NCBI GenBank assembly: GCA_033064195.1
Contig: JARBJD010000033.1
Coordinates: 333,128 to 397,127 of the forward strand
Length of the DNA: 64,000 bases
Direction: 5' to 3'
From: Blattamonas nauphoetae
Lineage: Eukaryota; Preaxostyla; Oxymonadida
Shown here: positions 1 through 64,000 of the stretch, piece by piece
Position numbering within the stretch: the first letter of the stretch is position 1
How the letters are laid out: every line of letters starts with the position of its first letter
Made by a program: the position numbers and the translations under genes
Notes under the pieces: generated by a model
Database searches by the model: none
What the model was told of the DNA's origin: nothing
Seen by the model: only the letters and a program-made list of their open reading frames with translations

Positions 1-554
1 TTCGCCAGTCGGCAGTGGAGATGATCTTCGTTTCACGTCACCTCATCTCACACCACCCACCCACACTTCATCAATCCTTTTTCTTCTCGTTCACTGTCTC
101 TCATCTCCTCTTTCGAAGAAGAGAGTTGCTGCTCATCACGCTTCTCTTTCCCTTTTGATTCATCGTCGTTTTCCTCACTGTCTTTGTCACTTTTCTTCAT
201 CTCGAAGAGATCGTTCTGTTCTTTGCGATGCTTTCTCGGAATATCCGTTCCTCCTTCTTCCATGGCTCAATGAAGCTGTGTTCACATTTCACACATCTCT
301 CTCTTCACACCTCATTCCCATCTCACTCACACTCCATCGATCCCATCTCACTCATTTCATCATTTCCTCACATCATACAGACCTCTGATGGACGATTGAT
401 CTTTGTCAAAGGAAACGACTTAAATCTCCGCGTGCCTCTGTGTTGAGCGAAATGATAAAGAACGACAGTTGAGAATGGATCACACATTCGTCATAAAGGG
501 AAGAGAATGAAGAAAAGTGAGGTGAAATTGAATGTGACTGGAGAAGAGCTCGAA
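1..554. other. No gene seen; 3' flank of kinase gene A
   Basis: I see no convincing coding region here. Roughly 430-555 is clearly related in DNA sequence to 14,175-14,290, the 3' flank of gene C. The homology between genes A and C therefore continues past their stop codons. The first 400 bases are low-complexity pyrimidine-rich sequence on the plus strand. Confidence 0.6.
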
Positions 555-2743
555 TCAGTCCATCTTCACTTCCACACTCCCTCCAACCATCGACGCCTCT
601 CTCAACACTTCCGACGAGACAATCTCAACTGAGTCCCCACTCGACCATGGATCGACAACGAGTCGGAACGGGACAGGAATGTTGGAGAAGAAGACTGGCT
701 GGGTCTCTCCATCTTGCGACAGCTTCAATGTTCTCTTTCCATCTCGTCCATCTGCCTCCATCACCACTCGCTGTCCAACTGCTCCCACCTTGCATGCTGT
801 TCCTTTGTGTGTCTCTTTGTAGTTCTGCATCAAAAAATGTTGACGTGAAAAGCAGTCCCATCCAGCTCCTCCTTGCATGTGCAAGAACCAATTCCGTGCT
901 GTCTTTGCTTGTTCGGTCAGATCCGTCGAGATCACTCCGAATGACCATGAATTGGAGATGGCTCGAATGATGAAAGTGATTCGCACGACGACAGCTCCGA
1001 ATGAATGCGAGAGGAGACAGTATTCACCATCTGCTGTCTTTTTGAACACATTTCCAGCGACAGTGAACTTGTCTTTTCGGAACACTTCGATCGCTGCAAC
1101 GCCTTCCTTCGCATTCCTTCTTCTCTCTTCTTCCTCCTTTTTCATTCTTTCTTCTTCTTCCTTTCTCTTTCTTTCTTCTTCTTCCTTTCTCTTTCTTTCT
1201 TCTTCTTCCTTTCTCTTTCTTTCCTCTTCTTCCTTTCTCTTTCTTTCTTCTTCTCTCGTCAGCCTCTTCTCGATCGCAACAGACTCTCCCAGCTTCTTTT
1301 TCAGTTCGGCAATCCTCTCTTCTTGGTTCTTGATTGTTTTGGCTTGTTTCTCAATTGTGGCATCCTTCTCTTTTCTGATCAGCTCCTTCTCCTGTTCGAG
1401 TCTGCAAATCGTGCGGTCTCTCTCACTGAGCTGAGATCGTGTGGATTCCAGTTCTTCGCGGATGAACTGCGAGAGCGGTGTTTCCTCTCCCAAAATCGAA
1501 CGCAGTCGACCAGACCGGATCAGCTCAGCTGACGACAGTCGCTCCTGTGGGTTCTGATCGACATTTCAAAATGAGGAAAAAAGTGAAAACGTGATAAAGA
1601 TGAAGGAAAGAGCGAAGAGAGAGAAGAAAAGGAGGAAATCACACTATACTCAAAAGAAAACACAACAGAGGTTCAATCGTGTTTGGAACCTTCGCTTTCT
1701 TGCAGACTGCCTTCACATCAAATCGCTTCACTCTGTCTGCAATCTCCACGGAATTCCTTCCCGAAATCCACTCCTCCCCTGTCAGCAATTCAAGCAGAAT
1801 CAGCCCAAACGCCCACATGTCTCCCGCCTGCGACACACTTCCAGCAGTCCCTCCAACAACAAACATTTCAGGTGCCCAGAACTGCATCGTCCCACACTCC
1901 GCCGCATTCGACGTCTTCACTGTGCCAACTCCAACCACTCCTCCAAAGTCCCCTGAAACACCATAGCAGAAAAACTCAATTAAAAGAAACAATAACAAAA
2001 ACAACTCAAAAGAAACAATCACAACAGAACACATACCCAGCTTCGCTCGTCCATCACGCCCAATCAGAATATTCGATGGCTTCACATCTCCATACACCTC
2101 ATTTCGAGAGTGCAGAAACCCCAGTCCAGCCAACACATCTTGCAGAATTCTGAACACCGTCTGAACATCATCAACAAACCAATCAGCCAAACAGCCAAAA
2201 TGAGAAAAAGAGAGAACAAGAGAGAACAAGGGAGAGAGAGCGAACAAGAGGGAGAAGACAACATGAAGAGGGAGAAGAAAACAATACCACGCGATCCATC
2301 ATCGTCCCCAGCTTTCGCAATTCCGAAATCCGATCAGCCAAAGAACACGAGCACAGTTCCAGAACCACAAAGTGAGCATTGTCGCCCTCAATCACTTCCA
2401 CAAGTCCCACCACATTTTCGTTTTGATGTTTTCTCAATTTCGATATTTCATGCTCGTTCTTGTTGAAATCTTCTTCCGATGTGAACGGCAGCACCTTCAT
2501 CGCAAAGTGTTCATCGGTCCCCCTTTTCGATACTTCATGCACAGACCCGAATCGACCTTGCCCCAATTTCCGAATAAAACTGTCTGAGAAGACGAAATCA
2601 GAAGAAGAAAGAATGATGAGGTTATTCCATTATAAAGAAAAATAGGCATTAAGAAAGAGAGGAGGAGAGAGAGACGGTTAATGCACACATGGTTCAGGAA
2701 CCTTCACTTGAAACTGACTTTTAGCTTTCGGTTTTGCTGACAT
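555..2743 (-). CDS. Ser/Thr protein kinase with coiled coil and C-terminal SPRY-like domain (gene A, chimeric)
   Basis: Five-exon model by comparison with gene B: 2743-2689, 2583-2288, 2160-2037, 1952-1645 and 1553-555, about 593 aa. Introns are 84-127 nt, begin GTGTG or GTAT and end in CAG. Every junction is in phase. The kinase domain has the glycine loop GQGRFGSV, the VAIK-type lysine in FAMKVL, a catalytic loop YGDVKPSN (usual HRD replaced, Asp/Lys/Asn kept), DFG, and WAPEM as the APE motif, so it is probably active. It continues through NPQERLSSAEL into a charged coiled coil containing tandem KRKEEEER repeats. The C-terminal ~190 residues match genes C and D and end in an SPRY-like strand pattern (TLKLSQDG, FFSNIPVPF). 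The kinase half matches gene B and the C-terminal half matches gene C, so this is a fusion of two paralogs. Substrate and location are unknown; cytosolic signalling is inference. Confidence 0.85.
1136..1255 (-). repeat. 24-bp coding microsatellite (KRKEEEER repeats)
   Basis: About four and a half copies of a 24-bp pyrimidine-rich unit (plus strand) encode tandem KRKEEEER in gene A. Similarity to kinase B stops just upstream of this tract, and similarity to gene C starts within or just after it. It is the likely recombination point of the chimera. Confidence 0.8.
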
Positions 2744-3050
2744 TTTTCTCACGTTCCGAATAAAGGGAGGATCGTCGACCCATTATGTGGAATTGAACAC
2801 CCTAATTTTGGTTCAATGAATGTGATGCAATGATCACTCTAATTCGAGGAATCATGACAGTGGTGTGAAGTTCACTCCATCCAGACAACTTAGCCCGTTA
2901 GGCACGGTCCAGTCTCCGCTCTTGGAGATCTCAGAGTTCAGATGCTCGGAAGCGGATACATCAGATTCCAGACCCACTACGTGAAGAAGACCTTTTTAAC
3001 AGTGAATCGTCCATTCAGTGATTGTATTTTGTCTCTTGTTGAGACTGTGA
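2744..3050. other. Upstream region of gene A, nothing recognised
   Basis: About 300 bases with no supported gene. It should hold the promoter of gene A, because the start codon at 2743 lies only 55 bases before the first intron. I see no tRNA or known motif. Confidence 0.4.
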
Positions 3051-3054
3051 TCTA

Positions 3055-3700
3055 CGTGATTAGCATGTTCTATGGGCTTGATCTTTGAATCTTGAGTGAT
3101 TTCTTCTGACATCGGAGGATATTATCTCCAATGCAGCAATCCCTGTTGTTCTCCCGCATCGTTCATTGTGTTGATGACTATTATCAAACTGTTTATGCTC
3201 TCTGTGGGAAGAAACTTGATGATGACAAATGTCGCCTCAAACTCAGCATTGATCCATCTCTCGTTTGATACTGGATTATTTTCGACAAATTCCATTGAGA
3301 TTGTATCGAACACCGTGGAACTCAATGGGAACAAGATATGTCTGACGCAGATAGTGAATCTGCAGAAATCACGAACTCCCAATGATGGCGAAAATGGAAA
3401 GGGAACACCAAGAAAGGACACGAAAGTTGAATGATGGATGATGGGGGTGCGGAATCGTTCACTGCCGATGTGATCATGGTTACTGGACGTAGGAATGGCT
3501 GGAACATCCATCATCTTGGTTGTTGCGTCGTTGGTTGAGGTGATTGATACCAAATTATTGTCAAACATGGAATGTTCTGGATTTGTGGTTGCAGACAAGG
3601 GAAGAAGTGGGTCGAGCAGGATTGTGAATGTTCGGAGGAGCTTCAAATCATTGACACCAAATGTGGTTCTTCCACTTGTTGGGAGAAAAAAGGACAACTG
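3055..3700 (-). repeat. Duplicated segment R1, copy 1
   Basis: Read on the minus strand, this segment matches 39,500-40,110 on the plus strand. Shared stretches include one encoding RTPIIHHST and GVPFPFSPS in both copies, then MEFVE and RWIN. Copy 1 has an extra ~80 bases. A 191-codon open frame spans it on the minus strand, but I recognise no protein family and cannot say whether it was ever coding. It lies beside the satellite as the partner copy lies beside the single satellite-like unit. Confidence 0.65.
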
Positions 3701-3853
3701 AACCTGAAAAGTCAGGAATGGATGGGAGACGAGGAGAAATCAAGTGGTGGATGTATGGAAAGGGAAGAGGTTGTCGCAAGAAACCCAATTTAAGAAGATG
3801 GAAGTGTATTCAGTTGATTGTGACTGACTCTGTCCAAATCTGACAATTTCTAA

Positions 3854-6800
3854 TTGCTCAACCCACCCAACACGACCCACAGCCCTTCTTGCTCAACCCA
3901 CCCAACACGACACTCAGCCCTTCTTGCTCAACCCACCCAACACGACACACAGCCCTTCTTGCTCAACCCACCCAACACGACACTCAGCCCTTCTTGCTCA
4001 ACCCACCCAACACGACACACAGCCCTTCTTGCTCAACCCACCCAACACGACACACAGCCCTTCTTGCTCAACCCACCCAACACGACACACAGCCCTTCTT
4101 GCTCTACCCACCCAACACGACACACAGCCCTTCTTGCTCAACCCACCCAACACGACACTCAGCCCTTCTTGCTCAACCCACCCAACACGACACTCAGCCC
4201 TTCTTGCTCAACCCACCCAACACGACACACAGCCCTTCTTGCTCAACCCACCCAACACGACACTCAGCCCTTCTTGCTCAACCCACCCAACACGACACAC
4301 AGCCCTTCTTGCTCAACCCACCCAACACGACACTCAGCCCTTCTTGCTCAACCCACCCAACACGACACACAGCCCTTCTTGCTCAACCCACCCAACACGA
4401 CACTCAGCCCTTCTTGCTCAACCCCCAACACGACACACAGCCCTTCTTGCTCAACCCACCCAACACGACACACAGCCCTTCTTGCTCAACCCACCCAACA
4501 CGACACTCAGCCCTTCTTGCTCAACCCACCCAACACGACACTCAGCCCTTCTTGCTCAACCCACCCAACACGACACACAGCCCTTCTTGCTCAACCCACC
4601 CAACACGACACTCAGCCCTTCTTGCTCAACCCACCCAACACGACACACAGCCCTTCTTGCTCAACCCACCCAACACGACACTCAGCCCTTCTTGCTCAAC
4701 CCACCCAACACGACACTCAGCCCTTCTTGCTCAACCCACCCAACACGACACACAGCCCTTCTTGCTCAACCCACCCAACACGACACACAGCCCTTCTTGC
4801 TCAACCCACCCAACACGACACTCAGCCCTTCTTGCTCAACCCACCCAACACGACACACAGCCCTTCTTGCTCAACCCCCAACACGACACACAGCCCTTCT
4901 TGCTCAACCCACCCAACACGACACTCAGCCCTTCTTGCTCAACCCACCCAACACGACACTCAGCCCTTCTTGCTCAACCCACCCAACACGACACACAGCC
5001 CTTCTTGCTCAACCCACCCAACACGACACTCAGCCCTTCTTGCTCAACCCACCCAACACGACACTCAGCCCTTCTTGCTCAACCCACCCAACACGACACA
5101 CAGCCCTTCTTGCTCAACCCACCCAACACGACACTCAGCCCTTCTTGCTCAACCCACCCAACACGACACTCAGCCCTTCTTGCTCAACCCACAACACGAC
5201 ACACAGCCCTTCTTGCTCAACCCACCCAACACGACACTCAGCCCTTCTTGCTCAACCCACCCAACACGACACTCAGCCCTTCTTGCTCAACCCACCCAAC
5301 ACGACACACAGCCCTTCTTGCTCAACCCACCCAACACGACACACAGCCCTTCTTGCTCAACCCACCCAACACGACACACAGCCCTTCTTGCTCAACCCAC
5401 CCAACACGACACTCAGCCCTTCTTGCTCAACCCACCCAACACGACACTCAGCCCTTCTTGCTCAACCCACCCAACACGACACTCAGCCCTTCTTGCTCAA
5501 CCCACCCAACACGACACTCAGCCCTTCTTGCTCAACCCACCCAACACGACACACAGCCCTTCTTGCTCAACCCACCCAACACGACACTCAGCCCTTCTTG
5601 CTCAACCCACCCAACACGACACTCAGCCCTTCTTGCTCAACCCACCCAACACGACACTCAGCCCTTCTTGCTCAACCCACCCAACACGACACACAGCCCT
5701 TCTTGCTCAACCCACCCAACACGACACTCAGCCCTTCTTGCTCAACCCACCCAACACGACACTCAGCCCTTCTTGCTCAACCCACCCAACACGACACTCA
5801 GCCCTTCTTGCTCAACCCACCCAACACGACACACAGCCCTTCTTGCTCAACCCACCCAACACGACACTCAGCCCTTCTTGCTCAACCCACCCAACACGAC
5901 ACTCAGCCCTTCTTGCTCAACCCACCCAACACGACACACACAGCCCTTCTTGCTCAACCCACCCAACACGACACTCAGCCCTTCTTGCTCAACCCCCAAC
6001 ACGACACACAGCCCTTCTTGCTCAACCCCCAACACGACACTCAGCCCTTCTTGCTCAACCCACCCAACACGACACACAGCCCTTCTTGCTCAACCCACCC
6101 AACACGACACACAGCCCTTCTTGCTCAACCCACCCAACACGACACACAGCCCTTCTTGCTCAACCCCCAACACGACACACAGCCCTTCTTGCTCAACCCC
6201 CAACACGACACACAGCCCTTCTTGCTCAACCCACCCAACACGACACACAGCCCTTCTTGCTCAACCCACCCAACACGACACTCAGCCCTTCTTGCTCAAC
6301 CCACCCAACACGACACTCAGCCCTTCTTGCTCAACCCACCCAACACGACACTCAGCCCTTCTTGCTCAACCCACCCAACACGACACTCAGCCCTTTCTTG
6401 CTCAACCCACCCAACACGACACACAGCCCTTCTTGCTCAACCCACCCAACACGACACTCAGCCCTTCTTGCTCAACCCACCCAACACGACACTCAGCCCT
6501 TCTTGCTCAACCCACCCAACACGACACACAGCCCTTCTTGCTCAACCCACCCAACACGACACTCAGCCCTTCTTGCTCAACCCCCCAACACGACACACAG
6601 CCCTTCTTGCTCAACCCCCAACACGACACTCAGCCCTTCTTGCTCAACCCACCCAACACGACACACAGCCCTTCTTGCTCAACCCACCCAACACGACACA
6701 CAGCCCTTCTTGCTCAACCCACCCAACACGACACACAGCCCTTCTTGCTCAACCCCCCAACACGACACACAGCCCTTCTTGCTCAACCCCCAACACGACA

Positions 6801-9540
6801 CACAGCCCTTCTTGCTCAACCCACCCAACACGACACTCAGCCCTTCTTGCTCAACCCACCCAACACGACACACAGCCCTTCTTGCTCAACCCACCCAACA
6901 CGACACTCAGCCCTTCTTGCTCAACCCACCCAACACGACACTCAGCCCTTCTTGCTCAACCCACCCAACACGACACACAGCCCTTCTTGCTCAACCCACC
7001 CAACACGACACTCAGCCCTTCTTGCTCAACCCCCAACACGACACACAGCCCTTCTTGCTCAACCCCCAACACGACACTCAGCCCTTCTTGCTCAACCCAC
7101 CCAACACGACACACAGCCCTTCTTGCTCAACCCACCCAACACGACACACAGCCCTTCTTGCTCAACCCACCCAACACGACACACAGCCCTTCTTGCTCAA
7201 CCCCCAACACGACACACAGCCCTTCTTGCTCAACCCCCAACACGACACACAGCCCTTCTTGCTCAACCCACCCAACACGACACACAGCCCTTCTTGCTCA
7301 ACCCCCAACACGACACTCAGCCCTTCTTGCTCAACCCACCCAACACGACACACAGCCCTTCTTGCTCAACCCCCAACACGACACACAGCCCTTCTTGCTC
7401 AACCCCCAACACGACACTCAGCCCTTCTTGCTCAACCCACCCAACACGACACTCAGCCCTTCTTGCTCAACCCACCCAACACGACCCACAGCCCTTCTTG
7501 CTCAACCCACCCAACACGACACACAGCCCTTCTTGCTCAACCCACCCAACACGACACACAGCCCTTCTTGCTCAACCCCCAACACGACACACAGCCCTTC
7601 TTGCTCAACCCCCAACACGACACACAGCCCTTCTTGCTCAACCCACCCAACACGACACACAGCCCTTCTTGCTCAACCCACCCAACACGACACTCAGCCC
7701 TTCTTGCTCAACCCACCCAACACGACACTCAGCCCTTCTTGCTCAACCCACCCAACACGACACTCAGCCCTTCTTGCTCAACCCACCCAACACGACACAC
7801 AGCCCTTCTTGCTCAACCCACCCAACACGACACACAGCCCTTCTTGCTCTACCCACCCAACACGACCCACAGCCCTTCTTGCTCAACCCACCCAACACGA
7901 CACACAGCCCTTCTTGCTCAACCCACCCAACACGACACACAGCCCTTCTTGCTCAACCCACCCAACACGACACACAGCCCTTCTTGCTCAAGCCACCCAA
8001 CACGACACACAGCCCTTCTTGCTCAACCCACCCAACACGACACACAGCCCTTCTTGCTCTACCCACCCAACACGACCCACAGCCCTTCTTGCTCAACCCA
8101 CCCAACACGACACACAGCCCTTCTTGCTCAACCCACCCAACACGACACTCAGCCCTTCTTGCTCAACCCACCCAACACGACACACAGCCCTTCTTGCTCA
8201 ACCCCCAACACGACACACAGCCCTTCTTGCTCAACCCACCCAACACGACACTCAGCCCTTCTTGCTCAACCCACCCAACACGACACACAGCCCTTCTTGC
8301 TCAACCCACCCAACACGACACACAGCCCTTCTTGCTCTACCCACCCAACACGACCCACAGCCCTTCTTGCTCAACCCACCCAACACGACACACAGCCCTT
8401 CTTGCTCAACCCACCCAACACGACACTCAGCCCTTCTTGCTCAACCCACCCAACACGACACACAGCCCTTCTTGCTCAACCCCCCAACACGACACACAGC
8501 CCTTCTTGCTCAACCCACCCAACACGACACTCAGCCCTTCTTGCTCAACCCACCCAACACGACACACAGCCCTTCTTGCTCAACCCACCCAACACGACAC
8601 TCAGCCCTTCTTGCTCAACCCACCCAACACGACACACAGCCCTTCTTGCTCAACCCCCAACACGACACACAGCCCTTCTTGCTCAACCCACCCAACACGA
8701 CACTCAGCCCTTCTTGCTCAACCCACCCAACACGACACACAGCCCTTCTTGCTCAACCCCCAACACGACACACAGCCCTTCTTGCTCAACCCACCCAACA
8801 CGACACACAGCCCTTCTTGCTCAACCCCCCAACACGACACACAGCCCTTCTTGCTCAACCCACCCAACACGACACTCAGCCCTTCTTGCTCAACCCACCC
8901 AACACGACACACAGCCCTTCTTGCTCAACCCACCCAACACGACACACAGCCCTTCTTGCTCAACCCACCCAACACGACACACAGCCCTTCTTGCTCAACC
9001 CACCCAACACGACACACAGCCCTTCTTGCTCAACCCACCCAACACGACACTCAGCCCTTCTTGCTCAACCCACCCAACACGACACACAGCCCTTCTTGCT
9101 CAACCCACCCAACACGACACACAGCCCTTCTTGCTCAACCCACCCAACACGACACTCAGCCCTTCTTGCTCAACCCACCCAACACGACACTCAGCCCTTC
9201 TTGCTCAACCCACCCAACACGACACACAGCCCTTCTTGCTCAACCCACCCAACACGACACTCAGCCCTTCTTGCTCAACCCACCCAACACGACACTCAGC
9301 CCTTCTTGCTCAACCCACCCAACACGACACACAGCCCTTCTTGCTCAACCCACCCAACACGACACACAGCCCTTCTTGCTCAACCCACCCAACACGACAC
9401 ACAGCCCTTCTTGCTCAACCCACCCAACACGACACTCAGCCCTTCTTGCTCAACCCACCCAACACGACACACAGCCCTTCTTGCTCAACCCACCCAACAC
9501 GACACTCAGCCCTTCTTGCTCAACCCACCCAACACGACAC
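3854..9540 (+). repeat. 35-bp satellite array, about 160 units
   Basis: Uninterrupted head-to-tail copies of a 35-bp unit beginning CTCAACCCACCCAACACGAC and ending in a segment that reads CAGCCCTTCTTG. Two main variants alternate irregularly (CGACACACAG and CGACACTCAG). Rarer ones are CGACCCACAG, CTCTACCCAC, and 33- and 34-bp units lacking one or two bases in the C-rich part. No spacers are present. Because 35 is not a multiple of three and the unit has no plus-strand stops, all three plus frames stay open for over 1,900 codons, which is an artefact of the repeat. Local blocks of several units are themselves duplicated: the CTCTACCC plus CGACCCACAG pair recurs about 210 bp apart near 7,848 and 8,058. 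The minus strand is G-rich, with GGGTGGG in each full-length unit. Confidence 0.97.
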
Positions 9541-10160
9541 GCTCGCCTCCATTCGCTGTTTTTCTTTCGGATGCCGCGAGCGTTAAAGAGAAAGAGAATG
9601 CGAACGAGGAGAAGGGGACAGAAGAGGGGGTGTCATGTGTGGTGTCGTTGGTTGGAATGGGAGTGAGGCACAAAGAGTGCATGTGCTGGGAAACGAACAA
9701 ACTGTCGACGTGAATGGAATGGAATGTGGAAGCGTCTCGCGATTGAAGAGCTGGACATAGCCACTTGCCATTGTGCACAGTTGCTGTGCCTTGGAGCCCG
9801 TGCAGCGAGCCTGGTTTTGTGTATTTCGGGTATTGGTTCGTCAGCTCGTTGCTGACGTGCCGCACCTCGTGTAGGCCGTTCCACTCGAGCTGTCACTCGC
9901 TGCTGTTGCTTGGAAGGATTGGACGTATCCAGAGTCAGAGCCAGATATTTCAATTGGAAAATCGAAGCAGCACAGACTCGGCTGTAGCGAAGAGCCTTCC
10001 AACTCCACCAATCGTCTCTCGAAGCCGCTCCTCCCGCCGGACTCAGAAGGACTCTTCTCCCTTCTCTCTTCCAATCAGAGGACCGAATCATGTTTCCAGT
10101 TCTGCACTTTCATCTGTTTCGTCCATTCCAACTCAGCTGTGAACAATCGAATGTGTCATC
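9541..10160 (-). repeat. Duplicated segment R2, copy 1
   Basis: On the minus strand this matches 38,826-39,470 on the plus strand. Both copies encode in one frame a stretch beginning MIRSSDWKREGRRVLLSPAG, and on the other strand KHKECMCWETNKLS or a near-identical version. Open frames exist on both strands, so coding status is unclear. The satellite starts exactly where this segment ends, whereas the partner locus has only one satellite-like unit there. Confidence 0.7.
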
Positions 10161-10320
10161 AGAAAAGATATCCGTGCAGTTCATTCACTGCACTGTCGAA
10201 GACTTGACCTTCACTTGCTGGAGCGATGCGAAATGAGAGCATGGTTCGTTTGATCCACGTGTCTCATTCAAATCAGGGGGATCCCTCGATTCCAGCGAAA
10301 TCCTTCTCCTTTTAATCAAG

Positions 10321-10760
10321 TCAGGCATCCAGCTCGGACTCAACCGAAGCAACGCTCTCAGCCCCTTCAGCATAGTCAATGAGTTGGTGATGGATGCAGT
10401 CGGTGGGAGTGACGCAGACGCTGGCAGTGCCGTTGCTCTTGGCGTCGATCGTGGAGTCCTTGAACAGATACTCGACCGACAACACGCCTGCCTCGCGTGT
10501 CCATTTGAACTTGTCGCTCTCGTCGAGTTTGTACACTTTTGGCGTGGTCGTGTTGGGAGCGTAGAAAGAGAGACTGACGCTCTCGTCGATGCCAGCTGGC
10601 TTTGTGGCGGAGATGAGCCCGTTCTCCAGAGTCAGCTTGGCCTTGTCCTTCGATCCGTCTGGCTTCGTCTTGGCCAGTGTGAGCTTCGTGAAACCAGTCA
10701 CATTCAAGTTGTCGGGTGGTGTGAAGGTGTTTGGATAGGAGGGGATGTCTCGCCTGTCTC
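10321..10760 (-). pseudogene. Truncated copy of the secreted surface-protein gene
   Basis: The open frame aligns with the C-terminal third of the intact gene at 37,409-38,500: both contain GF-TxKLTL, a KFKW motif, and a run of Asn/Thr-rich beta-strand-like sequence. The copy has no signal peptide. The hydrophobic tail that ends the intact protein (SVVAALFAVLALVF) is replaced by an unrelated polar ending at an early stop. I read it as a gene fragment left by duplication. A short functional secreted protein is unlikely because it lacks a leader. Confidence 0.65.
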
Positions 10761-10987
10761 GATCTCGAAGGAAACAGATGACGTGTGATCTATTTCTTGT
10801 TTCATCATTTCAACTTTCAAGAGTTGAACGGCCTTCACGAACAGTTGTGAAATAGCTACAAAATAGACACATGTAATTTTGGGATGATAGTTCACGGATG
10901 GATGAAACTGTCGACTTAAGCCTGAACTTGACCGTAAATATTGATTATGGTTTGGATCAGAGCAATTCTAACTTCCTGAATTACAAA

Positions 10988-12742
10988 ATGGGAAACAATT
11001 CAAACTCAAGACAACACAACCTCATCTGTCCCTTCAACAGGAAAAGGACACCATTGTTTCTCAGAATTGATCCTTGTCCAATCCGCCCAATTTCGAAAGC
11101 GGTAAAACCGTTCCTGTCGCATGTGGAATTCGTTCGGGAAGGAAACACATTCGACGACATAGCCACTCAAAAAGCGTGTCAACTTCTGCACAGGCTCAGG
11201 ACCTTCGCGGCTCACATGATCCTCTTCGACCTTGTTCCAAAACGCGATGGCTCGTTTTCTGGTTGCATCGAGTCAATTCTTCTGCTCCTCGCTTTACCCA
11301 ACAAGAAAATTGTTGAGAAAACCGTGTTGCTTTTATCCGAAGTTCTGGCCAACTCAAATGGTCTACTCCGTTTCGATTTTCTCCAATCTGGCTTCTTCTC
11401 ACTTCTTCCCAAAACATTCTTCGAACACGAAATGCACCTCGTCCCTTCCAAAAAGATTGCAGATTGGGATATCAACGAACTGGGGATGATGAATGTCGCG
11501 TATTCCTGCTTGTCAATTCTTCGTCCCAATTCAAGGAACATAATCTGCAGAGAACGAAAAATCGGCATGGATGTACCCTGTAGGTTATCGGGAGACTGTA
11601 GGTTGTGGAGCGACTGTGTGAGAGAGAGGGACTATGAGAGGGGGGAATATGGAAAATATTTAACTTCACATAGAGTTACATCATTTCATGATTTTATTTG
11701 AAAATCGGTTCAGAGGAACTTGTGGATTTTCTCGAACACATTTGTTTCAATGGACATTTCGCGATCTGCAGTGTTTATTGGTTGAAGACGGAGAAGAAAC
11801 GAAGGTAAATAGTGAATATATGCGAAATGAATTGGAATTAATGACAATAGTGTCCATTTGATTCGACAATCTCTGACATTGTTGTTGTGGTCTTGATCGA
11901 GGATCACGACCAGTTATGATTGAAACAGAAAATAGAGTTCAACCTGGACAGTGATATGGATAAAGAAACCGAATATGAAAAGAATAATTGCAGAAAAGAG
12001 TGTAATTCTGAGAATAGTGAAAAGTTGGACGATGAAGGATGAATGAAGCCCGTTGTGGTCTCTGGCATGGCTTATGGAGCGGAATGAGTCGAGAACGCAG
12101 TGTTGAGTCACAACCTACAGAGTACCAAAACAACCTACAGGCTCCCTTTCGCAACCTACAGAGTCCCTTTTCGCAACCTACGGGGTCCCTTCAACCTACA
12201 GTCTCCCGATAACCTACAGAGTACATACATGCCGAAAAATCTCGCAAGACACATTCAACCACATCTACTTCCACAAATTCCTCCTTCCCTTCGAACCGTT
12301 TCTGACGTTGATCTGCCGAAACAGAAGGCGTCTCCCGGATTGTGGAGATTCCATATCTTTTGTGGGTGTTCTTGGACTGATTGTCGAGCACTCGCCGTTC
12401 ATGGATGAGATGACGCAGCTCGTGCTGTCTTCATCGTTTACCATCACTTTCACCGACACTCTTGTTTTCTTCGATTGGAGAAAGTTGACCAATCGTCTTC
12501 TTCGGGATATGAAGGATGGGTTGCTAACATGGAAAGTGAATGCTCCAGCTGTTCAGCAGCGAGGACAGCAGATTCTGTCCAAACTACGCGAGGAAGGCGT
12601 TTCGGACGAGTTCGAGCTGTATTTTCGTCGGGCTGCGTTTGGTCAAGGCGACTCTTTTGTCTTCCAAAGCGCACTGCTCCTCCGCTTTTTGGGAGGGAAT
12701 GTACCGTTTTTGGCAAGCAGTTGGTGGTACAACCAATCCTAA
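10988..12742 (+). pseudogene. Helical-repeat (ARM/HEAT-like) family gene split by a transposon
   Basis: Paralog of 13,087-14,097. The first half (to 11,562) and second half (from 12,241) align with that gene in order, including ICRERxI at the break, then an NRRR motif, VEHSPF(I/M)xEMTQ and EEGxSDExEL. Between them sits a 672-bp element with a short target duplication. Element plus one target copy is 678 nt, a multiple of three, so the two halves remain in the same frame; translation from the first half ends inside the element at 11,701. The start at 10,988 or upstream at 10,898 is uncertain. The fold is inferred from Leu-rich amphipathic helices. Function is unknown. Confidence 0.8.
11563..12234. 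mobile_element. Non-autonomous terminal-inverted-repeat element (MITE)
   Basis: The terminal inverted repeats are about 43 bp. The left begins CGGCATGGATGTACC and the right, reversed, begins CGGCATGTATGTACT; both continue through a shared CTGTAGGTTATCGGGAG. AAAAAT flanks both ends (11,557-11,562 and 12,235-12,240) as a target duplication; it could be read as 8 bp, CGAAAAAT. The right end has about six copies of CAACCTACAG, typical of subterminal transposase-binding repeats. No transposase is encoded. The superfamily is unassigned. Confidence 0.9.
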
Positions 12743-13086
12743 ACGAGGACTGACGACTGGACATGACCCGAGATGCGGAGGAAATCTATTTCAACAATTC
12801 TGATCAAGGGTGTGAGAAAAACACTGTGTGATGCTGGGACGCTTCTTCTTTTTGGAGTTGTCAAGGCCAAGATTGATATTGTCTGATCAACTTTTCCAAA
12901 TGTCCTGGAAATGAATTCAGCGAACCAAACAGGTCTGTGGGTTTAATATCGTTGTAACTCAGCTAAGTCCTCTCATTAAGAAGTATGATTGCTTCAATAT
13001 CGAAAAAAGTGCAAATGACATATTTGAAATTCAGTAACTATTTCTTATGGTTTGGATCAAATCGTCATCTCTTATCTCATTGCGTT

Positions 13087-14097
13087 ATGGAAACCAACCG
13101 AGATTCGAAGCCCTTGTTTCTGATAATCAAACCCTACTCCTTCAGAGGTTGCGAACAAGCTTCTTTTCCGTTCCAGTCGCTTGTTAGCTTTGTCCAGGGT
13201 GGAAACTATCTCAATGACGAAGCCACTAGAAAAGCCTACCTTCTCCTTCGATGGCTCCCATGTACAATTGACACTGCCATTGCAGCCGAAAAGATTCTCT
13301 TCGATCTTGTTCCAACACAGGATCACTCTTGTTCTGGATTCACCAAGTCAATGGTGGTGCTCCTCACATCATCCAACAAGGAGCTTGTCAAATCAACATT
13401 GGAGTTTCTGGATTTTGTTGTGCACTACAGCTCGTTTTCAGCCAGATTCGATCTGCTGGCGTCTGGTTTCTTCCAACTCCTCCCAACAGCATTCTACGAA
13501 CAAGAAATGCATTTGATGTCTCTTCCCGAATTATTTCTGATTGAAAATTTACACCGAATCGTTTTATGTTCACATCCAACATCAACTCGAAGAATCTGCA
13601 GAGAAAGACAAATATCAACCAACACTTTTCATCAGATCTTCATCGACATGTTTCTACATCCCATAAAACCATTTCTGGAGTTCATCTTCCACAATCGTCG
13701 CCGAATCAGAGATAATGGCATGGCTGAAGCCTTCTCGTTCTTGCTCGGCGGTTTGGTTGAACACTCGCCATTCATCGAAGAGATGACTCAGTACTTGTTG
13801 TCTTCTTCACTTGCCATCGCCCTCACCGACTTTCTTCATTTCATTAAAGCATCGCATGTGGCCTTCTTTCTTCTTCGGGGAGTGAAGAATGGAATCAAAT
13901 CTTGGCAAAAGGAAGATCCAGTTGTTCAGAAGCGGGGAGCGTTGATTCTGTTCAAATTGAGCGAAGAAGGCCTTTCGGACGAGATCGAACTGCACATCCG
14001 ATGCTGCGGAGATGATGACAAGGAATTATGTGGTGTCTACATTGGATTGAAGCTGATCCACGATTTAGGTGAAAATGCTCCGTTCAGGTGGGATTAA
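13087..14097 (+). CDS. Helical-repeat (ARM/HEAT-like) family protein, unknown function
   Basis: 336 aa from the ATG at 13,087, chosen because similarity to the paralog at 10,988 begins there; an in-frame ATG at 12,985 would add an unconserved 34 residues. The protein is Leu-rich with amphipathic helices and short turns throughout, no signal peptide and no clear membrane segment. Shared family motifs are an FDLVP block near residue 70, SGFFQLLP, ICRERQI, NRRR, VEHSPFIEEMTQ and EEGLSDEIEL near the end. It appears intact. It lies between the transposon-disrupted paralog and gene C. A helical scaffold role is inference from composition only. Confidence 0.75.
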   Translation: METNRDSKPLFLIIKPYSFRGCEQASFPFQSLVSFVQGGNYLNDEATRKAYLLLRWLPCTIDTAIAAEKILFDLVPTQDHSCSGFTKSMVVLLTSSNKELVKSTLEFLDFVVHYSSFSARFDLLASGFFQLLPTAFYEQEMHLMSLPELFLIENLHRIVLCSHPTSTRRICRERQISTNTFHQIFIDMFLHPIKPFLEFIFHNRRRIRDNGMAEAFSFLLGGLVEHSPFIEEMTQYLLSSSLAIALTDFLHFIKASHVAFFLLRGVKNGIKSWQKEDPVVQKRGALILFKLSEEGLSDEIELHIRCCGDDDKELCGVYIGLKLIHDLGENAPFRWD

Positions 14098-14287
14098 GAG
14101 GCCCTGTTTGAAGTTGGAGTTATCTTATTTTGAATCATTACGAGACCATCACACATCTTTCCATGTGATCCAATTTCGAGTGAAATGATGAAGAACGACG
14201 ATTGAGAATAGGAGCACCCGTTTTTGATAAATGGAAGAGAATGACGAAGAATAAAGTGAATTGAATGTGATGAGAGAAGAGCTCGGA

Positions 14288-16322
14288 TCAGTCCATCTTC
14301 ACTTCCAAACTCCCTCCAACCATCGACGCCTCTCTCAACACTTCCGACGAGACAATCTCAACTGAGTCCCCTCGATTGTAAGGATCGACAACGAATCGGA
14401 AGGGGACAGGAATGTTGGAGAAGAAGACTGGCTGTGTCTCTCTATCTTGCGACAGCTTCAATGTTCTCTTTCCTTCTCGTCCATCTGCCTCCAGCACCAC
14501 TCGCTGTCCAACTGCTCCCAATTTGCATGCTGATCCGCTGTGTGATCCCTTGTTGTTCTGCATCGAGTAATGATAGATGGAATGGCAGTCCCATCCAGCT
14601 CCACCTTTCATCTCCAAGAACCAATCCTGCGCTGTCTTTGCTTGTTCTGTCAGATCGGTTGAGATCACTCCGAATGACCATGACCCTGAGACGCCTCGAA
14701 TAATGAAAGTGATTCGCACGACGACTACTCCGAATGAATGCGAGAGAAGATGGTAGTTGCCATTTGCTGTCTTTCTGAATACATTTCCTTCGAGAGCGAC
14801 CTTGTCTTGTTGGAACACTTCGATCGCTGCTACACCTTCCTTCACATTTCGTCGTCTCTCTTCCTCTTTTCTCATCCTTTCTTCATATTCCTTTCTCTTC
14901 TTTTCCTCTTCTCTCTTCTTCTCTTCCTGTTGTCGTCCCTTTTCGATCAATCTTTCGTTCACTCTCCTCATCTCTTCCAACTCCCTTTTCTCTTTTTCTC
15001 GTTCTGCTTCTATTTCTTTCATTTTTCTTGAGAACTCTCTCTGTCTCTCCTCTTCTGCTTTCTTTGCGGATATCTCTCTTTCATTCTCACGAATCTTAAT
15101 CTCTCTCCTCTCCTTCTCTCGTTCTTCTCGAAGAATATCTCGATCCTTCTCGATATGTTTCATTCTGTCATCCATCTCCCTTCGAACAGCTGCCAAGTCA
15201 ATCCCAAGAGCTCCAATCTCTTTCGGAGACGTTGATGTGATCGACGATGAGAAATGACGAAGAATCATTCCCCCAACTTTTTCCTGTAAAACACGAACTT
15301 GCTCGTCACATTCGACTTTCTCCAACGATCGCCCAAATGTCACAACAGCCTGCTCGATTCGAGTGAGCGCAAATCCACAGCGTTGGACGAGAGAGAAGCG
15401 ATCAGACATCGCAAAGGGCTCGTGTTGATCATCCTTTCCTTTGTTCGTCGTTCCATGAGATTCACGTGGTTGGGATGAAGACGAGATCATTTGCTTCAAT
15501 CCAGAGCACAATCGGTCCAAAACAAGAAGTGTTGGCACAAGATCCACTTCGCGAGTGTCGCTTTCGATTCGAGTGCAAAGTCTCTCAACAATTCCCGAAC
15601 TCAGCACTCCCTCCATCTCCATCGACGAAAGACTTCCTCCACACAGAAGACTCCAAACACAAATCAAATCGGAACAGAAGGATGAGAACCAGAGAGAAGA
15701 GGAAAGAATGATGAAGAAGAGAGAAAAGAGGATACCCAATCGAGTGCGCGGCCGGTGTCGACAACGAACTGTCTGCATGCTGATCAACAAAAAACAACAA
15801 TAACAACAACGAAAAGATGAGAAAGAAGGAGAAAGAGAAGAAATGAAGAAAGAGCGGAACAAACGGAGGTGAGGACAAGAAGTGAAGGAATCAAGTCACT
15901 CCGAAGTCTCTGTCGTCCTTCTGACACTGATGTCACCATCACACCAATCACACTCGACAGAAGTGCCTGAACACGATCCAAAACAAAACGACGCAAAGAG
16001 CATCATATGGAGAGAAGAAGAGAGACACACCGAAAGGGGTGCTGGGCAGTTCGAAGCAAGACGTTCCGAAAATCTCTCCAACAATCCACTCCGAATCCCA
16101 ATCTCACTTCGTTCTTTCATTTTCGATGATTCTGAAACAACACAAGAAGGAAGAATTGTCAATCAAAAACAAAGGAAAGAGTTCACAAACAAAGCAAAGA
16201 TTTCGAAAGTGTTCATGGGACAGACCTGACCCGAGAATGTTGAACACAGAGAAAGCGATCTTGAATTGGAGAGTGTCATCGCCACTTTTGAATTCATTTT
16301 CACATCTTCTGAATTCCTCCAT
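14288..16322 (-). CDS. Helical N-terminus, long coiled coil and SPRY-like C-terminus (gene C)
   Basis: Model from alignment with gene D: exons 16322-16226, 16131-16031, 15966-15865, 15779-15736 and 15650-14288, at least 568 aa. Introns start GTCTG, GTGTG, GTTTG or GTATC and end in AG. All phases join and match those of D. The first listed exon starts with ATG but is preceded by a 3' splice-like TAG, and D has the same 97-nt exon without ATG. A further 5' exon probably exists; an ATG frame at 16,532 is a candidate. Residues about 1-210 are helical, then ~150 residues of E/K/R coiled coil, then the SPRY-like domain (GQRVVLEADG, TLKLSQD, FFSNIPVPF) shared with A and D. No kinase domain is present. 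Function is unknown; protein binding by the SPRY-like domain is inference. Confidence 0.75.
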
Positions 16323-16758
16323 CTATGGGAGATCATTTCAAGATGGTCGAGAAGCATCGAAAAGAAACAGAACGTCAATGCAATGATGAGAAAATGAACG
16401 ACAATGGATGTCCGAAGATGAAAATGCGAGCGTTGACTGAAAAGCAACACGATTGATCCAAACCAGTCCACCCGAGGTGTGGTCAGTTCCGGACGAGTTT
16501 ATAATAGTTGATTGTGATTGGTTTGGGAGCATTCTGACAGTTGAACCGTGTTATGGTTGGATCGAGTCATTATAGGCAATGGCTTTGTATTGTGCTGCAT
16601 TCGGATTTCAAATCAGATGGGGGGACTCTCAAAGGAGTAATTCACCTATTTTTCCACTCCTTTCTGATTTGGCTCGATCCATCCCTTTAATCAGTCTGAT
16701 TCGTTTTCTCTTCATCTTCGAGCTTATTCAAACCAAACACGAGATATTTCCATCACAG

Positions 16759-19700
16759 ATGATACCTATCTATCTCATCGCTCTATTAACATCTATTGTG
16801 AGATCTCACATCTCTCCAATTCACTCTTCATTATTCGACTTGGACAATCTCCTCACACCATCATTCCGCAATGAATCATCATCAAATTCGCGGGACATCT
16901 CACTTCCGGACGGGGTTGTTCACTCGCATGATTTTAGACTTATTTCTTCGAGCTTGGTGGTGAAGGGTGAACACCAAACAACTCTCAGATATCTGGATGG
17001 AAACCGTGACGAAAGGAATCTTGTCGCGAAAGAAAGCAGCATTCATCAATCAAATGGAATTGCTTGCCTTTTCAATCTGAACAACGCATCACTGTCTGTT
17101 CAGCGTCTCGTCATCGACTTGTCATCCGAGTCTGTCAATCAGGACGTGAAATGTGCCGTGCTTGCTGCATCCACAATTCACGTGTCTTATTGCGAGTTTT
17201 TCTGGACGGCTGCGAACTCAATATTCGTTCTCAGATCCAACTCTCCCTCCGCCCAAATCTCGTCGTCGATCACATTGGCCTGGTGCACACTGAACAATGC
17301 AGTTGGTCATCTGACACCAATTGTGGACGATATGCGGAAAAACAGCTCAACCGATGCTTTCGATTTGAACATAGTTGGAACGACAATCGCGAACATGAAA
17401 GTGGTTGGGGCTGATGGTGTGTGCGTGTCGCAGACTAACCATCGCAACAACATCCCCTTTTTTGAGGGCATCTCGACATCGGTGTCAGAACTACGAATTC
17501 TGAATGTGTCATCTCTTCCTGGGGAAGTGAAAGAAGCGTCGTCGCTTTTTTCGCAGAGAATGGTTGGATGTGCAATTTGGGGAAGCAACAACCATCTTTC
17601 GGGAAGTGTGCTGCGCGATGTGAATGGAGGAGGGTCATTTCTTTGTTCGAACAGCACATTCGACTGGTGCCACACGACATCCTCCGAACGCCCGTCGATC
17701 TCCCCCAGCCCTTCCCCGACCATCGCCAGCCACTCCTTTCCAACCACTCCCAGCATCTCCAACCAAAACGAACCTGAAGACGATCCATACACGGAGAAGA
17801 CGTTTGATGGAGTGGACCGGTTGAATATCACCGCTGCTGCCGTCACATTCACAAAGTGCCAGTTCACAAACATGCACTACACAGCCACGTCCTCCTCGCA
17901 ATCACTCGCTGGTGGATCGGCCCTCTATTTCTTCTCATCCAGCAACGCCGTGTCCCTCGTGTCGTGCTCCTTCTCAAAGTGTTCCGTGACCAGCTCGGCG
18001 AGGGTGTATGGCGGCTGTGTGTTCATGTATGATCTTCGCACAGCAACAAACACTGTCGACGCGTGCACCTTCGCTGACTGGTATCCTTCAGCCACCAACA
18101 AGGACAGGCAATATGGAGGGGGGTTGGGCATGTATTATACATCAGCTCCACTTTTGCTCACAAACAGCAATTTCACGTTGAGTGGAGATACGACGAACAC
18201 GAACCATGGTGGATTCGTCTCGTTCTACCTGACGACAAACACGCAGTCCACAACAATCTCGAAGTGTCGGTTTTTGGGTGACACAAGAACGACTGGAACG
18301 CTGTTTTTTATCTCGTCAGACCGCGTGCCAGCTGCATTCCTCTCTGTGACTGATTCGCTGTTTCTCGAAACAAATTCTTCTCTTAACATCGGAAGCGTCA
18401 TTTTGACAGAATCATCGCAATTCACACGAAACGAATTCACCAACACATCAATCAGAATCTTCGGAATGAGTAGCAAAGTCCATCCCCAAGTCCTTGTTGA
18501 CAACAAACTCGACCATTGTTCCATCGATTGCTCGTCCAATGACCAGGTGCACTTCTCAGAACTCTCGTTCACTGGCAAGTCGGATGCCAGGGACCCGTGT
18601 GTCAAAGTCTACAACGCAATGTGTGTTGTTTTCCACAAGTGTTCCTTCACTGACTGCTCACCATTGAATAATCAATACAGCATCTTCAATTCCGAACGCG
18701 TGAAGTCACTCGTGGTCGATTCGTGCTCCTTCACGCGATGCACGGGCGGGTCGTCAGTTGTGCTCCTCCGCGAATCGTACGCCTTCTTCCATTTCTGCTC
18801 CTTCGCCAATCTGACTGGACGAGACTGCACTTTCATGACTCTGTCGTCAAACTACGCCAGTTTCTTCGAAGGATGTCGATTCGATCTGCAGAATTCATAC
18901 GATTACGACATCGTCGTCGTTAATACTGACTACACGTTTCTGAGCAGCACAACTATGGTTGGATGCACTTCCAATCGAAAGATGTACTATCGAGATGCGA
19001 AGTCTTCGAAAGCAGAATTGAAGGCTGTCACAGTCATCGCTGTCGAAGCCAGCAAGAACGAGATGAGAGTGGGAACATGGCCAGCAGAATCTGAAGAAGA
19101 TCCCAAACAACAAATCCCAACTTTCTCGTCGCTTTCAGAAGCCCTCGCTGTACTTCCCACTCCACCAAAGGACACCTTCATCACTCTCTCATATGGCAAC
19201 TTCACTGAGCCCAGTCTGATTGAGATGTCACAGCTCGTCGAGATTGTCGGCTTTGCGTTGAACATCAGCGATGTCCGCTCGACAAAGTTGACGACCAGTG
19301 GCTTCGTCTCCAAAGCGAATGGCAAGCTCACTCTCCGCTCAATTCGACTCGTCCCTTCGTCGACTTCGTCGGTTCTTGCTTCGACAGAAGACAGTGGATG
19401 TCTGAATCTGCTGAATGTGGTTGTGCAGGACCTCTCTTCACACTCCGCTTGTTTGCTTCAGTTTAAGGCAGGTTCATCAGAGATCCGTCACGCGTACTTT
19501 ACGAACATCAAATCAGCAGAATCGCTGATCTGTGTGTCGGGAACATCCTCCCTCGCCATCACCAACACCCTCTTTTCGTCCATCAAGCGAAACAGTCCCA
19601 CGCCAGCTTCCGTGGAAGACACTCAGTGTGCGAGCTGCATTGAGGGAAAGACAAGTGGAACAGTGAAAGTACTGCATTGTCGTTTTGGAGCTTGCACGAC

Positions 19701-22700
19701 GAGCGGGCGAGCAGGAACGATTGATTTGGAGCGGATGGAAGTGACCAGCGCCGTCGAGATGAGTTACTGTTGCTTTGATCGGAATTTCGCTGGATCAGCT
19801 GTTCCCAATGCATCGAAAGGAGACGATGTCGTCCTCAAGTCATTCGAAGCCTACAAAACCCGTCTCGATTACTCGACCATCCAATCCTTCCCATCCCTCC
19901 ACTCCTTCCTGATCGACTCAGAACACCCCATCGTCCCTCCGCCTGCGTTCCTTAATGTTGGTTACGGTTCGGATGCTGCTCTGACTTGGACTTACCGAAC
20001 CAGCTGGCTCAACCTGACCTTCCTCAGCACCTACACCCTCCAATTCCTTCTCGAAACTCGCTGTCAGAACAATGTTAATACTCAAATTCGGTCGAACACA
20101 CCAATTCCACAGTCCATGTCTCCATTCGTCTCCCGGAATTCCACAGTGGAAGTGTCTCTCAATGACCAAACTCGGTCCATACTCACTGTGAGTCAATCGG
20201 GTGTCGTGTTCATCACCCTCCAAAATGCCACATTGTCTTTCAAATATCTCCAGTTCGCATTTCAGCAGCTGACAGTGCCCGCATTCCAATGCGACAAAGA
20301 TTCGTCGATTTTATTCGAAAACACTCGCCTCAAACTCAACAATCCAACACTCACTGCTCCTTTCGTCGAATCTGTCGGTCCACTTGTCTTTGTGAAGTAT
20401 CAAACATTCAACCAACCGATCACTCTGGACAACACTCCCTTTGTCCGACTTGTCCGTGCTTGGAACGACGCGAAGTTCGAGTACACTGACTCAACACCTC
20501 TTCTTGCAAGTTCTCTGAACACTCCATTCATCATCTGCGAGAATGTGAAGAACATTACATTGCAATCGCTGACACTCAATTCTTCTTTCGTCAATTCAGC
20601 GTCGTTTGTATCAGCCACAGATTCAACAATCACCATCAAATACAATAAGATCCAAACTCTCAAGTCAACTGCCAAAGGAGGGTTCCTCTTTCTCGAGAAC
20701 GGTTCAGTCGCATTCAAATCAGGGACAGCGAATTCAAGTTCAGCGACACAAGGCGGAGTGGTTTATTCGGAGCGATCCAAAGTGAGCATTGATAGTGGAA
20801 CCTACTCGAACTGTCAGGCGGAAGAAGGCGGGGTTGCTTTTGTTGTTTCGGCGACTTTGAATGTTTTTGGAGCGTCTTTCGTCTCCAACTCTGCGAAGAC
20901 GGGAGGAGTGTTCTGGTTCGACTTCGGAACCAACTTGACAGCATCGTTGACATCCCGGAATTCAAATCACACTTCCAGCACTGCAACACACGTCGATGAG
21001 AATGGTGTTGGTTGTGGGAAGGGGGGAGCGATCTTTGTGAAGGGGACGACAACCTCGAAGACCCCTCTCGATCTGCTCAGATCTCATTTTGACGGGAACA
21101 CCGCCGCTTTTGGGAATGACGTGTTCGTCGAGGAATCAGTGCTGGGAACGACAGGCCCAAATCTTCTGAAGGACTGTCTTGGCGACTCGCACAGCAGAGT
21201 TCCGCACCTCGAAATCAGCACCGCTAATCTCAACGAGAGCGAGTTCTTCCGAATCTCGGACTTCATCCCGTTCCCGACCATGCAAGTCGAACTTTCAACA
21301 TCGACCGCAAAGGCCGCTCCCTGCAAGTGGACGTTCAGGCCATACTGCAAGACAATCCAGCAGGCTCTCGAATTTCTTCAGTCAACAGCTCCCAACGGAA
21401 GCCTGTTCCAGCGACACTGTGTTCAACGGAACAGTTCAATGACGACTGAGCCAGTTGTTTTGGACAAACACGATCTGCATTATTCAGGCGAAACAGCTAT
21501 AATCACAAACCCCTTCGCTCTTTCTCTCTCCGCGGTGGAGGGAGTCGTGTTCACGATTGACGATGAATCGAGGTTGACCGTTGAAAGGATCGAGTTCTCG
21601 TTGACGTCATCGCACCAAGTTGTGCTGGTGAACTCGAAAGGCGGGCGAGTTGTGATGAACAACTGCTTTGTCAAGAGCGAGAGCGACACAACAACATCGA
21701 AAACGCCGATTAGTTCAAACGGAGACTCGCTCATCATGAACACCGTCTCGTTCTCACCAACACTCACCTCATCACTCGCAGCTCTCTCAGCCCCTCTCGT
21801 CAGGTTTGCTCCAAAAGCATCGGAAGAAGGCCAACTTGGATCGGGGACGTTCAAAGCCACAAATACACGCCTCACCAATCTCACCTTCGAAGGGACAACG
21901 ATGATCGAGTTGATCACTACAGGCGATGTCACTTTCTCAGCCCCGAATCTCGTCAACGTCGAGTCGGATCAACAAGAAGGGGTGTATCTCACACTGAAAG
22001 GACAGAACTTCAAAAAGCAGCTCGAGCCTGAGCAGTGGGACAACAATCTCAAAACAACAGCACACCTCACATCGCTTTTGGGTGAAGATGTTTTGATGGA
22101 CGAAGACGACAAATGGAGAGAGGGATCACTCGTGTATTGGCTGGTGTCTCCTTCGATTGTGATCCAAGTTGGAGCAGAAGAGAATGCTGTCGATCATCCG
22201 AATTGTGGATCGGACACTTTCAAATGCTCCATACTGAATGCGGCCTTCAGATCGGCGATTCTCAACAACCTCCCCACACTCACCCTTCTGACATCAACGA
22301 CGCTCTCGTCGGAACTCCTCGCGACGTCGTCGTTGTTGATCAAGTCGTCGTCAGAAACACAAGAAATTGTGTTTGACGAGAGTGGGTTGATCAAAGTTGC
22401 CAATCTCGCCCTCAAATTGTCGTTTGAGTCGATCATCTTCACAGCTGCCCAAACATGTCAATCAGGCACTCTCTTTGTGATTGAGGAAGGCGAATTCTCG
22501 TTCTCGTCGTGTGTGATCGGGGCGACCAGCAGTGAAACGGCTCTCGTTCTCCCTGCGTCAACAACAACTCTGATCGAAGTGAAAGCAAGTGGAACACTCA
22601 CCCTCATCGACACTCTGATCCAACACATCGCATTCTCGCACGCCACACTCGGAACAGCCATCCGTCTTCATCTCGGCGCGACAGTCTCGTCGAGTGGAAC

Positions 22701-25700
22701 GAAACCCATCTCAGCCATCTCATCGAAAGCAGTTGGAAGCCACGTGCTGGTTGATGTCTCAGCGCTTCCATGCTCGTCCCTCTCCGGAAAAGTCGAGGTT
22801 GTTGGAGATGGGGAGGCAATCGTGATCTGCAGTGCATTGACAGAAACAGTTGGATTCATCTCAACGAAGGATCTGTCAGTGAAATCAACAGACAACACAA
22901 AACAGGTTCTCTCCATTGCCACTTCTGCCTCGTTCACCACACAGGACTCGTCGCTCTCCTTCACTGACCTGACCTTTGTTCCTCTCCCCCTGAGCTCATC
23001 CGAAAACGCAGAAACATTGGAGAGAGGCGATTCTCTCTTCGTTGTGGAATCTGGCTCGATTGAACTCGCAGAGTGCTCACTCTCATCGTTTGTCCTCGCC
23101 AATCAACCACTGATAACTTACACGTCTGGCTTGCTCTCTCTGGAATCATGCGAGATCTCGTCCATCACTCGCTCAACAGGAAATGGGACAGTTTTGGAGA
23201 TCGCGATGAAAGCAAGCCATTCAATCTCGTTGAACGATGTTACCTTCTCGTCGATGACATCATCGAAAGAATCCGCGCTTCTCGCCTTTACTTTCCCAAC
23301 TCTCGAAAAATCCGAACCTGCTCCACACTTTGACTTCACTCTGACCAATCTCCACTTCGTCGAGATGAACAAGAATGCAGACGAAGAGTCGTGTTTTGTC
23401 TCTTTCGTTGGATCCAGACTCGGAGACTGGATTTCTGAAGGCGATTCTCGATTCGCTGGCTCGTACTCCAAAACAACTCCGCTGAACCATTTGTGGAGTT
23501 TTGACGTGTTCCACCAACTCCCAGCCTCGCTCTTGTTCTACCTGCTTCCGTCTGAAGGCCCAGTCGGAGTGTCCGTGTCTGGCTTCAGCATCCCGAATTG
23601 CGGGTCGAACAGTGTTTGGTGCCCAACCATCTCGCAGTCTCTTGGTCGCCTCACCCCTCAGAAGACGAACAGGATTGTTGTGGTTGACGAGATTGATCTC
23701 TCGACGACTATTTCGCTTCCGAATGACGTCATCTTCTCAGGGAACAATTCCAAAGCGCTCTGCACATGTGTTGTTGGTGAAGTTGGATCGTTCGAAACGA
23801 CTGGTGTCAACGTCGTGTCCATCACCGTTCTCGACCTCTCGCTCCCTCTCTCTCAGTCTGCTGACGCTGTGATTGTCCATTCATCAGACAAACTGACGCT
23901 ATCCCACCTTCGCGTCTCTTCGAATGGGAAGTCGTCGGCAGTTTTCCTCCGAATGACGACGGGAACAACAGAAATGACGAACATCGAGATTCACTCGAGC
24001 ATGGAGCAACACTCCGTCTTCTTCTCGATTCTGGGAGGGTCAGTGAACATGTCAATCCTCACAATCGAAACAGCAATTCCCGAAAATGGAACGATTGTGA
24101 AGATGGAAGGAGGAAATCTGACTTTGACCGGAATGACGCTCTCGACCACAGAACAGATCGAAAGACAGCTGTTCTCCATCGCCCACTCGCGTTTCACTCT
24201 CTCCGACGTGAAGATCACGAACCACAACTTCAGCTGTCCCCTCTTCACGTTTTCGGATTTCGGGGAAAGCACAATCCACAACATGAATGTCACGGGCTGT
24301 TCAGGATCGACGCTCCTCACAGCCAAAGACGGGGACGAGCTCACCCTTCGATTCTCGGAATTCTCTTCAATCTCTCCATCGACACAATTCAACGAAGCCG
24401 AGGCCTCAGACTTGTGTTGATGGGAGACGAGCCTGATTGAGATCGAAGGCACTCCGACCTCACTCTCTCATGCTGATCTGACACACATCCCACAAGGAGC
24501 CTTCTCGATCTCCGACGCTCCTCTCACCCTCACCACTTGCACATTCAGTGGGAATACTCCATCCAACGAGCAATGGCCTTCTCTTCGCAGAAATATCAAG
24601 TGCTCGGATGGCAGCATCACAATCACGGGAAGTGGAGGGGGTGATGGACACACCTCGCCACACCATTGGATCTGGACAGACGAATGCCCTGTCACGAAGG
24701 ACGATGGCACTCTCCATGCCACACTCTTCGTCCCCACTCTTGTCGCGAACAAGTCGACGAGCACGCTGGACAAGAAACTGAAAGAGTATTCGGTGAATGT
24801 GGTTGGGACGACGATGATTCCCTGCGGACTGAAGTTGGAAGTGTTTGAACACAGTCCGGCCAAATCGAACGAAGGACACCCAATCGAATTCGAGATCTCG
24901 TCTCTCAAACCGTCGAAATGGACAGAAACCGAACTGTCGTTCGTCCTCCCCCAATCCTCTCTGATCGCGTTGAACGAGAAATTGGATCATCGCTGCCGTC
25001 TTGTCTACGGAGATGGCCAAGTCACTGATTCCTTCTCACTCAACGGAAAGGGGAAGGGAAACATGTCACAGGCTGGAGTGATCACATCGATCGTCGTTCC
25101 GATTGTCGTCGTCATCCTCGTCGCTCTGATCCTCATCATCGTCGTCGCTGTTCTCTGCCGTCGCCGAAAGCAGAAGGAGAAGGCCGCTGAGAGAGGCAAT
25201 CAAGAACTGGACACGACAGATGCCGTTGATGTGATGAAAGACGAGGGCGACGTTCAAGACAGCACAATCAAGCCGATCTTCGGGTCGGCCACTGGTCATC
25301 TGCACAACCACTCGCTTCTGATGGTGAGCAACGACAAAGAACAGGAACAACAATCGCAAGTGCTGGATGCCACTGCACTCGTTCCTTTCAAGCCAGTTGA
25401 AGTGATGATGTGTTCGGGAGAGTTCCCAATTGTGACTGTCGACCCTCGAAACACACTCTTCCATCGTCTTCATGTTGAGAAGCAGCAGGATCTGTCGAAA
25501 AGGGAGATTGGAGTCCAACTCGTGAATGGGTTGACGCAGCTGATCAAAGAATATCCGCAAAGTGACTTCATCACTCGATTCTCTCCGCATTGGATCCTGC
25601 TGGACTTCAACCAGAATGTGTCTCTCCGAATCGGGAACAATCCAAACACACTCGCTTCTGCGGAAGGCCAGTCAAAAGCGAACTCGACGAAGAACGGAGA

Positions 25701-26100
25701 AGATCGTCGCTGGAACGCGCCCGAGCAGGAGACGAAGGAGGGCGAGAACGAGAACACGAAGGAGGAAGTGGCATATGACACAAACAAAGCGTTGGTTTTT
25801 CGGCTCGGCCTTGTGTTGTGGGAACTGGAGACTGGTCTTGTGCCATTCGGGGAGCTGGATGCAGTGAATGCCTCTCGACAGATCAAAGCGGGAGTGATGC
25901 CTCTGATCCACAACTGGGAGGACGAATCGTTGGCGGATCTTGTTCGAGAATGCCTTTCTCACTCCCCCAACAATCGGCCATCGCTGTCGGACGTGAAATC
26001 TCGTCTGACACTTCTGAACTCCCACCAACCATTTGATCAGCCAGGACATGTTCTCCCAGAACAAGCACCGATCGCTGTGTCTGGTCAAAACTCGAGCTAA
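16759..26100 (+). CDS. Giant beta-helix receptor-like membrane protein with pseudokinase tail, one in-frame TGA
   Basis: The start at 16,759 is preferred over 16,579 because it begins a signal peptide (MIPIYLIALLTSIV). The reading frame runs 3,113 codons with a single stop, TGA at codon 2,554 (24,418-24,420). Residues ~30-2,700 are beta-strand-rich, Ser/Thr-rich repeats with recurrent C-x-F turns (SCSFxxC, KCxFT), typical of right-handed parallel beta-helix surface proteins. A membrane helix at ~2,773-2,799 is followed by CRRRK. The cytoplasmic tail carries a kinase-like fold without glycine loop, HRD or DFG. A degenerate SPHWILLD stands at the catalytic loop, then WNAPEQ, LGLVLWELETG and NRPSLSDVKSRL. 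It is therefore a pseudokinase. No intron is needed. The TGA falls inside a C-x-W motif that reads CSW in the copy at 50.1 kb, so a nonsense mutation is likely. Ligand is unknown. Confidence 0.85.
24418..24420 (+). other. In-frame TGA interrupting the receptor-like gene
   Basis: The 559 codons after this stop are open, in the same frame, and encode the end of the ectodomain, the membrane helix and the pseudokinase. The related broken gene at 50.1 kb has Ser at this place (CSW against C-stop-W), which one base change (TCA to TGA) would explain. No splice pair with the GTAT-type donors seen in this window removes it. Confidence 0.85.
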
Positions 26101-27026
26101 ATAAGACATCCTCACATGACAAATCAAACGCAGCTTGGAAGTCTGAGGATACCTCCCACAACACTCCTCTCGCTGGTTCCAACAGACCCTCTTCCAGCGA
26201 CTTCAAACATCACCCATCTCATCAGATCTTCATTGTCACGTCACTCCGCACTTCACAACAGGAACATCTCTGAAACTGTGTGGTCGTCCTGACTGCACTT
26301 CCTGTGACACACATCCCATCTTTCGCACCTCACCTGACTGACCTCACTCAACTATGTCTCCTTCTTTCCCCTCCCTCACACTTCTTGCTTCTGCAGTGTT
26401 TTGCTGCCCTCTCTTCTTTTTGTCTCTTTTGTGTTCTCTTTGATTGTGTCTTCACTTCCTGTCATGCAGTCATCACTCGCTTCGTCTTTTTGACTGAGAT
26501 GAGTGATTCATCTTCTGCTTGCGATTGTTTGTCTCCAGAATCACTTCAGAACTCACTCCACCAACCGTTTCTGGCTTTCTTCACTTCGTCACATCATCTT
26601 CCATTGATTGATGAGTATTTCTGAAGAAACTTTTGGAGGACACAGAACAAATTAAGTTGACTCAGTGTATGTGGACATGAATCTGCCGAAAACCACTCTG
26701 ATTCGAACTGTATCACAGTTTGTTCAGAGTTTGAGGCATTCCAGTTTTGGATCGATCGAACCATTCTTCGTGTTTTCATTCTGTCAGATGATCCTTCCAG
26801 TTCTATTTATCGTTTATCTTCTCTATGTCGAAGCCACGTTCACGGAACGGATGATTCTGCCACTATCTCTCCGGACGGTCTTTTTTCATTCATAGTAGCG
26901 TCAATAAAGCACGAAAATCAATAATTCACGATCTTCAAGGTGGACAATATTACCGTCCGTGCGATGATTTTCCTGAAGTGGTATAGCTATTTGACACTTT
27001 TCGACTCAAGAGAGGGGTTCAAAAAG
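26101..27026. other. No supported gene
   Basis: The 3' flank of the receptor-like gene. Short open frames exist on both strands but none resembles a family in the window or shows domain-like sequence. The region ends at a Tc1/mariner-type insertion. Confidence 0.5.
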
Positions 27027-27028
27027 TA

Positions 27029-27383
27029 CAGGGTGGCCCAGAAGTAGTCTAACCGTATGGGTCGATCACTTTTCTTCGATCTTGCGCAATTGACCCCAAT
27101 CGTCTTTCTCTTCTTTCCTATGCTTCAAAATTTCCCTTCTTTTCATTTCACAAGTGCTTCCTCGACTGTAGTCTCGATGGATCTCATGAAACGGGACTGA
27201 CTCCGTTTTTTGAACACTCCTTTCTTGAGCGGACAAGGATTGTTGATCAACGAAACAGTGGTGAAAAGAAAAGAAGTGAAATTAAGAAGCATTGTAGTGA
27301 GGAGAAAGACGATTGGTGTCAACGGAATTTGTTCGACGAGAAGTGATCGACCCATAGGGTTAGACTACTTCTGGGCCACCCTG
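27029..27383. mobile_element. Tc1/mariner-type MITE, 355 bp
   Basis: Inverted ends of about 100 bp, imperfect inside, begin CAGGGTGGCCCAGAAGTAGT on both sides. The flanking target dinucleotide TA is present at 27,027-27,028 and 27,384-27,385. There is no transposase. Terminal CAGGGTG with TA duplication is characteristic of the Tc1/mariner superfamily. Confidence 0.9.
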
Positions 27384-27599
27384 TATGGGATCACTTTTTT
27401 TGTCAACAAGTTGAAACTCGATTTAAGCTCACCTGAAGAGGAGAAAGTCACTTCAGAACACATTCCCACATGAATAACCCTCTCAAATCGAAAATCGACA
27501 ATCATACGAAGAATGGGTCAATCTTGATCAAAACAATCATCATTTCGTAGATCAAATGATCATACCTGCTATTGAAGTGGAGAGTGCTTTATCTCTCAT

Positions 27600-28847
27600 A
27601 CAGATATAGTCATTATTCTTACTATTTCCGCCAATCAGACACTTCTATCACATGGAGCTTCCATCTCACTTCACAACTCAAATTTTGACGCATCTACCAT
27701 TCCAACTGTCTTATCTCCTGTTCTCCACTCGAATCTTTTTCAGACAGAAGTGATCCAAAATTTCATGTCACTATTTTCTGCCCATCTGGTTTCTTCTCCG
27801 CCATCCTGCAAGTCCGGCCGCACAATTAATTGGACCATCTATACTCGATCTTATTCCACAAATCCACTTTATTTCAAGAACTTGATGATCAATTCGTCCA
27901 TTTTTCCTCGCACTGCAGAAATACCGGCATTGTCACGCAATCACAATCAATCACTGTGACTTGTTAATCGGGTTCTCTGATCTGCGCGGAGCTCACAAAG
28001 GAGAGTTTTCGAAAAGTAGTCATTCCAACCGGTCATTACGCAATCATCTCATCAGAAGCAGAACAATGTCGTCTCGTCAAAGATCTGAAGGTCGATCTTC
28101 ACGGAATGACCATAAATGTGAAATTCACGACGTTCACGCGATCAGTGAGGACAATCACCATGGAACTCACCTCTTTGCCCACCGCTCTGTGGAACCTTAG
28201 TGCGATGACAGCCGACAGGATGACAATCTCATCGCAAACTGCGAAGCGGTCTCCACATGCTCAACCCCTCCACATGCTCATAATCAATCCAAAATCAAAC
28301 TAAATTCTTTCTCAGATGTCTGCAGCATCGCCCAAACAACTGTGGATGTTCAGGGCAGCTAAGCATCGATTGCAGTGGAAATGGGGTGTGTGTGTGAACG
28401 AATCGGATCTTTCCTTGTCAACCAGGATGTCCTAATCGTCCCTTCGACTTTCACAAACGCACAAACCACATCGTCGATTCGACAGGATCGTTCACTTCAG
28501 TCGACGTTTTCACCCTCGATTGCTCCACCTTGTTCTCCACAACGCCTCTCGTCATCAACTTAATGGCCGATACATCGTCTCTCGACTTCACCGTTCGAGG
28601 GTGATCGGCACCCATCTCTCTCCGAAGGGATCCTCGCTCATCTACTGTGAGTTACCCTTGCTCCGGACCCTTCACGTGTCGAGTGTGGGAGCGCCACGGT
28701 TCGGATCATCTCGCTTGGTCCCGAATGCGGATGGCTGTGCGGAGTGTGTTGTTGAATCATGCGATCGAACCGTTGACCATGACGACACACTCACTCTGAC
28801 CTCGGCAGCCCTGTCGCCGTTTCTGTCTGTCTGTCGCTCCTGTTAGA
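27600..28847 (+). pseudogene. Decayed beta-helix surface-protein gene
   Basis: Beta-helix-like peptide stretches appear in all three plus frames, for example HNSNFDAST near 27,670, MINSSIFP near 27,890, and VDVFTLDCSTLFSTT then LMADTSSLDFTV near 28,500-28,600, with stops and frame changes between them. This matches the style of the large receptor-like gene but no continuous frame exists. No membrane segment or kinase tail was found. Confidence 0.45.
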
Positions 28848-29519
28848 CGAAAGGGGCTGAGATCTCTCCTGTCGGAGGGTCTGCAACCACTTTCAGGTCG
28901 CCCCGGACGCGGCTGACCTCATACTGCACATACACAAGTTTCAGTTGAATTCCCGTTCTATACACCGTCTGCGCTGCTTCTTCTTGTCTTCGACGCGCCA
29001 CTGCGCATCGCGAGCCTCCTTCAGAACGAGAGGGCTCAATCTGCCACCAAGAGCCCATTGTCTCGCCAACCATCATCTTCGTCGACAACGAAAGGCACAG
29101 GCCACAAGAAGGAATCCCACGAAAGCGAAGGATAAAGATGAACTGGAGGATCCCAACACCAAGGGTCACCGCATGCCTTGATCGTGAAGCTTGATCACGA
29201 ACTGTATCGAAAGTCGAAATCGCCGTCTGAAGCTCATCATCGAGAACACACCTTCGCCAAAGAGGGTTCAGATGGAAGCAACGACGCGGCAGTCATCGTC
29301 CGAACAGATTTCGATAGACTGAAAGTGTGACATCAACCATAACAATCACAGACATCACCAACGTTATTCACACCGGACGAACCTCAGATCCAACACGGAA
29401 GGAACAGTGGCGTCAAAACAACTACCTGCCAAGATATCAACCAACGAAGAGCGAAACTGGATCATCGACACCCTTCTTCGTCGCGTTTCCCATCCTACCC
29501 AACAACGACAAGATCAGAC

Positions 29520-29931
29520 ATGGCAGACTCGTCAAACCCGCTGATCGGCGACACGACAATCAAGCCGATGGAGACAGTGTTGTTCGAGATCTGCCCGGAA
29601 CATCAGAAAGTGAGGCTTCTGACGCCTCTGATGTCGTGTGCGGTGTTTCTGGCGTCGGATGCGTTTGGGAACTGCGTTGTGCAGCGAATGTTTGATAGCC
29701 TCCTCTCCTTCACTCACACCAGGATCATTCATGCCTCTATTCAACCCGCCGAGCCACGCGTGGAACATACAGATGCTGATGGAGAAGAACTCGCGCTAGT
29801 ACTTGCTCGGAATGATGAACAAGCCGCAGCTGGCGGGACTGATCTCAGACAGATTTGCGAACTATGTGTTCAAGCGAATGATTGAACGAGTGGAAGGGAA
29901 TGTGTTTGAGTTTGTGCTGGGAGGTAGTTGA
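29520..29931 (+). pseudogene. Pumilio-repeat (PUF)-like fragment
   Basis: Two PUF-like repeat cores lie in different frames. One reads ASDAFGNCVVQRMF (frame starting at 29,520) and one SDRFANYVFKRMIER (ending at a stop at 29,931). PUF repeats bind RNA bases through such helices and normally occur as eight in tandem; only two are visible here. The change of frame could be an unrecognised intron, but I see no good GT..AG pair, so I call it a decayed or frameshifted gene. It could alternatively be part of a spliced gene continuing downstream. Confidence 0.45.
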
Positions 29932-31975
29932 AGTCGATGCTGCATGGACGACATGTGAAGACGACGACTGAGAAGGTGCACCAAGAGAAGACAGGGCGAG
30001 AGAGGAAGGAGGCAGAGCAGGAGGAGCGTCTCTTCTGTCACTCCCTTCAGAATCAGCACGCATTCGCCGTTCTCGCCGAAGACACGGCTGGGACGAGTGG
30101 AAACCCGGAATGGAGATGACATAGAACGACGCGGGCACATCAAAAGAGACAAAAGTATCGGTCCTGCCCAAAATTCACTCATCGCAAGCTCCAATGCAAC
30201 CACCGTCACATCGCGAAGTGCCCTCTCCGTGCATCCCCAACCATGTCGCGACATTTCGATCAAAACACGAGTGCAGTTGTCTGCGCTGGTCGGTGTTGTG
30301 CGAGAGAGACAGAACGGGACAGGACACCCGTCGGCAGACACACAGAACGAGAACATCGTGTAGCTGATCATTCCAATCAGCTGGCAGCTCACATCAGTCA
30401 ATCTTGTGTCTCAACTGCACGACTATGTCTTCTCTGGCGAAGATCTGGACAAGACGAGGAGTATGTACCTGATCGACACGTCTCACTTCTCTACTTCCTG
30501 ATCTTCTATTCCAACACGACGATCGAGAAGGGAGCGAGTAGTCAAGATGCAGCTAGTTGTGGACGCTTCTTCACTACTCGCTCGCTTTCGTCCTCGCTAT
30601 CATCTCGGATCACGCTCCGTTTGTTGTCTCTTGATTTGTCTTTCTGATTTGTTCTGATTACTTTCTTCACCTTGATTGCATTCATTTCGTTGTTCGTATC
30701 TTCTCTCGTTTCGTTCAGGGTGAAGACATCATCATCTCCAAATCACACAGACCAATCGCACAATGCACTCTCCCACCTCTGCTCTTCATATGTCACATCA
30801 CAAACAATCATCCCATCTCTTCTTTTACTCGCACTGTTCTGTCCCACCTCGCTTCCCGTTCCCATCCAACGGCACCTTCTCAACCTCCCCTCCAACTTCG
30901 ATCACATCCCAAAGCAGACCTCCGATTTCTTCACCATCTGAACCGACTGTATGCGCTCCTCTCGTCCTCTCATCACGTCCAACGCGACCAAGCTCTTGTC
31001 GCAGCTGCAGAAGATCAAGAAGGATTGCTTGGATTAGGCGTTCTCGTCAATGATCTCGACCTCGAAGGTGTTCATTATTGTTCTGTCATTTTCTTGTTTG
31101 TATGCAGAACTGAGGGATCTTACGCTGGCCGAGGCTTTCCGCCCAACACTCACAACCACCATCGCCAATCAAATCAGAGATTCGCCGCAGATCTGGTACG
31201 GCTTCCGAGCAGGACTCAACGAGAAGTCCATCCACAGTCTGTCCACCACTCTCTCATCAACTACATTCATCTCTTTCTCTTGCACGCTTATCTTGTCATC
31301 TTAGTCTTCACTATCTCTTTATCTTCCGTCCATTTCTCTCCTCCAGTCTGCAAATACAGTCAATCCGACCATGTTAAATGCCGTCTGATTGTTGACGAGA
31401 AGACACTCGACTGTCTCGTCATCGAAGCCAAAGAATCAGGACACCTCGCCGAGCTGACAGGATAAGGTCTGCCTTCTTCTCTTCTCATTTGTGTCCTAGA
31501 CTCGTGTTCGGAATCGCTGTTCCATCTCAACAAGGTGGCACAGTGGAAGAGGAAGAATATCGGAGAGGACGACACACAGACGAAGGCGGCGAGGAAGAGG
31601 AAAGAGGCGAGGTTGTTGTATGTGAATGCGGATCTGATGGAACAAGTGGCGAACGGACATATCTCGAAGTCAATCATCATGAGCGACGAGAGCAACAGTT
31701 TGTTCATTTCCTTCCTTTCTTCTCCTCTCTCTCCCATCCTTTCTCTTCATCCCCCTCCCCTTTCTATCATTTTCCTCCCCTCTCTTCCTTTTCAGCTGTT
31801 TAGGACGACGCCGTGCAACGTCAGATCTTCCTCGATCTGAATGCCGCTGTGTCCAACGCTGGCCAGCACACAAAGATCTTCCGAACGTGCTACTCCTTCG
31901 ACCAGAACAGTCACTCCGCTATGGCTGACCGGAAGGACACCACAGACGAGCCACAAGTGAAGGGGAGAGGTGAAT
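29932..31975 (+). other. Possible exons of an unrecognised gene
   Basis: Several protein-like stretches lie on the plus strand in different frames, separated by pyrimidine-rich AG ends typical of introns in this window. About 31,108-31,255 follows a TGCAG and contains LRDLTLAEAFRP. About 31,376-31,464 contains DEKTLDCLVIEAKE. About 31,530-31,690 contains KAARKRKEARLLYV. About 31,802-31,975 ends GRGE-stop. I do not recognise the family and cannot join the parts reliably. Decay rather than splicing is possible. Confidence 0.3.
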
Positions 31976-32580
31976 GACGATCAATCCCATTTCATCGCTT
32001 GTTCGATCCATTCTCTAAACATCTCAAATTTTCTTTCAATTCCTGTTTTATGTTATTATTATCAAAAACAACTCATAGAATTTATAATTAAAGGAGAAAT
32101 GGACATAATTCGTTCTGATCAGCCCTTTGTACATAAAAAGGCACCTTCTCCTCAGATCTTTGACCTCTATATCTCGAAACAGCCCAGCCCTGTCCTTAGA
32201 ATGTCCTCACCTGTCATTTCCTCAAAGATCGTGAATTATTGACATGGCGTGGATTATTGACACTACTATCAATACAGTTGTTGGACAATTTTGATAATTT
32301 GGAAACTTTGTTGATCCCTTGCGCGTTCTGAAGCCGATTGATGTCCACTCTCAACAGCAACTTCCCTCCACAAAACGGAGTACTCCCATCTCCTTCGTTC
32401 TTCTCCATCTCGTCATCAGCACGCTCTATCCCAAAAACATCTGATTGAGGGATCAATTCGGTAGGTCTGACAGTCCAACACATATTCCGGCGTGGGATCA
32501 ACAGCTGATGGTCTGTCGTTCTCACAGAGAACTCTCAACATCGCGACGAATGGAAGGGTCGTACTGTGACATGACATGAT

Positions 32581-33096
32581 TTGGAGCTGGAGGAAAGGTT
32601 CGTATTTTTTTCGTCATCTTTCCGGCATTTTCCAATTTCCCAAAATTGTCCAACAATTGTAGAAGCTCACAACCAGACTGAGAATGAACAAGCCTTCGTG
32701 CCCCAAATAGGCCTGAACCGTGGAACATATCATTCGAATGCGTATATTCTGGACTCAGTTTCCCTTTCCATGTCTGGATCAGGCACATTAATCTGCCATA
32801 CGTCGTCATTGACCAACGCTGAAACAGCGAATGAACTCACCCAGGACAACCACCCGAAACGAAATGAAATCTCAACACCATTCATGTTCGTATTCTCAAA
32901 TTCCACAATATCGATATTTCGAATCTCCCTCGATTGTGGGTGGCCAGACACAAGTGTCGGAAGAATCTCGTCATCAAGATTGACGATCAAAAGATGCCCC
33001 ATCATCTCAAACCCCGAGTCATCTCCATTTGTGATCACCAACGGATATGACGACTTTGGAAGCTCGATTTTCTTTGTTGATTGTTCTCTTATGTGA
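32581..33096 (+). pseudogene. Beta-helix surface-protein fragment
   Basis: A 171-codon open frame with strand-turn composition (FMFVFSNSTISIF, SSSRLTIKRCPII, SPFVITNG, IFFVDCSLM) of the same kind as the ectodomain at 17-24 kb. It has no signal peptide, membrane segment or tail, and the surroundings contain no continuation. It is probably a remnant of a larger gene. A short true gene cannot be excluded. Confidence 0.5.
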
Positions 33097-33158
33097 AACG
33101 AGAGAAAATGAAGAGAGACTGTGGTGAAGAAATGAATCTGAAAAAAGCTGAGATGCGG

Positions 33159-33251
33159 TTATTCTTCGTCCATCTGAATCTCGATCCTTGCCCCGCTCAA
33201 CTGAGGCTCTTCCACGATAGCGACTGATTCAATCGAAATCGCATCTTTCAC
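33159..33251 (-). pseudogene. Untranslated C-terminal remnant of gene D
   Basis: After the TAA of gene D the same frame stays open for 30 codons. It encodes DAISIESVAIVEE and ARIEIQMD, which align with the last strands of A and C (DSVEIVSSEV, SVEVKMD). This shows the TAA is a premature stop rather than the ancestral end. Confidence 0.7.
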
Positions 33252-36185
33252 TTAAAGGCCAAAACCGAAGAATTTTCCACCAAGAGGATCAAGTCGAAGG
33301 GCGAATCGGAAGGGAACAGAAATGTTCGAGAAGAAAGTGGGTTGTGTCTGTCCATCCTGGCTCAGTCTGAGTGTCCTCTTCCCGTCTCGGCCATCTGCCT
33401 CCAACACCACTCGCTGGCCTTCCCTCATTCCTGCACATGCCGATTTTTTCGAATACGAAAATCCATTCTGAAAGGCAGTTTGATCGATTGGATGGACACA
33501 CCATCCAGCCCCACCCTTCAGGTATGTGAAATCTTCCCCGTTCTTCACGTCCTCAGTCTGAGCAGATGGAAAATCGCCGATTCGATAGCGTGATGTGAAC
33601 TTCTTGAATGTGAAAGTGAATCTGGCGACGACTTTCCCAAACTCCGCGGAGAGGAGAGTGGGGTCGCTTCTTGTTTTGAGTTTGAAGACAGAACCCTTCA
33701 CTGAGAACAGATCTGTTGGGAACCATTCGATGGCTGCTGCCCCTGTTTTGCTCAGTCGTTTCATCTCCTCCTTCCTTCTCTCCTCTTCCCTGCATCGGTT
33801 GGCTTCGATCTCCTTCTCCTTCCCTGCTTCGATGAACACGCTGTATCGTTCAACCTGTTCGTTCAGAGCAGCCATCTTCTGCTCGTGCTCCTTCCTTCTC
33901 TCTTCCTCTCTCGTCTTCGCCTCTCTCTCCCTTTCTTGTTCTCTCCGCGTCGATTCTTTCTCTCTTTCCTCCTCTCTCTTCTTCGCTTCGTTCTCCCTTT
34001 CTTTCTCTTTCCTCTCCATTTCGGCCTTCAGCTTGTCCATCTCTTCCTTCATCATCTTCATTTCCTCCTCCCTTCGCTTCTCCCTCTCCGCTTTTTCTGT
34101 TACTTCAACATCTGCTGAGCTCTCCTTCTCTTCCGACTCCCGAGTCGAGCACAGCCCGAGCAGCGTGTTTTCCATCAAGTTAAGTGCAGATTGGCACCGA
34201 CTCTCTAAACTCCATCCATCTCGACTCTCTTCCTCCATCTGTCCGGCCTGTCCTTGTTCCTTCTCCGACTTCTCTTTCGGATTCTCTTTCTCATTCTGTT
34301 CCTGTTCTTGTTTCTGGGCTGATCGAACTGCTCCTTTCAGTCCAACACACAACTTGTCAACAACTCGAAGTAGACCCAATACATTCCCGACTTCCTTCGA
34401 ATTCTCCACCCACGAGCACACCTTCTCCACCACTCCCCCATTCAGCACTCCCTCCACATCCCCACACGGCAGACATGAGTCACACATCAGCCTGGACAAG
34501 ATAACAAAAAAGAGAACAAAAGAAGAGAAGATGAGGAAGTGAAAAAAGAGGCAGACCCAATAGCGTGTGCCGCTGGCACAGACAGAGTGGGATCAGCGTG
34601 CTGCAAAGAAACAACAGAAAGGGCGAGAAGAGATGAAGGAGGAGAGAGGCAGACGTGGGTTAGAGAGAGGAGCGAGGGAAGCAGGTCGCTCATCTTCTTC
34701 CGCTTTGGATGCAACATACACCCCACAACCAGAGTCAGCACACTCGATGCCACATTCTGCCACAACAATCACACAAACAGCAGAAACGAAGAAAGAGGAT
34801 GAAGAGTAGAGATGAGGATGAAGGAAGGAAGACAAACGAACAAGAACGGCGAGCATTCACTTCCCAATGTCACACACAATTCACTCACAAATCCCATCCG
34901 CAATCCCATCTCCGCCACGTCCTTCATTTTCTCTCCGTTCTCATCTACATCAAGCCCAGATCAGCACCGAAATAATCAGAATCATGAATGAGGAACAAGT
35001 TCAAATAAAAAAATAGAATTGGCAAGTGAATGATATAGGGGGTGTACTAATTATGTCCCCTCAGGTTTTCTACATATGCAGTGAGTGAAGATGGAAAACA
35101 AGACCAGACAGTAGCTTACACCGAGCCAGCGGACAGACTAAAGTTCGAATTTCACTTCAATATTGCTTTATTCACGAAAAACCGTCATTTTCATGTCTCC
35201 TCCTGCTTTGTTTTCACAGATTCACTCCTTGATTGATGAAAATAATGTGAGAACTGGTTTAATGAGAGGAATACAGCATGAATTCTCGAATTTTGTGTGA
35301 ATCTCATCATGGTTTGAGAGAACCGGAGGATCCTTGACAATCATGACAGCACAACATGACAGATGTCTATCGTCCAATACATTCTGAAAGTTGATGTCAA
35401 AACGATGAAAGTTTGTCATTCTTCGACAGAGAGTCAATTCAACTTTGATCTAGTTCGTTTCCAGAGTGATTCACAGAAGACTTCGATTCTGAAATTAATA
35501 TGTTGAAATTTGAAGAATGAGACGAAATTTCTGGAAAAAGGTGAGACATCACACGTTTCCTCAAATGTGACTTTTTTCATTCTTGGTTTGAGTTTTACCG
35601 TGTGAAAACAAAAAGATTGGCAGAAACTGCGATCAAAGGTCCTTTTCTTCTAATTCATAACTTCACCTATTTTTAAAGAAGAAAAAATAGGTGATTCATA
35701 AAGTCAAATGAGTTGAACAAACCTACGAGTGAGGTCAGTACGAGATCCACTGTTTCGGCCAGATCAACGATTCTATCTCACAGATTTGCATGTTTAGAAC
35801 AAAAATCAAGAAAAAAGGTGATAATCACTCCAATTTGAAGTTAGACACAGTTATAGTCTCACATAGAATGAAAAATCTGTGAATCACTTTGAGATTTGTG
35901 CGATTTGAGTGAACTAATGAATACGAAATTGAAAATCTTTGCTTAAAATATGAATTGGCTCGGTGTAAGACTCTTGACAAACAATCTGCTCAATTGACCG
36001 GGTCAACAGTGAGAAAACCCGAGGGGACATAATTAGTACACCCCCTATAGTCACTGCACGAAATAAAATGACTGAGTCATTTTCAGACCCTCTTCAATCT
36101 TGTTCAGCACTTGGTGCAAGATCGAAACTTTCTCCTTCTCTGTTCCACTTCGATATGCTTCCACAGTTTGCGAGAAGTATGTACT
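33252..36185 (-). CDS. Helical N-terminus, coiled coil and SPRY-like C-terminus (gene D)
   Basis: Paralog of gene C with the same exon pattern: 36185-36089 (97 nt, as in C), 34944-34838, 34756-34655, 34600-34557 (44 nt, as in C) and 34491-33252; 529 aa plus an unknown 5' exon. Matching pieces include KMKDVAEMG in exon 2, LPSLLSLTH in exon 3 and HADPTLSVPAAHAIG in exon 4. Exon 5 holds a long E/K/R coiled coil and an SPRY-like domain (GQRVVLEADG, TLRLSQDG). The first intron is about 1.1 kb because it contains a Tc1/mariner-type element. A TAA at 33,252-33,254 ends the protein before the last SPRY strand; the missing strand is encoded in frame just after it. The 5' end abuts a foldback element, so the gene may be truncated. 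Confidence 0.7.
35036..36047. mobile_element. Tc1/mariner-type element in an intron of gene D, 1,012 bp
   Basis: The terminal inverted repeats begin TAGGGGGTGTACTAATTATG and continue to about 35 bp. TA is duplicated at 35,034-35,035 and 36,048-36,049. The interior is AT-rich with no long open frame, so it is non-autonomous. Without it the intron of gene D would be about 130 nt, normal for this genome. Confidence 0.85.
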
Positions 36186-36259
36186 CTGTGAATATCATTA
36201 GAAATATGTTGGAAAATGGAGAGAGAACGTATATTATTGAGTTGTATGAAGGAAAAGGG

Positions 36260-36671
36260 GGCATAATCCGACCCCGTGCCCCCCTCCAATATTTTAACAG
36301 TTGCTTGATTTAACTCCATTTCACGATATTTTTGCAATTATTTTTCGATTTGAGACCGGGTTTTGGAGATATAAATTCATCTACACTTCACCCGATCCTT
36401 TTTCCAGACACTTTTTCATAATGTCGGATTGTCTTCACAGCCCCCCGCTCAAGAGCAGGGGGGGCTGTGAAGACTATTGGTGAATTCTCAAAAGTACCAT
36501 AGAAAAAAGGATCTTTGTGAAGTGTTGAAACAAATAATGGGCTGGATCGGGCCAAAATGGGCAGCTTCTTTTCGCCCTCAAAATCACAAAATTTCATCAA
36601 AAGTGTGATTATTAATCGAAAATAGGCATATTTGAAATTTTCGGTGAGGGGGCACGGGGTATGATTTTGCC
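36260..36671. mobile_element. Foldback hAT-type MITE, 412 bp
   Basis: The target site GAAAAGGG is duplicated exactly on both sides (36,252-36,259 and 36,672-36,679). An 8-bp duplication is the hAT pattern. Ends begin GGCATAATCC (left) and GGCAAAATCA (right, reversed), followed by a shared ACCCCGTGCCCCC. The two halves are imperfect inverted copies of each other nearly to the centre. No coding content. Confidence 0.85.
36431..36474. repeat. Near-perfect hairpin at the centre of the foldback element
   Basis: GTCTTCACAG plus a C run pairs with a G run plus CTGTGAAGAC, and inside it GCTC pairs with GAGC around a two-base AA loop. Only one or two bases are unpaired. It is a very stable cruciform or RNA hairpin and a probable cause of replication slippage. 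Confidence 0.9.
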
Positions 36672-36679
36672 GAAAAGGG

Positions 36680-37169
36680 AATCGTGATCGTTCGACGATG
36701 GTGCAGTGAACATCTCAGAGTGAGAAGGGATCAAGCCATCACCTGTTACTCGAAATAATTGTGACACTTGAATTCTCCTCATTTAACATTGACCATTCCC
36801 AGGGACCAGTCATGAATCTTTGGACATCATCTCACCGTCCTTGTGGACTTCATTCTGTCCACCTGTCTGGGATCTCATCATCGGAAGAAAGAGTGGAACA
36901 GAACGGAGAATGGCTGATGTGGAAGTGATGAAGGGATGCAACAAATGATGAATGCGTATACGTCAAAGGGAGCAGGTCGTGACAATGATCTTGTTGTTTG
37001 GTTGACAGTTCTCTGTCTTTGTCATCGTTTTCACCTCTTCACTTCTTTTTCGAGATGGAGGCTCATTTTGGCCCTTTCTGTTATATAGAGGCCATCGTGC
37101 CGCTCCTCACGTCATATAATGAGGAGCTGATACAGGCCACATTGACACATCTCTGACACAATTTGATTT
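36680..37169. other. No gene seen
   Basis: Short open frames only. There is no resemblance to any other part of the window that I can see. Confidence 0.4.
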
Positions 37170-37290
37170 GGGCGTCTTCTTTAGATCACTTCTCCTTCAT
37201 CGTGTCTGGATTCCTCTCTCTCCTCCCAAAAGTTTTCTACGAACAGCACATGCATCTGTCGACCCAACGCTGTCTGTGTCTGATGTGGCG
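37170..37290 (+). pseudogene. Small fragment of the helical-repeat family
   Basis: In one plus frame the sequence encodes SGFLSLLPKVFYEQHMHLS, matching SGFFQLLPTAFYEQEMHLM in the intact gene at 13,087-14,097. The match covers roughly 30 codons and then stops, so only a scrap of a third or fourth paralog remains beside the surface-protein gene. Confidence 0.7.
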
Positions 37291-37334
37291 ATCACGCTGA
37301 CTCACACTCACACCGACATTGTGTTTATACAGAC

Positions 37335-37431
37335 CACATCAGAAAGAATCGAAGATATTGAAGTGCAATGCAACTTCGAAAGGGGACAGTCATGATTCTC
37401 CCTCCTTCTTAAAAGACAAGGGCAAGAACAG
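37335..37431 (+). repeat. Inverted repeat, left copy, overlapping the end of the surface-protein gene
   Basis: About 97 bp, roughly 80-85% identical by eye to the reverse complement of 38,541-38,638. Shared core: TTGAAGTGCAATGCAACTTC. It overlaps the last codons of the gene at 37,409-38,500. Confidence 0.8.
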
Positions 37432-38500
37432 CAAAGAGGGCAGCGACCACAGAACAAACGCTCTTGACGCCAGCTTCATACTCGATTGGTTGGTCAGTGA
37501 AAACAAGCTCGTCGGTGATCTTGAGAGTGGCTGTGACGTTGCTGTTCTTCTTGATGGGGCAGTCGTTGAACTTGAAGTCAACAGCAACTGACCCTTGTCC
37601 GTGGCGCCACTTGAACTTCTTGCTTTGATCAAGAATGTGCACTCCCGTGCCTGTCTCTGGCGTCGTGTCATTGAGCGTGAGCTTCTGAGTGAATCCCTCG
37701 GGGAGATCCTCCGGTTCTGGAAGATGGATGTTAAACAGAGTCACAGTGACTTCGTCCTTCGCTCCGTTTTCCTTGTCACCTGCTTTTGTGAGTTTTGAGT
37801 AACCATCCAGCGTGCTATGGTCGTCAGGGATGAACGTGAGGGGAATCGGAAAATAATCTTGGCAAGTGATGTCATATGTTGTTCCAACGATGAACTTCCC
37901 TTCTGCCTCAGCCGTAGAAATGTCAATCTCCACTGTTTGAGACTTGGATCCTCCAGCCGGAATGACAACGTTGGGGCTGAGGACGACCTTGTCAGCTGTG
38001 AACTTGATGGGCAGAGTGGTGTCTTTGGCAACGTTGGACTTGATCTCACACTTAAGTGTGTACTTGTTCACCCTTGATGGATGCAGATCTACGTAGAGTT
38101 TCTTTCCTGGAACTTCGAACCGCAACCAAGGAAGATCCACAGCTCCCATTTCCGAGTTGTGCCGGTAACCATCAAACGTGTATGTTTTTCCGTATAAAAA
38201 TGACTTTCCAAGATCGTCGATTTCGATGGTGTACGTTTTGTTCACTCCAAGAGCGACTGCATTGTCAATGTGGATGTGGACTGAAGTCGGAGGGTCTGTG
38301 ACGATTGGGTCTTCATTGAACATGAGATCGATGGACTCATCAGCGACGATATCCGATTGAGCTTCGAATTTCATCAGCAGAGTGGCAGTTCCGGCTTCTG
38401 AGTCAATGGCAGCGAGTTCGATCTCCTTTGGAGGAATGCTACCATCATCTTCAGGCTCGCAAAAGCTTGAAGCGGAGATAAGCGCAAAGAGGAAGAACAT
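37409..38500 (-). CDS. Secreted or membrane-anchored surface protein, unknown family
   Basis: 363 aa, no intron needed. It begins with a signal peptide (MFFLFALISASSFC). The body is rich in beta-strand-like segments, acidic and Thr/Asp-rich, with two related blocks ending in KFKW-type sequence. It ends in a hydrophobic segment (SVVAALFAVLALVF) right at the C-terminus with no cytoplasmic tail, as in GPI-anchored or tail-anchored proteins. It lies between two inverted repeats, the left of which runs into the final codons. A truncated copy lies at 10,321-10,760. I do not recognise the family. Cell-surface location is inferred from the two hydrophobic ends; adhesion or host interaction is possible but unsupported. 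Confidence 0.75.
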   Translation of the reverse strand: MFFLFALISASSFCEPEDDGSIPPKEIELAAIDSEAGTATLLMKFEAQSDIVADESIDLMFNEDPIVTDPPTSVHIHIDNAVALGVNKTYTIEIDDLGKSFLYGKTYTFDGYRHNSEMGAVDLPWLRFEVPGKKLYVDLHPSRVNKYTLKCEIKSNVAKDTTLPIKFTADKVVLSPNVVIPAGGSKSQTVEIDISTAEAEGKFIVGTTYDITCQDYFPIPLTFIPDDHSTLDGYSKLTKAGDKENGAKDEVTVTLFNIHLPEPEDLPEGFTQKLTLNDTTPETGTGVHILDQSKKFKWRHGQGSVAVDFKFNDCPIKKNSNVTATLKITDELVFTDQPIEYEAGVKSVCSVVAALFAVLALVF

Positions 38501-38540
38501 CTTGCTTGATTTTCTTATCCCATATTTTTATTGTCAGGAA

Positions 38541-38638
38541 TTCTTCTTTTCCTTGTCGTTTAGGAAGGAGGGAGAAGTATGAATGTCCCTTTTCGAAGTT
38601 GCATTGCACTTCAACGTTTTCGACTCTTTTTGACGTTG
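38541..38638 (-). repeat. Inverted repeat, right copy, upstream of the surface-protein gene
   Basis: Partner of 37,335-37,431. It lies 40 bases upstream of the start codon and so probably covers the promoter of the gene. Confidence 0.8.
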
Positions 38639-38825
38639 TTTGAGAAAAGAGGTCGAGAATTGGTTTGTGAATGTTGAAACATCGGCGTGAGGGGTCATTG
38701 ATCTTCGACAGTGCAGGGAATGAACTTCACAGATCTCATTCCTGTCGACACCGCTGTTCGCCCAATGATGGCAAATCGACGAAAATTCATCGAATCCCAA
38801 ACTCTTTCGTTGTCACATGACAGTT

Positions 38826-39470
38826 CGGCGATATCACATTCGAGTGTTCACACCTGAGTCGGAACAGACGATACAGATGAAAGTGCAGAACTGGAAACAT
38901 GATTCGGTCCTCTGATTGGAAGAGAGAAGGGAGAAGAGTCCTTCTGAGTCCGGCGGGAGGAGAGGCGTCGAGAGACGATTGGTGGAGTTGGAGGGCTCTT
39001 TGCCACAGCCGAGTCAGCGCGGATTCGACTTCACACTTGGAACCTCTGGCTCTGACTCTGGCTGCGTCCAATCCTTCCAAGCAACAGCAGCGAGGGAGAA
39101 TTCGAATCGAACGGTGTGCGCGAGGTGTGGATTGACATCGGCGAGCTGGCGAACAAAATCCCGAAAGAGTCAAAACCAAGCTCGCCACACGGGCTACAAG
39201 GCTTAGCAAATGTGTACAATGGCAAGTGGCTCCGTCCAGCCCTTCCACGAACTTCGACAGTTTGTTCGTTTCCCAGCACATGCACTCTTTGTGCTTCACT
39301 CCCATTCCAACCGACGACATCACACACAACACTCCCATTTCTGCCCCCTTCTCCTCGTGGTTATCGTTCGCCTTCTCTTTCTCTTTCACACTCACCTCGT
39401 CCGACAGAAGAACAGCGAATGGAGTCGAGTGTGTCGCGTTGAGTCGGTTGAGCAAGAATGGCTGTGTGTC
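38826..39470 (+). repeat. Duplicated segment R2, copy 2, with a single satellite-like unit
   Basis: Counterpart of 9,541-10,160 (minus). At its end, 39,432-39,470 carries one copy of the satellite unit in the same orientation relative to R2 (GTTGAGCAAGAATGGCTGTG), with about four mismatches in 40 against the array consensus. R1 copy 2 follows directly. A 303-codon minus-strand frame covers the segment, but parallel open frames on the other strand make a coding call unsafe. Confidence 0.75.
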
Positions 39471-39499
39471 AGCCTCGGCGCGATTTGCTCCGAACAGTA

Positions 39500-40110
39500 A
39501 CACAACTCCCCATTCCCCTCTTCTTTCCCTTTCGACTTCTATCTTCTCGAATTGTGCTTCGTTCGACTGTGACTTCCCAGCGAACGAGAAACGATGGTCA
39601 GTTTCAATTGGAAAGAGCGTCGAATCGAACGAAAGTCCACTTCCAACAATCTCTTCCATTTCTATCCATCCTCCATTCGATCCCTCCTCATCAACCATCC
39701 ATTCTTCACTTTTTCTGGTTCACTTGCTCAGATTCTCTCCCAAAATGTAAACAGATGGTTGTACCAGCCATTCCCGCGTTCAGCATCCATGATCGCATCT
39801 TCAGTGAACTATCCCGAACCCCCATCATCCATCATTCAACTTCCGTGTCCTGTATTGGTGTTCCCTTTCCATTTTCGCCATCAATCCCAATGGAATTTGT
39901 CGAATATTTCCCATTGTCAAACAAGAGATGGATCAATTCTGAGTTTGAGCACAATTCGCTTTTAACAAGTTGCGTCTAAAAGATTGCATCAAAATGTTGA
40001 TCATAGTCATCAACACAAGGAACGATGCAGCAAGATAACAGTGAAGGTGGCAGAGGAGAGAATATCCTCCGATATCAGAAGAAATCACTCATGATTGAAA
40101 GATCAAGCCC
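39500..40110 (+). repeat. Duplicated segment R1, copy 2
   Basis: Counterpart of 3,055-3,700 (minus). Here R2 and R1 are separated by one satellite-like unit; at the other locus they are separated by 5.7 kb of array. An open frame encodes RTPIIHHST and GVPFPFSPS as in copy 1, followed by MEFVE without the ~80-base insertion. Confidence 0.7.
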
Positions 40111-40243
40111 ATAGATCATACTTACCCGATCCTTCTCAATCTTTTCAAGAGACAAAAAACAACCGCAGAATTGGCACTGGAAAACCTTTTGAAGAAATAC
40201 AATCTCCATCAATTGATATGATTCTTCAGATCATACCCACACA

Positions 40244-41320
40244 ATGGAAAACACAAATTTCTATCAATCACTTCTCGCAGGAACTGTTCCATCGTTTCCT
40301 CCCTATTCCGATCAACTGTTTGTCGCGGAACGTGAGCCTTTCCTGACTTTCGATGAGAACTCTCGATTGTCATTTGACGACAAGTCAAAAATCCACTGTT
40401 CGCTGGTTGCCCTTGTGGAAGCAGACTATACTTTTGACAAAGCTCTTGAAGACAGAGCTGCCCGCTTTTTGAAGAATGTGGAACCGGAGTACGGATATCA
40501 AGACGATGCAGACAGACTCGTGTGTCGCCTCGTTCCCTCTTCGTACGGATGGCCTTCTGGCTTCGTTGAGAGCATTGCCACTCTGTTATCTTCTCCCCAT
40601 TGGACTGTGTTTGCTGCAGCGTTGTCGTTGCTGGAAAGCACCCTCGTCTGGACATCAACCCCTTTTAAAGTTGTGCTGCCTTTGGTGGAGTCAGATCTCA
40701 TTCCCTATTTGGCCGTGACTTTTCAATCTCATGCACTGCCGATTTCGGAAAATGGAAAGATACTCTTCAATCTTCTCAGAATTGTCGATTATTCATTCTT
40801 CCTCCCACGTCCGGCAAATTACAGATATCGTGGCATCACTTCAGCAGTCGACAGGTGGAACTATGATGAAATGATCTTTCAGAAGGTCGTGATTCCATTG
40901 TCTCATTTTATGATGTTTCTGTTCCGTCGCCGACACGACCTCACTGGCGAATTATTTGGTAATTTTGTGCGACAATTACTCAGACTTCTAAACATGGGTG
41001 CGTTTCACGGTCCAACATTGACATTCATTCTCGCATCTCCGCTTGCGATGGCGTATTCCAGCTGTCTCGCGATTGTTGAAATGGATTACATTCGTTGGGG
41101 CCTTTTCGAGATGCTCGACACTTCGATCAAAGAATGGAAGTCACAAGGCCCAGAAGTGGCCCAATCTGGAAAACGGACGATGCGAGCTCTGTTTTGGGAA
41201 GGATTGTCTGACACGCTCGAACAGAAGCTGAAGAACGAGAAGGGCGGCACTGGTCGCGATGCTGCCGACATTTATTGCTCACTTGCGAAAGTGGTGGGAT
41301 CGAATGTGGCGAGGTGGTGA
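40244..41320 (+). CDS. Helical-repeat (ARM/HEAT-like) family protein
   Basis: 358 aa, single exon, ATG at 40,244 close after the end of R1. It is Leu-rich and helical with no signal peptide. It shares the family layout with the gene at 13,087: an N-terminal helical block with LVxLVEAD, then a paired-helix pattern (SGFVESIATLLSS against SGFTKSMVVLLTS), a Tyr/Phe-rich middle, a TLTFILASPLA segment near residue 260 and EGLSDTLEQKL near the end. Similarity to the other two copies is lower than theirs to each other. It looks intact. Function is unknown. Confidence 0.75.
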   Translation: MENTNFYQSLLAGTVPSFPPYSDQLFVAEREPFLTFDENSRLSFDDKSKIHCSLVALVEADYTFDKALEDRAARFLKNVEPEYGYQDDADRLVCRLVPSSYGWPSGFVESIATLLSSPHWTVFAAALSLLESTLVWTSTPFKVVLPLVESDLIPYLAVTFQSHALPISENGKILFNLLRIVDYSFFLPRPANYRYRGITSAVDRWNYDEMIFQKVVIPLSHFMMFLFRRRHDLTGELFGNFVRQLLRLLNMGAFHGPTLTFILASPLAMAYSSCLAIVEMDYIRWGLFEMLDTSIKEWKSQGPEVAQSGKRTMRALFWEGLSDTLEQKLKNEKGGTGRDAADIYCSLAKVVGSNVARW

Positions 41321-41589
41321 CCGATTGCGTCTCAAAATGCATCAGAACCACCTCTCTCGAATGACTCCACACTCATCGCTGTGGACACTCGTCGGATGTT
41401 GGGAATTGTGTGATTGCTGGTGCTGATGAACAGATTCTGGGATGGCCTCCAATCGTCCAGAAATGGTTCACTGTTTTGGGTTCTTCGTTCTCACCGCGAC
41501 TGTCTTTGATTGCCACCTCGTCCACCGCCCTCTCTCCAAACAATTCCTGGCGTCCCCGAACAGCACCTTGTGACCATATTATCTTTCGC

Positions 41590-42201
41590 AATCTCGACTT
41601 TTGGACATCACCGAAACACATCTCGTTTATCTCGTCGAAATGGGATGTGCCCCACATTCCCGCCCTTCCCCAGCCCTCTCCGATCTGTTTGGGGTGTGTT
41701 CTTCTTTTTTCGTATTTTTCTGTTTGGGCCATCCGCACTTCTGTGTTTTGTTCGTTTTCCTTTTTCGTGGCCTTTTGAGCCGTCTCTTCGTCACCGTTTG
41801 CTCTCCCTCTCCACGCTCAGCAAGGAACGTTATTTTGGTGGTGGGAGTGCGGACAGGCTGGTTGACGACGAAGAATCGTTCGTCATCGCCTCGCGACGGA
41901 CCCACGATTTTGATGTTCAACGCGTCATTTTGTGATGTTGAGTGATGGTGTGGTGGACGGATGCTGGTTTGTTCAGCCGTCCTCTGCTCTGCTGACGAGT
42001 ATTCCTGCTTTTCGGAATCTCCGCTTCTGTTTCGCTGGACTGGGCGATATCGACACTGGACGGGCACCTCTCCCATCACACTGTTTGCACACGCCGTTTG
42101 CGAACACACACGCTGTTGTGGTGTCTTCGAGATGGGGCGAATCGTCGGCTGACTTTTGGGGAGTTTGGGACTCGCCGTTGTATCCACTCGGCTTCGACTG
42201 A
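41590..42201 (+). pseudogene. Unrecognised gene remnant, plus-strand copy
   Basis: The sequence around LVEMGCAPHSRPSPALSDL (41,630-41,690) is related to 42,900-42,990 on the minus strand (LLEMGCALHSGPSQAVHMF). A pyrimidine-rich stretch and an AG at about 41,820 suggest an intron. Open frames then continue (VILVVGVRTGW, later GLGDIDTG and HAVVVSSRWGE) with a frame change near 41,935. I cannot assign a family. It may be a decayed or spliced gene. Confidence 0.3.
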
Positions 42202-42879
42202 ATGCACATCATCTGCGGCTGGATGTCCTCTCCTCGCTCCGTTGTGTCTTCTTCGCCAAATGGCATAAACCATTCTTTGCCCTTTTTTTGTGATTTTCTG
42301 ATGAACAGCTGTTTTGTTTGGGCAAAAATGAGATAAAACGTGACAATACCATTGATGTGGATGAAAATACAAAGAGAACGATCAATTTGCTTCGTTATTA
42401 CTCGAAAGACACAATCATTCTTTGCGACAGTCACGTGTTGACAAGTTATCTGTTTCGGTTGGAGATCATTGGAGACGGACACGGGATGGACAGATGTGTG
42501 CAAGACGAGTGGTGACCGAGCGTGAGAGGCGGAGGGTGAACGACAGCAGCGATTCTTGTTCATTTCGGCGTCACGCAGACTGTGACGGAACTGTCGCACT
42601 TTCTTGTAGGGCTTTTGTCGACTCACACGTTCTCCGCACCATGCACACTGGTTCTGATCCACACACCGCATCGTGTCGTTTGATCGGCACGTCGAGATTG
42701 CGATGTGGATATCCGCGCGAATGTCGAATTGTGTGGATATTGTCGCTGCAATCCGTTCCCATCGCAACAAAACACGACATCTGAGTGAGTCGTGCTGATG
42801 GCCAACGAACAACTGCGGAGACACGGCAGCGTTGGTTGAGCGAACTCATCGACGCACAAAACACGCAATCGCAGAATCG

Positions 42880-43215
42880 GAAAAAGTCTGAGCCAACTTG
42901 AACAAACATATGGACGGCTTGGGAAGGGCCAGAATGTAGGGCACATCCCATTTCAAGAAGAAAAGCGACGAGCGGTGTGGGAGGGTACAGTGGCTGATTG
43001 AGAAGAGTGTTGATTCCCAGTGCACTGCCCACAAACTGTTCGAATTGTTGGATGACAGCCGGGCTGTTCATGTCGCACACGACGACACTGTCGTTGGGAG
43101 GGACGGGTGGATGACGCGGTCGGCCTTGCCTGTCTGCCAACACCGCACAGTGTGGGCATATCTGTCCCAACAATCCGAGCACAGCAGACAGTGATTGGGC
43201 GATTTCGTTGGCATG
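42880..43215 (-). pseudogene. Unrecognised gene remnant, minus-strand copy
   Basis: The minus frame encodes LSAVLGLLGQICPHCAVLAD, then a Pro-rich stretch, FVGSALGINTLL and LLEMGCALHSGPS. An upstream stop at about 43,255 leaves no clear start. Further minus-strand frames to 42,200 include a Cys-rich stretch (CVDQNQCAWCGE) that recalls PSI-type disulfide motifs. No family call is made. Confidence 0.3.
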
Positions 43216-43525
43216 GACACAGAAGCAGTTTCACGTGAAATCGAATGACAGCGTCCATCATAGTTTTGAAGCATATTTGATCATGACAAACAGAAGGAAT
43301 GAGAATGATAATCCAGATAGGGATATTTCGTTGGACAATTATCGAGTCACAATTTAGGGAGATCAAATACACATAATGGGTCGATGATCGGCCCTTAATT
43401 CGGATAGTTAGAAATAATGTCGAGAGAATCCCATAAGCTTGAGACCAAAAAAGGCCAAGTGTTGCAGACGGATTGAGAACACTATGGAAAGTCTGGTTTG
43501 CGTCTTTTTATCTTTTTACCATGTA

Positions 43526-44210
43526 CAGTGCTGGGAAAAATATGAACTCACAGGATGATCTCACCGAACTCTCGCAACGTCACTGTGGTATTTTTGATGA
43601 CGATTTTTCTCCCTAAAACGTCGATTATCAGGTATTTCTCGTCTTTTCACTGTTATATTATCTCTAAAAATCCAAAATGGATTCTTGGTTCTCATTTTAT
43701 TCACTTCAAGGAGTCTGGAGATCATCTCCCTGAACAGACCGATCATATTGCATGATTTTGAGTTTCATTGAATCATTTTCTCTTATTCCGTTTCGAAACT
43801 CCCTCACTTTCTCTTTTCTGTTTGTTCTATTCTTAGGGATAGGTGCAAAAAGATGATGAGGACAGAGAACTAGACCATTGCTATGCTCAATCGATATCAA
43901 CCTGAAATTTTGCTTTTCTTCACCCATTTCACTTTCTGAGGTTGGCATTACATTCTTTCACTATTTTTTTAGTTATTTCGGGCAATCAATGAAAATTGTA
44001 TTTTTGTACGAAAGAAGGCGACGTAAATTTTTCTCGACATGCAAAACGGATTTAGGGAAAATGAAGGAGTATATCTCGGTGAAAACCGAGATTTGTGTAA
44101 CAATGAACGAGTATATCGCTCGATTTTCCGAATTCATGGGTTGAAAAACTGAAAAAAAAGCGGATTTTCTGTGTCTTGGTGGTTGATTTTCATATTTTTC
44201 CCACTCTAAG
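43526..44210. mobile_element. Possible degenerate Tc1/mariner-type MITE
   Basis: The left end is TA then CAGTGCTGGGAAAAATATGA. The right end, reversed, is TA then CTTAGAGTGGGAAAAATATG. The shared core GGGAAAAATATGAA and flanking TA at both sides fit a 685-bp element, but the first bases differ and the match is short. It lies just upstream of kinase gene B. Confidence 0.4.
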
Positions 44211-44301
44211 TATTGCATGTTGATGCGAAATTGTGAGGAATTAGCGTCTGAAAGAATGCTGGAAGACCGGCAACACCCGGTCTCCGCCTTATGGGATTCA
44301 C

Positions 44302-46410
44302 TCGTCAGCCAATCCGAAAGCAAAAAGTCAGTTTCAAGTGAAAGTTCCCGAACCATGTGTGCCTGTCCCTTCTCTCTCTCCATTTCTTGTTCATCTTGCA
44401 TCCTTATCTTCAAATCGAAAACACCTCTTTTTTTTCTTGTTTGTTTTTCGCGTTCTCAGACAGTTTTATTCGGAAATTGGGGCAAGGTCGATTCGGATCT
44501 GTTCATGAAGTATCGAAAAGGGGGACAGATGAACATTTTGCGATGAAAGTGCTGCCATTCACATCGGAAGAAGATTTCAACAAGAACGAGCATGAGATCA
44601 TGAAACTGAAAAAACATCAACACGAAAATGTGGTTCGACTCGTGGAAGTGATCAAAGGTGACATGGCACACTTTGTGGTTCTAGAACTATGCTCGTGTTC
44701 TTTGGCTGATCGGTTGTCGGAATTGCGAAAGCTGGGGACGATGATGGATCGCGTGGTATTGTTTTCTTCTCCCTCTTCATGTTGTCTTCTCCCCATTGTT
44801 CGCTGTATCTCTGTCTCTCTTGTTCTCTCTTGTTCTCTCATGTTCTCGTTTTGGCTCTCGTTTTGGCTGTTTGGCTGGCTGGTTTGTTGATGATGTTCAG
44901 ACGGTGTTCAGAATTGTGTCAGATGTGTTGGCTGGGCTGGGGTTTCTGCACTCTCGAAATGAGGTGTATGGAGATGTGAAGCCATCGAATATTCTGATTG
45001 GGAGTGATGGACGAGCGAAGCTGGGTATGTTTTTTGATTGTTTCTTTTGATTGTTCTTGGATTTTCTTTTTCTTCATTCATTCTCTTTTCGATCTCAAAT
45101 GTTCGTGTTGATGATTTCTTCTGTTTTTCTGCTATGGTGTTTCAGGGGACTTTGGCGGAGTGGTTGGAGTTGGCACAGTGAAGACATCGAATTCGGCGGA
45201 GTGTGGGACGATGCAGTTCTGGGCGCCTGAAATGTATGCAACTGGAGGGAATGCTGTTCATGGGTCGCAGGCGGGAGACATGTGGGCGTTTGGGCTGATC
45301 ATGCTTGAATTGCTGACAGGAGAGGAGTGGATTTCGGGAAGGAATTCCGTGGAGATTGCAGACAGAGTGAAGCGATTTGATGTGAAGGCAGTCTGCAAGA
45401 AAGCGAAGGTTCCAAACACGATTGAACCTCTGCTCTGTTTTCTTCTGAGCAAAGTGTGATTTCCTCCTTCTCTTCTCTCTCTTCCCTCTTTCTCACATTT
45501 TCTCTTTTTTGTCAATTTGACATGGACGATCAGAACCCACAGGAGCGACTGTCGTCAGCTGAGCTGATTCGGTCTGGTCGACTGCGTTCGATTTTGGGAG
45601 AGGAAACACCGCTCTCGCAGTTCATCCGCGAAGAACTGGACAGCACAAAGCGGACAATTGACCATCTTCAAACACAACTCAGTGAATCGGAAAGAAGGAG
45701 CAAACAGAAGGATGCAACCATTACTCAGCAAGCCAAAACAATAGCTGAGCTGACAAAGAAGCTGGGAGAGTTTGAGGCGATGGAGAAGAGACTGACGGAC
45801 AAGCCGAACACAACACACTCGAAAGTGGTGGCAGTGGAGGCACAGAAGACAGAAGCAGCGAAGGATGTGAAGCGGATTGGAGGGAGTGTTGATCCCGAGA
45901 ATGCGATCACAGTTTGGGAACCAAGACACTTTCGGAAGGAAGGACGACGAATCACAAGTATCGTCAAGAAAGACAAATCGTGTTTCTCGGACGAGATCAC
46001 GCGAGGAGTGTGGAGATTGTCGATTCGATGCGCTGAATACAGTGGCACCAGTTTCTTTCTTTTCTTTCATCTTTCCAGCATTTGGTGTGATCGACTCGTC
46101 CCAACTCGAACAATCCAAAACAGGCGACCTAAACAAACAGCCAGGTGCTTCAGTGTTCGAATTGAATTTGGCATGTGTTTATCAAAATGGGAAGTATGTC
46201 ACACGCGGAAATCAAGTCCCAAAAGGCAACTCAGTTGTGACGATTGAATTGGACATGAACAGACACACCCTCGTTTTGTTTGTGGACGGCCAGAGACAAC
46301 CAGACTCACTCGCCAACATCCCACAGAACGTCAGACTCGCTTTGCTCATCTATTACAAAGACCTAAATGCTGACATTGTGAGTTTCGAAGAGATGTCTGC
46401 TCAGAAGTAA
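44302..46410 (+). CDS. Ser/Thr protein kinase with coiled coil and SPRY-like domain (gene B, start codon missing)
   Basis: Exons by comparison with gene A: 44302-44356, 44460-44755, 44901-45024, 45146-45453, 45534-46050 and 46079-46410, with exon sizes 55, 296, 124 and 308 nt identical to A; about 543 aa. The kinase is intact: GQGRFGSV, FAMKVL, YGDVKPSN, DFG, WAPEM and a NPQERLSSAEL tail. A coiled coil follows. The SPRY-like domain is a different one from A's (FGVIDSSQLE, TIELDMNRHTLVLFVDGQ). The codon aligned with A's ATG is TCG, and the frame upstream reaches a TAG with no ATG. Translation may start elsewhere or the gene may be dead. The last intron is only 28 nt (or 37 nt with a donor at 46,042); a frameshift there is the alternative. 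Probable substrate unknown. Confidence 0.75.
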
Positions 46411-46699
46411 TAGTTGTGGTTTCTCTCATTTCACGTTTCAGACTCGCATTCAGGGTCGATTGTTCTTGATTGAACAAGTTTGATGAAAGTACATGGATTT
46501 GTAAGTGGTGGGGGATGAATGATTGGATTGGATTGGGTTCTTGATGGTCTCGAAATGAGCATCACAAAAAAAGGAACCGAAGGTGACGGTGAACGTGGGG
46601 AATGATGGACTCTCTGCCTCTCCATTCATGTTTGAGGTAGTTTCGTGGATCCATCGACGAGATTCAGACGGTGTTGGTGTTTGTGTGAGTCGGGTGCTC
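46411..46699. other. No gene seen
   Basis: The 3' flank of kinase gene B, with nothing recognised. Confidence 0.4.
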
Positions 46700-46991
46700 G
46701 TTTAATTCCAGCCTCTTCCACAGCGTCTTCCCACCCACATGTGCATCGGTGCGTCTCCCAAGTCGAGAGTGGAGTGGGCCAGTTGTGCGCACATGAAGAC
46801 ACACACCCGCTTTTCGGAGAGATCGGGATGGTTGAATCGGATGTTCCGCTCGACAGCATCGCAACAGCCTTCCTCGTCCAGCTTGCCCAGAATCTGTTGC
46901 TCCCACTTCCGAACAGCTCGAGTCAGCTGCCTTCTTTCCCGTCCCATTCTCAACTGTCCCATCCACACCAATCGCTCGACAGTCTGCTCAT
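46700..46991 (-). pseudogene. Helical-repeat family fragment, cut by a transposon
   Basis: The minus frame contains QQILGKLDEEGCCDAVE, matching QQILSKLREEGVSDEFE near the end of the family member at 12.6 kb. It ends exactly at the target duplication of the 4.05-kb element. On the far side (51,051-51,110, minus) TLITIATSP resembles TLTFILASP of the family, in another frame. A frameshifted remnant split by the insertion explains both. Confidence 0.6.
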
Positions 46992-47179
46992 GGGTAGGTC
47001 TAGACTCAGATCTGAAAAAGTCTAGACGCAGATCTGAAAGTCTACACGCAGATCTGCAAGAAAACTCGTTCTTTTCGAATCTTTACCACTTTTTATTCAA
47101 CGAACACCTCAATCTCGACATCATTTCCATTTTTTTGCTCATTTCTTATTTTCTGACATTTTTCCATTCTGGCTTCAAT

Positions 47180-50100
47180 GTGGTCAAAGAGATCCTGGGT
47201 TGATCTCGTTCATTTCCTTCCAATTAAAGCTTCTTTCAATGAGATACCCTTCCGCACATTCGTCCGGAATGTTGTCGTCTGGTTCACGAGCATATTTCCC
47301 TCCCAACTCTCCGTCTTCTCAACACCGCCAGCATCTCATTTTCCACTGCACTGCGCTTAACTACGACAAAGGCAAACACCCACTCTATGGTAGACTAATC
47401 CCAGATATGAGCGCGCCTCAAGTGGAAACATCGATTGCAAACAGCAGCTTCACCAGAATGAACGACGACAAACCAACTTTCACCTGAACTACAGGGTGTC
47501 CCAGACTGCACCCCTTTGTTTTTCTTTTGACTTTCAACAATCTACAGAAAACCTTCACTTCTCGTACTACATTAGATCACTCCATTTTTGCTACATTTAA
47601 TCGAAGAGTGAGGAAAAACGGAAATATCGCTTCATTGGAAACTGTTTCAGACCTCATTCAGAAAGATGTACGTTTTTTCACTTCATTCGGAATTATGATC
47701 TGTGATTCATTCATTGTATCAAGATGGATTTGGAAATTTTCAAAGGACGTGAAATATAATTGGAAAACAATCAGAGAATGGCGATCGTGTGTTGGAGTAT
47801 TTTCTCATTCAATGGGGGAGATCAGATCCTTTCCTTCGCAAAAACATGGGATTGTCCGAATATCTTGACCCAATCTCCATCGTTCATCATTTTGTTTCTA
47901 ACTGTCAACTCTTCTCTCCTCCTGGACGTGCGTTCAGATAATTTGAGCCAAAGTTTGCGATCGCTCATTTTTCGTGTATTATAGGCAGATAACTTTAGAG
48001 CTTCTTCGTCCATGCTCCAACCACAAGGAAAGGACCATGAAAGACCTTTGCTATCGTTGAATTGATCGCAATCATAAGTACCAAAGCGGACGCGATTACC
48101 ATCTCCGCTGAAAGACTTAACAGATCGAGAATGACCATTTTCCATCACGTATGTGTTTGTACGCTCTCTTTTCTTGAAATATCTTTCTTAAGAATGATCA
48201 CAATTTGAGAGCTCTTTGGAATCCAGGCATCGCAAAATCACCGTCGAAATTCCATCGACATTCAGTTCTTTTCGATCAGAATTCTCTGACATCCATTCAA
48301 ACTCCATCCATATTCTCATTCTCCAGTTCTTCACCTCCGATTCTTGATTCAACGTCCGTCGTTCCACTTCAGATGTTTGGCATGCATTTGTTCCGTCCCT
48401 ATCAAGACATATTTCCGTTTTTCCTCACTCTTCGATTAAATGTGGCAAAAATGGAGTGATCTAATGTAGTACGAGAAGTGAAGGTTATCTGTAGATTGTG
48501 GAAAGTCAAAAGAAAAACAAAGGGGTTCAGTCTGGGACACCCTGTACATATTGCCACGAGATGATCTTCCCTTCTGACAGTTTTGATTCACGGACAACGA
48601 CAACTACAACAATATTGGTCACACGATGCATTTTCAGGAATATAAATGCCCAATAGGGGCGGGATGGGGGAGCACTCTGTTTCAAGGACAGGGACACTGT
48701 AATGGTGACCCACTGCACCTTCACCAACTGCAGAACGAATGCAGACGCAGGGGCATTTGGGTATTATACATGAAACACGTATTATCACGCTTTCAACAAC
48801 CATACGGATTGTCAAGCAGATGGATGGGCCGGCGGTGTTGTGATGGATAGAGGGGATATTCTTGCCACAAACCGTGATTTTTATTACACAAACTGCACCG
48901 AAACAAAACCAGCCGAGATATATAACGGCGCTGGGCTTCATATGAACCAGGCGAACAATACCCGATACATTTCCAACTGTTGGTTCGAAAAATGCAGCTC
49001 CGGAGGTGAAGGGGGTGGATTAGCTCTCCTAAATGACAAAGATACCACAGTGATCAGTTGCATATTCACCAAAAACAAGGCAAAACATCGAGCGCATCGA
49101 TCATGCTCTTGGAGCAAGCACCAGATACAAAAAACCAAATTAGAGTGAATTCCTGTCTTTTCCACAAAAATGTGGGATACGACCAAAGAAATGACGTGTC
49201 CCTGACAGCAAGCTGGTTCGAAGATGGGGTCGACCGATTGCTGATCTTCACGGATTGCTGGACCGTGTCACCTGAACCCAGAGTGGGCCGAAAGAACGTG
49301 ACTTGGGACGGAGTGGACAAGCATTTATGTTCGCTGATCCATTACCCGGAAAAGGTGACAGCGAGCCACGACGGGACGGAGTACGTTAATGTGACGCATC
49401 TGCTGATCGAAGAGGGTGGATAATCGGGCAGATTGGGTGGTCTTTACGAACAGCTTCACTCTTTCGGCTCTGACGCATGTTCCATCGGAAACAGCGTCAT
49501 TCATCGAAGTTGAAGATTCAGCTCTGACACAGCTCTGCTTGCGTATCTTGTCCCGATTGAGCTGGAAGTGGCTTTTCAAACGACTCCTGGATATGATGTT
49601 GGGAAGTGTGGCCATTACGAACTGTTCTGCAAGTCTTTCCAACAATCGCTTGTTCGTGTTGTGAACAACGTCGCCAAAATCACATTTTATTCGTATGTCG
49701 AGCTGGGATTCGATGCGATCATGCCGAAACCACTGACAATCACATCTCGAACCCATCCGGGTGAAGTGAGTGTCCTTTCGAGTGGACGAATTGTGCAAAG
49801 TCGCGCGGGAACCACCACACTCGACACGATCCATTTCTCTCTCCCAGCCACTTCAACGCGTACTGAGCTGTTCTCGTGACGAGTGGGAAACTGAACGTGA
49901 AATCGTGCTCGCTTTCGTCTGTTTCGGGAACGATTCCGTTCGGAGTGCTGAATGTGACGGGAGGAAGTGTGGAACTGTTGTTGTTGACTCTTTCTGCACA
50001 AACAATCTCGACTATCCCGTTTTCTTTTGATGGGACGACCCAAACAAGTCTGACTTCGCTCTCCCTGACCGACACAAATACACCATCCAACGAATTGATG

Positions 50101-50761
50101 AAGATTGTCGGAGCGATGCAATCATCTCGACGCAGAATCAATTTGCTCCAATCTGTTCGTGGTCATCTGGAGCACTCTCGTTCACAACATGCACAGCCGC
50201 AATCATCTCCACCCGACTCGCTGGACTGACAAATGGAGGGATTGTTGTGATTGGAGCGACCGTCACACTGTCTCAATGCACATTCCAACAGAATGGAAAG
50301 ACCCCAACCGACGCAGACTTCCCGTCGCTTCAAAGAAACATTGTGTTGATCCTGACTCCCATTTCTGGATTTCAGAAGGCGACTGCACTGTGACGCTTCC
50401 GAATCCACAGTCGAACACGCCGTTCGTCACTCCAACACTTTCAGATGATGTTTATTCAGCCAACGACACCCATCTCACCCCTCCAACCCCAACACCCACC
50501 GACCCAACACCAGATCCACCCCCAACTGACCCAACTGATCCCCCATCTCCTCCTGTTGACCCAGTCGACCCAAAGGACCCAGCAGAAGGCGGGCTGAAGT
50601 TCCCGATGTGGCTGATTGGGATGATTGTTGGTGCCCTCGTCGGAGCTGTCGCTGTCGTCGTTGTTGTGTTTGTCGTTCGTCGCAACTCGCGCTGGAAGCG
50701 TTGGAGGGCGATCCGATGGACTTTGGAGGGGATGGAATCCGTCGAAAAGTCATCTGATTGA
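47180..50761 (+). pseudogene. Broken beta-helix membrane protein gene inside the 4.05-kb element
   Basis: Beta-helix stretches in changing frames run from QVETSIANSSFTRM (47.4 kb) through VTHCTFTNCRTNADAGAF (48.7 kb), YISNCWFEKCSS (48.97 kb) and CSWSSGALSFTTC (50.16 kb). The end is a Pro/Thr/Asp-rich stalk, a membrane helix (LIGMIVGALVGAVAVVVVVF) and a short basic tail ending at 50,761. The order matches the large receptor-like gene but without a pseudokinase. Frame changes near 49,085, 50,110 and 50,340, other stops, and a 1,053-bp insertion at 47,492 make it non-functional. No signal peptide was found, so the 5' end may be missing. Confidence 0.75.
47492..48544. mobile_element. Tc1/mariner-type non-autonomous element, 1,053 bp
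   Basis: Inverted ends of about 135 bp begin CAGGGTGTCCCAGACTG and differ at only a handful of positions. TA is duplicated at 47,490-47,491 and 48,545-48,546. The internal ~780 bp has no transposase-like frame. It interrupts the beta-helix pseudogene. Confidence 0.92.
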
Positions 50762-51457
50762 TCAATGACAGCAAAATGTTGGACCCTACCTTCTTTCTAT
50801 TTGTGATCATACCCCTTTTTCCATTTTCAACTCGACCAGAATCCCGTCTCATTAATAACTCTCTTCTTTTGACCCGAAACTATTATTTCATCATTTCACA
50901 TCATTTATTCTTCTCAATCGGTTCTATAAAGTGTTGTATCAACGAAAGAAATGAGATCTGCGTGTAGACTGTCAGATCTGCGCCAAGACCGATCTGCAGA
51001 TCTGCGTCTAGACTTTTTCAGATCTGAGCCTAGACCTACCCTCTGCTCATGTTGCATCGAATGTTGGTGAAGTGGCAATGGTGATCAGGGTTTTCGCGTG
51101 CACCGCTGATCACTTTGATCATACTACTATTGTGCATTTTAAGAATAATTTGCTTGAGGAAGATGATTAAAATGAAGAGGAAACTGTGAGAGATTATAAG
51201 ATTGAAATGAATCAAGATGCCTTCAAATCTGGTTACATTTGCGAGAATGTTCTTTCCACTTCACAAGTGGAAAAGCTGAGGGTGAGGAGGACTTCGAGTG
51301 TTTTGTGAATGAATAGATGATCGGGAGTATTGGAATGTTCGAAAAAAGTTCTGACAACAACTGAAGGGTGAATGTTTGATAGTGGGGCATTTTCACGGCA
51401 GAAAGAGATGAATGGCAGGAGAGAGGCCGATAAGTCGGTGGGCGGAGGTGGAAGGAA

Positions 51458-52240
51458 TTAAGTGAAGAATGTCGTGACAGCCTTGAACGAAATCAGTTGT
51501 GAGGAGGTGGTTGGAGAATTGACAACCATTAGAGGTGAAAGATTGAAGATATGATCGAGAATTGGTTCGAACGAGAAATACTCGCGCAGATTGGTGAGAA
51601 ATTTTGCCCTAAAAAGAACAATGTTCTCCTCTAGTTCAGCCTTTTCATCAATTCCAAGCTTCCGGTGATTGCCATAGAATGTGACAATGAAATGTTGGGC
51701 TGATTCTAGTAGAAATTGGGGTGTGAGGAAGTTCTCAATTTTTGAAGTAGATATGAGGTAATGTTGTTGAAAACTGGCAAAATCAAGATCTTTGCACTGA
51801 TACGCGACAAGTTGAGATTTGAGTGGGTTCAAGAGAAGATCCATGACGAATAGTCGAGCAATGTTGATCGGCTCGATCAACTGTTCGAAATGAAAAAGTG
51901 GGAGTGGTTGAGGTGATGTAATGAAGTAGTGGAACACTGGAAGAATTGATAGGAGATACGATACTGTCTTTAATTTACTCATCCATCTAGTATCATTTCC
52001 AAAAGGAATTATGGTGCTTCGCTGCCTCATGAATGTTTGTGTGTCGGTCCATGATTTCTGAATTTGGCGGTGATGATGAACGAAGAGAGAAAAAGAATGG
52101 CATAGCTCAAGAAGATCATTAAATGGCTTCACAGCCTCATCTCTCAGAGTCCTTAAGAAAACTAAATTTGTGGTGTGGGCGCCGCAATGGATATGTAGTA
52201 TCCCATTGTGTTTTGCACTGATAAGTCCAAATAGGCCGTT
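51458..52240 (-). pseudogene. hAT-family transposase fragment
   Basis: The minus frame is open from a TAA at about 52,243 to 51,458 (~260 codons) with no good ATG near its beginning. It contains HCGAHTTNLVFLRTL, the C-x-x-H-x-x-N-L pattern of hAT transposases, and DTRWMSKLKTVSYLL, the conserved D-T-R-W segment of the catalytic core. The N-terminal zinc finger and the C-terminal dimerisation block are absent, so it is a remnant. I found no terminal repeats for it. Confidence 0.7.
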
Positions 52241-53569
52241 TATGTGGCCTTTTAATGCCGCTTAGTAGTATAGTAGACGATTTGGGAACCAGATTGAAAT
52301 AGTCGTTGAAATCAGAAACGAAAAGTCAATTCCGATTGACCATTTCTAAATCTTGTATTAAAAGGAATTTAGGCCATTTCAATGATGCCAATATTTGACC
52401 TAAATTCCAGAAATATGTCCAATATTTCGACCTCATTTTAAGCGTCAATTTTGAAGCAAATTTTTGTCATATTCCAAAAATGTTGTCACTTTTTTCGATG
52501 TTTTTTCACTTTTGAACTCGAACAAAGTGAATCCAACTTGAGAACCACTTCGAAAAAAATCGAAAAAAATTCTAAAATGTCGGGGACGATGTGAGTCATC
52601 GATCAAAACAATCCCGATGAAAATCGGTTGAGAATTTGTGGAACTACGTACCGAACAGTGGTCAAAAAATGGACCAAAAAGTCGATTTTCAGATTTCGCT
52701 ACCAACAACTACTTTATGTCTTAAATTCACCTCAAACATCTTCTAAAATTACAAAATCGATTTCGAAAGGTGAGATTCGCGATAAAAAACACTTTTTGGA
52801 AAAAAAGTTTGATCCGACCCATTGAGGATTTTTACGAGTCGACATTTTCGAGATACGGTATGGACCCTGTCTTCCATCATCTTTCGCTCAGGAATCGTCC
52901 TCTTATGACGCCTTTTTGTGTTAGATCGGATAAGAACGCCTTCTGGCGACTTTAGGTATGAACCTTTTCACGTCACGATCCTTCGGACACTTTTTTGCCA
53001 ATTTTCGTTTTTAACGTTAGATCTTCTACATTCTTCGCATTCGCGTCCTAGCGACGCTTTTTTGAGATTTCCTGTTTCCCCACTTCATTAGTCCTCTTTT
53101 TTTGCACACACCTTTGATTCACCACATTTTCACCTCACTTTCAGTCACCGTCATTTTTGTATGTGTTTTCACATATCATCCTCCCTTTCTCACGTTCTGA
53201 GGAGGGAGTGGCTGAATTTCTTAACACTTTTGTTCGGTACTTTTTCTATAAAGTTGATTTTACGTCTTTTTCCCCATATCTTGTCCGTATGTTTGTCTTA
53301 ACGAAAACTCATTTCAGCACATTGTATCACTCATCTTCTTTGTTCCATTTCACCACTTATCCGTTCATAAGACACTCTCATTTACCTCATTTCACAACCC
53401 TTTTTTCCGTCGTTCACACCTCACGAGCACATCATTTTGTCTTCATTGTTTTTGACTTTTTTGCTTAATTTGACAAAAAGAGATTGAAACAAGGTACAAT
53501 GAAGTGAGCAAGTACAATAGTGAATGGTGAAATTGATAAAGTGAGAATTGAGGTACACTAATGTGTTTT
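52241..53569. other. AT-rich noncoding stretch
   Basis: No protein-like frame was seen. Many T-rich and A-rich runs occur. The left border of the viral insertion is probably here or slightly further right, but I could not find its terminal repeat. Confidence 0.4.
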
Positions 53570-53815
53570 ATGAACGCGTTCATCGAAATTTCGCATAAGA
53601 AGAGCAAACAAAAGTGAATGAAGTGAGAATCAAGCGATAAAGTGAAGTGAGGGACGAAAGAAACGAGAAGATCAAAACCAACGAGATCCTGGTTCAGAAA
53701 TGAGTTTTATGATCGCGTGAATCGAAATTTCACAAACAAAGAGCAAACAAAAGTGAATGAAGTGGCAATCAAACAATAAAGTGAAGTGAGGGACGAAAGA
53801 AACGAGGAGAGTAAC
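53570..53815. repeat. Two direct repeats of about 120 bp
   Basis: About 53,575-53,690 and 53,700-53,810 share GAGCAAACAAAAGTGAATGA and GTGAAGTGAGGGACGAAAGA in the same order, with small differences between. Confidence 0.8.
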
Positions 53816-54329
53816 AGTGCTCTGAAAACCCGTTTCTGCCGAAAACCCGAAATAATTCGAAATATACTCTATTATCATTTCATTTTATGCAACCTTTTGA
53901 AATTTGACTTTATGGACATAAACACCATGATCTAGCCTGGTTTTAACAATCAAGAAGCGGCGGAGAGTTAGTATTGTTCCCCATTCTTCATCAACTGCGT
54001 CATAGTTTAGAGTGATTTATGGTAATTCTCTCTCAAGAAACAATTGAAAACATGTTTTTAAGAGGTTAGAAAACAAATTTTTAGCACTATAGTTGAAAAG
54101 CAGAATGTAATCGAATAAAAACGGGTTTTGAGTGCTAATCGGGTTTTTCGGAGCACTGTAAAAAACGACGAGATCAAGGTTACAAAATGATTTTTATGCG
54201 CGAACGAAACCAATGTAGTCTAATCCATGTGAACTGAGTTTAGAAAAACATACTTGTGAATCTTAAAACATAATTGGAGAATTGATATTGAGCGGGCACT
54301 GTGGATTGTTTCTATTGTGTTCATAATTG

Positions 54330-55660
54330 AATTTTAGAATTAGATAAATAAAAAACAAGAGAATACCAGTTTAGTTCCAGTTGTGAGACATCCTTTGCGA
54401 CCATAAACAGCAACGCTTCACTCGATTGGATGGTCACTCTTCAGTCCACTTTATCTGGTACACAAATTGATTTTAAGAAAGAATGAATGTGGAAACAGAG
54501 GATACCAGTTTCAATCCTTCAGTGACACATTCTTTCGAAGTCTAAAACACCATACTGTACCTCAGATGTGAGGATCATTGACATCGAGTTAACTATGGGT
54601 TTTAAAAAGTGAACTAATCAAAAAACGTGAGCATACCAGGTTCATTTCGGTAATGCCACATTCTGTGAACGATAAAGCGCGATCGTGTACCCAATTCGAA
54701 GGTGACTGTTTTGATCGTTTCGATCTGGTACACTACTTGTTTTTAGGAAAGAATGAGCAAAGAAAGTGAACAAACCGGTTAATCTCCAGTCGGATCCACA
54801 TTGATCAGAGCCTAAAACACCGTGCTGTACCAGAACTGAGAAGACAGAAAAAGAGCCAAATTAGGTCCAAGAGAATGTTTTATGAAAAGAGAAGAGAACA
54901 AATGAGAAAGTCAAAAGAGGGAGAACATGAATTCAAGGTCAGTAGAAAGTAAAACAAAGCGGCGTACCTTCTGAATCAAAAACGACGATCGATCGAGAAA
55001 TTTCGAGCACCAAAAAGTTGATCAAGAATTTTAGAACTCATGTCAAACTTTAATTTTGGAAAAAAGTGAGAGACAATGAAGAGATAATGAGAATGAAGTG
55101 ACAATGAAAATTCTAGAGTGAAGTGGAGAGAGAAAAAGAGAAGACAAAAGGTGAAGTGAAAATGACGGTACAAGAATGAGTCTTAGGAAAAGATTAAACA
55201 AAAAAGAGAACAAACAAGTAAAAAATCTTCGGTGAAACACGCTTTCGAGAAGGAAGAGGTGATAGTGCGTCGACGTTGTGATGATCGGTTGGTGTGAGGT
55301 CAGAAAAGAAATTTAAAAAGAGATGAAAGTAAAAGAAGAACATACAAGTTAATTTTCGGTAGTGAAACAACATTCGAAACGATAAGACGCGACGGTCGAC
55401 CAGATCTGAAGGTCACTTTTCGGTTCGATCAGAGAAGGTACAAAAAAGAGTTTTATGAAAGAATGAATTGAACAAGAGAACAAACCATTTAAGAATAAGT
55501 CGGAAACGAAATTCCAGAAGATAAAACGAAGTAGTGTACCTGAACGAGAGGAGAAGAAAAAAGTGAATGATCGAGAACGAGAAAGTGATGGTGAAAAAGA
55601 AAAGAGAACAAATGTGAAACTAGAAAGCGTGACACACCTAAATCAAACGGTAAAGAGACG
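54330..55660. repeat. Degenerate tandem-like repeats in noncoding DNA before the viral genes
   Basis: About eight related units of roughly 100-180 bp. Each combines a GAACAAACCAGTT-like or GAATACCAGTTT-like word, a CAGTNGTGACACATT-like word, and an ACCAGATCTGAAGGTCAC-like word or variant. They are too diverged for a clean consensus by eye. No coding frame crosses them. Confidence 0.55.
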
Positions 55661-55817
55661 TCGGGAACGAGATGAGAGGATCATGTCCCATTGAAGTACT
55701 TTCTCTGATCAAACAAGACTGATCGAACCCATCGATGAGAGGATCGAAGTCTCGGAAGATCACCAACGCTATAATCACGAATGAAAATTTATTTTTGAAT
55801 TTTTTAATTTGTATTAA

Positions 55818-55982
55818 ATGAATCCAACTGAGATGTACAACGAAAGACGTCGAGTATATTCAGAACAAGCATTAATTGAATCAATGAGAGAAGAGAACTG
55901 TTCGCTAGTCTCTGAGTATGTCAGAAATAATGTGCCGGTGACGTATGTTCATGAGGGAGTTGTCATTTTTTATTTTCTATGA
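55818..55982 (+). CDS. Small ORF, 54 aa, first in the viral block
   Basis: The open frame starts at an ATG preceded by an AT-rich tract (TTTTTTAATTTGTATTAA) like that of other viral genes. It ends in ATGA, overlapping the start of the fibre-like gene. The product is charged at the N-terminus (NERRRVYSE) and hydrophobic at the end. It is unrecognised. The T-rich promoter motif of the next gene lies inside its last codons, which could mean the ORF is fortuitous. Confidence 0.35.
   Translation: MNPTEMYNERRRVYSEQALIESMREENCSLVSEYVRNNVPVTYVHEGVVIFYFL
55955..55978 (+). promoter_or_regulatory. T-rich promoter motif, fibre-like gene
   Basis: Reads CATTTTTTATTTTCT directly before the ATG at 55,979. 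Same motif as on the minus-strand genes. Confidence 0.6.
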
Positions 55983-56857
55983 AAGAGCAAACAGAAATGA
56001 ATCGAAAAAAATACAATTCACAAATGATTGAGAAAATGATTGATCATAATCTCTCAACAACCAACGAGAATTCGGCAGTGATTGACTCACTTCAGAAGAC
56101 AACAGAAGCACACAAGTCAGCGATATCTTCAATCCAAAAAGTAGTCAGCACAAATGGATCAATCACGACACCAACAATTGGAGGATTGATCAATGTGAAT
56201 GGAGCGAAGTGGAACATATCAGAGGGATCACTTCCGAAGTATCCAGGAACGTATCCATCATCAACATTTTCTTCTGGAATTTCAATATCGCAATCACTTG
56301 CAGAAACATCAGGAATTCAGTTCAATGGTGATGGAATCATTATGTGGTCTCCGTGTGACAAACCAGCATTGTATTACTACGATGAAGACACAGGTTCAGG
56401 AGTGTTTTCAATATCCACAACAGGAAGCTTTTCTCAACTGTCAGACAGAAGAGTGAAAAGAAATATTGAACCATACCCTGATGTTCTTGAACAATTGAAT
56501 AAAGTGGAAATTGTGCAGTACCAATTCAACACCTTCGACTCGAAGATCAACAAAGTGACGAAACAAATCGAAAAAGAAACTGATGAAGAACACTTGAAGA
56601 ACTGCAAAGAGAAATGTGAATGCTTGAAGAAGGAAAGTGAGAAGAAACATATTGGTGTGATTGCTCAACAGATCCAAGAAATCTTTCCTGAAGTCGTGAA
56701 TGATTCCAATCCAGATTGTCTTCAAGTTGATTATGCAGAACTCTCTTGCTTCTGTATCAAAGCAATTCAGGAACTGAGTAACATTGTCGGACAACAACAG
56801 ACAATCATATCTGAACTCATACAAAAATATAATTCACTGATTAGTATTCCAACATGA
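55979..56857 (+). CDS. Fibre-like protein with C-terminal peptidase S74 (intramolecular chaperone) domain
   Basis: 292 aa. Residues ~1-55 look coiled-coil, ~60-150 are Gly/Ser/Thr-rich beta sequence, and from ~154 the S74 domain begins with SDRRVKRNI, holding the Ser155/Lys160 dyad at the spacing expected for self-cleavage. KHIGVIAQQIQEIFPEVV and VDYAELSCFCIKAIQEL follow, as in endosialidase-type chaperones of phage and virus fibres. The domain trimerises the stalk and then cuts itself off. In a capsid gene block a receptor-binding fibre is the natural role (inference). The start ATG follows ATTTTTTATTTTCT, the block's promoter-like motif. Confidence 0.85.
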   Translation: MKEQTEMNRKKYNSQMIEKMIDHNLSTTNENSAVIDSLQKTTEAHKSAISSIQKVVSTNGSITTPTIGGLINVNGAKWNISEGSLPKYPGTYPSSTFSSGISISQSLAETSGIQFNGDGIIMWSPCDKPALYYYDEDTGSGVFSISTTGSFSQLSDRRVKRNIEPYPDVLEQLNKVEIVQYQFNTFDSKINKVTKQIEKETDEEHLKNCKEKCECLKKESEKKHIGVIAQQIQEIFPEVVNDSNPDCLQVDYAELSCFCIKAIQELSNIVGQQQTIISELIQKYNSLISIPT

Positions 56858-57251
56858 GATCAACCAGAAATTCATAGTACTCTCTGATTATTTTTCCATT
56901 GATTGTCTCTTGTGTTTCCATCTCAATCGATTCACCAGAACTGTCTTTGAACCAGATCTTCAATATTGATTGACGAGTAGTTAATTCCCACTTCTTTCGC
57001 TTCGCAATTTGTTCATTACAGAAAGCAACAAACGAGTCATTGAATGCATCAGTCTGGATCCAATCGCCATGGATTGTGATGTGCTGAGGAATATCCTTTG
57101 AAATGACTGTGGTTGAACCATCAATTTCCTCCCTCACATGGATGAGTTTACAGTCAAGAAAGTAGATGTATTTTTGTTTTCTAGAATTGGTAAAATCAGG
57201 AGGTAATTGAGCAGTGTGAGAATTCTGAATTGAGAAGTAACGCTTCACCAT
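56841..57251 (-). CDS. Viral block protein, 136 aa, unknown
   Basis: It starts at 57,251 after the TTTTATTTTTGTAG motif shared by the block. Its last 17 bases overlap the end of the fibre-like gene on the other strand. The predicted protein is mixed alpha/beta with a basic, tryptophan-containing centre (KRKKWELT, ILKIWFKD) and an acidic C-terminus. There is no signal or membrane segment. A minor virion component is possible from position alone; I recognise no family. Confidence 0.6.
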   Translation of the reverse strand: MVKRYFSIQNSHTAQLPPDFTNSRKQKYIYFLDCKLIHVREEIDGSTTVISKDIPQHITIHGDWIQTDAFNDSFVAFCNEQIAKRKKWELTTRQSILKIWFKDSSGESIEMETQETINGKIIREYYEFLVDLMLEY

Positions 57252-57280
57252 TTGTGATTTCTACAAAAATAAAATATTCA
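57252..57280 (-). promoter_or_regulatory. T-rich promoter motif, 136-aa gene
   Basis: Reads ATATTTTATTTTTGTAGAAA about ten bases before the ATG at 57,251. Confidence 0.55.
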
Positions 57281-57282
57281 AT

Positions 57283-59001
57283 TTAGTATCCTCTCTTCAC
57301 TTCTTCATACGCTTCTTGGAGTCGACGATCAATGACATATCGCACTCTTGGTTGTCCATTTTCAATCCAGAATAACCAGTACGTTGCCTGATGTAATGCC
57401 AATATCGGTGGAGGAGGACCTTCTGGAGTTGAGGTGAAATATGGATCGAGTTCTCCCTGATTGATTGGTGATCCTCTGAAGACAATGTTGACTGATTCTG
57501 CTGTTGAAATACCTTCTTCACCACCAGCGATTTCACTTCGATCTGTTGGAACCATGAAAGTGAAACAAGTTGCATCTGTGAATGGTTTAATTTTCTTGTA
57601 CCGTGCTATGGAATTCGAAAACCTTCTTTCCCAAATTCGAGGTTCACAAATGGAATTCTCAAACTCTTCTGTTGCTGAACAACCGATAAAATCACCATTC
57701 ACCATCATCATTTGATAGAACTCAGGTGAGATGGTTGACATTGGGAAATTAGGGAAGTTTGATCCAAGCATTTCGAATTGACCAACATATTGAGGATTGC
57801 GAAAGACTGTACACTCGTTTGGTCTTTCAGGGAATAAGCACATAAGATTCATGAGATTGTTGAGTTTGATACTGATGTTTGATCTCACTCCCATGGCATT
57901 TGCAGATGATTGAAATGATTGCGTGTCAATTCTTTCTGCTTTAATGACATACACAGTTTTTGAGTAAGTGTTGAAGAGTGATTGTTTCGTTGCATCAGTG
58001 ATTTGATATCCATAACAAATTGAAGCGACTTTATCCACAGATGAGGAGAGGACAGTTGAAGTTGTCTCTTTAGTTTCTAACCAATCCCAATGCGAAAGAA
58101 CAGACGCTGTTCCTTCGGAGGTGGTTGGTCCTCTATGTCTTTCACACTGTAGAACTGGATTCCCAATTTGTGTAAACTCCATAGTTAAAGTTGACCATTC
58201 TCTATCATGCATCATCTGAAGATAACCTCGTTCAGTATTATGATCAATCTGCCCGTAAGATGGGATATCTAATTTTTCTTGAAGGGTTTGTTGAATGACA
58301 GTTGATGCACGAATGGGACAATACACAAGAGAATCAGTTGTCAAATGAAATCGTAACCGTAAATTGCCAAAGATTGAATTCGGATACTGATCAAAGGTAC
58401 TCAGTGGAAGGAGATTCACAAATGGTATTACAAGAGGAATGGTTAACGGATATGAGGTTTCTGTACCACTCATTGGGATTAAATATGCTCCACACACACT
58501 TGGATCCATTCTCTGAACATTTTCAAATAGACTGTAACAATGCTTCATGTTGTTTTTCTCCTCATACGACTTGAAAGTGTGATACAGAAATGATTCGTGA
58601 ACATGATTATTCTGAAGTGTGTTGTCAATAATGTTTCCTTTACTGTCAACCAGTCTCATGTCTCGAATTGCATCTGATGATGACTTGAAACCGTAGAACA
58701 TTCCGAAGAAAGATACAAAACTTCTCCCCCATTGTGTTGGTTTTTTGTATGGAACAGTGATTGATAGATCTATACGCAAATGACTCTTCGCAAATTCAGT
58801 CACATCATGACCGTCATAGCACAATGGAACTTCAATCTCATCTCCAATTCTGCATGGCATGGGAGGATTTGTTGGATGAACTTCTTGAATGGAATAAACG
58901 TGCGGCTCGGAATCCCACTGTTTTGGCAAGTATGATTGCACTTCAATTTGCTCAATTAGTGTCGATGTTGGTTTGGATTGATTTGATCTGATACTTCTCA
59001 T
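57283..59001 (-). CDS. Putative major capsid protein, paralog 2 (572 aa)
   Basis: It starts at 59,001 directly after TTTTTTATTTTTCTATAA. The protein is beta-strand-rich with no signal peptide, and at 572 aa it is in the size range of double jelly-roll capsid proteins of Polinton-like viruses. It is clearly related to the next gene: SIFGNLRLRFHLTTDSLVYC against CLFGDLKLSVHMNEDAFVCC, SPINQGELDPYF against HPIYQGNLDTYY, and the ending PPILALHQATYWLFWIENGQ against PILATTATTWWVLRYSNGE. Capsid assignment rests on size, composition, pairing and the packaging ATPase nearby; I cannot verify the fold. Ends in TAA. Confidence 0.6.
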   Translation of the reverse strand: MRSIRSNQSKPTSTLIEQIEVQSYLPKQWDSEPHVYSIQEVHPTNPPMPCRIGDEIEVPLCYDGHDVTEFAKSHLRIDLSITVPYKKPTQWGRSFVSFFGMFYGFKSSSDAIRDMRLVDSKGNIIDNTLQNNHVHESFLYHTFKSYEEKNNMKHCYSLFENVQRMDPSVCGAYLIPMSGTETSYPLTIPLVIPFVNLLPLSTFDQYPNSIFGNLRLRFHLTTDSLVYCPIRASTVIQQTLQEKLDIPSYGQIDHNTERGYLQMMHDREWSTLTMEFTQIGNPVLQCERHRGPTTSEGTASVLSHWDWLETKETTSTVLSSSVDKVASICYGYQITDATKQSLFNTYSKTVYVIKAERIDTQSFQSSANAMGVRSNISIKLNNLMNLMCLFPERPNECTVFRNPQYVGQFEMLGSNFPNFPMSTISPEFYQMMMVNGDFIGCSATEEFENSICEPRIWERRFSNSIARYKKIKPFTDATCFTFMVPTDRSEIAGGEEGISTAESVNIVFRGSPINQGELDPYFTSTPEGPPPPILALHQATYWLFWIENGQPRVRYVIDRRLQEAYEEVKRGY

Positions 59002-59031
59002 TTATAGAAAAATAAAAAATACAATATCAAT
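59002..59031 (-). promoter_or_regulatory. T-rich late-type promoter motif, capsid paralog 2
   Basis: Reads GTATTTTTTATTTTTCTATA directly before the ATG, making CTATAAATG at the start. Confidence 0.65.
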
Positions 59032-59053
59032 TTTTTCTTTTACTGTTTTGTCT

Positions 59054-60913
59054 CTACATGATTCCCAAATCTTTATGCAACGCTTTCAGTGTGTGATTAG
59101 GATAGTACTCAACTTTCGGTTCGCCATTGCTGTATCGTAATACCCACCATGTGGTTGCAGTGGTTGCTAATATTGGTGCTGGAGGATGTGTAAAAGTTGT
59201 CATATCACCTCCACTTTGACTTGGGTTGTAAACATTGTAGTATGTGTCAAGATTGCCCTGATAGATTGGATGCGATCTCAAAGTGACCGCAGTGTTTCCT
59301 TTTGAACTGATGGAATCATTGCAGTTCGTTGGACATCCACTACGTTGAGTTGGGAAGCACAGAAGGAAGTCAGTATTGTCATGAATTGGACGAACTCTTG
59401 TCATTGTTTCATTGGGATATGTTCCGTCACCAGTGAGTTTCGCTTCAACGAGAGAATCCGTCAGTGATCGCTCCAAATCATCAGGAACAGCTAGGTATGA
59501 ATCGAGATTGAGAGTCGATAATGCGAACTGATAGAAGCGAGCTCCAATAGTTGTCGTTGGTTGTTCTGGATAATACCTGTATTGTAAAGTCACTTGGATG
59601 TTCTTCTGCATTGGATTATGGAAGCAAGTGACTCCATTGTCGTAGTGACGGAAGAGAAGCATAATGTCCTTTGCATTCACAACAACCATTTGCTGAGTAC
59701 AATCAATTCCTGTTGCCGTTGGTGTCTTCTGAAATGGATAGAATGAGATCTTCTCTGCTGGAATTGTTCCAGGACGATTCCGATACATCTCCATGAGTTT
59801 CTTTATCGCACCATCTTTCATTTTGTATCCAGCACTCATGCAATACACATCATCAATCCGATAGTTTGTGACGTTTAATGAGATGTACTGATCGACGAAT
59901 TCTGGTTCTGTTGTCACGGCATTGGCTGTTGAACAAACAATGTCTTTAGTAACGGTTGGTTGAAGAAATGATTGGCCAATTTGAACGAAATTCTTTGTGC
60001 ATGAGGTGACAAGGTTATTCAAGAAATAGGGACGATGTTGAATACAATTGAGAATTGCTGCTTTAATCGTTGGTGCTGCTGCTGTTCCAGTTACGAGTGA
60101 TGATAGTGTATCTTTCAAAGTAAGTTCAGGATTCACAGAACAACAAACAAACGCATCCTCATTCATATGAACACTCAATTTCAAATCACCAAAGAGACAT
60201 TTTGGATAGTCAGTCATTCCAGAGAAAATGAGAAGATCTTCAAGATTGATTGACACGCGAATTGGCACATCAATTGTGTCTTGAAACACCCCTGTTCCAG
60301 ATGTTGTTGTAAAATCAGAAAGTGGAATATAGACACCAGCCACAGATTCATCATGCTCCCATGCGTTTTTCCAAGGTGTGTGACAATGTTTTCGATTCTC
60401 CAATTGACTCTTCGGTTTTATCATATTGTAGATGTGAGACTCCATTGAAACGTCATTGTTTGTTGTGCTGATGATTCTCTGATTGTTGTGAAGAACAGTA
60501 AGGTCACGAAAGATTGATGCCGAATGCTTGAGTCCAACGAAAATGAATATTCTCTCATTCATGTTCGATCCAACTTTGTCAGCTGTAGTTTGCCAATTAT
60601 TGAGTCTCAATGTCGCCGTCATAGTGAACGTAATGAAGGAATCATCGATTTGACATATGTCCTGATTACCAGTCAGTGGAATGATTATCTCTTGTCCCGT
60701 GTAGAAGCGTGCATTCTCTGATGGTTTCAATTCTTGAATCGAAGTACTGTGTGCCCCATCATTCATTAGGTAATTAATGAAATGTTCGGACCTGAGTTGT
60801 TGTTGAATTTGACCCATGTCATCTCTCGTGTATTCTATCCTTCCAGTGGGATTTCCAGTCAATGATGATGCTCCAGTTCTTTTGTTTGTCAGATGTGTTA
60901 TATGCGAGTTCAT
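59054..60913 (-). CDS. Putative major capsid protein, paralog 1 (619 aa)
   Basis: It starts at 60,913 after TTTTTTATTTTTTGTTAAA and ends in TAG, 52 bases before the start of its paralog. It is beta-rich, with DISMxL-like early blocks (IFRDLTVLHNNQRI), HCHTPWKNAWEHDESVAGVY, then the GDLKLSVHMN segment and the C-terminal QGNLDTYY and WWVLRYSNGEPKVEYY segments shared with paralog 2. It is longer mainly in the N-terminal third. Two diverged capsid-like proteins in tandem could form different capsomers or one could be a specialised vertex protein. Other possibilities are a penton or spike protein. Confidence 0.6.
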   Translation of the reverse strand: MNSHITHLTNKRTGASSLTGNPTGRIEYTRDDMGQIQQQLRSEHFINYLMNDGAHSTSIQELKPSENARFYTGQEIIIPLTGNQDICQIDDSFITFTMTATLRLNNWQTTADKVGSNMNERIFIFVGLKHSASIFRDLTVLHNNQRIISTTNNDVSMESHIYNMIKPKSQLENRKHCHTPWKNAWEHDESVAGVYIPLSDFTTTSGTGVFQDTIDVPIRVSINLEDLLIFSGMTDYPKCLFGDLKLSVHMNEDAFVCCSVNPELTLKDTLSSLVTGTAAAPTIKAAILNCIQHRPYFLNNLVTSCTKNFVQIGQSFLQPTVTKDIVCSTANAVTTEPEFVDQYISLNVTNYRIDDVYCMSAGYKMKDGAIKKLMEMYRNRPGTIPAEKISFYPFQKTPTATGIDCTQQMVVVNAKDIMLLFRHYDNGVTCFHNPMQKNIQVTLQYRYYPEQPTTTIGARFYQFALSTLNLDSYLAVPDDLERSLTDSLVEAKLTGDGTYPNETMTRVRPIHDNTDFLLCFPTQRSGCPTNCNDSISSKGNTAVTLRSHPIYQGNLDTYYNVYNPSQSGGDMTTFTHPPAPILATTATTWWVLRYSNGEPKVEYYPNHTLKALHKDLGIM

Positions 60914-60945
60914 TTTAACAAAAAATAAAAAATTACATTTATGCT
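60914..60945 (-). promoter_or_regulatory. T-rich late-type promoter motif, capsid paralog 1
   Basis: Reads AATTTTTTATTTTTTGTTAA before the ATG (GTTAAAATG). Confidence 0.65.
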
Positions 60946-61246
60946 TTAACTCTAGTTACTTTTTCTTTTGGTTTCTTCGCTTTTGGTTTCAGCTTTCTTC
61001 TGTGTATTTCTCCTCTGAGCTTGTTCGCTACTGCAGTGTTTCCTTCATTGATCGCTTGCTCGTATTGTGCCATCTTCTCTGCATGGATTTGCTGATCCGA
61101 TTTCACATCTGGTATCATTTCAATTCCTGTCTGCGCTACCTTCGAAATCAGTGGTCCAACAAAGGGGATGAGATTCAGAAATGGAGCTCCAACTCTGAGT
61201 ATATTTTGCCAACTGCTGCTAATTTTGATAACCAACCTGGTGCCAT
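60939..61246 (-). pseudogene. Small virion-type protein with frameshift near its start
   Basis: The promoter motif precedes an ATG at 61,246 (MAPGWLSKLAAVGKIYS), but that frame stops after 23 codons. The neighbouring frame is open to 60,939 (from about 61,235) and encodes a hydrophobic stretch (FLNLIPFVGPLISKVAQTG) and a Lys-rich tail (KLKPKAKKPKEK). A one-base indel between about 61,240 and 61,180 would explain this. A hydrophobic helix plus basic tail recalls small internal or membrane-active virion proteins (inference). Confidence 0.6.
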
Positions 61247-61275
61247 TTTAATAAAAATCAAATATTCGAATACGA
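61247..61275 (-). promoter_or_regulatory. T-rich promoter motif, frameshifted small gene
   Basis: A weaker version, ATTTGATTTTTATTAAA, before the ATG at 61,246. It supports that ATG rather than the open-frame start as the original start. Confidence 0.5.
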
Positions 61276-61283
61276 GTGAATGT

Positions 61284-61583
61284 TTATCCTTTGAATTGAA
61301 TTTTGGAATTTGACGAGAGTGGCAAATCATCATTGGAGTATCTCCCATTTCGAGGTGGTTCATATTCAATCATCTGCGGTTTTTGTTGACGATTGATCGC
61401 TTTATTTTGTTGATAAACGTCCATCATTCCTCCTAATCCGTTGAGTATTCCTCCTGCTGTTTGTCCAAATTTACTGTTCGTTTCAGGAGAGCAATCCACC
61501 ACCAACTTGGAAGGAATGTTGGAGGAGAGATGATGATGAAAGAAGAAGGAGTTTGCTGAAACTTTGAAACTTCCTGGTGCCAT
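61284..61583 (-). CDS. Viral block protein, 99 aa, unknown
   Basis: The ATG at 61,583 is directly preceded by TTTTTTATTTTTCTATAA. It begins MAPG like the upstream neighbour, has a Gly-rich centre (GGILNGLGGMMDVYQQNKAI), and then a polar tail rich in Asn, Arg and Pro. The frame is intact. A small structural or scaffold protein is a guess from position. Confidence 0.6.
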   Translation of the reverse strand: MAPGSFKVSANSFFFHHHLSSNIPSKLVVDCSPETNSKFGQTAGGILNGLGGMMDVYQQNKAINRQQKPQMIEYEPPRNGRYSNDDLPLSSNSKIQFKG

Positions 61584-61610
61584 TTATAGAAAAATAAAAA
61601 ATACAATTCA
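61584..61610 (-). promoter_or_regulatory. T-rich late-type promoter motif, 99-aa gene
   Basis: Reads GTATTTTTTATTTTTCTATA, nearly the same as before capsid paralog 2, abutting the ATG. Confidence 0.65.
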
Positions 61611-61693
61611 TTTATAATTTTAGCGAGGAATTGCTTTCGTCAGAGAAATGCCATAGTTGAGAATGGTGTTGTATGCTTCATTGAAGGCAATAC

Positions 61694-62203
61694 TCATGTC
61701 TTTCCACCAACAAGGATCTTGAAAATGGTTCTAAACACTGGGAGTTTATTCAGACATAGGCACTTGTCAGACAAATCATCCAGTTCGATCACCACATCAT
61801 TAATCCCAGTGAGTGTAGCAATCAGTGCACATAAATCACTTTGGTTCGTGATCAGTTTCTTCGATGGTTCAATGAGATTATTCAATAGTTTCTTTTCACA
61901 AGCGAATGCATTCTTGTAGACGAGTAATAACTGATCTTTGAATGCCGAAATATTAGAAATATATTCTCGAAGTGGAATTGAACGACTTTGAATGGGGCTG
62001 ATGGATATGTCTCTAGTGGTGGATCATAAAACACCTGGAACATTATCGAGTTCGACATTAGCGCTTTGTTCATTACGATCTTCGAGCTTAGATCTTCCAG
62101 AATTCGAACCTTTATTGTCGATGATGACATTGTTGGTGATTGATGTTGGGACTGAAGAAGAACTTGTGTGTTTCGTAAATTGACAACTGAGAATTGGTTG
62201 CAT
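61694..62203 (-). pseudogene. Viral block gene of about 170 codons with in-frame TGA
   Basis: The start at 62,203 follows the block's T-rich motif. A TGA at 62,024-62,026 stops the frame after 59 codons, but the same frame stays open to 61,694. The part after the stop contains IPLREYISNISAFKDQLLL and LCALIATLTGINDVVIELDD, a helical protein-like sequence. It is therefore a nonsense-mutated or readthrough gene. No family is recognised. Confidence 0.65.
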
Positions 62204-62235
62204 CACTTTCTATAAAAATAAAAAAATATATATTA
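62204..62235 (-). promoter_or_regulatory. T-rich promoter motif, TGA-interrupted gene
   Basis: Reads ATTTTTTTATTTTTATAGAA a few bases before the ATG at 62,203. Confidence 0.6.
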
Positions 62236-62262
62236 ATGTTTTTAATCAGACATTTCTTTCTG

Positions 62263-63206
62263 TTACTGAACATATTGAGAGTAAGCTGGCATATTCGAAG
62301 ATTGGTATTGACCGATATCTTCATCTGTTCTTGTTGCATATGCTTTGCGTGTCAGAGTACTAATCTCTGATGCTATGGTAGCATTATGTCTACCAAGGAA
62401 TGTTTGCAAATTTTCTTGATTTGTGATGAATTCTAGAAACTGTGGATACACCTGCTCCTTGAAATCCTTTCTTTTCTTCATTCTCTGATGTCCTTCGTTG
62501 GTACTGTCGAATCCTGAAAGATGTTCTTCAAGCCATCTGTCCCACATTTGTGATGCTACTTTCGATTGAATTGAATTGAACACCATATTGTCTATTACTC
62601 TTTTCCCAGTATCTGCTGGATTATCTCGACTGGCACGAGTTATTCCCAATTCATTTGTCATGAAGTCACCAACAGCTTTCTTCATTATTGCATAAGGTTG
62701 TTGTGATCTTTGTGCTTGCATGTCTCCATAGCTGATGTCTCGAAAACTGGATGGTAGATCGTATGATCCATTCTTGAGGAAATTAGAGTGTGAAGCTTTG
62801 ATTCTCCTTCCGAATTGGCGATTAAATGCTGTATATGATGTCTGTTTCGCTTGTCTGGTGTTGGATTCATTGCGTAGTATGTCTCTTTGACCGGTCTACT
62901 GTTGTATGGTGCGAGCATGGCTCCATTGACTGCAATCAAATCTTTCGTCTCATTATCGTAGACCATCACATCTGGGATTTTTCCATGTTGTTCCATTAGA
63001 ACAGTCCAATTCTGTCCAGTTCTCTTGATGTACTCAAGCGCTGATGGATAACTACTGAGGGCATCGTTCCATCTGGTTTGAATATCATCGTCAGCATAGA
63101 TTCTTTTCATCGCTGCTTGAGTTTCTGCTGCGTATCTCATTTTTGGTTTCTTCTCTCTTGTTTTTCTTGTTGGTTGGTTGTACACAATCTGTGGTATCAT
63201 TGACAT
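62263..63206 (-). pseudogene. Viral block gene of about 315 aa with one frameshift
   Basis: The start at 63,206 follows the motif. The first frame encodes a basic N-terminus (RKTREKKPKMR) and runs well to MNPTPDK near 62,845. The protein-like sequence then continues in another frame (FNRQFGRRIKASHSNFL, DISYGDMQAQ) to 62,263. The total length is one base short of a multiple of three plus stop, so a single-base deletion or assembly error is likely. The second half is helical and polar. Unknown function; the basic start suggests nucleic-acid contact (inference). Confidence 0.65.
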
Positions 63207-63236
63207 TTCATACAAAATAAAAAAACCAAAACTATA
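63207..63236 (-). promoter_or_regulatory. T-rich promoter motif, frameshifted 315-aa gene
   Basis: Reads GGTTTTTTATTTTGTATGAA before the ATG at 63,206. Confidence 0.6.
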
Positions 63237-63259
63237 TTTTAATTGGAGTTAAATCACAA

Positions 63260-63988
63260 ATGAACAAATCGAATCAATCATTAACAGCATACGTGAATGC
63301 AAAATTGAGTGAAGCTTCTAATAGGAATGTTTCTCATGAAGTGCAATCACAAATACATCCAGACTTAAATTTCAATCGCAACAGTGTCAATGTCCTTGTT
63401 GGAAACAGAGGAAGTGGCAAAACATTTAATGCTCTTCGAGAGGTTGCCAAGCTCCAGAATGTTCAAGTCAGAAATGAACTGTTTCACTTGTTCGTCTTCG
63501 TCACTGATAAGAGCATTGATCCAACATTCGATAAATTCAAACCAATACTGAACGTTCCTTTTGTCAAAGTCAAATATGATGATGCACTTCCATTTCTGTT
63601 GGAACTCTCCGAATCGAAAGCTGCATATGAAGAAATTATTGACAATCAGTGGCAAAACAGAATCACAGATGAATGCAGAGAGAATCTCTTTGACTCACTT
63701 TACATTGATGACTTCTCAGTGAAGAATCTCCAAACGATTATCCTTCTTGATGACTGTTGTAGGATCCTAGGTGAACGTAGAACATCCAAAAATAGAATGA
63801 CAATGATGGACTTACTACTGGAGAATCGACAACCGAAGTTCACATTCTTTCTGACGATGCATGAGCTCTTCAGTTTGTCAGCAGACATGAAGTCAAACAT
63901 TGATTCAATGTGGATCTTTGGAGGATTCAACAAAGAACGAATCAGTCGAGTCTCTCCTCAGTTGAACTCACCAATTGATATCATCTGA
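63260..63988 (+). CDS. A32/FtsK-HerA-type genome-packaging ATPase
   Basis: 242 aa, ending just inside the window. Walker A is GNRGSGKT at residues 48-55, Walker B is TIILLDDC near 162-169, followed by a downstream MHELFSL/Asn segment in the position of sensor motifs. Length and layout match packaging ATPases of Polintons, Polinton-like viruses and other double jelly-roll dsDNA viruses, which pump DNA into the capsid. It is divergently oriented from the adjacent frameshifted gene with only 53 bases between starts. It is the strongest marker that the block is a dsDNA virus. The frame is intact. Confidence 0.85.
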   Translation: MNKSNQSLTAYVNAKLSEASNRNVSHEVQSQIHPDLNFNRNSVNVLVGNRGSGKTFNALREVAKLQNVQVRNELFHLFVFVTDKSIDPTFDKFKPILNVPFVKVKYDDALPFLLELSESKAAYEEIIDNQWQNRITDECRENLFDSLYIDDFSVKNLQTIILLDDCCRILGERRTSKNRMTMMDLLLENRQPKFTFFLTMHELFSLSADMKSNIDSMWIFGGFNKERISRVSPQLNSPIDII

Positions 63989-64000
63989 CAATTTGGAATG

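What the first reader, a model, noticed from the sequence alone, without database searches (positions are those of the whole stretch)
55818..63988. Integrated Polinton-like virus with two paralogous capsid-like genes in tandem
Seen: two large beta-rich proteins (572 and 619 aa) share several colinear blocks but are strongly diverged, and sit in tandem beside a Walker A/B packaging ATPase and an S74 fibre. Known: Polintons and Polinton-like viruses usually encode one major double jelly-roll capsid protein, a minor penton protein and an ATPase. Inference: this lineage duplicated its capsid gene and may build a capsid from two different major subunits, or turned one copy into a vertex or spike protein. 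The host is a protist, and the pair may define an undescribed group.
Basis: partly seen in the sequence, partly recalled or inferred. Interest (0 to 1): 0.88.

Follow-up and report, generated by a model that had tools for sequence, protein, structure and literature searches.

The report
Protist Maverick with paired capsid-like genes
A flagellate protist's genome carries many copies of an integrated Maverick-type DNA virus with two diverged, side-by-side capsid-like genes, one nearly uniform and one varying in four patches, which suggests (but does not yet prove) a virus shell with a constant and a changeable building block.

Summary
The 572- and 619-aa proteins are genuine full-length paralogues (25% identity over 602 columns, E 2e-48), in tandem within a Maverick/Polinton-type provirus. 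The window ends with its contig, in an 88.3-Mb genome, probably the oxymonad Blattamonas nauphoetae (inferred from assembly size only). Other copies in that genome carry what the contig end cuts off: rve integrase and family-B DNA polymerase. One copy (C831) has inverted ends and a 6-bp target-site duplication. The pair is present in 28 of 28 loci read (two are the window itself) and in two element types with different replication genes.

New here: across most of the compared loci the 619-aa protein is nearly invariant. The 572-aa protein forms at least seven allele classes differing mainly in four segments (82% of differences in one third of columns). I read this as a constant and a serotype-like capsid subunit.

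Limits: the double jelly-roll fold was NOT shown. The AlphaFold2 model is unusable (pLDDT 30), no profile matched significantly, and the protein database was off. Multi-capsid-gene Polinton-like viruses are already published (Trimcap, three genes; PMC7805220). So: a new variant of a known kind.

The parts
52264..52820 (+). left end of the element: terminal motif AGTAG at 52264, and remnants of the long terminal repeat (52264-52379 and 52510-52820)
   Evidence: BLASTN 82% and 80.5% to C25; 52530-52820 82% to C198:66535-66825; terminus shared with C25 and C831
55773..55962 (+). inner end of the terminal repeat
   Evidence: 97% to C198:68159-68349, where the same repeat leads towards the polymerase gene
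55979..56857 (+). fibre-like protein, 292 aa, C-terminal S74 intramolecular chaperone domain
   Evidence: Pfam PF13884 E 2e-14; PHROG tail-fibre families to 1e-17
56841..57251 (-). 136-aa protein of unknown role next to the 572-aa gene
   Evidence: 150 places in own genome, which is the number scored of 748 candidates; single-sequence AlphaFold2 model pLDDT 39, not usable
57283..59001 (-). 572-aa capsid-like protein, the variable paralogue (allele class A)
   Evidence: BLASTP to the 619-aa protein E 2e-48; 76 places in own genome, all that were scored; seven allele classes
59054..60913 (-). 619-aa capsid-like protein, the conserved paralogue
   Evidence: 71 places in own genome, all that were scored, identity 95% or more; mean dN/dS 0.05 over 153 pairs
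60939..61235 (-). about 99-aa gene (relatives start MAPGWLSKL...); its start differs from relatives here
   Evidence: ORF listings
61284..61583 (-). about 102-aa gene (relatives start MAPGSFNKL...); N-terminal part differs from relatives here
   Evidence: weak similarity to its neighbour, E 1e-4 in a two-sequence comparison
61882..62130 (-). remnant of the about 206-aa gene
   Evidence: shares YDPPLETYPSAP with the complete relatives
62263..63215 (-). homologue of the 320-aa gene, broken into two frames in this copy
   Evidence: two overlapping ORFs against one 320-aa ORF in C25 and C198
63260..63988 (+). packaging-type P-loop ATPase, shortened; contig ends at 64000
   Evidence: 96% to the 292-aa C25 protein, which is 56% identical to the type II protein; sub-threshold P-loop families

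Best explanation
The feature is one end of a Maverick/Polinton-type endogenous DNA virus of a flagellate protist (probably Blattamonas nauphoetae). Shown: the element family is present in many copies and, taken over several copies, encodes integrase, polymerase, packaging-type ATPase, an S74 fibre and two paralogous capsid-like proteins in tandem; one copy has inverted ends and a 6-bp target duplication. Shown: in most of the loci compared the 619-aa protein hardly varies, while the 572-aa protein has at least seven alleles differing in four segments on a conserved scaffold; outside those segments both look strongly constrained (dN/dS about 0.05). Inferred: both are double jelly-roll-type major capsid subunits. 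The 619-aa protein supplies the constant facets, and the 572-aa protein forms a second capsomer whose outward loops carry the variation, much as hypervariable loops sit on one conserved hexon fold in adenoviruses (recalled). Variants would be kept because being different helps against receptor change, host recognition or competition with resident copies, and they spread between copies by recombination. My estimates: viral element 0.97 (raised from 0.95 after the target duplication was found on recheck); both paralogues are capsid subunits 0.75; division of labour as described 0.5.
For: Paralogy. Pair together: sequence of both in 28 of 28 search loci (L001 and L011 are the window). Pair also found with type II replication genes (C530). 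Gene content in sister copies: integrase rve E 4e-4 to 7e-6, below Pfam's cut-off; DNA_pol_B_2 matches in own genome, 15 of 22 marked over the cut-off, and E 7e-5, below the cut-off, for the C198 polymerase fragment; ATPase; S74. Ends: on C831 inverted repeats span 91831-118264 (26.4 kb), flanked on both sides by CATGAA, with a 136-aa gene copy inside. Variation: 619 mean dN 0.013, dS 0.27 (18 copies) against 572 dN 0.138, dS 0.64 (13 copies, first 480 residues). Between classes, variable segments dS 1.19 and dN/dS 0.48, scaffold dS 0.56 and dN/dS 0.05 (20 pairs); 619 in the 14 matched pairs dS 0.25, dN/dS 0.05. 82% of differences lie in 160 of 479 columns. Variable positions of the two paralogues tend to coincide: Spearman 0.34 smoothed, reached by 0 of 2000 circular shifts; raw 0.20. 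Patchwork divergence along 619 and 572 points to recombination.
Against: No fold evidence: AlphaFold2 pLDDT 30, no significant Pfam, PHROG, NCBIfam or PDB match. No penton or protease was recognised. dN/dS in the variable segments is below 1 between classes (0.92 in the single within-class pair), so relaxed constraint could do. dS there may be inflated by misalignment. Loci were picked by similarity to the window's proteins (20 of 28 by similarity to its 619), so 619's uniformity is partly selection: more divergent 619 sequences exist in C25 (78-84%) and in pieces of L006 (84-92%), and neither is among the 18 copies. The paralogues' variable positions coincide only moderately. No virion or transcript was examined.
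Confidence: 0.55

Rival explanations
1. 619 is the only major capsid protein. The 572-aa copy has left the shell lattice and become a vertex, spike or receptor-binding protein, with the S74 fibre attached to it.
For: The two evolve very differently. Where the fibre gene was seen beside a pair (window, C25, C530, L002, L008), the 572-aa gene is on the fibre side. No separate penton was recognised.
Against: 572 keeps similarity over its whole length and its scaffold is as constrained as 619 (dN/dS 0.05). The conserved C-terminus (PPxPILA...NGxPxVxY) is shared.
Confidence: 0.25
2. Neither protein is a double jelly-roll capsid protein. They are another pair of virion or accessory proteins, and the real capsid gene is one of the unassigned ORFs.
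For: No significant profile, PDB or structure support.
Against: Size, gene order beside ATPase and small virion-type proteins, and strong constraint fit a capsid gene. Between the ATPase and the 136-aa or fibre gene no ORF apart from the pair exceeds 342 aa in the copies read (C25, C198 and C530 with its L049 stretch); C198 has a 524-aa helicase after its shortened 572.
Confidence: 0.12
3. The 572 variation is relaxed constraint plus recombination among decaying genomic copies, with no benefit of variation.
For: dN/dS in variable segments 0.48 between classes, under 1. Copies are often degraded: window 320-aa gene, and 9 of the 28 loci had to be left out of the allele table because their 572 was broken or incomplete.
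Against: Scaffold dN/dS is 0.05. Stops appear in only 9 of 76 and 6 of 71 listed copies (best-scoring copies, so biased). Classes are largely co-inherited across the four segments.
Confidence: 0.2

Closest known systems
Trimcap group of Polinton-like viruses (PMC7805220; passages read)
   Same: More than one distinct major-capsid-type gene in one small DNA virus; all 39 members have three.
   Different: Metagenomic viruses with three genes. Here there are two, in a genome-integrated polymerase/rve element of a flagellate. No sequence comparison with Trimcap was made. The passages shown do not describe hypervariable alleles.
Maverick/Polinton elements (PMC4028283; passages read)
   Same: Family-B polymerase, rve integrase, packaging-type ATPase, large capsid-like gene; inverted ends with a 6-bp target duplication (that these mark Polintons is recalled; PMC12220804 passages give about 4-6 bp for PLVs).
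   Different: Two capsid-like paralogues. Penton and adenovirus-like protease not recognised. S74 fibre present. The C831 copy spans 26.4 kb against 15-20 kb.
Metamonada MCP group incl. Trichomonas vaginalis DUF4106 and Streblomastix (PMC10120064; passages and one section read)
   Same: Endogenous Maverick-type capsid genes of metamonads, including another oxymonad.
   Different: No match of 572/619 to DUF4106 (PF13388) in the Pfam scan at E<=1; none in the genome either, but that search's control was silent. Membership not decided.
Hybrid elements with virophage-like and PLV MCPs (PMC12220804; passages)
   Same: Two capsid genes in one element.
   Different: There the two are of different viral types (two elements reported), not a tandem paralogous pair.
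Adenovirus hexon hypervariable regions (recalled)
   Same: Variable segments on a conserved scaffold giving serotype-like classes.
   Different: Adenovirus has one hexon gene (recalled); here a second, less variable paralogue sits beside the variable one.

Membership tests
Maverick/Polinton | protein-primed type family-B DNA polymerase | tested here: met
   Not in the window (contig ends). In sister copies: C198 type I ORF, DNA_pol_B_2 E 7e-5 on its C-terminal part, below Pfam's cut-off; genome-wide hits over the cut-off, one of them on C198. Protein priming itself not tested; a genome search with the C198 polymerase did not complete.
Maverick/Polinton | rve-family integrase | tested here: met
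   C25 and C198 copies, PF00665 E 4e-4 to 7e-6, below Pfam's cut-off; type I and II 37% identical
Maverick/Polinton | FtsK/HerA-type packaging ATPase | tested here: inconclusive
   P-loop and Walker B-like motifs conserved between types; family profiles only sub-threshold
Maverick/Polinton | double jelly-roll major capsid protein | tested here: inconclusive
   AlphaFold2 of 572 with 2 sequences pLDDT 30; 619 not modelled; no significant PDB or profile match
Maverick/Polinton | single jelly-roll penton protein | tested here: inconclusive
   No significant match recognised as a penton among the ORFs scanned; 136-aa model pLDDT 39
Maverick/Polinton | adenovirus-like cysteine protease | tested here: inconclusive
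   No Pfam match among the ORFs scanned; not every ORF of a full element was scanned
Maverick/Polinton | terminal inverted repeats and short target-site duplication | tested here: met
   On one copy: C831 ends inverted at 91831 and 118264, both starting AGTAGTTATAGAAGCG, with CATGAA on both flanks. Interior not read beyond the 136-aa hit. The repeat also precedes the polymerase end on C198 and the fibre end on C25. Other pairs fit less simply: C66 inward-facing 39.6 kb apart, C100 outward-facing.
Trimcap PLV group | three distinct major capsid genes | tested here: not met
   Two paralogues, no third large one seen in the copies read; no element was read from end to end
Metamonada MCP group | sequence similarity to T. 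vaginalis DUF4106 capsid protein | tested here: inconclusive
   No PF13388 match for 572 or 619; whole-genome search silent but so was its control

The most novel reading that the evidence does not exclude
A virus family resident in one protist genome builds its shell from two major capsid subunits that arose by tandem duplication. One is nearly frozen, and the other is a bank of interchangeable serotype-like alleles with four hypervariable surface patches, maintained for longer than the scaffold that carries them and reshuffled between integrated copies and between two different replication modules.
Probability: 0.35. Interest if true: 0.78.

Novelty: new variant of a known kind. Interest (0 to 1): 0.55.

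Why it matters
If the reading is right, it shows subfunctionalised capsid subunits in a Maverick, with serotype-like diversity stored in a host genome of an organism without adaptive immunity. What selects for such diversity (receptors, host recognition or competition among resident viruses) would become directly testable, because many natural alleles sit in one sequenced flagellate that, if it is B. nauphoetae, is kept in culture. It also adds a multi-capsid-gene lineage, alongside Trimcap, to a group usually described with one major capsid protein.

Tried and rejected
Structure prediction of 572 with 619 as the only companion gave pLDDT 30.2, pTM 0.22; the 136-aa protein alone gave 39.4. Sister copies from the genome were not handed to the structure tool because its stated rule does not list loci from the genome search.

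Relatives elsewhere: five scans of IMG/VR (572, 619, 572+619 alignment, ATPase alignment, integrase alignment) gave 5, 1, 91, 179 and 147 pattern matches and no confirmed relative. Single-sequence PDB searches gave only chance-level rows (glutaredoxin E 0.14; leptin 0.21 and 1). Profiles of 4 and 13 sequences: nothing at E<=10. NCBIfam: nothing significant. PF13388 in the genome: silent, and so was the control.

Considered and rejected: chance similarity of the pair (E 2e-48); assembly artefact (same order in many contigs); a window-only oddity (28 of 28 loci). The first idea that the 619 protein is uniformly invariant was softened when more divergent versions appeared in C25 and L006.

Rows left out: of 28 loci, the allele table uses 17 plus the window (L001 and L011 are the window), plus C25B and C198; nine were left out (L014-L017, L023-L025, L028, L029) because their 572 is broken or incomplete. 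The 18 copies of 619 leave out L013 and L023 (stops) and the partial 619 of L002-L008.

Ends of the element: the first alignment of 13 outer stretches did not settle the end. A 181-base stretch on recheck did, for C831.
Full report
What is there. The window is G000:C257:333128-397127, and its right end is the contig's end. G000 has 88,311,006 bases in 837 contigs. The published Blattamonas nauphoetae assembly has 88,537,989 bp in 879 contigs at 44.96% GC (PMC10703272, passages); I take it to be this species, by size only. That paper's main text has no occurrence of virus, viral, Maverick, Polinton or transposable. From 52264 the window holds one damaged copy of a viral element: end-repeat remnants, S74 fibre, 136-aa gene, 572, 619, two small genes, a remnant of a 206-aa gene, a 320-aa gene in two frames, and a shortened ATPase.

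The pair. 572 and 619 align over their whole length at 25% identity, E 2e-48. Searching the genome gave 76 places for 572 and 71 for 619. These are lower bounds, because only the best candidates are scored; stops lie inside 9 of 76 and 6 of 71. Of the 28 loci these searches returned (8 and 20; one of each is the window itself), all 28 hold sequence of both proteins, several in broken frames. The 136-aa neighbour was found at 150 places, all that were scored of 748 candidates.

The rest of the element. Copies on C25 and C198 supply what the contig end cuts off: integrase, polymerase and complete ATPase, and on C198 a DUF5906/VapE-type helicase (E 1e-19) next to a short ORF that looks primase-like (by eye; no Pfam match). 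The C198 572-type gene is itself cut short. A second element type has a different ATPase (56% identical), integrase (37%), and a 342-aa gene in place of the 320-aa one (about 30% over about 155 residues). On C530 it is followed by the same capsid cassette with both paralogues, in broken frames.

The ends. A 2.6-kb repeat lies before the polymerase on C198 and before the fibre on C25 (90% identical). Of the 40 best candidates scored (of 1534), C831 carries it in inverted, inward-facing orientation. Its termini are AGTAGTTATAGAAGCG at 91831 and, inverted, at 118264, and the six bases outside are CATGAA on both sides: a 26.4-kb insertion with a 6-bp target duplication, with a 136-aa gene copy inside. 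I did not read its interior. Other pairs are less simple: C66 inward-facing over 39.6 kb, C100 outward-facing. The window's copy starts with a related terminus at 52264.

Unequal evolution. Among 18 copies, 619 has mean dN 0.013, dS 0.27. In 13 copies over the first 480 residues, 572 has dN 0.138, dS 0.64 (10 of the 13 come from 619-picked loci, the others are the window, L002 and L008). Differences in 572 concentrate in residues about 81-100, 170-187, 229-320 and 450-475. I chose these limits after seeing the profile, so the contrast is descriptive. In seven class representatives, differences are 55% of cells in these segments and 5% elsewhere, and 82% of all differences fall there. Twenty copies fall into seven classes by segments 1 and 3; segments 2 and 4 give five and six, partly shared (at 75% identity, nine loci left out). 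Between classes (six of the seven, 20 pairs), dS is 1.19 in the segments and 0.56 in the scaffold; 619 in the 14 pairs available has 0.25; dN/dS is 0.48, 0.05 and 0.05. In 150-base windows, divergence changes abruptly along single copies, as recombination would give. Variable positions of 619 and 572 coincide moderately (Spearman 0.34 smoothed, 0 of 2000 circular shifts as high; 0.20 raw; 31 loci given, 29 contributing to 572 and 31 to 619).

How it probably works. Inference: 619 forms the constant shell, and 572 a second capsomer whose outward loops vary. Older silent divergence in the loops than in their scaffold suggests that loop variants are kept while the rest is homogenised by recombination, but misalignment and relaxed constraint could mimic part of this. 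Against: no fold evidence at all, sampling biased towards the window's own sequences, divergent 619 versions outside the sample (C25, L006), and no virion.

Known and new. Polintons are described with one double jelly-roll capsid protein and a penton (PMC4028283, passages). Multi-capsid-gene members exist: Trimcap, three genes in all 39 members (PMC7805220, passages), and two hybrid elements with MCPs of two types (PMC12220804, passages). In the listings of my searches I saw no paper on such elements of Blattamonas or on hypervariable alleles of a Maverick capsid paralogue. The library lacks most subscription journals, and supplements could not be read. Hence new variant of a known kind, interest 0.55.

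Noticed in passing
L032:1165-1785 (-), relatives in L044, L046, L048-L050, L053; remnant at window 61882-62130: The about 206-aa protein keeps the string YDPPLETYPSAP in both element types; PSAP resembles a late-domain (ESCRT-recruiting) motif (recalled).
   Followed up: no
window 60939-61583; L032:482-1128: The two about 100-aa genes beside the capsid pair begin, in relatives, MAPG(W/S)..KL with a hydrophobic stretch and are weakly similar (E 1e-4, two-sequence comparison): possibly a second tandem duplication, or membrane-active peptides like adenovirus pVI (recalled).
   Followed up: partly
window 3854-9540: Array of about 164 copies of a 35-bp unit, 96% matching, with strong strand asymmetry (GC skew about -0.7 at 4-8 kb).
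   Followed up: no
L045:5093-5793 and 7396-7871: 231- and 239-bp tandem repeats, in inverted orientation to each other, between two neighbouring elements on C198.
   Followed up: partly
window 51458-52132: 224-aa ORF that looks like a fragment of a hAT-type transposase (by eye; no Pfam match).
   Followed up: no
G000:C179, C361, C676, C721: These contigs carry two 572 copies in opposite orientation 10-23 kb apart, suggesting nested or clustered insertions.
   Followed up: no
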